From Henriciella sp. (lineage in GTDB: Bacteria; Pseudomonadota; Alphaproteobacteria; Caulobacterales; Hyphomonadaceae): a stretch of DNA of 34,645 nucleotides. Location: NCBI GenBank assembly GCA_027019605.1, contig JALUWJ010000252.1, positions 1 to 34,645 of the forward strand, read 5' to 3'. The position numbers and the translations under genes are program-made. This document shows positions 1 through 34,645 of the stretch, piece by piece. The notes under the pieces were generated by a model. It had not been told where the DNA came from, did no database searches, and saw only the letters and a program-made list of their open reading frames with translations. How positions within the stretch are numbered: position 1 is the first letter of the stretch; each line of letters starts with the position of its first letter.

Positions 1-394
1 GGATCTCATCCAGTATCCGCCCTGTTTTGAGCCCCGGCAGGTAGTTTGAGCGCCCAGAATGGCCTCGAATTCGACCTTGTGATGAGACACTGAGAATAAG
101 AACTGGATCGTTCTCAGACACCAGGCTTTCAACCCCGCCGCGCGCTTCAACAGGTCTCGGAGGCTGATCACCCTGATCTGACTTAGCTCGCAATAAAAGT
201 GAAACCGCTTGCAAAAGAATAAGCGTGGTTAAGATGCCAGCGCCCACCCAAATTCCGGTGAGACCTCCCGACAACATTACAGTCAGCGCACCAATTCCAC
301 CAATCGCAGACCCGATCACCAGCGCAAAAGAATTAATCGACAAATCGCGATCTGCCGGTCTTTTCTTAACGGTATGGTCAGTTCTGTTAGGCAT
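1..394 (-). CDS. Membrane-anchored PAS-type sensor protein, N-terminal part (runs off left edge)
   Basis: An open frame on the minus strand starts at an ATG at 394 and stays open for 131 codons to the window edge, so the C-terminus is missing. The N-terminus is short and basic. Two hydrophobic stretches follow (about residues 21-43 and 46-68), separated only by a glycine-rich turn. After a charged linker there is a segment (about 95-131, beginning SENDPVLILSVSSQGRI) that reads like the start of a PAS domain. Two helices followed by PAS is a common layout for cell-cycle or envelope histidine kinases in this group, but the kinase core is outside the window, so kinase identity is inference. An in-frame stop lies 18 bases upstream of the ATG; a TTG two codons upstream is an alternative start. 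It is divergent from the secreted protein at 511. Confidence 0.6.
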   Translation of the reverse strand, partial: MPNRTDHTVKKRPADRDLSINSFALVIGSAIGGIGALTVMLSGGLTGIWVGAGILTTLILLQAVSLLLRAKSDQGDQPPRPVEARGGVESLVSENDPVLILSVSSQGRIRGHSGRSNYLPGLKTGRILDEI

Positions 395-510
395 TTTCAA
401 CGCGTGGATTCATTAAATTATCGCTCAGAATCCAAAATTCATCAGACGCTGGTCTATGCGCAACGCAAAAGATGGGCCAGAGTCGGGGTCGTAGAGTGAG
501 GGAGCTTGTC

Positions 511-1521
511 ATGACCATAAAAACCGCAGTTTCTGCCGTCATCGCGATTGCAGGCCTGACTCTACAGGCTGCCGCGCAGCTTGTCACGCCAGCACCTCAA
601 CAGGTCTCCGCTACAGCCCCTCAAACAGACCCGCTGGCGAAAGCCGCGGCGCTTTACGCAACTTATCAAGGCGATGTCACCGACGTGAAGTCTAACGGCT
701 TCGCATCTGCCAATGATATTGAAGACTCGCTCAACAATCTGGGCGGGCATAATCCAGAACAGCTGACGCAAGGCTGGATGGCTTATTCGGCCCTGGTCGC
801 AGCCCAGAACCCAGAGTTTCGCGCCGCTGTCCTCGACATTGAAGGCTATTATGGCCGCGACATGCTGATGACCGGCATGCAAAACGATATCCGCTACGCC
901 CGCACCCTCAGCGGCGGCAATTCAGCGGTCAACCAAGCTTTGACCGCGGTGAAAGCAGACAGCAGCCGCCTCATCGGCGCCGCCGCGTTTGTGAAAGAAC
1001 AAGCTTACAGCCTGCAAGGCGCTGGCTGGGCGAAAGGCCGTCTTGGCAATTCGAAAGCCAAAGCAACCAGCCTCTTCGCCTCCACCCAAACAGGCATTCC
1101 TGCGCGCGGCAGTCTCGTCCAGGCGATGCACGCTCCAGAGATCAATTCGGTTCTCGCGCAAGCAGGTCGTTCAGGCGCGCCATCGGTTTGGGAAAGCGTG
1201 TCAAGCGCAGCAAGCACCATTCGCGTGCCGTCCGTCGTTTCGAGCTTTGGTCAGGCCAACCGCATCGCACGCGGCAAAGAGCCGATCGCGGATCGGATTA
1301 CCACTTTGGCCGCCTATCGTATTCTGAACGCTGATCCGAGCGTTGCCAGCTCAATGCGTCAAGCGATGAGCGAGCGTGAGACGCAAGGCTGCCTGAACAT
1401 GGCGAACCTCAATCTGCAACAGTGTGTTGCCGCCGCGCACAAGCATTACGAAGTCCCCTTCTGCATCGGTGAGCACGCGCTGTCTGATGTCGGCAAGTGT
1501 ATCGGAAAAGTGTCTGGGTAA
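511..1521 (+). CDS. Secreted protein of unknown function with C-terminal cysteine pairs
   Basis: I do not recognise a named family. The start at 511 is preferred over an ATG 13 codons upstream because a GAGGGAGC ribosome binding site sits at the right distance and the protein then opens with a clean signal peptide (MTIKTAVSAVIAIAGLTLQA, likely cleavage near residue 22). The mature part is alanine- and serine-rich and probably helical, about 315 residues, exported to the periplasm or beyond. The last 50 residues carry four cysteines as C-x10-C and C-x11-C, which suggests two structural disulfides. A strong intrinsic terminator follows at 1562, so it is probably transcribed alone. The upstream gene is divergent. 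Confidence 0.75.
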   Translation: MTIKTAVSAVIAIAGLTLQAAAQLVTPAPQQVSATAPQTDPLAKAAALYATYQGDVTDVKSNGFASANDIEDSLNNLGGHNPEQLTQGWMAYSALVAAQNPEFRAAVLDIEGYYGRDMLMTGMQNDIRYARTLSGGNSAVNQALTAVKADSSRLIGAAAFVKEQAYSLQGAGWAKGRLGNSKAKATSLFASTQTGIPARGSLVQAMHAPEINSVLAQAGRSGAPSVWESVSSAASTIRVPSVVSSFGQANRIARGKEPIADRITTLAAYRILNADPSVASSMRQAMSERETQGCLNMANLNLQQCVAAAHKHYEVPFCIGEHALSDVGKCIGKVSG

Positions 1522-1561
1522 GCGGCTCTAAGCGCTCCCCAATACATAACTTTCAAAGAGT

Positions 1562-1600
1562 ACGCCCGTGGAAATTTGATTGCTGCGGGCGTTTTCTTTT
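1562..1600 (+). terminator. Rho-independent terminator after the secreted-protein gene
   Basis: A perfect 7-bp stem (ACGCCCG at 1562-1568, CGGGCGT at 1586-1592) is followed at once by TTTCTTTT. It lies 40 bases after the stop at 1521 on the same strand. Confidence 0.8.
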
Positions 1601-1783
1601 CATCCATCAACACCAATTCTCACCCGGTCCGCATCTCCGCCTGAGTGAGGAGATTGCCCGGCGAAAGGCCTGTTCGCTAGAAGGTGAGACGTTTGCGGCG
1701 TTTTGCCTTTGAAAAAAGGTTTACCGCGCTTTCCATTCCGCGCTATCCGACGGTCTTGGGGATGCAAAAAAGAGCTTGGGTAT

Positions 1784-2440
1784 ATGTCACTCGAAAAACT
1801 AGACGCCACACAAATCCGTCCGGAGATCAGTGGCATCGCGCCTTACCGATACACACTGGATGGCGGCGGTCGGCACGCGGTTCAGAAGCTCATCGACGAA
1901 ACAGATGCAAAGCTCCTACTCGAAGTGGGCGTCTACCTTGGCGGATCTTGTTATGATTGGCTCGAACATTCAGAATCGCTGCACGTGATCGGTATCGACA
2001 CATGGGCGGACACCTATGACGCACGCCAGGATTTAACCCGCTATCGCGAAATCAACCTATCATGCTTTCGATACATTGATGACATCGATGCCTTTATTGA
2101 GAGCACATCGACACACGGGTTCTACAAGTCTGCACTCGCCAATATGAGCGTGTTTGGAGACCGCTTTCACCCCTATCGCGGGGCCGCACCTGACGTGCTT
2201 TACGAAATCCGCGATCTGGGGGTTCAGCCCGACATCGTCTATATCGACTCGGCTAAGAACCGGATCAATCTTGATGCCGCTTATGAGTGTTTTCCCGAGG
2301 CACGGATATGCGGAGATGATTGGACATGGGGCGCGTCACTCGGACATCCGATGCAACAGGCCGTAAACAGTTTCGCGGAAGAAAATGGATTTCGGGCTCG
2401 CGCCAGCGGAGCGACCTGGGTTCTGGATAAAGTCTCTTAA
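1784..2440 (+). CDS. Class I SAM-dependent methyltransferase (Methyltransf_24-like)
   Basis: The 218-residue protein has a Rossmann-type opening 'LLLEVGVYLGGSCYDWLE', resembling SAM motif I. An 'HVIGIDTWAD' strand supplies the acidic end of motif II, and 'PDIVYIDSAKN' reads like motif IV with the aspartate that in related small-molecule or cephalosporin-hydroxylase-like methyltransferases binds metal or substrate. A later 'ICGDDWTWG' strand fits the same fold. The substrate cannot be read from the sequence. The ATG at 1784 is chosen because the frame upstream of it (to 1703) is basic and unlike a domain; its ribosome binding site is weak. It converges on the DUF2207 gene with an 11-bp gap. 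Confidence 0.7.
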   Translation: MSLEKLDATQIRPEISGIAPYRYTLDGGGRHAVQKLIDETDAKLLLEVGVYLGGSCYDWLEHSESLHVIGIDTWADTYDARQDLTRYREINLSCFRYIDDIDAFIESTSTHGFYKSALANMSVFGDRFHPYRGAAPDVLYEIRDLGVQPDIVYIDSAKNRINLDAAYECFPEARICGDDWTWGASLGHPMQQAVNSFAEENGFRARASGATWVLDKVS

Positions 2441-2451
2441 AAATCCGGAAC

Positions 2452-4173
2452 TTACCAGCCACCCCCGCCGCCACCACCACCGCCGCCGCCTGAGAACCCG
2501 CCGCCGCTGCTGCCAGAGCTTGAGCTTTGTGGCATCGCTGTCGACACGCCTGAACTCATCCCGGAAACCATGCTCTTGGTCATCCCGCCCATCGAGCCAA
2601 AGGTCCTCGAACTGACATTCGTCCAGCTCGGGTCATAGGCTTTGGCTTCTTCGGGGATCAGGCGTTCAAAATGCTTGGTCCATGGCTTCTCAACGCCAAG
2701 CGCAATGGCATAGGGCAAGAAGGTCTCGTAGCGCTCAACCGTCATCGGCGGCGGCGCATCGCTACCAACCTCCACCGAATTCAATTGCAGCTTTTCGGCT
2801 TTGTCCATGTAGAGCCGAAAGCCTTCCAAATGCGTTCGGACGTTTTGCCCTCGGCGCGTCGGCGCTGGCATCAAGTACATGAACAAGCCATTGAGGCCGA
2901 TCAATGCGAAGATGGTGAGCGTATGCCACCATGTCCAATAAGAGTGTTGAATGAGCGCAAACACGATCGCGAACAAGGACAGCGCCCCGCCCGCGATCAC
3001 GTAACCTGGGTTCCATTTGAAATAGGCGCTGCCATAGCGATTGGATAATGTCGACTTGAATTGGTTGTATGCCGCGGTGAAGTTGGCGTCGTACTTTTCG
3101 CCAAGATTGACCTTATCTTTTTTGCTAAAGACATCCTCGAACAGATCGGCGAGCTCTGGCGCTAGATCGGCGGCGCTCGCTCCTGGTTCTTTCGTGAGCG
3201 TGGTCTTTTTCTTGTTCGATTCGTCGACTTCAATGCGCATCAAACCTTTCGACGCGAGATACATCAAGCTGGCGATCAGTCCATCATGACCACTCACCAT
3301 GCGATGATAGATCTGATGCGCCGCCGCCGGGGAATAGCCTTCAGGGGGTTCGTATTGAGGGAACACAGGGCCTTTGGTTGGATCACGGCCGACCCGATCG
3401 AAACTGCGATAGTAAAACATTAGCAGTCCGCCAAATGACAATAAGAGCGCAGTCAGCGAGCCATTTCGCGCCCACCATAGCCACCCCCTGTCGGATAAGG
3501 AGGGCGGATCGATCACGCCTTTTTCCAAACCGATGGAAATGGTCAGTCCTTCTCGGGCGTTCAGTGCCTGGTTCGTTTCAAACACATGCGTGTCGCCGAT
3601 CCGCGTATAATCCGCATTGCGTTCAGCATCGCCGAGCCCACCCGTATAGATGTTCGTCTCAGTATTCTGCGCGCCATCTGGCAAGGTGATACGGGCCGAC
3701 GCAGATTGGATCGGGAAGACCCAATAATTGCCGGTCACATTCCAATAAAATTCGTCCTGGTGGTCGAGATACTGTATCTGGTTTTTAACCCGGTACTGGA
3801 TCTCATAGACATGCTCGCGATAGTCGAGATAGCGATCTGCATCGCCGATCCGTAACTGGACCGCATAGCCATTCGCCTCCCGGCTGTACGGCTCTTTCTT
3901 CCCATCCTTTCGGACACTCAGTACTTTGTATCTGTAAGGCAGGTTTCCGCCGGTTTCATCATCGCGGTAATAGGCCGGCAGATCACGCAAGATCCCGCGT
4001 CGGATTTCCCGCCCTTCGACATTCACCGTGATTGTTTCAGTGACAAAGATATCGCCATTCTGTTTGACGTCGATCGCAACATCGAAACTGCGGATCTCTT
4101 CTTGCGCGTGGGCCGCCGCTCCTAAAAAGCTGATCAACCCGATGGCGAGCGCGAGGAGTCGAAACAGCATCAC
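2452..4173 (-). CDS. DUF2207 domain membrane protein with glycine-rich tail
   Basis: The 573-residue protein matches the DUF2207/YciQ family of predicted envelope proteins. It has a signal peptide (residues 1-23, cleavage after AHA), a large beta-rich extracytoplasmic domain (about 25-225) and a membrane helix (about 232-255). A cytoplasmic stretch follows, then two more helices (about 391-409 and 416-436), another soluble region, and a serine/glycine tail ending in a run of eleven glycines and a tryptophan. Such tails are typical of this family. The start overlaps the end of the LemA gene as ATGA, so the two are translationally coupled. LemA and DUF2207 proteins are often neighbours; the biochemical role is not known, and an envelope function is inferred. 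Confidence 0.88.
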   Translation of the reverse strand: MMLFRLLALAIGLISFLGAAAHAQEEIRSFDVAIDVKQNGDIFVTETITVNVEGREIRRGILRDLPAYYRDDETGGNLPYRYKVLSVRKDGKKEPYSREANGYAVQLRIGDADRYLDYREHVYEIQYRVKNQIQYLDHQDEFYWNVTGNYWVFPIQSASARITLPDGAQNTETNIYTGGLGDAERNADYTRIGDTHVFETNQALNAREGLTISIGLEKGVIDPPSLSDRGWLWWARNGSLTALLLSFGGLLMFYYRSFDRVGRDPTKGPVFPQYEPPEGYSPAAAHQIYHRMVSGHDGLIASLMYLASKGLMRIEVDESNKKKTTLTKEPGASAADLAPELADLFEDVFSKKDKVNLGEKYDANFTAAYNQFKSTLSNRYGSAYFKWNPGYVIAGGALSLFAIVFALIQHSYWTWWHTLTIFALIGLNGLFMYLMPAPTRRGQNVRTHLEGFRLYMDKAEKLQLNSVEVGSDAPPPMTVERYETFLPYAIALGVEKPWTKHFERLIPEEAKAYDPSWTNVSSRTFGSMGGMTKSMVSGMSSGVSTAMPQSSSSGSSGGGFSGGGGGGGGGGGW

Positions 4174-4736
4174 GCGTTTGAACCCAAATCAAGCGATGGC
4201 ACCGCCCGGTCAGCCATAGTGATCTCAAAGAAATGTCGGCGACGAAATCCGAACGGACCAGCCACCAGATTGCCCGGGAAACTTTCGACCGCAACATTCA
4301 TCTCGCGTACCGCGCCATTGTAGAAGCGGCGCGCCATTTCGATCTTGTTTTCGGTCTCTGACAGCTCATCTTGCAGCTCGTTGAAATTGTCGCTGGCTTT
4401 CAGATCCGGATAGTCCTCCGCCAGCGCCATCAGTCGTCCGACCGGAGCCCCGAGCGCACTTTCCTTGCTGCCGCGTTCACCCGGATCGTCACCGGCCTGC
4501 AGCGCCGCATTGCGCCGCATGATCACATCTTCAAAGAGTTGCCGCTCGTGGCTCGCATAGGCTTGAACCGTGGTCACCAATTGCGGGATTAAATCCGCCC
4601 GGCGCTTCAGCTGGACATCAATATCGGCCCAGCCATTGTCCACCATGTTCCGCTTCGAAACCAGTTGATTGAACAAGATGATGACAGTCACGGCGAGCGC
4701 GAGCACGACGCCAATACCAATGTAAACCGCAGTCAA
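4170..4736 (-). CDS. lemA: LemA family protein
   Basis: LemA proteins are small membrane-anchored proteins with a long helical bundle in the periplasm or outside. This 188-residue protein has one N-terminal membrane helix (about 3-22) and then the family signature 'NMVDNGWADIDVQLKRRADL' leading into 'IPQLVTTVQAYASHE'. A conserved 'ALAEDYPDLKASDNF' block follows, and 'RRFYNGAVREMN' towards the end. Length is normal for the family. It is the first gene of a two-gene operon with DUF2207, with a 4-bp overlap. The argD gene ends 77 bp upstream on the same strand. Confidence 0.92.
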   Translation of the reverse strand: MTAVYIGIGVVLALAVTVIILFNQLVSKRNMVDNGWADIDVQLKRRADLIPQLVTTVQAYASHERQLFEDVIMRRNAALQAGDDPGERGSKESALGAPVGRLMALAEDYPDLKASDNFNELQDELSETENKIEMARRFYNGAVREMNVAVESFPGNLVAGPFGFRRRHFFEITMADRAVPSLDLGSNA

Positions 4737-4813
4737 AGCAGGCCCCTCTTTTGTGTCTTTAGACAGTTCGAGGGAACCTTAAGACAAGTTCGCTGATTTG
4801 CCGAGGGGCCGCG

Positions 4814-6007
4814 CTAACTGGCAACTTCCCAACTGCCAAGTGCCGCGTCCATGATAGATACGGCTTCGCGCACGTCAGTATCTTCGATCACCAGTGGCGG
4901 CGCCAAACGCAGAACATTGTTCCCAGCGACGCCGACAAGCAGACCCTTGTCACGGCACGCGTTTTGAACCGGCTTCGGCAGGTCCTTTAACCGCAGGCCC
5001 GTCAACAGGCCTTTGCCGGTCACACCATCGACTTTGTCTGGGTGACTGTCGGCGAGGGATTTCAGCCCTTGCGCCACTGTTCCAGAAACACGGCGAACAT
5101 TTTCCAGGAAGGCTTCGTCGGAAATGATATCCCAAACGACATTGCCAACGGCCATGGCGAGCGGGTTACCACCATAGGTGGAACCGTGGCTTCCAGGCTG
5201 CATCACCGCACCTGCTGCTTCAGAGGTCAGGCACGCGCCAAATGGGAAGCCGCCGCCAACACCTTTGGCAACGCACATGATATCTGGCTCCGCATCGGTC
5301 GCCCATTCATGCGCGAACAGTTTTCCGGTCCGGCCCATGCCGCACTGAACCTCGTCATAAATCAACAGCGCGCCGCGCTCATCGCAAAGCTTGCGCAACT
5401 CGGTGAGGCAGCTTTCAGGAATCGCGCGCACCCCGCCTTCGCCTTGCACCGGCTCAACGAGTACGGCAGCTGTTTTGTCTGTGACGGCCGCATCAAGCGC
5501 CTCATGGTCGCCAAACTCAACCTGGGTAAAGCCTGGCAGGGCTGGGCCGAAGCCTTCCAGGTATTTTGGATTACCGCCAGCATTGATCGCGCCAAGCGAG
5601 CGGCCGTGGAATGCGCCGCTAAAGGTCACGATCTCATAGCGGTCAGCATCATCATTGGCCCAATGATACTTGCGCGCGGTCTTGATCGCGCACTCAATCG
5701 CTTCCGTACCTGAATTAGTGAAGAAGACACGATCCGCAAAGGGCAAACGCTCGCACATTTTGCGCGCAAGCTCCTCACCCGCCGGGACGCGGAACATGTT
5801 CGACGTGTGCCACAATTTTTCGGCTTGCGTTTTGAGCGCGTCGACCATGGCCGGATGCGAGTGCCCGAGTGCGCTAACCGCAATGCCCGCCACGAAGTCG
5901 AGATAGGATTTACCCTCTTCAGTGATCAGACGTACGCCCTCACCGCGCTCAAACGCTTCTTCCGGTGGACGGTAAACCGGCATGATGTGCTGACGTGGAT
6001 CGGACAT
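4814..6007 (-). CDS. argD: Acetylornithine/succinyldiaminopimelate aminotransferase
   Basis: This is a class III PLP-dependent aminotransferase acting in the cytoplasm on N-acetylornithine in arginine synthesis; the family often also serves lysine synthesis. Landmarks seen are 'TNSGTEAIECAIK' (phosphate cup, 97-109), 'GAFHGRSLGA' (131-140), 'EPVQGEGG' (185-192), the cofactor aspartate in 'IYDEVQCGMGRTG' (D218) and the Schiff-base lysine K248 in 'CVAKGVGGGFP'. The length of 397 residues is standard. An AGGAG ribosome binding site precedes the ATG. In many alphaproteobacteria argD is followed by argF; here the next gene is lemA. The long upstream region is described separately. Confidence 0.95.
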   Translation of the reverse strand: MSDPRQHIMPVYRPPEEAFERGEGVRLITEEGKSYLDFVAGIAVSALGHSHPAMVDALKTQAEKLWHTSNMFRVPAGEELARKMCERLPFADRVFFTNSGTEAIECAIKTARKYHWANDDADRYEIVTFSGAFHGRSLGAINAGGNPKYLEGFGPALPGFTQVEFGDHEALDAAVTDKTAAVLVEPVQGEGGVRAIPESCLTELRKLCDERGALLIYDEVQCGMGRTGKLFAHEWATDAEPDIMCVAKGVGGGFPFGACLTSEAAGAVMQPGSHGSTYGGNPLAMAVGNVVWDIISDEAFLENVRRVSGTVAQGLKSLADSHPDKVDGVTGKGLLTGLRLKDLPKPVQNACRDKGLLVGVAGNNVLRLAPPLVIEDTDVREAVSIMDAALGSWEVAS

Positions 6008-6218
6008 TTTTTGCTCCTGTCTGATTCAAAATTGGGCGTTTTCGCCTTTGAGGACGCTCTGCCAGCCTATTCTTGAAAGTCAACTCAGGAGATGAATCCG
6101 GCAAGATTTCACCGCATGAGTTACAATTGTCACACAATCGTTCTAAAACCTGATACGTTCCGTAGACAGATTTTCCTTACGATTTTTTCAGGAAGAAAAC
6201 GTCGATTTAGGATTGACG

Positions 6219-6244
6219 AAAAACAATAAACTGTTATTGTTTTT
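6219..6244. repeat. Perfect AT-rich inverted repeat upstream of argD
   Basis: AAAAACAATAA at 6219-6229 and TTATTGTTTTT at 6234-6244 form perfect 11-bp arms around a 4-base loop. The T-rich arm on the minus strand makes it terminator-like when read towards argD. It also contains the stop codon of the short ORF at 6234-6323. It could equally be an operator or a weak bidirectional terminator. Confidence 0.6.
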
Positions 6245-6323
6245 CAATAATAAATGATCTGGCGGCTTCCCAAACCTCTCTCCCCCTGAGCGTCGCCCGG
6301 TTGATAACTCTCACTCCATTCAT
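6234..6323 (-). CDS. Possible 29-residue small ORF or leader peptide upstream of argD
   Basis: An ATG at 6323 is preceded by an excellent ribosome binding site (AAAAGGGAG, 8 bases away) and opens a 29-codon frame beginning MNGVRVINRATLRGREVWEA. Five of its residues are arginine. Its stop codon lies inside the perfect inverted repeat at 6219-6244. It lies between the hisG terminator and argD, reading the same way as argD. I recognise no family. It may be a small protein, an attenuation leader for argD, or chance; the strong ribosome binding site is the main argument that it is translated. Confidence 0.3.
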   Translation of the reverse strand: MNGVRVINRATLRGREVWEAARSFIIEKQ

Positions 6324-6386
6324 CTTGGCGGCTCCCTTTTGGGGGTCGTTTTTCTTTGTGGAGAAGATGGGAGCGCAGCGAACAGC

Positions 6387-6423
6387 GCAAAAGAAAAAGG
6401 CGCGACCAGCTCGGCCACGCCTT
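6387..6423 (-). terminator. Rho-independent terminator of the hisS-hisZ-hisG operon
   Basis: On the minus strand AAGGCGTGGCC (6423-6413), loop GAGCT, then GGTCGCGCCTT (6407-6397) gives an 11-bp stem with two G-U pairs. It is followed directly by TTTTCTTTT. It lies about 70 bases after the hisG stop codon. Confidence 0.85.
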
Positions 6424-6490
6424 GAAAAGTGATTGCAGCGTTTCCTCCCAGAAACTTGCCTGATCTGTATTGCCAACTTGTCGCAGCGCG

Positions 6491-7435
6491 TCAAGCGCTC
6501 TGTGACAGGTTCTTAACAAAATTCTCAAAGACAGCGTTGTCAGAGCTAAATGCTTGGTTAATCGTTGCAATTGTTACAGTTTTTGCACCAACTTTTGCGA
6601 GTGCTTGCGCGGCAGAAATTGCATTTTGCGACACACTGAGTGCAATATGCTCGCTAATCCGCCTCAAACCGAAACGCTCAACAAGCGAATCTGGAATCGC
6701 ACAATCTGATTCGATTCGAACATGCTCACGGGCCGACGCCGTGGCTTCGATACTATCGGAAAAGACTTTCAGAGTTTCTCGAACCTCTGGCGTCCAATCC
6801 GCCCGAAGCGAGCCCACCAAAGATGCCTCACTCTTTAAAATAACGCCATCGTCCAAGACCTTGAGATCATTGGCTTTCAACGTGGATCCGGTCGATGTGA
6901 TGTCGACAATGACTTCCGCCGTACCCGCCGCAGGCGCCGCTTCAGTCGCGCCAGGGCTTTCGATTAAGCGATACTCACCAACCGCTTTCTCAGCGAAAAA
7001 TTGCCTTGTCAGCTTCAAGTATTTTGTTGCGACACGCATCCGGCGACCATGACGCTGGCGGAACAAGGCCCCTGCCGCCTCCAAATCCGCCATCGTCTCA
7101 ACATCAAGCCATGAGGCTGGCACCGCCACGATCACATCCGCCCCGCCAAAACCGAGGCGGCGCATAACGTGCACATCTCGGTCAAAAGTGTTGCAGAGAT
7201 CGTGGAGCAGGTCTTCGCCTGTAATCCCGATATGGAGGTTGCCGGCGATCAGCTCCTCGGCGATCTCTCGCGCCGACAGGAGCATAATGTCCGCCTCTGG
7301 AAGGCCTTTCAGCTCCGCGCTATAGCCGCGGCCACCGCCTTTTTGGCGCAGCTTGAACCCGCTTGCGCTCAACCAGGCTTCAGACTTTTCTTTCAGGCGT
7401 CCCTTTGACGGGATCGCGATCGACAGACGCGTCAT
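6491..7435 (-). CDS. hisG: ATP phosphoribosyltransferase, catalytic subunit
   Basis: HisG joins ATP and PRPP in the first step of histidine synthesis, in the cytoplasm. The N-terminus 'LSIAIPSKGRL' (4-13), the 'HIGITGEDLL' block (68-77) and the PRPP loop 'DITSTGSTLKANDL' (178-191) are all present. The gene follows hisZ with a 4-bp overlap, so this is the HisZ-dependent arrangement. HisZ-partnered HisG proteins are usually about 205-230 residues. This one is 314, with about 85 extra C-terminal residues including 'AKTVTIATINQAFSSDNAVF'. Whether that tail is a regulatory domain cannot be told by eye. Two minus-strand starts are nested nearby, but the ATG overlapping hisZ fits the family best. 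Confidence 0.93.
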   Translation of the reverse strand: MTRLSIAIPSKGRLKEKSEAWLSASGFKLRQKGGGRGYSAELKGLPEADIMLLSAREIAEELIAGNLHIGITGEDLLHDLCNTFDRDVHVMRRLGFGGADVIVAVPASWLDVETMADLEAAGALFRQRHGRRMRVATKYLKLTRQFFAEKAVGEYRLIESPGATEAAPAAGTAEVIVDITSTGSTLKANDLKVLDDGVILKSEASLVGSLRADWTPEVRETLKVFSDSIEATASAREHVRIESDCAIPDSLVERFGLRRISEHIALSVSQNAISAAQALAKVGAKTVTIATINQAFSSDNAVFENFVKNLSQSA

Positions 7436-8556
7436 GACAAGTCTCCCAGCAAGTTTTCCACCCGGTGCGGAATGATGATCCCACCGAGCGCGGTCGCGTC
7501 GACTTCGCCCTGAGACAGATTCGACAAAAGGGAATCATATCTGCCTCCGGCCACGAAGGGCCGCTGCATGGCAGTTTTGTCGGCGCTCGCCGCAATCTCG
7601 AACACGAAGCCATCATAATAAGTAAAGCGGCGCCCGAAGCGCGTGGCGAAGTGCGCGGTTCTTGTGAAAGCTGAGCTGACGGCCAGCAACTGCTCTGTGC
7701 GCTGTCCAAAGCGCTTGAGGGCAGTCTCAACCCCAGACAGATCGCCATCCTGAGCGATCGCTTGCAGCGCTGCTGGCGCTTCTGCAAAAGCGACGTCAAG
7801 CGTCAAAACACGCTCCAGAAGCTCGGACTGCTCCGCCGAAATCTCAAAGCCCGCCCCAATCGTCGAGCGCGCGTGCAAGCGTTCAACAATCTCTTCGGCC
7901 GAGCGGTTTCCAACCGGACGCACGCCAGTGATTGAGAAAATATCTTCGACAAAGGCGGCGATCTCGGTCCGGCTCATTCCGGACACGCGCGCCGGGAGCC
8001 CGCTCTGATTGCGTTTCTGACCTGAGAGATAAGCGCGGACGCCGCCTTCTTGACGGAAGGCGCGTTTCAAGCCGGCGGAGACGTCATCGGGAAATCCGAG
8101 CGCGTCCACGAAGGCTGGAAAAATCGACAGGTCACCAAAACACGTATGTCCGGCTTTGACGCCACAGGCTTCGCTGGCTTCGACCAAGGTCTGGAACAAC
8201 CAGACATCACGTTCAACATCGCTGGGCGCGCCAAAGCGTTCCAGGCCAACTTGCTCATACTCGATCGGGTCGTCTTCGATTGCCGGCAGTCGAAAAACGG
8301 GGCCGCGATAGCGCCGAAAGGTTTCGCCGAGATCTGCGTTTCGCCGCTGCTCACATTCGGTTTGCGCGACCGGCAAAGTTAGGTCTGGCCGCAGCGCCCA
8401 CTCGGTCGACTGGCCGTCCACGAACGCACAAATCCGGCTGCGCACCGCTTCGCCAGAAAGCTCGAGCGGCACAGACGCCTCGATCAAAAGTGGGGGATCG
8501 ACAAACTCGCCGCCTTGCGCCGCGAGCGCAGTCATGGCGGTGTCTGCGGCGCTCAT
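7432..8556 (-). CDS. hisZ: ATP phosphoribosyltransferase regulatory subunit
   Basis: HisZ is a paralogue of the histidyl-tRNA synthetase catalytic domain that lost aminoacylation and acts as the regulatory partner of HisG. This 374-residue protein keeps the class II fold landmarks 'ALRPDLTLPVAQ' and 'FRRYRGPVFR', which is the altered motif 2. It also has a late 'MQRPFVAGGRYDSLL' block resembling motif 3, but lacks the anticodon-binding domain seen in the neighbouring HisS. It starts as ATGA on the hisS stop and ends as ATGA on hisG, which fits production of both subunits from one message. Confidence 0.92.
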   Translation of the reverse strand: MSAADTAMTALAAQGGEFVDPPLLIEASVPLELSGEAVRSRICAFVDGQSTEWALRPDLTLPVAQTECEQRRNADLGETFRRYRGPVFRLPAIEDDPIEYEQVGLERFGAPSDVERDVWLFQTLVEASEACGVKAGHTCFGDLSIFPAFVDALGFPDDVSAGLKRAFRQEGGVRAYLSGQKRNQSGLPARVSGMSRTEIAAFVEDIFSITGVRPVGNRSAEEIVERLHARSTIGAGFEISAEQSELLERVLTLDVAFAEAPAALQAIAQDGDLSGVETALKRFGQRTEQLLAVSSAFTRTAHFATRFGRRFTYYDGFVFEIAASADKTAMQRPFVAGGRYDSLLSNLSQGEVDATALGGIIIPHRVENLLGDLS

Positions 8557-10028
8557 TGCTCAGCCTCCACAATTTCGCGGATGCGGGCGACCATCTCACC
8601 GCGCGGTGCTTCGAGCTGACCTGGACGGGCTTCACGATACTCCTGATTGCTCTCAATCGCAACGGCCTGGCGCGCACCTTCTTTCAGGTCTTTGATCGTC
8701 ACGACGCCTTTTTCGAGCTCATCGGTTCCGACCATGATCACGGCCGGGGCGCGGCGGCGATCCGCATATTTCATCTGCGGGCGCATGCCGGAGCTTCCCA
8801 TATAGGCCTCCGCCCGAATGCCTGCTTGGCGCAGCTCGGTTGCAAGTTGCAGCGCGATGGCCGGGTTTTCGCGATCCATGTTCAACACAACGACCGGTCC
8901 GTTGAGATCATCGATCTCGCCGCTGATTGAAAATGCAGCTGCCAGGCGACTGATTCCAACCGAGAATCCTGTTGCGGGAATTTTTTCGCCCGTGAAGCGA
9001 GCGACCAAATCATCATAGCGTCCGCCGCCGCCAACTGAGCCAATTCGAACGGTGTTGCCGTCTTCATCTTTGGTCTCTTTAAGCAGCTCAGCCTCATACA
9101 CAGGCCCGGTATAGTATTCCAAGCCCCGCACGATGGATGGATCAAACTTCACGTCTGCTTCTGGCGTTCCGAGTGCGGACAAAGCCAGCGTGATGGCTTC
9201 CAATTCAGCCAGACCAGCCTGCGCATTTTCGCCTGTCCCGACCGCTTGGCCGAGCGCTTCGATGGTTTCACCGCGCGTCGCGCGTCCGGCTTCGGCAAAA
9301 GCCAGCACGCGCTTGACGCTCGCCGCATCAAGGCCAGCGCCTTTGGTGAAATCGCCGCTTTCATCCATACGCCCGGCGCCGAGCAAGTCAGCCACGCCGC
9401 TGGTGCCAAATTTATCAAGCTTGTCGAGCGCCCGCAGGATGGTGAGGCGAACCGCCTCCTCCGTCGCGCCGACGCCTTCTAGCACAGCGTTGAGAAGACG
9501 GCGTGTGTTTACACGAATGGCGAACTCACCGTCTTCAGCTCCGGCCGCTCGCATTGCTTCAGCCGCCATGGCGATCATTTCAGCATCTGCGTGCGCGCCA
9601 GCAGCGCCGACCGTATCGGCGTCACATTGCAAGAACTCACGAAAGCGACCGGGCCCCGGCTTTTCATTGCGCCAGACGGGTCCGGCGGCATAGCGCCGAT
9701 ATGGCTTGGCAAGGGTTTGCCAGTTTTCAGCTGCAAAACGCGCGAGCGGTGCGGTCAAATCATAGCGCAGGCTCATCCATTGCTCGTCATCGTCCTGAAG
9801 CGCGAACACGCCCGCATTCGGACGATCTTGATCTGGAAGAAACTTGCCCAGCGCATCGGCAAATTCGAACGCGCCGGTATCCAGGGCCTCAAATCCCCAT
9901 TTGCGATAAACCGAAGTTACGCGCTCGATCATGGTCTGCTCGGCATGAATCAGCCCTTCGCGCTTGTCCGGGAACCCGCGCGGTTTTCGAGCCAGATCAA
10001 TCGGTTTTGGCGGCTTTTGTTTGCCCAT
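8553..10028 (-). CDS. hisS: Histidyl-tRNA synthetase, alphaproteobacterial type
   Basis: This is a cytoplasmic class II aminoacyl-tRNA synthetase charging tRNA-His. In the 491-residue protein, motif 2 is 'YAAGPVWRNEKPGPGRFREF' (113-132), the histidine-binding loop is 'RGLEYYTGPVYE' (301-312) and motif 3 is the 'GGGGRYDDLV...GFSVGISRLA' region (333-363). A C-terminal anticodon-binding domain follows from about 380. The motif 2 loop RNEKPGPGRFREF differs from the common bacterial RHERPQ-type loop; as I recall, alphaproteobacteria carry such a form together with tRNA-His lacking the extra G-1. The ATG at 10028 is preferred over one 11 codons upstream because AAGGCG precedes it. It heads the his operon. 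Confidence 0.94.
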   Translation of the reverse strand: MGKQKPPKPIDLARKPRGFPDKREGLIHAEQTMIERVTSVYRKWGFEALDTGAFEFADALGKFLPDQDRPNAGVFALQDDDEQWMSLRYDLTAPLARFAAENWQTLAKPYRRYAAGPVWRNEKPGPGRFREFLQCDADTVGAAGAHADAEMIAMAAEAMRAAGAEDGEFAIRVNTRRLLNAVLEGVGATEEAVRLTILRALDKLDKFGTSGVADLLGAGRMDESGDFTKGAGLDAASVKRVLAFAEAGRATRGETIEALGQAVGTGENAQAGLAELEAITLALSALGTPEADVKFDPSIVRGLEYYTGPVYEAELLKETKDEDGNTVRIGSVGGGGRYDDLVARFTGEKIPATGFSVGISRLAAAFSISGEIDDLNGPVVVLNMDRENPAIALQLATELRQAGIRAEAYMGSSGMRPQMKYADRRRAPAVIMVGTDELEKGVVTIKDLKEGARQAVAIESNQEYREARPGQLEAPRGEMVARIREIVEAEQ

Positions 10029-10417
10029 TTTATCGCCTTTGCGTTCGGTCGCGCTCCGCATAGACGAAGCCGTGGTCAGTGTGAAGGTTGCGAAGCAAGA
10101 GGCCGTCCTCTCATTCGATCAACCGGGAGGAAGATCGGTGAACGCTCTTTGTGTTGGCTCAAGGTCGGGAAGTGAGAAAACAAGGAGGCGCACCGAGATC
10201 ATTCGCGCCTCAACGGACGCGTCAGGTCTTTGGATGAAGATGATGCAGAATTGTTTTCATGGCGCCGCCCTTACTGAACCTGAACTGGCCGGTCAAGCCT
10301 GACTACAAACACGCACAAGGCCTAAACGGGCTCCAATACATGAAAATTCACCGATCCATTCAACGCTATCTTATCGACAATGCGATAGACCCGCAGTGTT
10401 GGAATTGAGCTGAACCA
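10029..10417. other. Intergenic region between divergent hisS and the diguanylate cyclase gene
   Basis: This 389-bp stretch lies between two genes reading outward and should hold both promoters. Open frames here are extensions or shadows with no recognisable domain or ribosome binding site. I see no convincing -35/-10 pair, tRNA or strong hairpin. Confidence 0.5.
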
Positions 10418-11656
10418 TTGAAACACTTTCTCGCCTATCTCGGCGGCCTCTTTCCGAAAACCCACTGGGTTCCGGATGATGGTAGCCTTATCCTGTCGAC
10501 GGAGGACATCCACCGTCGCCGGATGATCTATGTTTCTCTTTTCGCATTTGTGATGACCGCCGGGTACACGGCCCTACAGGTCACACAATTCAATTTTGAG
10601 GACCGTGCGATCTTCAACCTGGTGACCGGCACGATCGGCTGCATCCTGTCGCTGGTTTCCCTGAAAGTGAGCCTGTGGCGCAAACGCCCTGAGCCATTCA
10701 TTCGCGTTTTGCTGATGAGTTTCTCCGCGCTGCTATGGGCTGAGATCTACTTTTCCGGCGGTGTGACAGGCTATCATATCGGAATTCTCCCCCTGCTTCC
10801 GGTGGTCGCTGCGATCCTGCTGACGGCGCGCGACACCATCATGTTCACGGTCTTGAACGTGGTCGTGGTCGCGGCATTTGCCATCCTCGCCTTCGAAGGG
10901 CGATTCATTCCCCTTTTCGACATTCCGACCGATTCCGATATCTTGATGACCTCAATCATTATCGCAATTTCGATTGTCGGATGCGGCGGTGCGGCCGTCA
11001 TGCTGGTGCAGCAAAGCGAGAAAGTGAACCGGCAATTGCTCGAGTTGGTGGAGTATCAATCCCACCTCGCTGCGCACGATCACCTGACCGGACTTGGAAA
11101 CCGCATCAGCCTGCAAAAGCGGTTTGAGGGGATCGAAAATAATGAATCGTTCGACATCCTGCTGATCGACCTGGACGGCTTTAAAGCGGTGAATGACACG
11201 CATGGCCACAATGCCGGTGACTTCCTCATCAAGGCGATGGCCGATCGCTTGCGTGAAGTCACGGATGGGCAAGACCTTCTGGTTCGCCTCGGCGGCGACG
11301 AGTTCGTGATCCTGCTCGAAGACGTGGACGGCACCTTGGGCAGTGTGCGCAAATATGCCGAATATCTGATCGACATTGTCAGCCGCCCCTATCGCTGGAA
11401 CCAGGCCGTGTTGCGCGTCTCCGCCTCAATCGGCCATGCCCGCTTCCCGCACCATGGATCAAACCCGAGCAAAGTCCTGAGTTTGGCCGACAAAGCCCTT
11501 TACGCAGCGAAAGATGCCGGGAAAGCGCAGTGCATCACCTATGGATCAGAAACCTACCTAAACCTCGGCCGGGTTGAGACGCCGCGGCCACAAAGTTCTG
11601 ATTCAAAACGCAAAGTTGCCGCATTCACCGCAAATCTGCGCCAAAAATCTGGATAA
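10418..11656 (+). CDS. Membrane-bound GGDEF diguanylate cyclase
   Basis: The protein should make cyclic di-GMP from GTP at the inner membrane. The 412 residues hold about six hydrophobic segments in the N-terminal half (roughly 36-56, 65-86, 94-113, 121-137, 141-159, 176-196) and a short linker helix. A complete GGDEF domain (about 213-375) follows, with 'DHLTGLGNR' at 221-229, 'DLDGFKAVNDTHGHNAGD' at 251-268 and the active GGDEF at 292-296. The allosteric I-site RxxD expected at 283-286 reads DGQD, so product inhibition is probably lost. No EAL domain is present. The only start before an upstream stop is TTG at 10418 with a weak ribosome binding site; the next ATG would remove 34 residues. 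It may be co-transcribed with the ChvI-like gene 111 bp downstream. Confidence 0.9.
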   Translation: MKHFLAYLGGLFPKTHWVPDDGSLILSTEDIHRRRMIYVSLFAFVMTAGYTALQVTQFNFEDRAIFNLVTGTIGCILSLVSLKVSLWRKRPEPFIRVLLMSFSALLWAEIYFSGGVTGYHIGILPLLPVVAAILLTARDTIMFTVLNVVVVAAFAILAFEGRFIPLFDIPTDSDILMTSIIIAISIVGCGGAAVMLVQQSEKVNRQLLELVEYQSHLAAHDHLTGLGNRISLQKRFEGIENNESFDILLIDLDGFKAVNDTHGHNAGDFLIKAMADRLREVTDGQDLLVRLGGDEFVILLEDVDGTLGSVRKYAEYLIDIVSRPYRWNQAVLRVSASIGHARFPHHGSNPSKVLSLADKALYAAKDAGKAQCITYGSETYLNLGRVETPRPQSSDSKRKVAAFTANLRQKSG

Positions 11657-11767
11657 GAGTGCATATTCCACCAAGCCGGGGCTTCCGGCGGCACTCGAAC
11701 CATGGTTCAACAGCCTCAAAGTCAGAGCCCAGGCCAGTATCTGGGTTTGGAAGCAAAGGGCTGAACC

Positions 11768-12463
11768 ATGACAACGCTTGCACTCGTAGATGATGATGAG
11801 AACATCGTCGCCTCTTTAAAGATCTTCTTTGAAGCTGAAGGGTATCAAGTCCGCACTTATCATGACGGTTTGACGGCGCTCGGCGCGCTTACCGATAGCC
11901 CGCCAGATCTTGCCATCCTGGATGTCAAAATGCCGAAAATGGATGGCATGGAGCTGCTCAAGCGCCTGCGTCAGACATCGGAACTGCCGGTCATCTTCCT
12001 GACTTCCAAGGATGAGGAAATTGACGAAGTGATTGGCTTCAATATCGGCGCCGATGATTTTGTCCGCAAACCTTGCTCGAACCGGCTATTGTCGGAGCGT
12101 GTAAAAGCCGTCCTGCGCCGGTCACGGTCGGCTGACTCGGCGCCGGAAGAAGGCGACGTCAAACCGATTGTGCGCGGACGTCTGACTTTGGATCCGAACC
12201 GTCACTCTTGTTCCTGGGACGGTCATCCGGTTCGCCTGACCGTGACGGAATTCCTGATCCTTCAAGCGCTGGCGCAACGTCCGGGCTATGTGAAGTCGCG
12301 CGACAATCTCATGGACGCGGCTTATGATGACCAGATCTATGTCGATGACCGCACGATCGACAGCCACATCAAACGGCTGCGTAAAAAGTTCCGTGAGAGC
12401 GACAAAGAGTTTGATGCGATCGAGACGCTGTACGGCGTCGGCTATCGCTACAATGAAAGCTAA
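11768..12463 (+). CDS. chvI: ChvI-type OmpR/PhoB-family response regulator
   Basis: This is a cytoplasmic DNA-binding response regulator of 231 residues. The receiver domain (1-120) has the acidic pair in 'ALVDDDEN', the phosphoacceptor D52 in '[12 protein letters not shown]', T79 in '[16 protein letters not shown]' and K101 in 'ADDFVRKP'. The block [14 protein letters not shown] with [12 protein letters not shown] is characteristic of alphaproteobacterial ChvI, which responds to envelope or acid stress with the ChvG kinase. A winged-helix DNA-binding domain (about 133-229) ends in 'LYGVGYRY'. An AAAGGG ribosome binding site precedes the ATG. No chvG kinase gene is next to it: the following gene is a lipoprotein 25 bp downstream and the preceding one is a diguanylate cyclase. 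Confidence 0.88.
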
Positions 12464-12488
12464 TTTTCAAAATTCAGGGGGACGAAAA

Positions 12489-12950
12489 ATGAAAACACAG
12501 TTTTTGATGGTTGGGCTTGGGCTCGCGGTCGCAGCTTGCGGCGGCGCGCCTGAAGCGGCCGATCCATATGCGGATCTCGCCGAAGGGTCGCTTCTGGTTC
12601 GCTTCGAAGCAAACCCGGACATCGCGCCAGAGATGTGCAATCCCAACATCCACTACGCGATGCGTACGACGCAGGAGAGCGTGCTCCTCAACGTCAATTT
12701 TGAGATCGTCGATCAGAGCATGAGCGGCTCTGGACTCGCGATCTTTGATGCCGATCAAACCGGCGTGGCAAGCAATACGGGCGAACTGAACATGTTCGAT
12801 CCCTATCCTATGCCTTGTTCAGAGCTGACGGTTCGCGTCCAAGAAATCACATGTCGTAGCAATGACAATGATCCAAGCGAACCTTGCCCAAACCCTGTGT
12901 TCGAGGGCACGGAGATGTTTGGCGGCTTTCGCGGCCTGCCGAACTATTAG
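12489..12950 (+). CDS. Small lipoprotein of unknown function
   Basis: The 153-residue protein opens with a lipoprotein signal ending in the lipobox VAAC, with C17 as the lipidated residue, so it should sit in the cell envelope. The mature part begins GGAPEAADPYADL and has four further cysteines. I recognise no domain. The ATG at 12489 has AGGGGG eight bases upstream; a longer frame from 12324 is the shadow of chvI. It follows chvI by 25 bp and may be in the same transcript, which would make it a candidate regulon member. Its stop overlaps the stop of the convergent Sel1-like gene by 4 bp. Confidence 0.75.
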   Translation: MKTQFLMVGLGLAVAACGGAPEAADPYADLAEGSLLVRFEANPDIAPEMCNPNIHYAMRTTQESVLLNVNFEIVDQSMSGSGLAIFDADQTGVASNTGELNMFDPYPMPCSELTVRVQEITCRSNDNDPSEPCPNPVFEGTEMFGGFRGLPNY

Positions 12951-13225
12951 TTTGCCAGCTTGAGCCAGGCGCGTGCAGCGGCCAGAGCAGACTTAATCTC
13001 TTCTTTGCAGAGCATGTCAGCCATTTCCTGGCGACAAACCTTCGCGTCGTCACAGCCTTTAAGCACAGCCAGATTGAACCATTTGTGCGCCGCGATCAGG
13101 TCTTGCTCGCAATCAACGCCTTCTGAGTAAGCCAGGCCTACGCGGTAGAGCTCTTCACCGGTCGCAGTTTCACAGTTCAAACCGGTCTCTGGTGCAATAT
13201 CAATCGCCAAATCTGAATATGGCAT
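12947..13225 (-). CDS. Short Sel1-like repeat protein
   Basis: The 92-residue protein has a Sel1/TPR-like helical unit, seen as 'ELYRVGLAYSEGVDCEQDLI' followed by 'AAHKWFNLAVLKG' and a second partial helix pair. Sel1 repeats serve as protein-binding scaffolds. There is no signal peptide or membrane segment, so it is probably cytoplasmic. Four cysteines are present. Its partner is unknown. It is transcribed alone towards, and overlaps by 4 bp, the convergent lipoprotein gene. Confidence 0.7.
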   Translation of the reverse strand: MPYSDLAIDIAPETGLNCETATGEELYRVGLAYSEGVDCEQDLIAAHKWFNLAVLKGCDDAKVCRQEMADMLCKEEIKSALAAARAWLKLAN

Positions 13226-13584
13226 CTTCTTTTCCTCTCGTCTGTTGAGAGGTGCCCAGCTCTAGTTTTCTAAAGTCTGGGACACCCACCATCACAATCA
13301 CCAATACCTCGGCGACGAAGAGAAGATTGCCGGACAGGCTTTGCATTAAGGTTAACGGCTAGAGCGCTGAAATGGCAGTGTATTAATGAAACAGGGGTGC
13401 GCGGTTAACTTCAGATGAGATATTCGGACAATTCGGCCGAAAAAGCCGTAAATTAAAAAAGCATGGCTAATCGAACGGCCACGCGAATTTCTCATTTTTG
13501 GTATGTCTAAAACTCAGATCCGAAAATCGGATTTGAGATCTTGGGGCAATCGCAATCGCGCTCAGACCTTATTACATAAGGAGA
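13226..13584. other. Intergenic region between divergent Sel1-like and LysR genes
   Basis: This 359-bp non-coding region should carry two outward promoters. It is more AT-rich than its surroundings and holds the palindrome TTCGGCCGAA (13432-13441) and the strong dyad listed at 13513-13537. Two GGTTAAC words occur, but not as a spaced CtrA TTAA-N7-TTAA site. I see no gene. Confidence 0.55.
13513..13537. promoter_or_regulatory. Dyad upstream of the LysR-family gene, candidate operator
   Basis: CTCAGATCCGA, spacer AAA, then TCGGATTTGAG form 11-bp arms with one mismatch, centred about 60 bases upstream of the regulator start. LysR-type regulators commonly bind such dyads (T-N11-A type) upstream of their own genes, so autoregulation is a reasonable guess. 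Confidence 0.5.
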
Positions 13585-14469
13585 ATGTTGAACCGACTCC
13601 CCCCTTTGAATGCGATTAAAGCCTTTCATGCCGCCAGTCGGCACTTGAACTTGTCCCGCGCGGCCGAAGAGCTTGGTGTGACGCAGGGCGCTGTGAGCAA
13701 ACAAATCCTGGCTTTGGAAGACTTTATTGGTGCGAAACTGTTTGAGCGTCAGCCGAAAGGGCTGGAACTCACCCGCGAAGGTAATTCGCTCAAGAACGTC
13801 ACTTGGCCGGCGTTTGAGCTCCTGCTCTCGGGGTTCTCACGATACGAACGACGTCCGCCGCGCTCACAAAAAGTACGGATCTCAACCCTCGCCTCTTTTG
13901 CGTCCGCCATTCTGGCGCCGCGCCTCAGCCGATTGGAAGCCGAGTTTCCGGACGTTCAGTTTGAGATCCTGACCTCAGATCGGCTGCTCGACCATGCCCG
14001 GGAAGAAATCGATTTCAGCATTCGTTATGGGCAAGTGGCGGCGCCGGATCTGCAATGCGAACCGATCGGCTCAGCGAACATTGTCCCGGTTTGCGCCTCC
14101 GGCATTTCGCACCACTTGCAAACCTTGCTGCGGTTTCAGGTGTTCGCCATCAATGAGTGGCGCGCCTGGGAGGAAGCCAATGGCGACGCGCTGACCCGTC
14201 ATGGCCAAAGCCTTGTCATCGAGGAGTTCCTGGTCGCCCTGATGGCGGTCCTAAAAGGCCAAGGCTATGCCATCCTGCCCGAGCTCTTGGTGCAGGAACA
14301 TATCCACGCCGGCGCGCTCTCGACATTTGGAGAGCCAATCCAGAATTGGCCATATCAGTATTATTTTGCCTATCTTCCGCAGGCATTAAACCGAAAGCCC
14401 GTCGCGCCGATCATCGACTGGATTAAGAGCGAAATCGCAGAAATCAACGCAGAGTGCAGCGCGCGATAA
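13585..14469 (+). CDS. LysR-family transcriptional regulator, GcvA type
   Basis: The N-terminus 'LNRLPPLNAIKAFHAASRHL' and the helix-turn-helix 'NLSRAAEELGVTQGAVSKQI' (about 22-41) place it in the GcvA/AmpR-like branch of LysR regulators. A substrate-binding domain follows (about 92-285). The central part of that domain is somewhat shorter than usual (294 residues overall). The effector is unknown. AAGGAG lies only one base before the annotated ATG, so translation may in fact start at the TTG in the next codon, which also gives the usual GcvA-like N-terminus. No obvious divergent target gene adjoins it; the nearest downstream gene on the same strand is the UrcA-like gene. Confidence 0.9.
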   Translation: MLNRLPPLNAIKAFHAASRHLNLSRAAEELGVTQGAVSKQILALEDFIGAKLFERQPKGLELTREGNSLKNVTWPAFELLLSGFSRYERRPPRSQKVRISTLASFASAILAPRLSRLEAEFPDVQFEILTSDRLLDHAREEIDFSIRYGQVAAPDLQCEPIGSANIVPVCASGISHHLQTLLRFQVFAINEWRAWEEANGDALTRHGQSLVIEEFLVALMAVLKGQGYAILPELLVQEHIHAGALSTFGEPIQNWPYQYYFAYLPQALNRKPVAPIIDWIKSEIAEINAECSAR

Positions 14470-14525
14470 TTTCTCATAGGCCCGATGCGCAAGTCGCGAT
14501 TCTCGGACCAATTCTTCGGTGCCAT

Positions 14526-14554
14526 CTTGTTTTCCCCGAGACTGGGAAAACAGG
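14526..14554 (+). promoter_or_regulatory. Hairpin reaching the ribosome binding site of the UrcA-like gene
   Basis: TGTTTTCCC (14528-14536) and GGGAAAACA (14544-14552) form a perfect 9-bp stem with a 7-base loop. It can be extended by two pairs, including one G-U, into the first bases of the AGGAG ribosome binding site (14552-14556). No T-run follows, so it is not a terminator. In RNA it could limit ribosome access; in DNA it could be an operator. Confidence 0.45.
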
Positions 14555-14562
14555 AGATGGAT

Positions 14563-14895
14563 ATGAAACAAGCGATACTGCTTCTTTTAATCAGCGCTGC
14601 GCTGCTGACCTCTGCTCCGCTTGCAAGCGCCGAGCAGGGGGACCCCATGCAGGTTGCATTTAAGTATGATCGTTCAGCCCCGATTGATAAGACTTACAAT
14701 CGGGCCCGAGCGGTCGCCCGAAAGGCCTGCCAGATCAATGGTCGGGTCGCGCCGACCAAACGCTTACTTAAACGGACCTGCGTTGCGCCTATGCTGGCGC
14801 AGTTCGTCCTTAAGACGCAGAACCCGGATTTGATTGCGCTCTATGAAGATAGAATGGGCAAGCCGGCAATCGACATCCCATTCATCGCAGACTAG
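14563..14895 (+). CDS. UrcA-like secreted protein
   Basis: The 110-residue protein has a signal peptide (1-23, cleavage after ASA). The mature domain has the pattern of UrcA-family proteins of alphaproteobacteria: a beta segment 'QVAFKYDRS', an arginine-rich helix 'NRARAVARKAC', a second cysteine in 'LKRTCVAPML', and 'NPDLIALYEDR' near the end. C56 and C73 probably form a disulfide. Family function is not established. The ATG at 14563 is chosen because it stands six bases from AGGAG, while the ATG at 14557 abuts it. The stop TAG lies in a CTAG that also encodes the stop of the convergent ThDP enzyme. Confidence 0.6.
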   Translation: MKQAILLLLISAALLTSAPLASAEQGDPMQVAFKYDRSAPIDKTYNRARAVARKACQINGRVAPTKRLLKRTCVAPMLAQFVLKTQNPDLIALYEDRMGKPAIDIPFIAD

Positions 14896-16460
14896 CCCGG
14901 CACAACCGCCGCAATCAGGCGCGGTCCTGGCGCAGCAATCGCTTCTTCCAGAGCCGCGTCAAACGCCTCAGCTGTCGTGGCTTCTACTGCGGGCACACCC
15001 AGACTGGTTGAGAGCTGAACCCAATCAATGTCAGGCCCACCAATCGACAACATATTCTGAGCGGTGGGTCCCGGATTACCAGCGCCGGTTCGGTACAGCT
15101 CAATATTCAAAATGCGATATGAGTGATTGACGAACACAATCGTTGTGACGTCGGCGCCCTCGCGCGCCATGCTCCACAAGGCTTGGTTCGTGTACATGCC
15201 AGCGCCGTCACCAGAGAGACAGATCACTTTGCGATCCGGCGCGGCGATCGCAGCGCCCAAGGCCAGCGGCATCCCCTGCCCGATGGCCCCGCCGGTCAGC
15301 ATCATCCAATCGTGCGGCTGCGCCTTCTGCGTCGGCAAGTAGGAGAGCAATCCATTAGATACGCCATCATCAGAGACCAGAGCATCTTCAGGCATATGTC
15401 GCGCGAGGCTTTTGCCGACGCTTTGCGCTGTGAGATCGCCGGTTGGTGCCTCTGGCAGATCCAGAGGTGCGACGGGCGCCGCGTCGTTTGCATTCATGGT
15501 GTCTGCGAGCGCTTTCAATGTCTCTGCACTGTCCGTGCTGGCATCGCCCAGATCAAGCACCGCGCATCCTTCCGGCACCAGAAGGCTTGGCTTTCCAGGG
15601 TAAGCGAAAAATGCAACCGGCGCCCCAGTGCCGACCAGGATCATCAGATCGCTGCCGCTCAGATCATCCATGGCGCCTTCTGCGAAGTATTGCATCCGCT
15701 CCGGCGCAAAGACGCCCGCACCGCGTCGCATTTTGCCATAGAACGTGTCAGTCAGAATGCGAATACCGGCCGCCTTGAGCCGTGCTGCGGCTTGCAACCC
15801 AGCCTCGGTCAGCGCCGTGCCATTCATGACGATAACCGGATTGCTGGCATCCGCGATTGTCGCCGCTGCGTCCTGAATGCGGGCTTCGGGGACTTGGCGC
15901 AAACGAGGCTGCGGCAAGCGCTCCCCAAGCTTGCCGCCTTCGAGCCAAGCGCTATCTGCCGGGAGCAACAGGGAGACAGGGCCTGGCTTCGGACCAAAGC
16001 TTGCGGCATACGCTGCCGCTGCCAAACTGCCGGTTTCCTCAACTTTGTTAGCAGACTTAATCCAGCGCGAGTTTGGACCCGCGAGCCCGACAATGTCTGA
16101 TGTCAGCGGGGCATCATATTTAAGATGCGGCACAGCATGATCGCCAATGACATTGATCATCGGTGAGTTTGCGCGGCCCGCATTGTGAATATTCGCACCG
16201 CCATTGAGATACCCGGCGCCCAAATGCAGCAGCGTCATGGCTGGCGTTCCCGCAACCCGCGCATAGCCATCCGCAGCGCCCGTGGCGACGCCTTCAAACA
16301 AACAGAGGACGGACCGGATCCGAGGCTCGCCATCGAGGGCGGTCACCAAGTGCATTTCAGATGTTCCAGGATTGGCGAAGCAGGCTTTGACCCCATGGTC
16401 AGCGAGGGTTCCTACCAGCGCCTGGGCTCCGGTCATCGTGTTTGCATCTGGGTCGCTCAT
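14892..16460 (-). CDS. ThDP-dependent acetolactate synthase/benzoylformate decarboxylase-like enzyme
   Basis: The 522-residue cytoplasmic enzyme has the three-domain layout of the ThDP decarboxylase/synthase superfamily. The N-terminal domain has 'FANPGTSEMHLVTALD' (28-43) and the catalytic glutamate E56 in 'LCLFEGVATGAADGYAR'. The cofactor-binding domain has 'GGAIGQGMPLALGAA' (390-404) and the ThDP/Mg motif 'SGDGAGMYTNQALW' (416-429), ending near N445 in 'FVNHSY'. It resembles a group often labelled acetolactate synthase large subunit, but no small subunit is nearby, so 2-oxoacid decarboxylation is at least as likely. Substrate unknown. It lies 245 bp downstream of the acyl-CoA ligase and probably has its own promoter. 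Confidence 0.85.
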   Translation of the reverse strand: MSDPDANTMTGAQALVGTLADHGVKACFANPGTSEMHLVTALDGEPRIRSVLCLFEGVATGAADGYARVAGTPAMTLLHLGAGYLNGGANIHNAGRANSPMINVIGDHAVPHLKYDAPLTSDIVGLAGPNSRWIKSANKVEETGSLAAAAYAASFGPKPGPVSLLLPADSAWLEGGKLGERLPQPRLRQVPEARIQDAAATIADASNPVIVMNGTALTEAGLQAAARLKAAGIRILTDTFYGKMRRGAGVFAPERMQYFAEGAMDDLSGSDLMILVGTGAPVAFFAYPGKPSLLVPEGCAVLDLGDASTDSAETLKALADTMNANDAAPVAPLDLPEAPTGDLTAQSVGKSLARHMPEDALVSDDGVSNGLLSYLPTQKAQPHDWMMLTGGAIGQGMPLALGAAIAAPDRKVICLSGDGAGMYTNQALWSMAREGADVTTIVFVNHSYRILNIELYRTGAGNPGPTAQNMLSIGGPDIDWVQLSTSLGVPAVEATTAEAFDAALEEAIAAPGPRLIAAVVPG

Positions 16461-16705
16461 ATCCTGCCCTCATTCAATTCATGTTTCGCACTGTCTCTAG
16501 CGCGACAAACCAGAAAGAACAGACCCAAGTTTCCCAAGACGGGACGACGCAGGGTCGCCCCGTCAGGGTCCGTAGACAAGCCACAAAGGGGATATGGCTG
16601 CGAGGGAACGAATGTTCTCGCCTCGCCGGAACTATATCTGCCGTTAAAACTCGAAATTCAAGTCATCCAAAGACATGACAACTGTAATTCGCCTGTATTC
16701 GGGTG

Positions 16706-18568
16706 TTACAGTATAATGACACATTCCTCTGTACGCGTCTCATAAAGCTTCGATACATCTTCTGATCGCAAGGTTTGAGCCTTGTTTTGATTGATGTATC
16801 CCTTCTCGGTAATCTCTCCCGCATCGGCTTGCGGCGGCGTTGACTGCAAGAGAATGCGGGCAATGCGATTAGCTGCATTTGGGTGCTCTGAATTGTGTGC
16901 GCTGAGCCCGGCCCGGACCGCCTCGATAATCTTCGGATGTTTTGCCAGCTGGTCCAAAGGCAGTTGCTCCCCCACCAAACGCTGGCAATAGCCCTCATTC
17001 AGGAAACCCAGCAAGCACACCTCATCCTTATTCAACCCGCAGACAACCGCGTCAGACAGCGCGCCATTCACAGCCTGCACCGCTTGTACCCTGAGCTTGC
17101 CAGCCGAGACCCACGTGCCATTAGCGAGCTTAAACTCTTCTGCGGTCCGGCCATCAAATGCGAGCCCCTTATTTGGGTTCTCAGGATCGACGAAACGCAC
17201 CGCGTCTCCCAAGCGATAAAAGCCTTCCTCGTCAAAAGCAGCTTTGGTCTTTTCCTCATTGCGATAATAGCCGGGCGTCACGTTCACGCCTTTGACGCGC
17301 AGCTCCATCTTTTCGCCGGCCGGTACAAGTTTGAATGTATTGCCTGGCAGCGGCAGACCGATCAGGCCCATTGTGTCATTCGGCCAATGCACATTGCTCG
17401 CCGTTGGCGAGGTTTCAGTGGCGCCATATCCAGCCGACAGAGAGATCCGCTTGCCGGTCACGCGCACCGCGACTTTCTGGATCCGCTCATAGATGTCCTG
17501 GCCCATTGCGGCGCCGCCATAGGCCATCGAACAAATGCGTTTGAAGAAGGTCTCTGCCAGCGCATCATCACGCTCAAACTCTGTGGCGAGCGCGGCCCAA
17601 GCAGCTGGCACGGTCGTGTGCTGGGTCGTCGACACCTCTTTCATATTGCGGATCATTTCTGGCAGACGTGCCGGCGTTGGCGCGCCCCAATCGAGGTAAA
17701 GCGTGCCGCCCCAGTCCGTCATATTGTGCAAAATCGCATTGGCGCCGTAAGTGTGGCTCCAGGGCAGGAAGTTGCACATGACCTGGCTGCCGCCTGATAC
17801 TTCATCGAGGCGATCTTCATCCCAAACCGAACGGATCATTTTTGCGTTCGCGGCAATCATGCCATGCGTATTGATCACAGCTTTTGGCTCACCCGTGGAG
17901 CCTGAGGTCAGCATGTATTTCGCGGTGGTCTCCGGCGTCAGCCGATCATAGGCCTCCGCCACTGAATTGCCGCCCGGGACGGCGAACTGGTCCAGCTCTT
18001 GTGATTGGTATCCTGTCGGCGCATTGCGCGAATACAGCACCAGCCGGTCGCTCACCTGCATACCGTCCAAGCCGCGCTGATACTCGCTGCCATCTTCGAC
18101 ATAGATGAATTTCGGTTCGACCAAATCGTCGACATAGTTCAAGCGCGCAAAGTCTTGGCTCAGCAGCGCATAAGCTGGCGTCACCGGCACCACCGGACAC
18201 CGTGCGAGCATCGCGCCATACATGACCAGGGCATGATCAATCGTATTGCGTGACAAGATCATCACCGGCGCATCAGCGCCCGCATTGAGGAACCCTTGCG
18301 CAATCGCCTGCACTTTCGCCCAAGCCTCAGCATAGCTGATCTCCTGCCAGCCGGGTTTAGAAGAATCGATGGGATCGCGTTGCGCCAGCCATGTCCGCTC
18401 CGGCGCATGCTCTGCCCAATATTTCAGTGGGCTGAGCATATGCGGCGGGTGATCTTTGAGCGGGTGGCCATTGTTCAGCAGGATGGAGCCGTCGTCGCGG
18501 CGATCTACCGTCATCGCTTGCGGCAGGTATGGCACTTCGCGGAAAGGAATATGACTGGTTTCGCTCAT
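16706..18568 (-). CDS. Acyl-CoA ligase of the feruloyl-CoA synthetase type
   Basis: This 620-residue member of the ANL superfamily adenylates a carboxylic acid and passes it to CoA. The ATP loop 'LTSGSTGEPKAVINTH' (220-235), 'SAGYGATETSPT' (378-389) and 'DGRTAEEFKLANGTWVSAGK' are visible. The last is a hallmark of feruloyl-CoA synthetases, where other ANL enzymes have a different A8 region. The catalytic lysine lies in 'GEITEKGYINQ' near the C-terminus. A hydroxycinnamate is the expected substrate, but no enoyl-CoA hydratase/aldolase (ech) or vanillin dehydrogenase is in the window. It begins three bases after the K+ channel stop codon on the same strand. Confidence 0.87.
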   Translation of the reverse strand: MSETSHIPFREVPYLPQAMTVDRRDDGSILLNNGHPLKDHPPHMLSPLKYWAEHAPERTWLAQRDPIDSSKPGWQEISYAEAWAKVQAIAQGFLNAGADAPVMILSRNTIDHALVMYGAMLARCPVVPVTPAYALLSQDFARLNYVDDLVEPKFIYVEDGSEYQRGLDGMQVSDRLVLYSRNAPTGYQSQELDQFAVPGGNSVAEAYDRLTPETTAKYMLTSGSTGEPKAVINTHGMIAANAKMIRSVWDEDRLDEVSGGSQVMCNFLPWSHTYGANAILHNMTDWGGTLYLDWGAPTPARLPEMIRNMKEVSTTQHTTVPAAWAALATEFERDDALAETFFKRICSMAYGGAAMGQDIYERIQKVAVRVTGKRISLSAGYGATETSPTASNVHWPNDTMGLIGLPLPGNTFKLVPAGEKMELRVKGVNVTPGYYRNEEKTKAAFDEEGFYRLGDAVRFVDPENPNKGLAFDGRTAEEFKLANGTWVSAGKLRVQAVQAVNGALSDAVVCGLNKDEVCLLGFLNEGYCQRLVGEQLPLDQLAKHPKIIEAVRAGLSAHNSEHPNAANRIARILLQSTPPQADAGEITEKGYINQNKAQTLRSEDVSKLYETRTEECVIIL

Positions 18569-18571
18569 GGT

Positions 18572-19354
18572 TTAGCCTACGCCTTTGGTTTCGATTTGGA
18601 TGCGCGTCCCGCAATGTTTGCAGTGAATCGCATCAGGGTCATGCCGCGTCAGTCCGCATGCCACGCACGGATAGTCAACCTTGCCGCCGGGGAGTGTGAT
18701 CGCTCGCAAAAGCCGCAGAAAAAGGGTCAATCCGAGGACCATAATGACCACGGCAAGCATTCGCCCCCACACACCTTCCATCAGGATGTCACCATAACCT
18801 GTTGTGGTGAGACTGGTCACGGTGAAATAGAGCGCGTCGACATAATTCTGGATGCCGGGATTGCTGTCTTTCTGGAGCACATAAACCAAGCCCGCCATCA
18901 GGAAGACAAAGACCACCAGATTCGTGACCCGGTCGAAAATCGCCTCATGCTGTTTCAGATAGGACGATACGCTCTTCAATCGTTTGAGCAGCGTGAACGC
19001 GCGAATGATCCGCACCGCGCGCAGCAATCGGAGAAAGGCGAGGTTCTGGGTGAACAGAGGCGCCAACATGGAGATCACAACGACAATATCGGCCCAGTTG
19101 TAGAACCGCCGCCAGAACAGGGTTTTCGGGCGCGCGATATAGAAACGCGCAGCGAGGTCTAATGCGATGACGCCGCCAATCACATAATCGGCGATCGGAT
19201 GCGAGACACCTTCCCCTCGAAACGGGGCCCATAAGAAATAGGCGATCGTGGCGATATCAAAGCCCAGCAAGGCGAGCCGGAAATAATATGGCCCTGCTCC
19301 ATGGCCCTCATACAACCAGAACAATTGCCGGTTCAGCCCTTTGCGTTCGCTCAA
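18572..19354 (-). CDS. Voltage-gated potassium channel-like protein with C-terminal zinc ribbon
   Basis: This 260-residue six-helix channel sits in the inner membrane. The S4 voltage sensor shows regularly spaced arginines in 'RLLRAVRIIRAFTLLKRLK' (109-127). The pore has the K+ selectivity filter TTGYGD (184-189). After S6 a short linker leads to a four-cysteine zinc ribbon (C230, C233, C245, C248). The frame is open upstream to 19477, but a TTG at 19354 is preferred as start: GGGAG lies nine bases before it and the first membrane helix follows soon after. It is the first gene of a unit with the acyl-CoA ligase, three bases between them. The ribbon is unusual and could couple gating to zinc, redox state or a partner. 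Confidence 0.85.
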   Translation of the reverse strand: MSERKGLNRQLFWLYEGHGAGPYYFRLALLGFDIATIAYFLWAPFRGEGVSHPIADYVIGGVIALDLAARFYIARPKTLFWRRFYNWADIVVVISMLAPLFTQNLAFLRLLRAVRIIRAFTLLKRLKSVSSYLKQHEAIFDRVTNLVVFVFLMAGLVYVLQKDSNPGIQNYVDALYFTVTSLTTTGYGDILMEGVWGRMLAVVIMVLGLTLFLRLLRAITLPGGKVDYPCVACGLTRHDPDAIHCKHCGTRIQIETKGVG

Positions 19355-19593
19355 CGCTTTGTTCTCCCAACCAAAATGTCTGTTTGAACTATGGCGGAGC
19401 TCGCAGAGCCTGTCACCCGCACCGCGCAGAGCGGGCCATCGCGAAGCCAAGCGTGGCGACTGAAATCGTGATGTCAATTCGATGTGAGCGAAGGTGATGA
19501 CGGGGTGAAGAGACGTTAAGTGCCTCGCCGCAATGAGCAGTATAGGTCCATCGCCAAGCAGAACACAAAACGGCTTTCAGAAGGACCTCGCCC

Positions 19594-20328
19594 ATGTCTC
19601 GCTTTGCTCTCAGCGCCCTCGCCGCTGCCTCCCTCATCGGGCTCTCCGCCTATGCCGAACAAGAACCCGGTTTTTATGTTGCCGGTTTCGTCGGCGCTGG
19701 TTTCCCAAGCGATGCTAATTTGCGCGGCACCCAAGACCCGGTTGCTGGCGCCCCTGGCACAGCCGGCGCACCAGCCAGCATCAACGCAGATTTTGATAGC
19801 GACACGACCCTCGGGATCGCGCTTGGCTACAAGACACCATGGGAATTCTTTGGTCTGTTCCACACACGCCTGGAACTCGAATACTCAACCCTGGACGTCG
19901 ATGTCAGTGGTGGCAGCTTTAATAATGGCTCACAGCCGTTTTCGGGCGATGCCAGCATCGATTTCTTCCTGGTGAACAATTACAGCGACATCATCTGGGA
20001 TGATGACCAAACCCTCGTGCCTTATGTTGGCGGCGGGCTCGGGATCGCCAATGTCGATGCCAATATCCTTTATGCTGGCGGCGGCGCCACATCTCCAAAC
20101 TTCGTCGCGACCGACGATGATAGCGGCCTGGCGAGCACAGTTGCAGGCGGCCTCACTTGGCTGACGGGCACACCGTGGGAAGTCTATGGCGAAGCCCGTT
20201 ACTATCAGATCCGTGATCTGGATTTCGATCGCCGTTTCATTGGCGGTGGCCAAGACCTGTTCAATGCACGGGTCGATGATGATTTCGACGGCACCAGCCT
20301 GACCATCGGCGCGCGTTACAAATTCTAA
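19594..20328 (+). CDS. Outer-membrane beta-barrel protein (OmpA-like barrel)
   Basis: The 244-residue protein has a signal peptide (1-21, cleavage after AYA). The mature part alternates polar and hydrophobic residues in strands such as 'GFYVAGFVGAGF', 'TLGIALGYKT', 'RLELEYSTLDV', 'LVPYVGGGLGIANV', 'STVAGGLTWL' and 'EVYGEARYYQI'. It ends in 'LTIGARYKF' with the terminal aromatic residue expected for barrel insertion by the Bam complex. An eight-stranded barrel is likely. It has no peptidoglycan-binding domain. Function could be structural or a small porin. A strong terminator follows. Confidence 0.85.
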   Translation: MSRFALSALAAASLIGLSAYAEQEPGFYVAGFVGAGFPSDANLRGTQDPVAGAPGTAGAPASINADFDSDTTLGIALGYKTPWEFFGLFHTRLELEYSTLDVDVSGGSFNNGSQPFSGDASIDFFLVNNYSDIIWDDDQTLVPYVGGGLGIANVDANILYAGGGATSPNFVATDDDSGLASTVAGGLTWLTGTPWEVYGEARYYQIRDLDFDRRFIGGGQDLFNARVDDDFDGTSLTIGARYKF

Positions 20329-20361
20329 GAGATTACTCCCCTCTCTCGATCTCTTAGATTC

Positions 20362-20400
20362 AGCCCGGCAACGTCCTCTCTCCGTTGCCGGGCTATTTTT
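20362..20400 (+). terminator. Rho-independent terminator after the outer-membrane protein gene
   Basis: AGCCCGGCAACG (20362-20373) pairs perfectly with CGTTGCCGGGCT (20383-20394) and is followed by ATTTTT. The 12-bp stem is one of the strongest in the window. Confidence 0.92.
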
Positions 20401-20442
20401 GTCAGGATGACATCTCATGCGGGGCGCCCTAAATGCGAAGCC

Positions 20443-21336
20443 ATGGCCTCACCTTTCGCTTACCTGCCCCATCGCGCCGTTCTGTCCTTGGCTGGACCGG
20501 ACACGATCGTCCTTTTGGAACGTCTGGTCACCAATGCGACCGATAATTGGACTCCAGGCGAGACACGCTATGGCGCATTGCTGACGCCGCAAGGCAAAGT
20601 CATCGCCGACTATCTCGCAATCCGAACCGGAGAGGGCGTCCTGCTCGACGTTGCCGAAGCGCATGTCGATGATCTCGCCAAGCGGCTCAAACTGTTCCGT
20701 TTGAGAAGCAAGGTTGAGATCGAGCGCTTGGAAGATGTCTTCGTCGTTGCCGGAACCGATGAGGCGCCTGAAGGCGTTCGTCCGATCTCTGGTGCGCAGC
20801 ACGTTTATCTCGATCCACGCTATTCAGGTGGGCGACTTCGCGGCCTTGCCACAAAAGAGAGCTGGGCCGCCTGGTATGGCTATCATCCGGCAGAATGGTC
20901 GCGCCCGATCGATGTCTATCATCGCGATCGCATATTGAATGGCGTCCCTGAGCAAGGGTTTGATTTTGGCGCTGCCGAAGTCTTCCCCGCAGACATCAAT
21001 ATGGACGTACTGGGCGGTGTGGCGCTCAATAAAGGCTGCTTTGTTGGTCAGGAAGTTGTCAGCCGCATGCACCGCCGCGGCAAAATCCGCAAACGGACAC
21101 TCAGTGTGGAATTGTCGGCGAACCTCACCCCCGAACCGGGAGCCGAAATCCTCGCCCCGGCGCCGATTGGCGGGCTTACCAGTGTTGAAGGATCACAAGC
21201 GCTCGCCCTGGTGCGTATCGATCGGTGGATGAAGGCTGAAACCAGCGGCGCCGAGCCAATGATAGATGAAACCCCTGTCATAATTACAAAACCGGATTGG
21301 CTTGAGGCCGAACTGACCGCTATGGACGAGGCATGA
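20443..21336 (+). CDS. ygfZ: Folate-binding YgfZ/GcvT-family protein (iron-sulfur cluster assembly factor)
   Basis: YgfZ/IBA57-type proteins bind tetrahydrofolate and help maturation or repair of iron-sulfur enzymes. The diagnostic signature is present as 'NKGCFVGQEVVSRMHRRG' (196-213), with the conserved cysteine C199. The N-terminus 'YLPHRAVLSLAGPDTIVLLE' and 'YGALLTPQGKVIADYL' are typical. The length is 297 residues with the start at 20443; an earlier in-frame ATG at 20407 lies immediately after a terminator and would add an unlikely extension. The gene overlaps tag by 4 bp and heads a four-gene overlapping operon. Confidence 0.92.
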   Translation: MASPFAYLPHRAVLSLAGPDTIVLLERLVTNATDNWTPGETRYGALLTPQGKVIADYLAIRTGEGVLLDVAEAHVDDLAKRLKLFRLRSKVEIERLEDVFVVAGTDEAPEGVRPISGAQHVYLDPRYSGGRLRGLATKESWAAWYGYHPAEWSRPIDVYHRDRILNGVPEQGFDFGAAEVFPADINMDVLGGVALNKGCFVGQEVVSRMHRRGKIRKRTLSVELSANLTPEPGAEILAPAPIGGLTSVEGSQALALVRIDRWMKAETSGAEPMIDETPVIITKPDWLEAELTAMDEA

Positions 21337-21917
21337 CCGAACAGATCCCCTGTGGCTGGGCGCCGATGAACGACCCGCTTTACCGCGCCTATCATGATGA
21401 AGAATGGGGTGTGCCGGAATATGATAGCCGCGCGCTTTGGGAAAAGCTTCAACTGGATGGCATGCAGGCGGGCCTGGCCTGGATCACGATTTTGCGCAAA
21501 CGCGAAACCATGCGCGAAGAGTTCGACAATTTCGATCCAGAGCGCATTGCCCGGTGGGACCAAAAACGGATCGATAAAGCCCTGACCAATCCCGGGATCA
21601 TTCGCAGCCCGAAAAAGATTGAAGCCTGTATCGGGAATGCAAAAGCCTATCTCGATGCGGCCGATAGAGGCGAAGACTTTTCCGATTTTTGTTGGAGCTT
21701 CGTCGACGGCAAACCCATCGTCCACCAGCTTGAAAACTACAAAGACGGTCCAACAAAGACTGATATTTCAGAAGCTTGCTCAAAGGCCTTAAAGCAGCGC
21801 GGACACAAATTTGTCGGCCCGGTCATTGTCTATGCCTGGATGCAGGCTTGCGGTCTGTACAATGATCACGAAGTCGGATGCGTCCGGCACAAAGAAGTTC
21901 AGGAGTATTATCGATGA
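21333..21917 (+). CDS. tag: DNA-3-methyladenine glycosylase I
   Basis: Tag removes 3-methyladenine from alkylated DNA by base excision. The 194-residue protein matches throughout: 'CGWAPMNDPLYRAYHDEEWG' (7-26), 'LQLDGMQAGLAWITILRKRE' (39-58), and a C-terminal 'GLYNDHEVGC' (174-183). The zinc-binding set C7, H21, H179 and C183 is complete. The residue matching Glu38 of E. coli Tag, which contacts the damaged base, is aspartate (D42). The gene starts as ATGA on the ygfZ stop and ends as ATGA on the next small gene. Confidence 0.94.
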   Translation: MTEQIPCGWAPMNDPLYRAYHDEEWGVPEYDSRALWEKLQLDGMQAGLAWITILRKRETMREEFDNFDPERIARWDQKRIDKALTNPGIIRSPKKIEACIGNAKAYLDAADRGEDFSDFCWSFVDGKPIVHQLENYKDGPTKTDISEACSKALKQRGHKFVGPVIVYAWMQACGLYNDHEVGCVRHKEVQEYYR

Positions 21918-22171
21918 AAACACTACTTGCCCTGTCTCTCTTGCTGGTTGCTACAGCGTGCGTCTCAAACCAAGAGTTTGATCGCGATCGTGCCTACTCC
22001 AAATGCGAGTCGATCTCTGACAAATCCAGCCGGGACCGTTGTATCGCCGATGCCATTAAGCGCGCCGAGCGCGAGCGGGCGCGGGACAATGAGCGATTGG
22101 TGCAACTTGAAGAGAATGCTGAACGCCGCGAACTTGGCCGCGAAATCGCAGGCGCGAAGAAAGATCAATGA
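21914..22171 (+). CDS. Small charged lipoprotein
   Basis: The 85-residue protein has a lipoprotein signal with a C16 lipobox (ATAC) and then a highly charged helical tail, rich in Arg and Glu, with two cysteines ('SKCESI', 'DRCIAD'). No known family is recognised. AGGAG lies eight bases before the ATG, and the start overlaps the tag stop by 4 bp. It is followed by another small lipoprotein with the same overlap. The pair probably works in the envelope; the link to DNA repair may be only transcriptional. Confidence 0.7.
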   Translation: MKTLLALSLLLVATACVSNQEFDRDRAYSKCESISDKSSRDRCIADAIKRAERERARDNERLVQLEENAERRELGREIAGAKKDQ

Positions 22172-22359
22172 AGCTCGCCATCCTCGCCTGCTTCGCTGCA
22201 ATCCCCTTAACCGGATGCGTGTTGGTGCAGGATGAGTATGACCGGTTCAGCCTTGAGGAATGCCGCGAAACCCCGGGCTCAAACGTTCGGCTAGAGTGTG
22301 AGAGACAGGCGCGCGACGCCATTGCCGAGCGCCGCAGAGACCGCGTCTCAAACGATTGA
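22168..22359 (+). CDS. Very small lipoprotein
   Basis: The 63-residue protein opens with a lipoprotein signal and lipobox LTGC (C17), followed by a short charged tail with two cysteines ('LEECRE', 'RLECER'). In layout it resembles the preceding gene and may be a distant paralogue. Its ATG overlaps the stop of that gene (ATGA). It is the last gene of the ygfZ-tag unit. Function unknown. Confidence 0.65.
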   Translation: MKLAILACFAAIPLTGCVLVQDEYDRFSLEECRETPGSNVRLECERQARDAIAERRRDRVSND

Positions 22360-22441
22360 AAGCCGCGCTCTAACCCCGACAAATTCATAGTTTGAACATA
22401 GTCCCAAGCAAATAAGTGATCAATCGCTCACGGAGATCACA

Positions 22442-23638
22442 ATGTTTAGACGATTGCAATTGGGCCTGGCGAGCTGCGCGCTCGCGGCGTGCACCCCAAC
22501 CGCAGAACAGGCCGCGCCTGATCTGGCCTGGCAAGATATTTTGGCCGAGCAAGGCCTCGCGGCGACAGAGGTTTATCTCGCAGATCAAGCTGGTACGGCA
22601 GACAAAGACTTCCTGCTCGGCGGCATACAATTTTTGCGCGCCAGCGAGTCGATCATGCAGGTCAGGTATCAGAACTCATCCACCCCGCTCGCGCTTTTGC
22701 CCGGCATGCGCAATGCGCTTCCGGCCAATCCGGATGCGGTGTTTGATCCAGCCTTTCTCGAAACCGCGATGACCGAAGCGCTCGAGCATCTCGCCCGCGC
22801 CGAGGCATCACTTGAACGCGCGACAGGCCACGAGCTCGCGGTCGAGTTTCCGCTCGATGCGATTTGGTTCGATGTGAACGCGAACGGGACGCGCGAAGAG
22901 TGGGAATCTGGGCTTGCTGTGATGGCGGACCTAAACGCCTCCCCTGCCCCGGACTTTGATGGCCTTGTTCGCTTTGATGCGGCGGACGCCCACTGGCTGA
23001 AAGCCTATGTGCATGTGATGTCTGGTATGGCGGAAATGACCCTGGCGACGGATCCAACGCCGGCCATTCGCACCGTTTATGAAAGCCGCCGAGAGATGGA
23101 TGCGCTGGGTCAGGTGGAGGGCATGTTCCTCGACAATGAGACGATTGATACGATCGCCGCCGTCTTGCTCACCTTACGTGGAACGCCGGATCGATCACGC
23201 ACACGAGCGGCTCATGCCCACTTCAAATCGATGATTGCCGAGAACCGCGCCTTCTGGAGCGCGATCATGGAAGAAACCGACAATGACCGCGAATGGCTGC
23301 CGAACCCGCAGCAAAGCTCTGCCTTTGGCGTCGTGGTTGACGAAGAGATGGCAGCGGGCTGGCAAGCCGTGCTCGCCGAAATCGAAGCGGTTCTGAACGG
23401 CGACGCGCTGGTGCCGTACTGGCGCCTTGAGAACACGTTCGGCGCCGAAACCGGGGTTGGCGTGAATGTCGCCAAATTCCTGCAAGACCCGGGAGATATG
23501 GATATTATCCTGTGGCTGCATGGCGCGGGCGCAGCGCCTTATCTGGAGCGCGGAAAACTCGCGCAGCTTGATGCTTGGGATCGCTTTGCCCGCATGACCG
23601 GCGGGGACAGCCTGATGTTTGCGGCTTGGTTTAACTGA
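22442..23638 (+). CDS. Lipoprotein of unknown function
   Basis: The 398-residue protein has a lipoprotein signal with lipobox LAAC (C17). GGAG is eight bases upstream of the ATG. The mature protein is acidic and helical with repeated Ala/Glu/Leu stretches and no cysteine beyond the lipobox region. A segment 'DAIWFDVNANGTREEWESG' resembles a calcium-binding DxNxNG loop, as in EF-hand or dockerin-like loops. I recognise no named domain. It stands apart from the operon upstream by 82 bp and from the KAS III gene downstream by 100 bp. Confidence 0.7.
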   Translation: MFRRLQLGLASCALAACTPTAEQAAPDLAWQDILAEQGLAATEVYLADQAGTADKDFLLGGIQFLRASESIMQVRYQNSSTPLALLPGMRNALPANPDAVFDPAFLETAMTEALEHLARAEASLERATGHELAVEFPLDAIWFDVNANGTREEWESGLAVMADLNASPAPDFDGLVRFDAADAHWLKAYVHVMSGMAEMTLATDPTPAIRTVYESRREMDALGQVEGMFLDNETIDTIAAVLLTLRGTPDRSRTRAAHAHFKSMIAENRAFWSAIMEETDNDREWLPNPQQSSAFGVVVDEEMAAGWQAVLAEIEAVLNGDALVPYWRLENTFGAETGVGVNVAKFLQDPGDMDIILWLHGAGAAPYLERGKLAQLDAWDRFARMTGGDSLMFAAWFN

Positions 23639-23738
23639 GTTTGACCGTCGGTGATGTCTCGACGTGCGCACGCCATGCGCCTAAACTCTTGGCGAAGAGA
23701 GAGTAGAGTCGCCGAAGCGACGCACGAGGCATTTGAGC

Positions 23739-24860
23739 ATGACCACCCCTGTAATCTCGGCGACCGGACTGTGGACGCCATCTGAATCTGTGTCGAATGA
23801 AGAACTGGTCGCCAGCTTCAACGCGTGGGCAGACAAGTGGAACGCTGAACACGCGAGAGAGATTGAAGCTGGGACGGTTGAAGCCAAGACGCATTCAAGT
23901 GTCGAATTCATCGAGAAAGCCTCGGGCATCAAGTCGCGGTTTGTCGTCAACAAATCTGGCATCGTCGATCCTGATGTGATGCGGCCGGACATTCCGGAAC
24001 GCCCGAATGATCAGATTTCGGTCCTGGCTGAAATCGCTGTGAACGCGGCGAAGATGGCGCTTGAGCGCGCGGGCCGGGATCCGAAAGATGTCGACGCAGT
24101 TCTTTGCGCCGCCTCGAACATGCAGCGCGGCTACCCGGCCATGGCGGTCGAAATCCAGGATGCGCTTGGCATTGATGGCTTTGGGTTCGACATGAATGTC
24201 GCTTGCTCATCCGCCACATTCGGCATTCAAACAGGCGCAGACTTTGTGCGCTCCGGCAGCGCGAAATCGGTTCTAATGGTCAATCCGGAAATCTGTTCGG
24301 GTCACCTGAACTTCACCGACCGGGACAGCCACTTCATTTTCGGCGACGTCGCCACGGCCGTCTTGATTGAAGCTGAAGACATCGCCCCGGCGCAGCATTG
24401 GAAGATTCTGGGCACCAGCCTGAAAACCCAATTCTCGAACAATATCCGCAACAATTTCGGGTTCCTGAACCGCTGCGCCCCGGAAGGCGTTGGCGCGACA
24501 GATAAATTGTTCGTCCAAGAGGGCCGCAAAGTCTTCAAGGAAGTTGTGCCAATGGTCGCGAAAATGATCACAGCCGAACTCGAGCGCCTGGAACTTAAAG
24601 CACCTCACCTGCGCCGGATGTGGTTGCACCAGGCCAATGCGAACATGAACCGCCTGATCGCATCAAAGGTTCTTGGCCGTGAGGCGACGCCGGATGAAAG
24701 CCCAACCGTGCTCGACACTTATGCGAACACAAGCTCAGCCGGATCAATCATCGCCTTCCACAAGAATAGTGATGATATGGTCGCTGGTGACAAAGGTCTG
24801 ATTTGTTCATTCGGCGCCGGCTATTCAGCTGGCACCGTTTTCGTCGAAAAAGCCGCTTAA
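23739..24860 (+). CDS. Beta-ketoacyl-ACP synthase III-like condensing enzyme
   Basis: The 373-residue protein is a thiolase-fold condensing enzyme of the FabH type. The catalytic triad is clear: C156 in 'NVACSSATFG', H297 in 'WLHQANANMN' and N330 in 'YANTSSAGSI'. 'GFGAGYSAGTV'-like glycines near the C-terminus ('SFGAGYSAG') complete the active site. It is longer than housekeeping FabH (about 320), with an N-terminal insertion around residues 25-60, as in FabH-like shunt enzymes that use medium-chain acyl-CoA. No fab genes adjoin it, so a specialised acyl primer is plausible. The ATG at 23739 suits the GAGG site better than the TTG two codons earlier. It ends in a 4-bp convergent overlap. Confidence 0.88.
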   Translation: MTTPVISATGLWTPSESVSNEELVASFNAWADKWNAEHAREIEAGTVEAKTHSSVEFIEKASGIKSRFVVNKSGIVDPDVMRPDIPERPNDQISVLAEIAVNAAKMALERAGRDPKDVDAVLCAASNMQRGYPAMAVEIQDALGIDGFGFDMNVACSSATFGIQTGADFVRSGSAKSVLMVNPEICSGHLNFTDRDSHFIFGDVATAVLIEAEDIAPAQHWKILGTSLKTQFSNNIRNNFGFLNRCAPEGVGATDKLFVQEGRKVFKEVVPMVAKMITAELERLELKAPHLRRMWLHQANANMNRLIASKVLGREATPDESPTVLDTYANTSSAGSIIAFHKNSDDMVAGDKGLICSFGAGYSAGTVFVEKAA

Positions 24861-26014
24861 ACGATCAATTCTTCCTCAACGTCCAGCACCCCGTCCGGCT
24901 CATCTTCTGCCGCGGGCTGACGCCCATAAAGCAGCAGCAATGAGACAAAAGCGATGCTGGTCGCCTGGGAGGAAAACAGTTCCAACATCAGCGCGAACGC
25001 CCAAGCTGGAAGACTTTGAGACGGCTGAGCGCTTGCCACGCTCGTTTGCCGACGAAGATCCGCACGGGCGGCCGCAATCTTGGCCTCTAGGTCTGCGCGG
25101 CGCTTCGCAAGACCGAGCTCGTTCTGAGCATCCCGGTACGGTTTCTGATGCGTGCGCCCAGCCGCCTCAACCCCGGCGAGATATGCTTCCAAGCCCTCAA
25201 TCGACCGGGTCTCGGGTGGAATACCTTGCAGTTGGCGCGTCCAGTCGGCGATCTCAGCTTCGGTCAGCGTGCGGACATCAATCGCGCTTTGCCAGGCCGC
25301 CGTCTGTTCTCCAGCATTGTTCATCATGAAGAGGCTGGTCCCGGCAATCGAAGTGGCTGCGCCCGCGAGCGCAAACAAAAGCGCGCGCACCGCTTCGCCG
25401 CGTCGCCCGCCCGATATGTGCCACCAGAAAAATGTGAAGCCACCAAACGAGCAGACCGAAGCGATGACCCCGCTCCACCCCCAGATTTTCGCCTGGGTTG
25501 GGTCGCTCACGCCAAGGCTAAAGGCCTGAAAGTTCGCAAACCCCGAAAGACCTGCCGCCACCAATCCTGCGCCGAGAAAGATCAAGGCAAGCAGGGTCAT
25601 GATAATCCGCTCCCCCAAACGACCATCTGATTTTGTCGCCGGTTTGGGCGGCGCAAGCGGTGGCTCTGAAATCAATTCCGCCTGAATGGGTTCTGGCGCC
25701 GCTGGCACAATCGAAAGGGCTGGTTCGGGTTTGGGCAATCGAGGTTCGATGGGAATAATCTCTGCCTCGGAAAAGGGTTCATTGTTCCATTCGGCAGCGT
25801 CTGACTTTTCGCGCAAATAGGCCAGCAAGGGCCCCTCGGTTCCACACCCACTACAATGCACGCGGCCGCGCGCGAGCGAGAGCTTCAATCCACGACTCGC
25901 CCCGCAGCCAGGACAATCCTCATGCGCGATGCCGCGATCGTCAAAAGCTTCTTCCAATCCAGCGCTACGCAGCGCCTGATCTAACACGTCAGATGTGGTT
26001 ACGATGGCGCTCAT
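24857..26014 (-). CDS. Zinc-ribbon membrane protein of unknown function
   Basis: The 385-residue protein starts with a primase-like zinc ribbon (C34, C37, C54, C57, with 'HEDCPGCGASRGLKLSL'). A proline-rich linker (about 90-130) follows. Three membrane helices come next (about 140-162, 187-206, 217-237), then a long charged coiled-coil segment with 'LAKRRADLEAKIAAARADLR' and one more helix before an acidic tail. The membrane part recalls membrane proteins found beside phage or integrated-element genes in Rhizobiales, but no phage genes are here. Function unknown; a role at a DNA-membrane interface is only a guess. The ATG at 26014 has AAGG seven bases upstream. It is divergent from the Fur-like gene. 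Confidence 0.65.
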   Translation of the reverse strand: MSAIVTTSDVLDQALRSAGLEEAFDDRGIAHEDCPGCGASRGLKLSLARGRVHCSGCGTEGPLLAYLREKSDAAEWNNEPFSEAEIIPIEPRLPKPEPALSIVPAAPEPIQAELISEPPLAPPKPATKSDGRLGERIIMTLLALIFLGAGLVAAGLSGFANFQAFSLGVSDPTQAKIWGWSGVIASVCSFGGFTFFWWHISGGRRGEAVRALLFALAGAATSIAGTSLFMMNNAGEQTAAWQSAIDVRTLTEAEIADWTRQLQGIPPETRSIEGLEAYLAGVEAAGRTHQKPYRDAQNELGLAKRRADLEAKIAAARADLRRQTSVASAQPSQSLPAWAFALMLELFSSQATSIAFVSLLLLYGRQPAAEDEPDGVLDVEEELIV

Positions 26015-26139
26015 CTCAGCCCTTAACAGCACTTGATCCCTATTTGTTCTTATTATGTTTCTTTTTCACCCTCGTCAAGCACAACGTTCGCGTCAACGGA
26101 AAGGAATTAACTCGACGCAAACGCGTCTGGGGCATATAC

Positions 26140-26152
26140 GTCATACTATGAC
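26140..26152. promoter_or_regulatory. Perfect palindrome at the start of the Fur-like gene, candidate operator
   Basis: GTCATA, C, TATGAC is a perfect dyad with 6-bp arms that overlaps the likely ATG of the Fur/Zur-like gene. It lies in the divergent promoter region with the zinc-ribbon membrane protein. Its position suits autoregulation, though it does not match a Zur consensus I know well. Confidence 0.35.
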
Positions 26153-26732
26153 ACGCATGAGATCCCGCACCCCGGCGACCGGAAAGCGCCGACTGCATCG
26201 CCGCCGCTGGCGCAGCCCGGAAAGCGCGAAACCAAGCCGCGAAGAATTGCTGCAAGCTGCCGCCGACGAGGCGCAATTAAACGGCAAGAGCCTGACCGCG
26301 ATCCGCAAGCACGTTTTGAATGTTTTGCTTGATGCGCAGCGCCCGCTCACCGCTTATGAAGTTTTGGCCTCCATTGAGGGGGTTGGCTCAGTATCACCGC
26401 CGACCGCCTATCGCGCGCTCGATTTCCTCGTCGCCCTTGGCTTCGTGTCCCGGGTTGAAAGCCTGAACGCTTATCTCGCGCTGGATATGGGACCGAGTGA
26501 TCTACCGCTCGCCTTTTTTGTCTGCGAGACCTGCGGCCAAGCGCAAGAAATCCCGGCGACTGACGCGATTATCAGCCTCATCTCAGAAGCCGACAATCAA
26601 GGCTTTGGTGTCAAACACGCCTCGCTTGAAGTGCGCGGAGATTGCCGCGGCAAGCTGGGTTGCGATACCTGGAATGAAAGCATCGTCCCAGCCGAAGAGC
26701 TAGGTTCGGTCGACCAACACAGCCACGAATAA
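26148..26732 (+). CDS. Divergent Fur-family (Zur-like) transcriptional regulator
   Basis: The 194-residue protein has a basic N-terminal extension (1-30) and then a Fur-type winged helix (about 45-105), including 'RPLTAYEVLASIEGVGSVSP' and 'PTAYRALDFLVALGFVSRVE'. The first structural zinc CxxC is C126/C129 in 'VCETCGQAQEI'. The second pair is unusual, C-x5-C (C166, C172) instead of CxxC. The histidines that normally precede the CxxC and form the regulatory metal site are missing: the region reads 'GPSDLPLAFFVCETC'. It may therefore not sense zinc in the standard way. The exact start is uncertain (26148 or 26157) because no good ribosome binding site is seen. It overlaps the convergent cupin gene by 33 bp. 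Confidence 0.75.
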   Translation: MTRMRSRTPATGKRRLHRRRWRSPESAKPSREELLQAAADEAQLNGKSLTAIRKHVLNVLLDAQRPLTAYEVLASIEGVGSVSPPTAYRALDFLVALGFVSRVESLNAYLALDMGPSDLPLAFFVCETCGQAQEIPATDAIISLISEADNQGFGVKHASLEVRGDCRGKLGCDTWNESIVPAEELGSVDQHSHE

Positions 26733-27251
26733 GGCTGGCTCATCGCCTTCGACCGCCCAGGCATGATTTGTGGCGCGCTGTACGACGACATCGCCCGGCC
26801 CGATTACCGTTTCTTCCTTGTCGAGGATCAGGCGAACCCGCCCTTTGACCAAAATGATGGCGTCGATTGTGTGCGTCGTGTGCATCGCTGGATGCTTTGA
26901 CGTATCCGGTTGATGATCGCCCGCCCCGATTGCGACAAACGCCTGGCGGGTCAGGTCAGCAATCATTTCCGGCGGCGCGCCTTCTGGCGACGGTCCGGAG
27001 GTAAACCAGCGGATTTTCACTTTGCCTTTATCGGGCGACAAAACAGGCGTGCCAGCGCCTTTGTCCTCGCAAGGTGCTGGATCGAGCGGCCCAGTGGCGT
27101 CGTCATGCCAGATCTCAAGCAATCCACCGAGATCGCCAGTGCGAAACTCATCAGCAGGCCCGCCATCAATCATGATATGTGATTTGCCGTCGGCATCATT
27201 CGCCGTCACGATCCGGCGCAGCCCAGACAGCATATCGTCCATTTTGGTCAT
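26700..27251 (-). CDS. Cupin-domain protein
   Basis: The 183-residue cytoplasmic protein has a single C-terminal cupin barrel. The metal-site motif is 'HTTHTIDAIILVKGRVRLIL' (H124, H127, with D130), and the second half 'IGPGDVVVQRATNHAW' supplies H163. The N-terminal part (1-85) is unusual and includes 'EFRTGDLGGLLEIWHDD'. The function could be a small-molecule dioxygenase, isomerase or binding protein; the sequence does not decide. Its 3' end overlaps the end of the Fur-like gene by 33 bp on the opposite strand, so antisense interplay is possible. Confidence 0.85.
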   Translation of the reverse strand: MTKMDDMLSGLRRIVTANDADGKSHIMIDGGPADEFRTGDLGGLLEIWHDDATGPLDPAPCEDKGAGTPVLSPDKGKVKIRWFTSGPSPEGAPPEMIADLTRQAFVAIGAGDHQPDTSKHPAMHTTHTIDAIILVKGRVRLILDKEETVIGPGDVVVQRATNHAWAVEGDEPALFVAVLVDRT

Positions 27252-27524
27252 CTCATTCCTCCTCAGAAACCACGTTTGCCGCAGATTTTCGGCGAGTAAG
27301 CCACATTTTCCTGCGTCCGGCGAGAGACCTTGACGACTGCCTGACTGATTTTCTAAACCGCTCCCACAACGGAGACTTTATGTTTAGCCAATCTGAGTCC
27401 TGGTAACGGCCCGCGCCGCGAGCAATCGCAGGCAACGGGCCCGAAACAGATAGAGCTCTGACCCAAGCTTCGGGTCAGTCTGTTTCATTGCGCCTACCCG
27501 GCGCATTACTGGACTTTCAAGACA

Positions 27525-27782
27525 ATGGATATTTCTCGCGCTGAACAGCGCATCCTTCACTTGCTCGCGCAAGGCGGGCGCATTGAAGTGGAACGTGGCG
27601 ACAGCCGCAAAATCGAACGCGTCATCTGTATCAATCGAGAAGGTTGGCGTGCCCCTGGCCTCGACATGTTCTTGTTTCGAAAATTGAAGCGCCGGCGCGC
27701 GATCGCTTCGAAACAAGGTCAACCGTACCGGATTACCCGCCGCGGTTTGGAGCTGGTTCGGTCGGAATTTGACAATCGATAG
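27525..27782 (+). CDS. yjhX: YjhX/TopAI family protein (UPF0386)
   Basis: The 85-residue protein follows the family pattern from end to end: 'MDISRAEQRILHLLAQGGRI', 'VICINREGW', 'FRKLKRRRAI', 'KQGQPYRITRRGLELVR' and the C-terminal 'DNR'. Length is standard. In E. coli YjhX (TopAI) inhibits topoisomerase I and is countered by the acetyltransferase-like YjhQ. No yjhQ-like gene lies next to it here, so whether it acts as a toxin is open; many family members in proteobacteria are orphan. Ribosome binding site weak. Confidence 0.88.
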   Translation: MDISRAEQRILHLLAQGGRIEVERGDSRKIERVICINREGWRAPGLDMFLFRKLKRRRAIASKQGQPYRITRRGLELVRSEFDNR

Positions 27783-27951
27783 AGCAAACAAGTGACGGGA
27801 GCGCCCAAAATCGTGACTCTCCCGTCACAATGTCGCGATTTACGCCAACTGCTGAAAATAAAGGCTTTCCTGCCCTGAGAACGAGTCTTAACTGCTTGGT
27901 AAGGCGACACAGTCGCATATAGTTCTCAACTGCTCTTTGGAGGCCCTCAGA

Positions 27952-28842
27952 ATGATCCCTCGCTCAGTCGCGATCCCGAAAAACTGGAAGACGTTTAGCT
28001 TTTCAAGCCTCTTCTCGGCATTTTTGTATCCTGCCTTGGGGGTTGCTCTACTGATCACGATGGTGGTGCTAGGGCTGGCTTTCTCGGGTTTGACACTGCG
28101 CTGGTATTATCTGCCGCTCGGTATCGGCGTCGTGGCGCTATCCATCTTCATTTGCAATGCTGGCATCGGGCCCCTGCACCGGATCATCCAGCACAAAGCC
28201 GGAGAGCTCCGCGCCCCAGCGCAAGTCCTGACCATGATCAATCTGATGATCGCCATGCAAGGCACCGTGCGCGACTGGGTCAATTATCACAGCCAGCATC
28301 ACCGGTTCTCAGACCGGCCCGGCGACCCGCACAATCCGTTCGAGTCAAAACGCTGGGCCTGGGTGGGCTGGATCATTTGGCGGGATGCCAAGGATATGAT
28401 GCGTCCAATGCCGCTTTGGTTGAAGAAGCAGCCGATCGTTGTCTGGATGGACAAGGCTTACAATTCAATCTCTCTAATTCTGCATCTCTTCATCCCGGCC
28501 GCGATTTATCTCATCGTTTGGGCGGCTGGCGGATCGCTGGTCCTAACCGCGATTATTCATGCTTGCTTTGTGATCGGCCGAGCCATTCAGTTCCACGCCA
28601 CCGTCTATGGCATCAATGTGCTCGGACATCTTCCGACGCCAAAATGGGCCGACCATGTGATTGGGCTGCTGACCGGCGGCGAAGCGTTTCATGACCATCA
28701 TCATGAAGAGCCGCAAAGCGCGCTGCACCGCCCGCGCAAAGGCCTTTGGAACCGGATCGTCGATTATAATGGCACCATTCTGCTCGTGTATGAGAAGCTC
28801 GGCTGGGTGAAGAACCTGAAAATCGCGCCGCAATTCGCGTAA
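27952..28842 (+). CDS. Membrane fatty acid desaturase (stearoyl-CoA 9-desaturase type)
   Basis: The 296-residue integral membrane di-iron enzyme introduces a cis double bond into acyl chains. Three histidine boxes are seen: H76-R-I-I-Q-H81, H113-S-Q-H116-H117 ('NYHSQHHRFSD') and H247-D-H-H250-H251 ('GGEAFHDHHHEEP'). Hydrophobic segments lie around 24-45, 52-70, 175-200 and 200-220, matching the four-helix family layout. The start at 27952 has a GGAGG site nine bases upstream; a TTG at 27937 would overlap that site. It is monocistronic. It probably adjusts membrane fluidity, for example in the cold. Confidence 0.92.
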   Translation: MIPRSVAIPKNWKTFSFSSLFSAFLYPALGVALLITMVVLGLAFSGLTLRWYYLPLGIGVVALSIFICNAGIGPLHRIIQHKAGELRAPAQVLTMINLMIAMQGTVRDWVNYHSQHHRFSDRPGDPHNPFESKRWAWVGWIIWRDAKDMMRPMPLWLKKQPIVVWMDKAYNSISLILHLFIPAAIYLIVWAAGGSLVLTAIIHACFVIGRAIQFHATVYGINVLGHLPTPKWADHVIGLLTGGEAFHDHHHEEPQSALHRPRKGLWNRIVDYNGTILLVYEKLGWVKNLKIAPQFA

Positions 28843-28931
28843 GTCGTCCGCGCGACCTCTCGCGACGAGAAACTAGCAGCGCCTTCAAAAATCGGGCTTG
28901 TTGACGGAACCGTCCACTAAAGAGGTTCCGC

Positions 28932-29972
28932 ATGCCCGATATCGCCAATGATCCACGCCTAGATCCCCGCCTGAAAGCCATGCTCAGCATGCTGCCAGCG
29001 GTGAGCGAAGAAACCGATGTTGCGTCTCGCGAAGTCCAACTGGCCGAAGCGAATACACCCGAAGCCAAGGCGGCAGCCGAGCAAATCAAAATGTTGCTCG
29101 AAATGATGGACACTGAAGAGGTTGCGCCGTCCGAAGGTCTCGAGATCTCTGAACTCGACTTTACCTCGCAGCCCGACGGCAACACGATCAAAGTCCGCTT
29201 CGTTCGCCCGGCAGGCCAGGAGAATGTCCCATGTGTCTATTACATTCATGGCGGCGGGATGATGACCTTTTCATGCTTTTACGGGAACTACCGGGCCTGG
29301 TCTAAAATCATCGCGGCCAATGGGGTTGCTGTTGCCATGGTCGATTTCCGCAACGCGCTGATCCCATCATCTGCGCCGGAAGTGGCGCCATTTCCGGCTG
29401 GCCTGAATGATTGCGTCAGCGGTGTGCGCTGGCTGCACGAGAATGCTGACAAGCTCGGCATCGACAAAGATCGGATCATCATTGCTGGCGAAAGCGGTGG
29501 CGGCAACCTGACCATCGCCACTGGCCTAAAACTCAAACAAGATGGTGACCTGGATATTATTAGCGGGCTCTACCCGCTCTGCCCTTACATCGCCGGGCAG
29601 TGGCCACGCGACGACCTTCCATCTTCTAGCGAGAACAATGGTATCCTGATTAGCTTGCACTCAAACCGCGGGGCGATGGCCTATGGTATGGACGCCTTCG
29701 AAGCCAAGGACCCGCTGGCCTGGCCGCTCTTTGCAACCGAAGAGGATGTTCGCGGCCTGCCTAAAACCATGATCAGCGTTAATGAGTGCGATCCGCTGCG
29801 CGATGAGGGTGTTGCCTTCTATCGCCTGTTGATGCGGGCCGGTGTTGCGGCGCGCTGCCGGGAAGTGCGCGGAACTGTGCATGCTGCCGAACTGTTGATG
29901 AATGCCGTTCCCGACATTAGCGGTGACACTGCAGCAGATATTGCACGTTTCGCAAAATTGGGACGCCAATAG
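28932..29972 (+). CDS. Alpha/beta hydrolase, HSL-type esterase
   Basis: The 346-residue protein belongs to the hormone-sensitive-lipase family (bacterial family IV esterases). The oxyanion motif HGGG is at 106-109, the nucleophile S188 lies in 'GESGGGN', the acid D287 in 'NECDPLRDEG' and the base H317 in 'GTVHAAE'. An N-terminal helical cap (about 5-70) covers the active site. No signal peptide is seen, so it is cytoplasmic. Substrate unknown; short acyl esters are usual for the family. It lies 89 bp after the desaturase on the same strand with its own AGAGG site. Confidence 0.9.
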   Translation: MPDIANDPRLDPRLKAMLSMLPAVSEETDVASREVQLAEANTPEAKAAAEQIKMLLEMMDTEEVAPSEGLEISELDFTSQPDGNTIKVRFVRPAGQENVPCVYYIHGGGMMTFSCFYGNYRAWSKIIAANGVAVAMVDFRNALIPSSAPEVAPFPAGLNDCVSGVRWLHENADKLGIDKDRIIIAGESGGGNLTIATGLKLKQDGDLDIISGLYPLCPYIAGQWPRDDLPSSSENNGILISLHSNRGAMAYGMDAFEAKDPLAWPLFATEEDVRGLPKTMISVNECDPLRDEGVAFYRLLMRAGVAARCREVRGTVHAAELLMNAVPDISGDTAADIARFAKLGRQ

Positions 29973-30117
29973 TTTAACAGAGTCTTGCGCCTGTTTCCGG
30001 TGGATTTCAGCGCAATATGAAAACCTCTCGTTGAGATTTGAGCCTTTCCCACCCGGACTGATCCAATTCGAAACAGAATTACCAACGAGCCCCTAATCAT
30101 TGGGTTTGGGTTGCGTC

Positions 30118-30135
30118 CAATTTTTTCGAAAATTG
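30118..30135. promoter_or_regulatory. Inverted repeat upstream of sciP
   Basis: CAATTTT, spacer TTCG, AAAATTG is a perfect repeat with 7-bp arms, about 100 bases upstream of the sciP start. It could be a regulator site or a terminator for the esterase gene; a short T-run is built into the stem. The rest of 29973-30230 has no gene; a short GGCT/AGCC hairpin lies at 30144-30157. Confidence 0.35.
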
Positions 30136-30230
30136 TCGGATCTGGCTGAAACCAGCCTTAAGCCGGGTCCTGTATACACCACCCTATTGTCACAGAACGT
30201 GGCATCGAAACCAAATTGGATGGTGGAACT

Positions 30231-30497
30231 ATGACGCAGAACACGCAATCTTTGAGCGTGCGCGGCCCAGACGGTCGCCCGCTCACTCTTTCAGACCTAC
30301 CAAAGCCAGGCATCACACGCTGGGTCACTCGCCGCAAAGCGGAAGTCGTCGCAGCTGTCTCTGGCGGCCTCTTGTCAGAAGAAGACGCCCTTCGCCGGTA
30401 TGACCTCAGCGAAGAAGAGTTTTCTGGCTGGCGCGCACTGTACTCTAAGCATGGCCGCAAAGGCCTGCGCACGACGCGCGTACAACAATACCGGTAA
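30231..30497 (+). CDS. sciP: SciP-type DUF1153 regulator, CtrA inhibitor
   Basis: The 88-residue protein matches Caulobacter SciP, a small helix-turn-helix protein that represses CtrA-activated genes in new swarmer cells. Key stretches are 'RGPDGRPLTLSDLP' (11-24), 'RWVTRRKAEVVAAVSGGLLS' (30-49), 'ALRRYDLSEEEFSGW' (53-67) and the C-terminal 'GLRTTRVQQYR' (78-88). The ATG at 30231 has GGTGGA just upstream; an in-frame TTG five codons earlier is less likely. As in Caulobacter, where sciP lies just upstream of fliF, it is directly followed by the fliF-fliG type operon. This supports the genome being of that order and the locus being syntenic. Confidence 0.93.
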   Translation: MTQNTQSLSVRGPDGRPLTLSDLPKPGITRWVTRRKAEVVAAVSGGLLSEEDALRRYDLSEEEFSGWRALYSKHGRKGLRTTRVQQYR

Positions 30498-30504
30498 ACC
30501 GACA

Positions 30505-30527
30505 AACAAGGGGATTACCCCCTTGTT
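30505..30527 (+). repeat. Hairpin between sciP and the short fliF
   Basis: AACAAGGGG (30505-30513), loop ATTAC, then CCCCTTGTT (30519-30527) form a perfect 9-bp stem seven bases after the sciP stop. No T-run follows, so it is either an imperfect terminator or an RNA-stability or leader element for the downstream operon. Confidence 0.6.
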
Positions 30528-30540
30528 AAAGCGCCGTTTA
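30526..30540. promoter_or_regulatory. CtrA-like half-site pair upstream of the short fliF
   Basis: TTAA, seven bases, TTTA differs by one base from the CtrA site TTAA-N7-TTAA. It stands 60 bases upstream of the short fliF, where the Caulobacter fliF promoter is CtrA-controlled. Consistent with that context but unproven. Confidence 0.4.
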
Positions 30541-30549
30541 CGACGCCGC

Positions 30550-30565
30550 CCGTAAAAGATTACGG
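30550..30565. repeat. Small inverted repeat in the fliF leader
   Basis: CCGTAA, AAGA, TTACGG is a perfect 6-bp dyad 35 bases upstream of the short fliF start. It lies downstream of the CtrA-like site and could be a second regulator site or a leader hairpin. Confidence 0.35.
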
Positions 30566-30600
30566 AGTAGCCCGCATCTGCGTCGGGCGAGGGTATCGGT

Positions 30601-31242
30601 ATGCGCGCAAAAGACAGAACGCCCACAACGCGTCTTTTGGCCCTCGCTGCGTTTGTACTCGCAGCGGGGCTTTTGTCGCTGCGCGCCTTTGATCTGTTCG
30701 GCACCCCGGAAACAGAGCCAGTTGGCGGCGCGGCCGAGCGCGAACTCACCTATTTGTTGGAGCCAATCACCGGCGAAGACCGCATTCGCGTCTCCGTGAC
30801 CGGGCACAGCCCGAAATCGGTCTTGGTGATGATTGATGGCGAGATGGGCAGCGACCTGCGCACAGTGCGCACCCAAATTGAAAACATCCTGGTTGCATCG
30901 ATCGGCTTTGATTTAGAGACCGACACACTGACCTTGTCGCAATTCCCATTCGCGCGCGGTGTCGGTGCGAGCCTGACACCATTTGAGATTGCAGAGCTGA
31001 CAGGTCTCGGACTGCTTGCCCTTATTCTGCTTGGCGCGGCGTTTGCGCCGAGCGCGGCACCGGCCCCTGCACCGCCAGTGCGCCCTCAAGATCGCCCAAT
31101 TGAAGCGACCCGTCAGGCGCGTCCAACGCCGCAAGTGCTCGAACCCAATCAAGATTTAGACGCCGCGACCACACTTGCGGAAACCCAACCGAGCCAGACT
31201 GCAAACCTGGTTCGCGATTGGATGTCCTATCGGGAGGAATAG
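30601..31242 (+). CDS. fliF: Very short FliF (flagellar MS-ring) homologue
   Basis: The 213-residue protein has a membrane helix (11-30) and a compact domain (45-119). Its 'ERELTYLLEPITGEDRIRVS' and 'QIENILVASIGFDLETDTLT' resemble the two halves of the FliF RBM3 domain. A second helix (131-150), an Ala/Pro linker and a C-terminal 'ANLVRDWMSY' (201-210), like the FliG-binding tail, follow. Full FliF is about 530-570 residues; there is no space for RBM1, RBM2 or the beta-collar. A GAGGG site lies eight bases before the ATG, and no coding remnant lies upstream, so it is not a broken gene. fliG starts right after its stop. Identity rests on domain resemblance plus synteny with the Caulobacter sciP-fliF-fliG locus. 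Confidence 0.65.
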   Translation: MRAKDRTPTTRLLALAAFVLAAGLLSLRAFDLFGTPETEPVGGAAERELTYLLEPITGEDRIRVSVTGHSPKSVLVMIDGEMGSDLRTVRTQIENILVASIGFDLETDTLTLSQFPFARGVGASLTPFEIAELTGLGLLALILLGAAFAPSAAPAPAPPVRPQDRPIEATRQARPTPQVLEPNQDLDAATTLAETQPSQTANLVRDWMSYREE

Positions 31243-32172
31243 ATGAGCTTACCTGCCCTTTCTCCCCAGCTCGACCGCGAGGACGGTCTAACCCGCAGCG
31301 CTCTATTGATGCGCGCTCTGGGTGCAAAGGCGGCTTCGGTTTGGTCAGAGCTATCGCCGCAAGAAGCAGAACAACTCTCCGCTGCGATGCAGGCCTTACC
31401 GGAAGATGCTCAAGCGGAGCAAAGCGCCTTAAATTCCTACGTTCAGACGATGCGGCAATCGCCCGCGAAACAAACGCTTAGACCGGCTAGCTTTTGGGCG
31501 AGACTGTCTCAGCAAGACGGCACGCTGATTGCCAGCCTGATCCAAGACGAAAGCCCGCAAGTGATCGCGCTGATCCTGTCGCGCCTGGCGCCAGATGCAG
31601 CAGCGAACACGGTGCGTGCTCTGCCGCGGACGTTGGCGACGGATGCGCTGAAGCGTTTGCTTAATCTAGGCGACGTTCATCCCGCGGCTCTGCGCGCGAT
31701 TGAGATGGCTTTGGACAACAGCCTGACCCAGCGCAATTCCGGCAAACTCTCTGGTGGGCATGAACATGTGGCCCGGATCTTTGACAGCCTGGACAGCGGC
31801 TCGGAAAGCACGCTCCTGTCTTCCCTGGACAGCGCCGAACCTGGCGCCGGCGAGAAAATCCGCGCTCTCATGTTTACATTTGAGGACCTGGCGGCGCTCG
31901 ATCCCGGCAGCCTGCAAACCATTCTCGGCAGTGTCGATCGCGCCGTGCTCACCGTTGCCCTGAAAGGCGCATCACCGACCGTGTCTGAGGCCTTCTTCAA
32001 GAATGTCACGCAGCGCGCGGCGGAGCTTCTGCGAGAAGACATCGCCGCCATCGGCCCTGTCCGGCGCAGCGAGATAGACGCGGCCCGCGCCGAGGTCCTG
32101 CAAGTGGCCCGCGCGCTGGTGAAACGCGGCGACCTGCTGCCGCAAAACCAAGATGATGAGCTGATCGAATGA
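31243..32172 (+). CDS. fliG: Flagellar motor switch protein FliG
   Basis: FliG couples the MS-ring to the C-ring and receives torque from the stator. The 309-residue protein has a weakly conserved N-domain (about 18-75), a middle domain (about 85-160) with 'LIQDESPQVIALILSRL', where the usual EHPQ is ESPQ (103-106), and a well-conserved C-domain (175-300). Residues corresponding to the E. coli torque-helix charges are kept: K241, R258, E265, D266 and R274. 'FTFEDLAALDPGSLQTILG' and 'LTVALKGA' are typical. Slightly shorter than usual (about 330-340). Its ATG follows the short fliF stop directly and has GGAGG upstream; it overlaps the next gene as ATGA. Confidence 0.88.
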   Translation: MSLPALSPQLDREDGLTRSALLMRALGAKAASVWSELSPQEAEQLSAAMQALPEDAQAEQSALNSYVQTMRQSPAKQTLRPASFWARLSQQDGTLIASLIQDESPQVIALILSRLAPDAAANTVRALPRTLATDALKRLLNLGDVHPAALRAIEMALDNSLTQRNSGKLSGGHEHVARIFDSLDSGSESTLLSSLDSAEPGAGEKIRALMFTFEDLAALDPGSLQTILGSVDRAVLTVALKGASPTVSEAFFKNVTQRAAELLREDIAAIGPVRRSEIDAARAEVLQVARALVKRGDLLPQNQDDELIE

Positions 32173-32519
32173 AACGGCGGGTCGAGTCCTTAACCCCCTA
32201 CCCGTTCGCCAGCGACTTCAGCGCGCCGGACGGCAGGACGCGCGATACGGTTCAGATGACAACCGAAGAACTGGCTCTTCTTCTGTCGGACGCACAGGCC
32301 AGTGGCGCCTCTATTGCCCGAAACGATACGCTCGCCGAGCAAGCTGATAAGCTCTCGCAGGCCTCAGCAGACCTCAAACAAGTATTGGCCAGCATTGTTG
32401 ACCTGGCCGCGCATTTGGAAACCGCAGCGATAGATGAAAGCGACCGCGCCGATGCCCTCGACCGTGTGCGCCGCCTGGCCGCAGTTGTGATTGAAGGCCA
32501 AGCTGACTTATTTTCGTGA
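32169..32519 (+). CDS. Short FlbE/FliH-like flagellar protein
   Basis: The 116-residue protein sits where Caulobacter has flbE, the FliH-like export regulator. The N-terminal 'SLTPYPFASDFSAPDG' recalls the FliH/FlbE start. Two helical segments follow, with 'TTEELALLLSDAQASGASIA' and a coiled-coil-like 'LSQASADLKQVLASIVDLAA'. The C-terminal domain that would bind the FliI ATPase is not evident, and the length is well below the 200 or so residues expected. It overlaps fliG by 4 bp. Identity rests mainly on position; confidence in the family is moderate. Confidence 0.5.
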   Translation: MKRRVESLTPYPFASDFSAPDGRTRDTVQMTTEELALLLSDAQASGASIARNDTLAEQADKLSQASADLKQVLASIVDLAAHLETAAIDESDRADALDRVRRLAAVVIEGQADLFS

Positions 32520-32597
32520 CCGCGCTGATTTGTTCATATCTCGGCAACCATTCAGCGCCAGTCTGACACTTCTCGCAATTCAAAAGATAAGAGCCTC

Positions 32598-32864
32598 ATG
32601 ACCGTAAATCGCGCCCTCGAAGACTCCCTGATGGATGCCCCTGTAAAAGTGGATGTGGTCCTCGGCGAAGCGAGAATGCCGATGGAAGAGCTGATGGGCC
32701 TGTCTGAAGGCGAGATTGTCGAGCTTGAAAACCAGACCACCGATCTGGTCGATATCTATGTCTCTGACCGCCTGATGGCCCGTGGTCGCCTGGTCGTTGC
32801 AGACGGCCAGCTCGGCGTCACCTTGAGCGAAATTGTCGACAGCCGCTCGCCGAGCTTTGCCTAA
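32598..32864 (+). CDS. fliN: Flagellar motor switch protein FliN
   Basis: FliN forms the base of the C-ring with FliM. The 88-residue protein is almost only the SpoA domain: 'APVKVDVVLGEARMPMEELM' (14-33), 'LSEGEIVELENQTTDLVDIY' (35-54) and 'ARGRLVVADGQLGVTLSEIV' (61-80). The N-terminal extension found in longer FliN proteins is missing. It follows the FlbE-like gene after 78 bp and probably shares its transcript. No flbD or flhA gene follows, unlike the Caulobacter order; the next gene is convergent, five bases away. Confidence 0.9.
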   Translation: MTVNRALEDSLMDAPVKVDVVLGEARMPMEELMGLSEGEIVELENQTTDLVDIYVSDRLMARGRLVVADGQLGVTLSEIVDSRSPSFA

Positions 32865-32869
32865 GTCTC

Positions 32870-33868
32870 TTATTCCAAACCTTGCATCGCTTGGATTTTC
32901 TGTTCCGTACCGCGGACAGTTTTTTCGCATGTCGACCAGGCGGCGCGAACCGTCGCGACCAAGGCCAGGCTGGTGGTGAAACCGGCCAGGATGAGAAGTC
33001 CTATGCCCAGATAGAGCGCAAACGGGCCCGCCTGATCTGAGATCCGCACAAAACCGGCAGCGACCGTCGCCACAGGAAATGTCGTCGCCCACCAACTGAG
33101 CGTAATCCCGGCTTTGCCGATAAAGTTCAACTGCAAGACCAGCAGCGCAATAAAAAACGCGCCGCCGCTCAAAAGCAGAAATGGCGCTTGCCATGCGAGG
33201 CCCGGAAATAAGGTGAGCAGCGCGCCGGCTGCGAGGCCAAATGGCGCCGCGATGATGAACAGGGTTGGACGTAGTTCAGGCGCAACGGCTGGCTCGAAGA
33301 CCAAGCGACGAAACACCAAAGGCAAGAGCATCAGCCATGCCATGAGGCCTGCACCGAGCGTCAACAATGGAAACTCAACCGGACCAATGCCGGGCCAAGT
33401 CATCGCCGAGGTCATGATCCCAGCAGCTGGCAAGAACCAGGTTGGATTAAGCTCCGACGACGCGTAGTCATGCGTGAGCCATCGACCAATAAATGCCATC
33501 AGCAAAATGAAGTGCAGGATGGACGCGGCCAGCCAAATCGGCGCGCCATTTTCCAGTATCCCGCCGATCACCATCGCCGCCATCAGGCCCGGCGCCAGCA
33601 AGTTCGCGCGGTTCGCCATCGATAAGTCTTCGGCGACCTCGCTGCGATGGCGCAGCAATTTTACGAGATAGAGGACAATATCGATCGCCAGCATGCCGCC
33701 AGCAAGCGCCAGCAAAACCATCCCAATCGAATGGAGCGGCGCGGTGTTGAGTTTGGATGCTGCAATGATTGCGGCAGACGCCAATCCGGCCAATCCAAGC
33801 GCAATCGGAAACAGCGCGGTTGGAATGTGGACCAATAAGTGTCCTGCGCCTTTGATTGAGAGGGCCAT
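32870..33868 (-). CDS. TDT/TehA (SLAC1) family membrane transporter
   Basis: The 332-residue protein has about ten hydrophobic helices, as expected for the tellurite-resistance/dicarboxylate transporter (TDT) family. It has a 'HIPTALFPIALGLAGLA' first helix, and the central 'LNPTWFLPAAGIMTS' matches the family's conserved P-T-W-F/L-P region. TDT proteins move anions or organic acids, or confer tellurite tolerance; the substrate here is unknown. The ATG at 33868 with AAGGCGG five bases upstream is preferred over a TTG at 33928. It converges with fliN and has no obvious partner. Confidence 0.8.
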   Translation of the reverse strand: MALSIKGAGHLLVHIPTALFPIALGLAGLASAAIIAASKLNTAPLHSIGMVLLALAGGMLAIDIVLYLVKLLRHRSEVAEDLSMANRANLLAPGLMAAMVIGGILENGAPIWLAASILHFILLMAFIGRWLTHDYASSELNPTWFLPAAGIMTSAMTWPGIGPVEFPLLTLGAGLMAWLMLLPLVFRRLVFEPAVAPELRPTLFIIAAPFGLAAGALLTLFPGLAWQAPFLLLSGGAFFIALLVLQLNFIGKAGITLSWWATTFPVATVAAGFVRISDQAGPFALYLGIGLLILAGFTTSLALVATVRAAWSTCEKTVRGTEQKIQAMQGLE

Positions 33869-33983
33869 GGCATCCGCCTTACAGAAGCTAGTCGCCTCTT
33901 TGATCGAATAGTCTTGAATTGATGGCAAGGGGAGCGCTCATGCCTGCGCCGCGATGGGAGAGGCACGAGCTTTGATTCAGCCC

Positions 33984-34343
33984 CTAGACGTTGCTGTGAT
34001 AGTAGCGTTCATCGACGATCTTGCCGTCTTTCCAGGTCGTGACGACGGCCTGGTTTTGCACGACGTGCTCGCCGTCAGTGGTTTTGAACTCCATGGTCGC
34101 TTCATAAAAAGTCTTGTCGCCACCGGCACCTTTAGAGTGCGCGCTATATTGGATGAACTCAGACACGCCAGCGAGCAATTCTTTCTCAACCGCGATTGTC
34201 AGATCCCGTCCGGTCTTTGGCGGCTGACCAACTTCCTGGATGGTTACGTCAGGCGCAAAGAAGGCTTCCATACCTTCGACGAATTGACCTTGTGCGAGCA
34301 TGCCCAAAAGCGTGTCGAGCTGTGCCAGGTTTTGTTGTTCCAT
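33984..34343 (-). CDS. NTF2-like (SnoaL-type) protein
   Basis: The 119-residue protein has the cone-shaped NTF2 fold pattern: an N-terminal helix 'LAQLDTLLGMLAQGQFVEGM', 'FFAPDVTIQEVG', and final strands 'QNQAVVTTWKDGKIVDERYY'. Such proteins act as small enzymes or binding domains, and the sequence does not tell which. It lies 12 bp after grxC on the same strand, so it is probably co-transcribed. Cytoplasmic, no signal peptide. Confidence 0.8.
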   Translation of the reverse strand: MEQQNLAQLDTLLGMLAQGQFVEGMEAFFAPDVTIQEVGQPPKTGRDLTIAVEKELLAGVSEFIQYSAHSKGAGGDKTFYEATMEFKTTDGEHVVQNQAVVTTWKDGKIVDERYYHSNV

Positions 34344-34355
34344 TGTCTTGTTTCC

Positions 34356-34628
34356 TTAGAATTGTGGTTCGAGCTTCAGCAAGCGGTCCAGCCGACCTGC
34401 TGCCTCGAGTTTGAAGAGGTCATCGGCGCCGCCCACATGGGTGTTTCCGATAAAAATTTGCGGCACGGTGCGTCGGCCGTTTGAGCGCTTGATCATTTCA
34501 CCGCGTTTCTCAGGAACGATCTCAAGATCGTATTCTTCCCAATCGGTGATGCCTTTTTCGAGCAACAGAGCTTTGGCGCGTTTGCAGTATGGGCAATGAT
34601 CCATGGTGTAGAGGAGGATATGGGGCAT
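34356..34628 (-). CDS. grxC: Glutaredoxin, GrxC type
   Basis: The 90-residue dithiol glutaredoxin reduces disulfides with glutathione in the cytoplasm. The active site is CPYC (C12, C15 in 'MDHCPYCKRAK'). 'RRTVPQIFIG' (52-61) provides the cis-proline TVP and glutathione-binding loop, and 'HVGGADDLFKLE' (64-75) the GG-DD motif. Length and all landmarks are normal. A possible AAGGATC ribosome binding site lies upstream; the window ends 17 bp before the start codon, so the promoter is not seen. It is the first gene of a unit with the NTF2-like gene. Confidence 0.95.
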   Translation of the reverse strand: MPHILLYTMDHCPYCKRAKALLLEKGITDWEEYDLEIVPEKRGEMIKRSNGRRTVPQIFIGNTHVGGADDLFKLEAAGRLDRLLKLEPQF

Positions 34629-34645
34629 AAGCGTGATCCTTTCGA

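Follow-up and report, generated by a model that had tools for sequence, protein, structure and literature searches.

A shortened FliF and its conserved rotor and stator genes suggest a rotary motor put to another use in marine relatives of Hyphomonas

FliF, the protein of the flagellar MS-ring, with about 550 amino acids, possesses two membrane helices, the domains RBM1, RBM2 and RBM3, the last of which is split by a beta-collar, and a C-terminus that binds FliG. In the Caulobacter-type system, as seen in relatives of the same order, its gene stands in the order DUF1153-fliF-fliG-fliH-fliN. The locus of Henriciella sp. described here displays the same gene order and belongs with related FliG, FliN, FliM and MotA proteins, but its FliF and FliH are cut short, and FlhA of this type is absent from all 73 genomes with the short FliF (73/73). 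This protein of 213 amino acids, in the following referred to as mini-FliF, appears to share with FliF the two membrane helices, RBM3, a FliG-binding-like tail and the position between DUF1153 and fliG, while RBM1, RBM2 and the beta-collar are missing and the genome holds no FlhA of the type that belongs to its own system.

Motors resembling MotAB also occur outside flagella, e.g. in AglRQS gliding and in ZorAB, where a proton-channel stator works without a flagellum. These motors are not known to possess FliG, FliM, FliN or FliF. The use of a stator without a flagellum is common to them and to the gene set treated here, which differs from them by its rotor proteins FliG, FliM, FliN and FliF. 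A second point of comparison is Caulobacter, where C-ring and stator, along with FssF and the Cle proteins, are reported to take part in surface sensing and adhesion (PMC11580411, PMC5677366). The C-ring, the stator and the FliM switch as a signalling device would be common to both cases; in Caulobacter, however, they are part of a working flagellum, whereas here they are apparently separate from one and a signalling role is what we infer.

No description of a short FliF or of a flagellum-free motor in these genera was found in the literature covered, in which subscription journals are mostly missing and many sources are present in part only. The accessible text of PMC12199754 raises the general question, that of PMC12700997 treats the loss of the flagellum in Caulobacteraceae, and what is available of PMC11870540, PMC13023049 and PMC9927559 mentions neither a short FliF nor such a motor. 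A hat-like structure of the inner membrane, present also in Hyphomonas neptunium, is reported in the available part of PMC9380563; the hat is not FliF, and no link is drawn. An earlier reading made from the sequence alone (the sequence-only reading) had named, as one of the outcomes that would speak against its proposal, that the short form is an already described family norm. The short form is indeed the norm in these genera, but no published description of it was found in the sources covered.

Gene order and the mini-FliF protein

The analysed stretch of DNA (the window, 34,645 nucleotides) is a whole contig. Its relevant features are as follows.

30231..30497, forward strand: gene of a DUF1153 protein at the SciP position (PF06627, E 2.8e-36; ATG start)
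30505..30527, forward strand: strong hairpin in the gap that separates the DUF1153 gene from mini-fliF, lacking a U run (-20 kcal/mol, z -4.3 for the segment 30490-30545)
30601..31242, forward strand: mini-fliF, open reading frame of 213 amino acids with ATG start
30625..30699, forward strand: predicted first membrane helix of mini-FliF, residues 9-33 (AlphaFold model and hydropathy)
30730..30945, forward strand: predicted RBM3 domain without beta-collar, residues 44-115 (AlphaFold, Foldseek, profile alignment with collar cuts)
30979..31044, forward strand: predicted second membrane helix, residues 127-148 (AlphaFold model and hydropathy)
31150..31236, forward strand: two-helix tail resembling the FliG-binding C-terminus of FliF, residues 184-212 (AlphaFold and profile matches)
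31243..32172, forward strand: fliG of the mini set, 309 amino acids (FliG_N, FliG_M and FliG_C over cut-off; alignment to solved FliG)
32169..32519, forward strand: mini-fliH, 116 amino acids, N-terminal half of FliH (hhalign against FliH of relatives)
32598..32864, forward strand: fliN, 88 amino acids (FliMN_C, E 1.4e-21)
32870-33928, reverse strand: SLAC1-type anion channel gene following fliN (Pfam)

Between the end of the DUF1153 gene at the SciP position (30497) and the start of mini-fliF (30601) there is no space for a notable coding remnant, in agreement with what had been read from the sequence. Among the downstream genes, FliG carries all three FliG domains over cut-off (Pfam, window copy), and its match to NCBIfam TIGR00207 (175.4 bits) lies below the cut-off of 226.7. 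The SLAC1-type gene stands where most relatives continue to an FlhF-like gene. The window ends before the point at which FlhF-like, MinD-type and CtrA genes might follow, and other genes lie 3' of its fliN.

Two hydrophobic peaks (Kyte-Doolittle, residues 12-30 and 130-148) characterise mini-FliF, and two hydrophobic helices were likewise found in 26 of 29 relatives; the copy of G009 has one, that of G032 none at the threshold, and that of G036 is cut by a contig end. An AlphaFold model built on an alignment of 27 of the 29 sequences (A1; G036 and G024 left out), with a mean pLDDT of 79 and a pTM of 0.49, shows a helix (9-33), an alpha-beta-beta-alpha-beta domain (44-115), a second helix (127-148), a disordered linker and two terminal helices (184-195 and 197-212). 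In a Foldseek search with this model EscJ (1yj7) ranked first, PrgK domain 2 (4oyc) fourth and FliF (6scn) sixth, none with an E-value below 1e-3, and ribosomal S3 (KH-like) folds scored about as well as FliF, so that the fold search by itself is weak. The structural comparison with RBM3 that had been called for thus places EscJ, PrgK and FliF among the top matches but does not set FliF apart from S3.

Profile comparisons settle the matter. Against the PDB, the top four matches of the mini-FliF family profile are FliF M-ring sequences (E 3.2e-5 to 1.3e-3), aligned chiefly at the C-terminus, and when compared with A3, an alignment of 19 full-length FliF from the same order, the profile reaches a Prob of 97.2 and an E-value of 3.7e-11. 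When the collar columns were cut from A3, in four slightly varying ways, the E-value improved from 8e-11 to 2.4-3.6e-14, the aligned columns increased from 125 to 166 and the alignment start moved from residue 87 to residue 46. Controls in which as many columns were removed at one of four other positions gave 4.2e-11, 4.7e-11, 5.5e-11 and 1.7e-7, with at most 125 columns. Since the match lengthens and improves on removal of the collar columns and does not lengthen with the control cuts, the domain is an RBM3 from which the collar has been removed. As a single sequence mini-FliF is far less conspicuous: Pfam yields only a sub-threshold YscJ_FliF_C match (E 0.051), the search of NCBIfam yields no match, and PF01514 (YscJ_FliF, covering RBM1-RBM2) does not match the frame. 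Judged by profile and model, mini-FliF is therefore an RBM3 without collar, lying between two membrane helices and followed by a tail, from which RBM1, RBM2 and the collar are gone. The sequence-only reading had seen two membrane helices, one compact RBM3-like domain and a FliG-binding-like tail: hydropathy and model bear out the first, the collar cuts the second, and the PDB profile matches at the C-terminus lend the tail a likeness to FliF in sequence and model.

A sequencing error or pseudogene was rejected as the cause of the short frame, given homologues of similar length in 73 genomes. An even shorter form occurs in G024 (L034, L111), where a micro-FliF of 126 amino acids consists of two hydrophobic stretches close together and a tail, without an RBM domain; such a series points to selection for keeping FliG at the membrane. 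In G071 (L235, L180), body and tail of mini-FliF lie in two frames, owing to a frameshift or a sequencing error.

Origin of the locus and the separate flagellar system

The position of mini-fliF is that of a complete fliF in relatives. A full-length fliF (536-593 amino acids) lies downstream of DUF1153 in 17 of the 30 FliF loci examined, within about 260 bases in 16 of them (about 1.2 kb in G039), and this arrangement extends to four other genera of the same family (G030, G031, G033, G034). The proposal that FliF was reduced in place at the Caulobacter fliF position is strengthened by these loci, and the profile alignment shows which parts were lost. A similar loss concerns the gene after fliG, which encodes 207-225 amino acids in 18 such relatives with a full-length fliF (18 of 19 kept; in G030 the wrong frame had been taken). 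The 116-residue frame of the window, to which Pfam assigns no family, aligns together with its relatives only with the N-terminal half of full FliH (Prob 94.5, E 7.4e-8), hence our name mini-FliH. In FliH, the C-terminal half binds the export ATPase; this half is missing from mini-FliH.

The FliG proteins of the mini set form one clade of 28 (support 94/99), in a tree with a very long outgroup branch that calls for caution about long-branch effects, and the divergent MotA (MotA2) forms one clade of 12 (support 100/100). At the level of sequence, the locus is a remnant of an older flagellar system, 'fla1', of the DUF1153-fliF-fliG-fliH-fliN type; that stator and C-ring were kept as a non-flagellar motor without export or filament is more likely than not.

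The window's own genome (G000, a draft of 84% completeness in 327 contigs) also possesses a complete system. Its contig C154 encodes a full FliF of 513 amino acids (TIGR00206 over cut-off) together with fliL, a FliH-like gene, fliN, fliP, a second FliG, flgI, flgL, flgK, flgE and motB (several of these names were read from translations); PF01514 matches in G000 on C154 only, and the genome holds one FlhA. A search for a second fliF and for flhA, fliP and motB, recommended at the outset, is thereby answered in the affirmative, and mini-FliF was rejected as the flagellar FliF of this organism because of the full FliF on C154. A separate full FliF is present in 25 of the 29 mini-FliF genomes of a 61-genome set, and therefore the short form is not what the normal flagellum uses. 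Swimming, if any, would be due to this second system with its own FliF, FliG, FliN, FlhA, MotA and MotB. In line with this are data on H. neptunium, for which the available part of PMC7200025 uses a fliL mutant as non-motile control and describes a motility island.

Distribution and companion genes

Open mini-FliF frames of less than 300 amino acids occur in 73 of 105 genomes of the family (78 matches, from which five proved to be the C-terminus of a full FliF: G108, G110, G111, G118, G125). Of these, 26 belong to the window's genus, 41 to genus g5, three to g8, two to g2 and one to g9. The 61-genome set yielded 31 matches, and 29 were kept after removal of two with an internal stop, G034 (51 residues) and G055. 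Among 80 loci from named records, 47 (L132-L178) display an upstream frame of 213-241 amino acids with the tail, eight a full FliF with the tail, and 25 (including L180) were unreadable by the script. Some of the cassette-bearing records name no more than Alphaproteobacteria or Rhodobacterales in their titles, but most name Henriciella, Hyphomonas or Hyphomonadaceae; H. jannaschiana and H. polymorpha are among the carriers, and the record nearest to the window is Henriciella sp. DT_47 (88% in FliG). Two of the cassette-bearing records, L149 and L167, are titled Candidatus Sulfopaludibacter and uncultured Acidobacteria, which is unlikely for both; the title of L149 looks wrong. A search of plasmids returned generic FliG only.

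The cassette itself encodes mini-FliF, FliG, the half-length FliH and FliN, and the set is completed by a divergent FliM (FliM2), MotA (MotA2) and MotB (MotB2) elsewhere in the genome. All 29 mini-FliF genomes of the 61-genome set encode a divergent MotA (65-91 bits), and of the 32 others only G011 and G027 do so. Similarly, a divergent MotB (39-59 bits) accompanies mini-FliF in 28 of 29 genomes, the exception being G024, in which no MotB was found; MotB of this score range also occurs without mini-FliF in G011, G027 and G048, and matches of about 60 bits (below 61) in G040 and G052. MotA2 and MotB2 show the MotA_N and MotA_ExbB domains, the MotB plug, the OmpA domain (present in the G000 copy of MotB2) and the channel aspartate and prolines: both prolines are kept in 12 of 12 MotA2, and the YAD aspartate in all ten MotB2 copies read. 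A stator match to TIGR03818 (290.2 bits) lies just below the cut-off of 303.8. Zorya defence was considered and rejected, as PADLOC matched only MotB2 (ZorB models), while mini-FliF, FliG and MotA2 remained without a match.

FliM2 is very divergent. Its gene adjoins dksA in 15 of the 16 loci read (exception G035), and its profile aligns with FliM of relatives over nearly the full length (Prob 97.4). The N-terminal switch motif (EI.ALLRP, kept in 16 of 16), the middle domain and the FliN-like C-terminus of FliM can all be recognised. Pfam reported only FliMN_C on FliM2, and a PDB search with one FliM2 sequence gave no match. The structural model (mean pLDDT 67) is poor in its C-terminal part and confident only in the middle, and matches FliM in solved C-rings (E 4.7e-13) as well as FliM middle domains.

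In 28 FliG sequences the charges of the torque helix are mostly kept and the characters of FliG are present. The position of K264 is Lys in 27, that of R281 Arg in all 28, and that of D289 acidic in all 28; at the R297 position 22 sequences carry Arg, five Lys and one Thr. The D288 position is relaxed: ten sequences have an acidic residue there, 17 have Ser, Ala or Thr, and one has Arg. The Glu and Pro that contact FliM are kept in 28 of 28, and the FliG of G024 deviates at K264, D288 and R297. In E. coli, MotA R90 contacts D288-D289 of FliG and E98 contacts R281, according to the accessible part of PMC12505986. The R90/E98-type pattern was found in nine of 12 MotA2 and in none of 19 rows of flagellar MotA, and is thus uninformative here.

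Values of dN/dS lie between 0.02 and 0.20 in 12 of 15 pairs of set genes; the three others, all from distant pairs of genomes apparently without a flagellum, are 0.39 (mini-FliF), 0.21 (FliG) and one saturated value, and since many dS values exceed 1 all these ratios are rough. For mini-FliF alone the range is 0.08-0.20 in four pairs besides the distant 0.39, and a comparison between G061 and G062 gave 0.20 for mini-FliF, 0.14 for FliG and 0.05 for FliN. As judged from these ratios, FliG, FliN and the divergent FliM, MotA and MotB are retained under purifying selection.

Downstream of the cassette, many loci of Henriciella and Hyphomonas encode an FlhF-like GTPase (71.7 bits to TIGR03499, where the cut-off is 174), a MinD-type ATPase and CtrA; in five genomes (G061, G062, G090, G102 and G113) no FlhF gene was found next to the cassette. 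According to PMC11236974, FlhF binds to FliG, whereupon FliG engages FliF, and FliG with FliM-FliN is under the control of FlhG.

FlhA, the export gate, was found in 92 of the 105 genomes. Not one of the 73 mini-FliF genomes has an FlhA above 706.9 bits, i.e. a gate of the set's own lineage, as a flagellum of its own would have, is missing from them. By comparison, 25 of the 28 FlhA-bearing genomes without mini-FliF score at least 779; in G122 and G127 nothing but fragments matched, and the FlhA of G095 (74% complete) is of the 701-bit type. FlhA was not found in 13 genomes, nine of which, from four genera, carry mini-FliF (G006, G013, G023, G024, G061, G062, G090, G102, G113); the others are G007, G011, G027 and G029. 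The frames of DUF1153, mini-FliF, FliG, mini-FliH and FliN are open in nine of these nine. A full FliF was not found in any of the four tested, and in three of them (G006, G013, G023; metagenome-assembled, 95, 100 and 99% complete) neither FlhA nor a full FliF, a second FliG or a stator protein of the flagellar type (MotA, MotB) was found, while mini-FliF, FliG, MotA2, MotB2 and two FliM/N matches each are kept. For FliM in these three genomes the count of two matches is meant, with the place of only one given, and the whole set is complete there by family counts. The searches for stators and full FliF covered the 61-genome set, outside of which lie G061, G062, G090 (99% complete), G102 and G113. 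The nine genomes probably have no flagellum at all. Two FlhA-less genomes deserve a separate mention: G007 (L125) has lost mini-FliF, FliG and mini-FliH and keeps FliN-FlhF-MinD-type-CtrA in place plus a second FliM/N match, and G027 (L113, L120) keeps MotA2, MotB2 and one FliM/N match, with no FliG or mini-FliF found.

Candidate function and alternatives

The proposal of a rotor-derived complex with a non-flagellar role gains support from the missing FlhA in nine of 73 mini-FliF genomes and the missing full FliF in the four tested. In such a complex, mini-FliF would be the inner-membrane anchor of a C-ring made of FliG, FliM and FliN, and MotA2B2, attached to the peptidoglycan, would drive or load this ring with protons. 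The FlhF-like GTPase and the MinD-type ATPase encoded beside the cassette in many genomes could place it at the pole. Because export and filament are missing, the motor could not propel the cell. Its likeliest output would be signalling: located at a pole, it would sense load or contact with a surface and pass the signal on to adhesion or to the control of the cell cycle. This is our first choice because stator and C-ring of Caulobacter are reported to act in surface sensing and adhesion; taken by itself, this particular output is doubtful. We also tentatively propose a dedicated non-flagellar rotary motor in which MotA2B2 would turn a polar FliG-FliM-FliN ring on a minimal FliF anchor, and which would have outlived the flagellum in several lineages, including the one whose anchor is a membrane hairpin plus tail.

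Several other explanations have to be weighed against a retained motor. An unlikely one, though the least so among them, holds that the complex is a polar scaffold that no longer rotates, in which the C-ring remnant, FlhF and the MinD-type ATPase mark the pole or organise signalling or cell-cycle proteins, and MotA2B2 has an unrelated job. This would suit the FlhF-like and MinD-type genes and ctrA that follow the cassette in many genomes, the relaxed D288 of FliG, and G007, which keeps FliN, FlhF and the MinD-type gene while no FliG or stators were found in it. Yet all 29 mini-FliF genomes have a divergent MotA and 28 of them a divergent MotB, with channel prolines and proton-binding aspartate kept, and the R281 and K264 positions of FliG are kept as well. 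It is more improbable that the set is an accessory of the second flagellum, e.g. spare C-ring parts or a second stator for flagellated species. The presence of the second system in 25 of 29 mini-FliF genomes would allow this, but that system has its own FliF, FliG and FliN, and the set persists where FlhA was not found (9/73), four of these genomes, as tested, lacking full FliF, second FliG and flagellar MotAB, too.

Decay without any function is very improbable. The truncation of FliF and FliH, the piecemeal loss in G007 and G027, the micro-FliF of G024 and the frame problem of G071 are what a relic would display; against it stand the retention in 73 of 105 genomes and five genera, the low dN/dS (0.02-0.20 in 12 of 15 pairs) and the unlinked FliM2, MotA2 and MotB2, which are retained along with the cassette. 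Finally, the genomes without a flagellum could be artefacts of draft assembly and then would prove no independence from it, given that they include metagenome-assembled genomes and that a motility island can fall out of a bin. There are nine such genomes in four genera, however, G013, G023 and G090 among them being 100, 99 and 99% complete, and what was not found in them comprises FlhA together with, as far as tested, the second system's full FliF, FliG, MotA and MotB. This explanation is the least probable.

The retained motor accordingly stays our preferred reading, and the observations suggest that a rotary motor has been put to another use in marine relatives of Hyphomonas, some of them apparently without any flagellum. 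Hyphomonas and Henriciella, of which some species are cultured, would thus harbour a coherent and conserved half-motor, in which the missing parts seen so far are those of export and propulsion and the kept parts are those of torque. It also illustrates how small a part of FliF is preserved by selection where FliG, perhaps, need only be held at the membrane.
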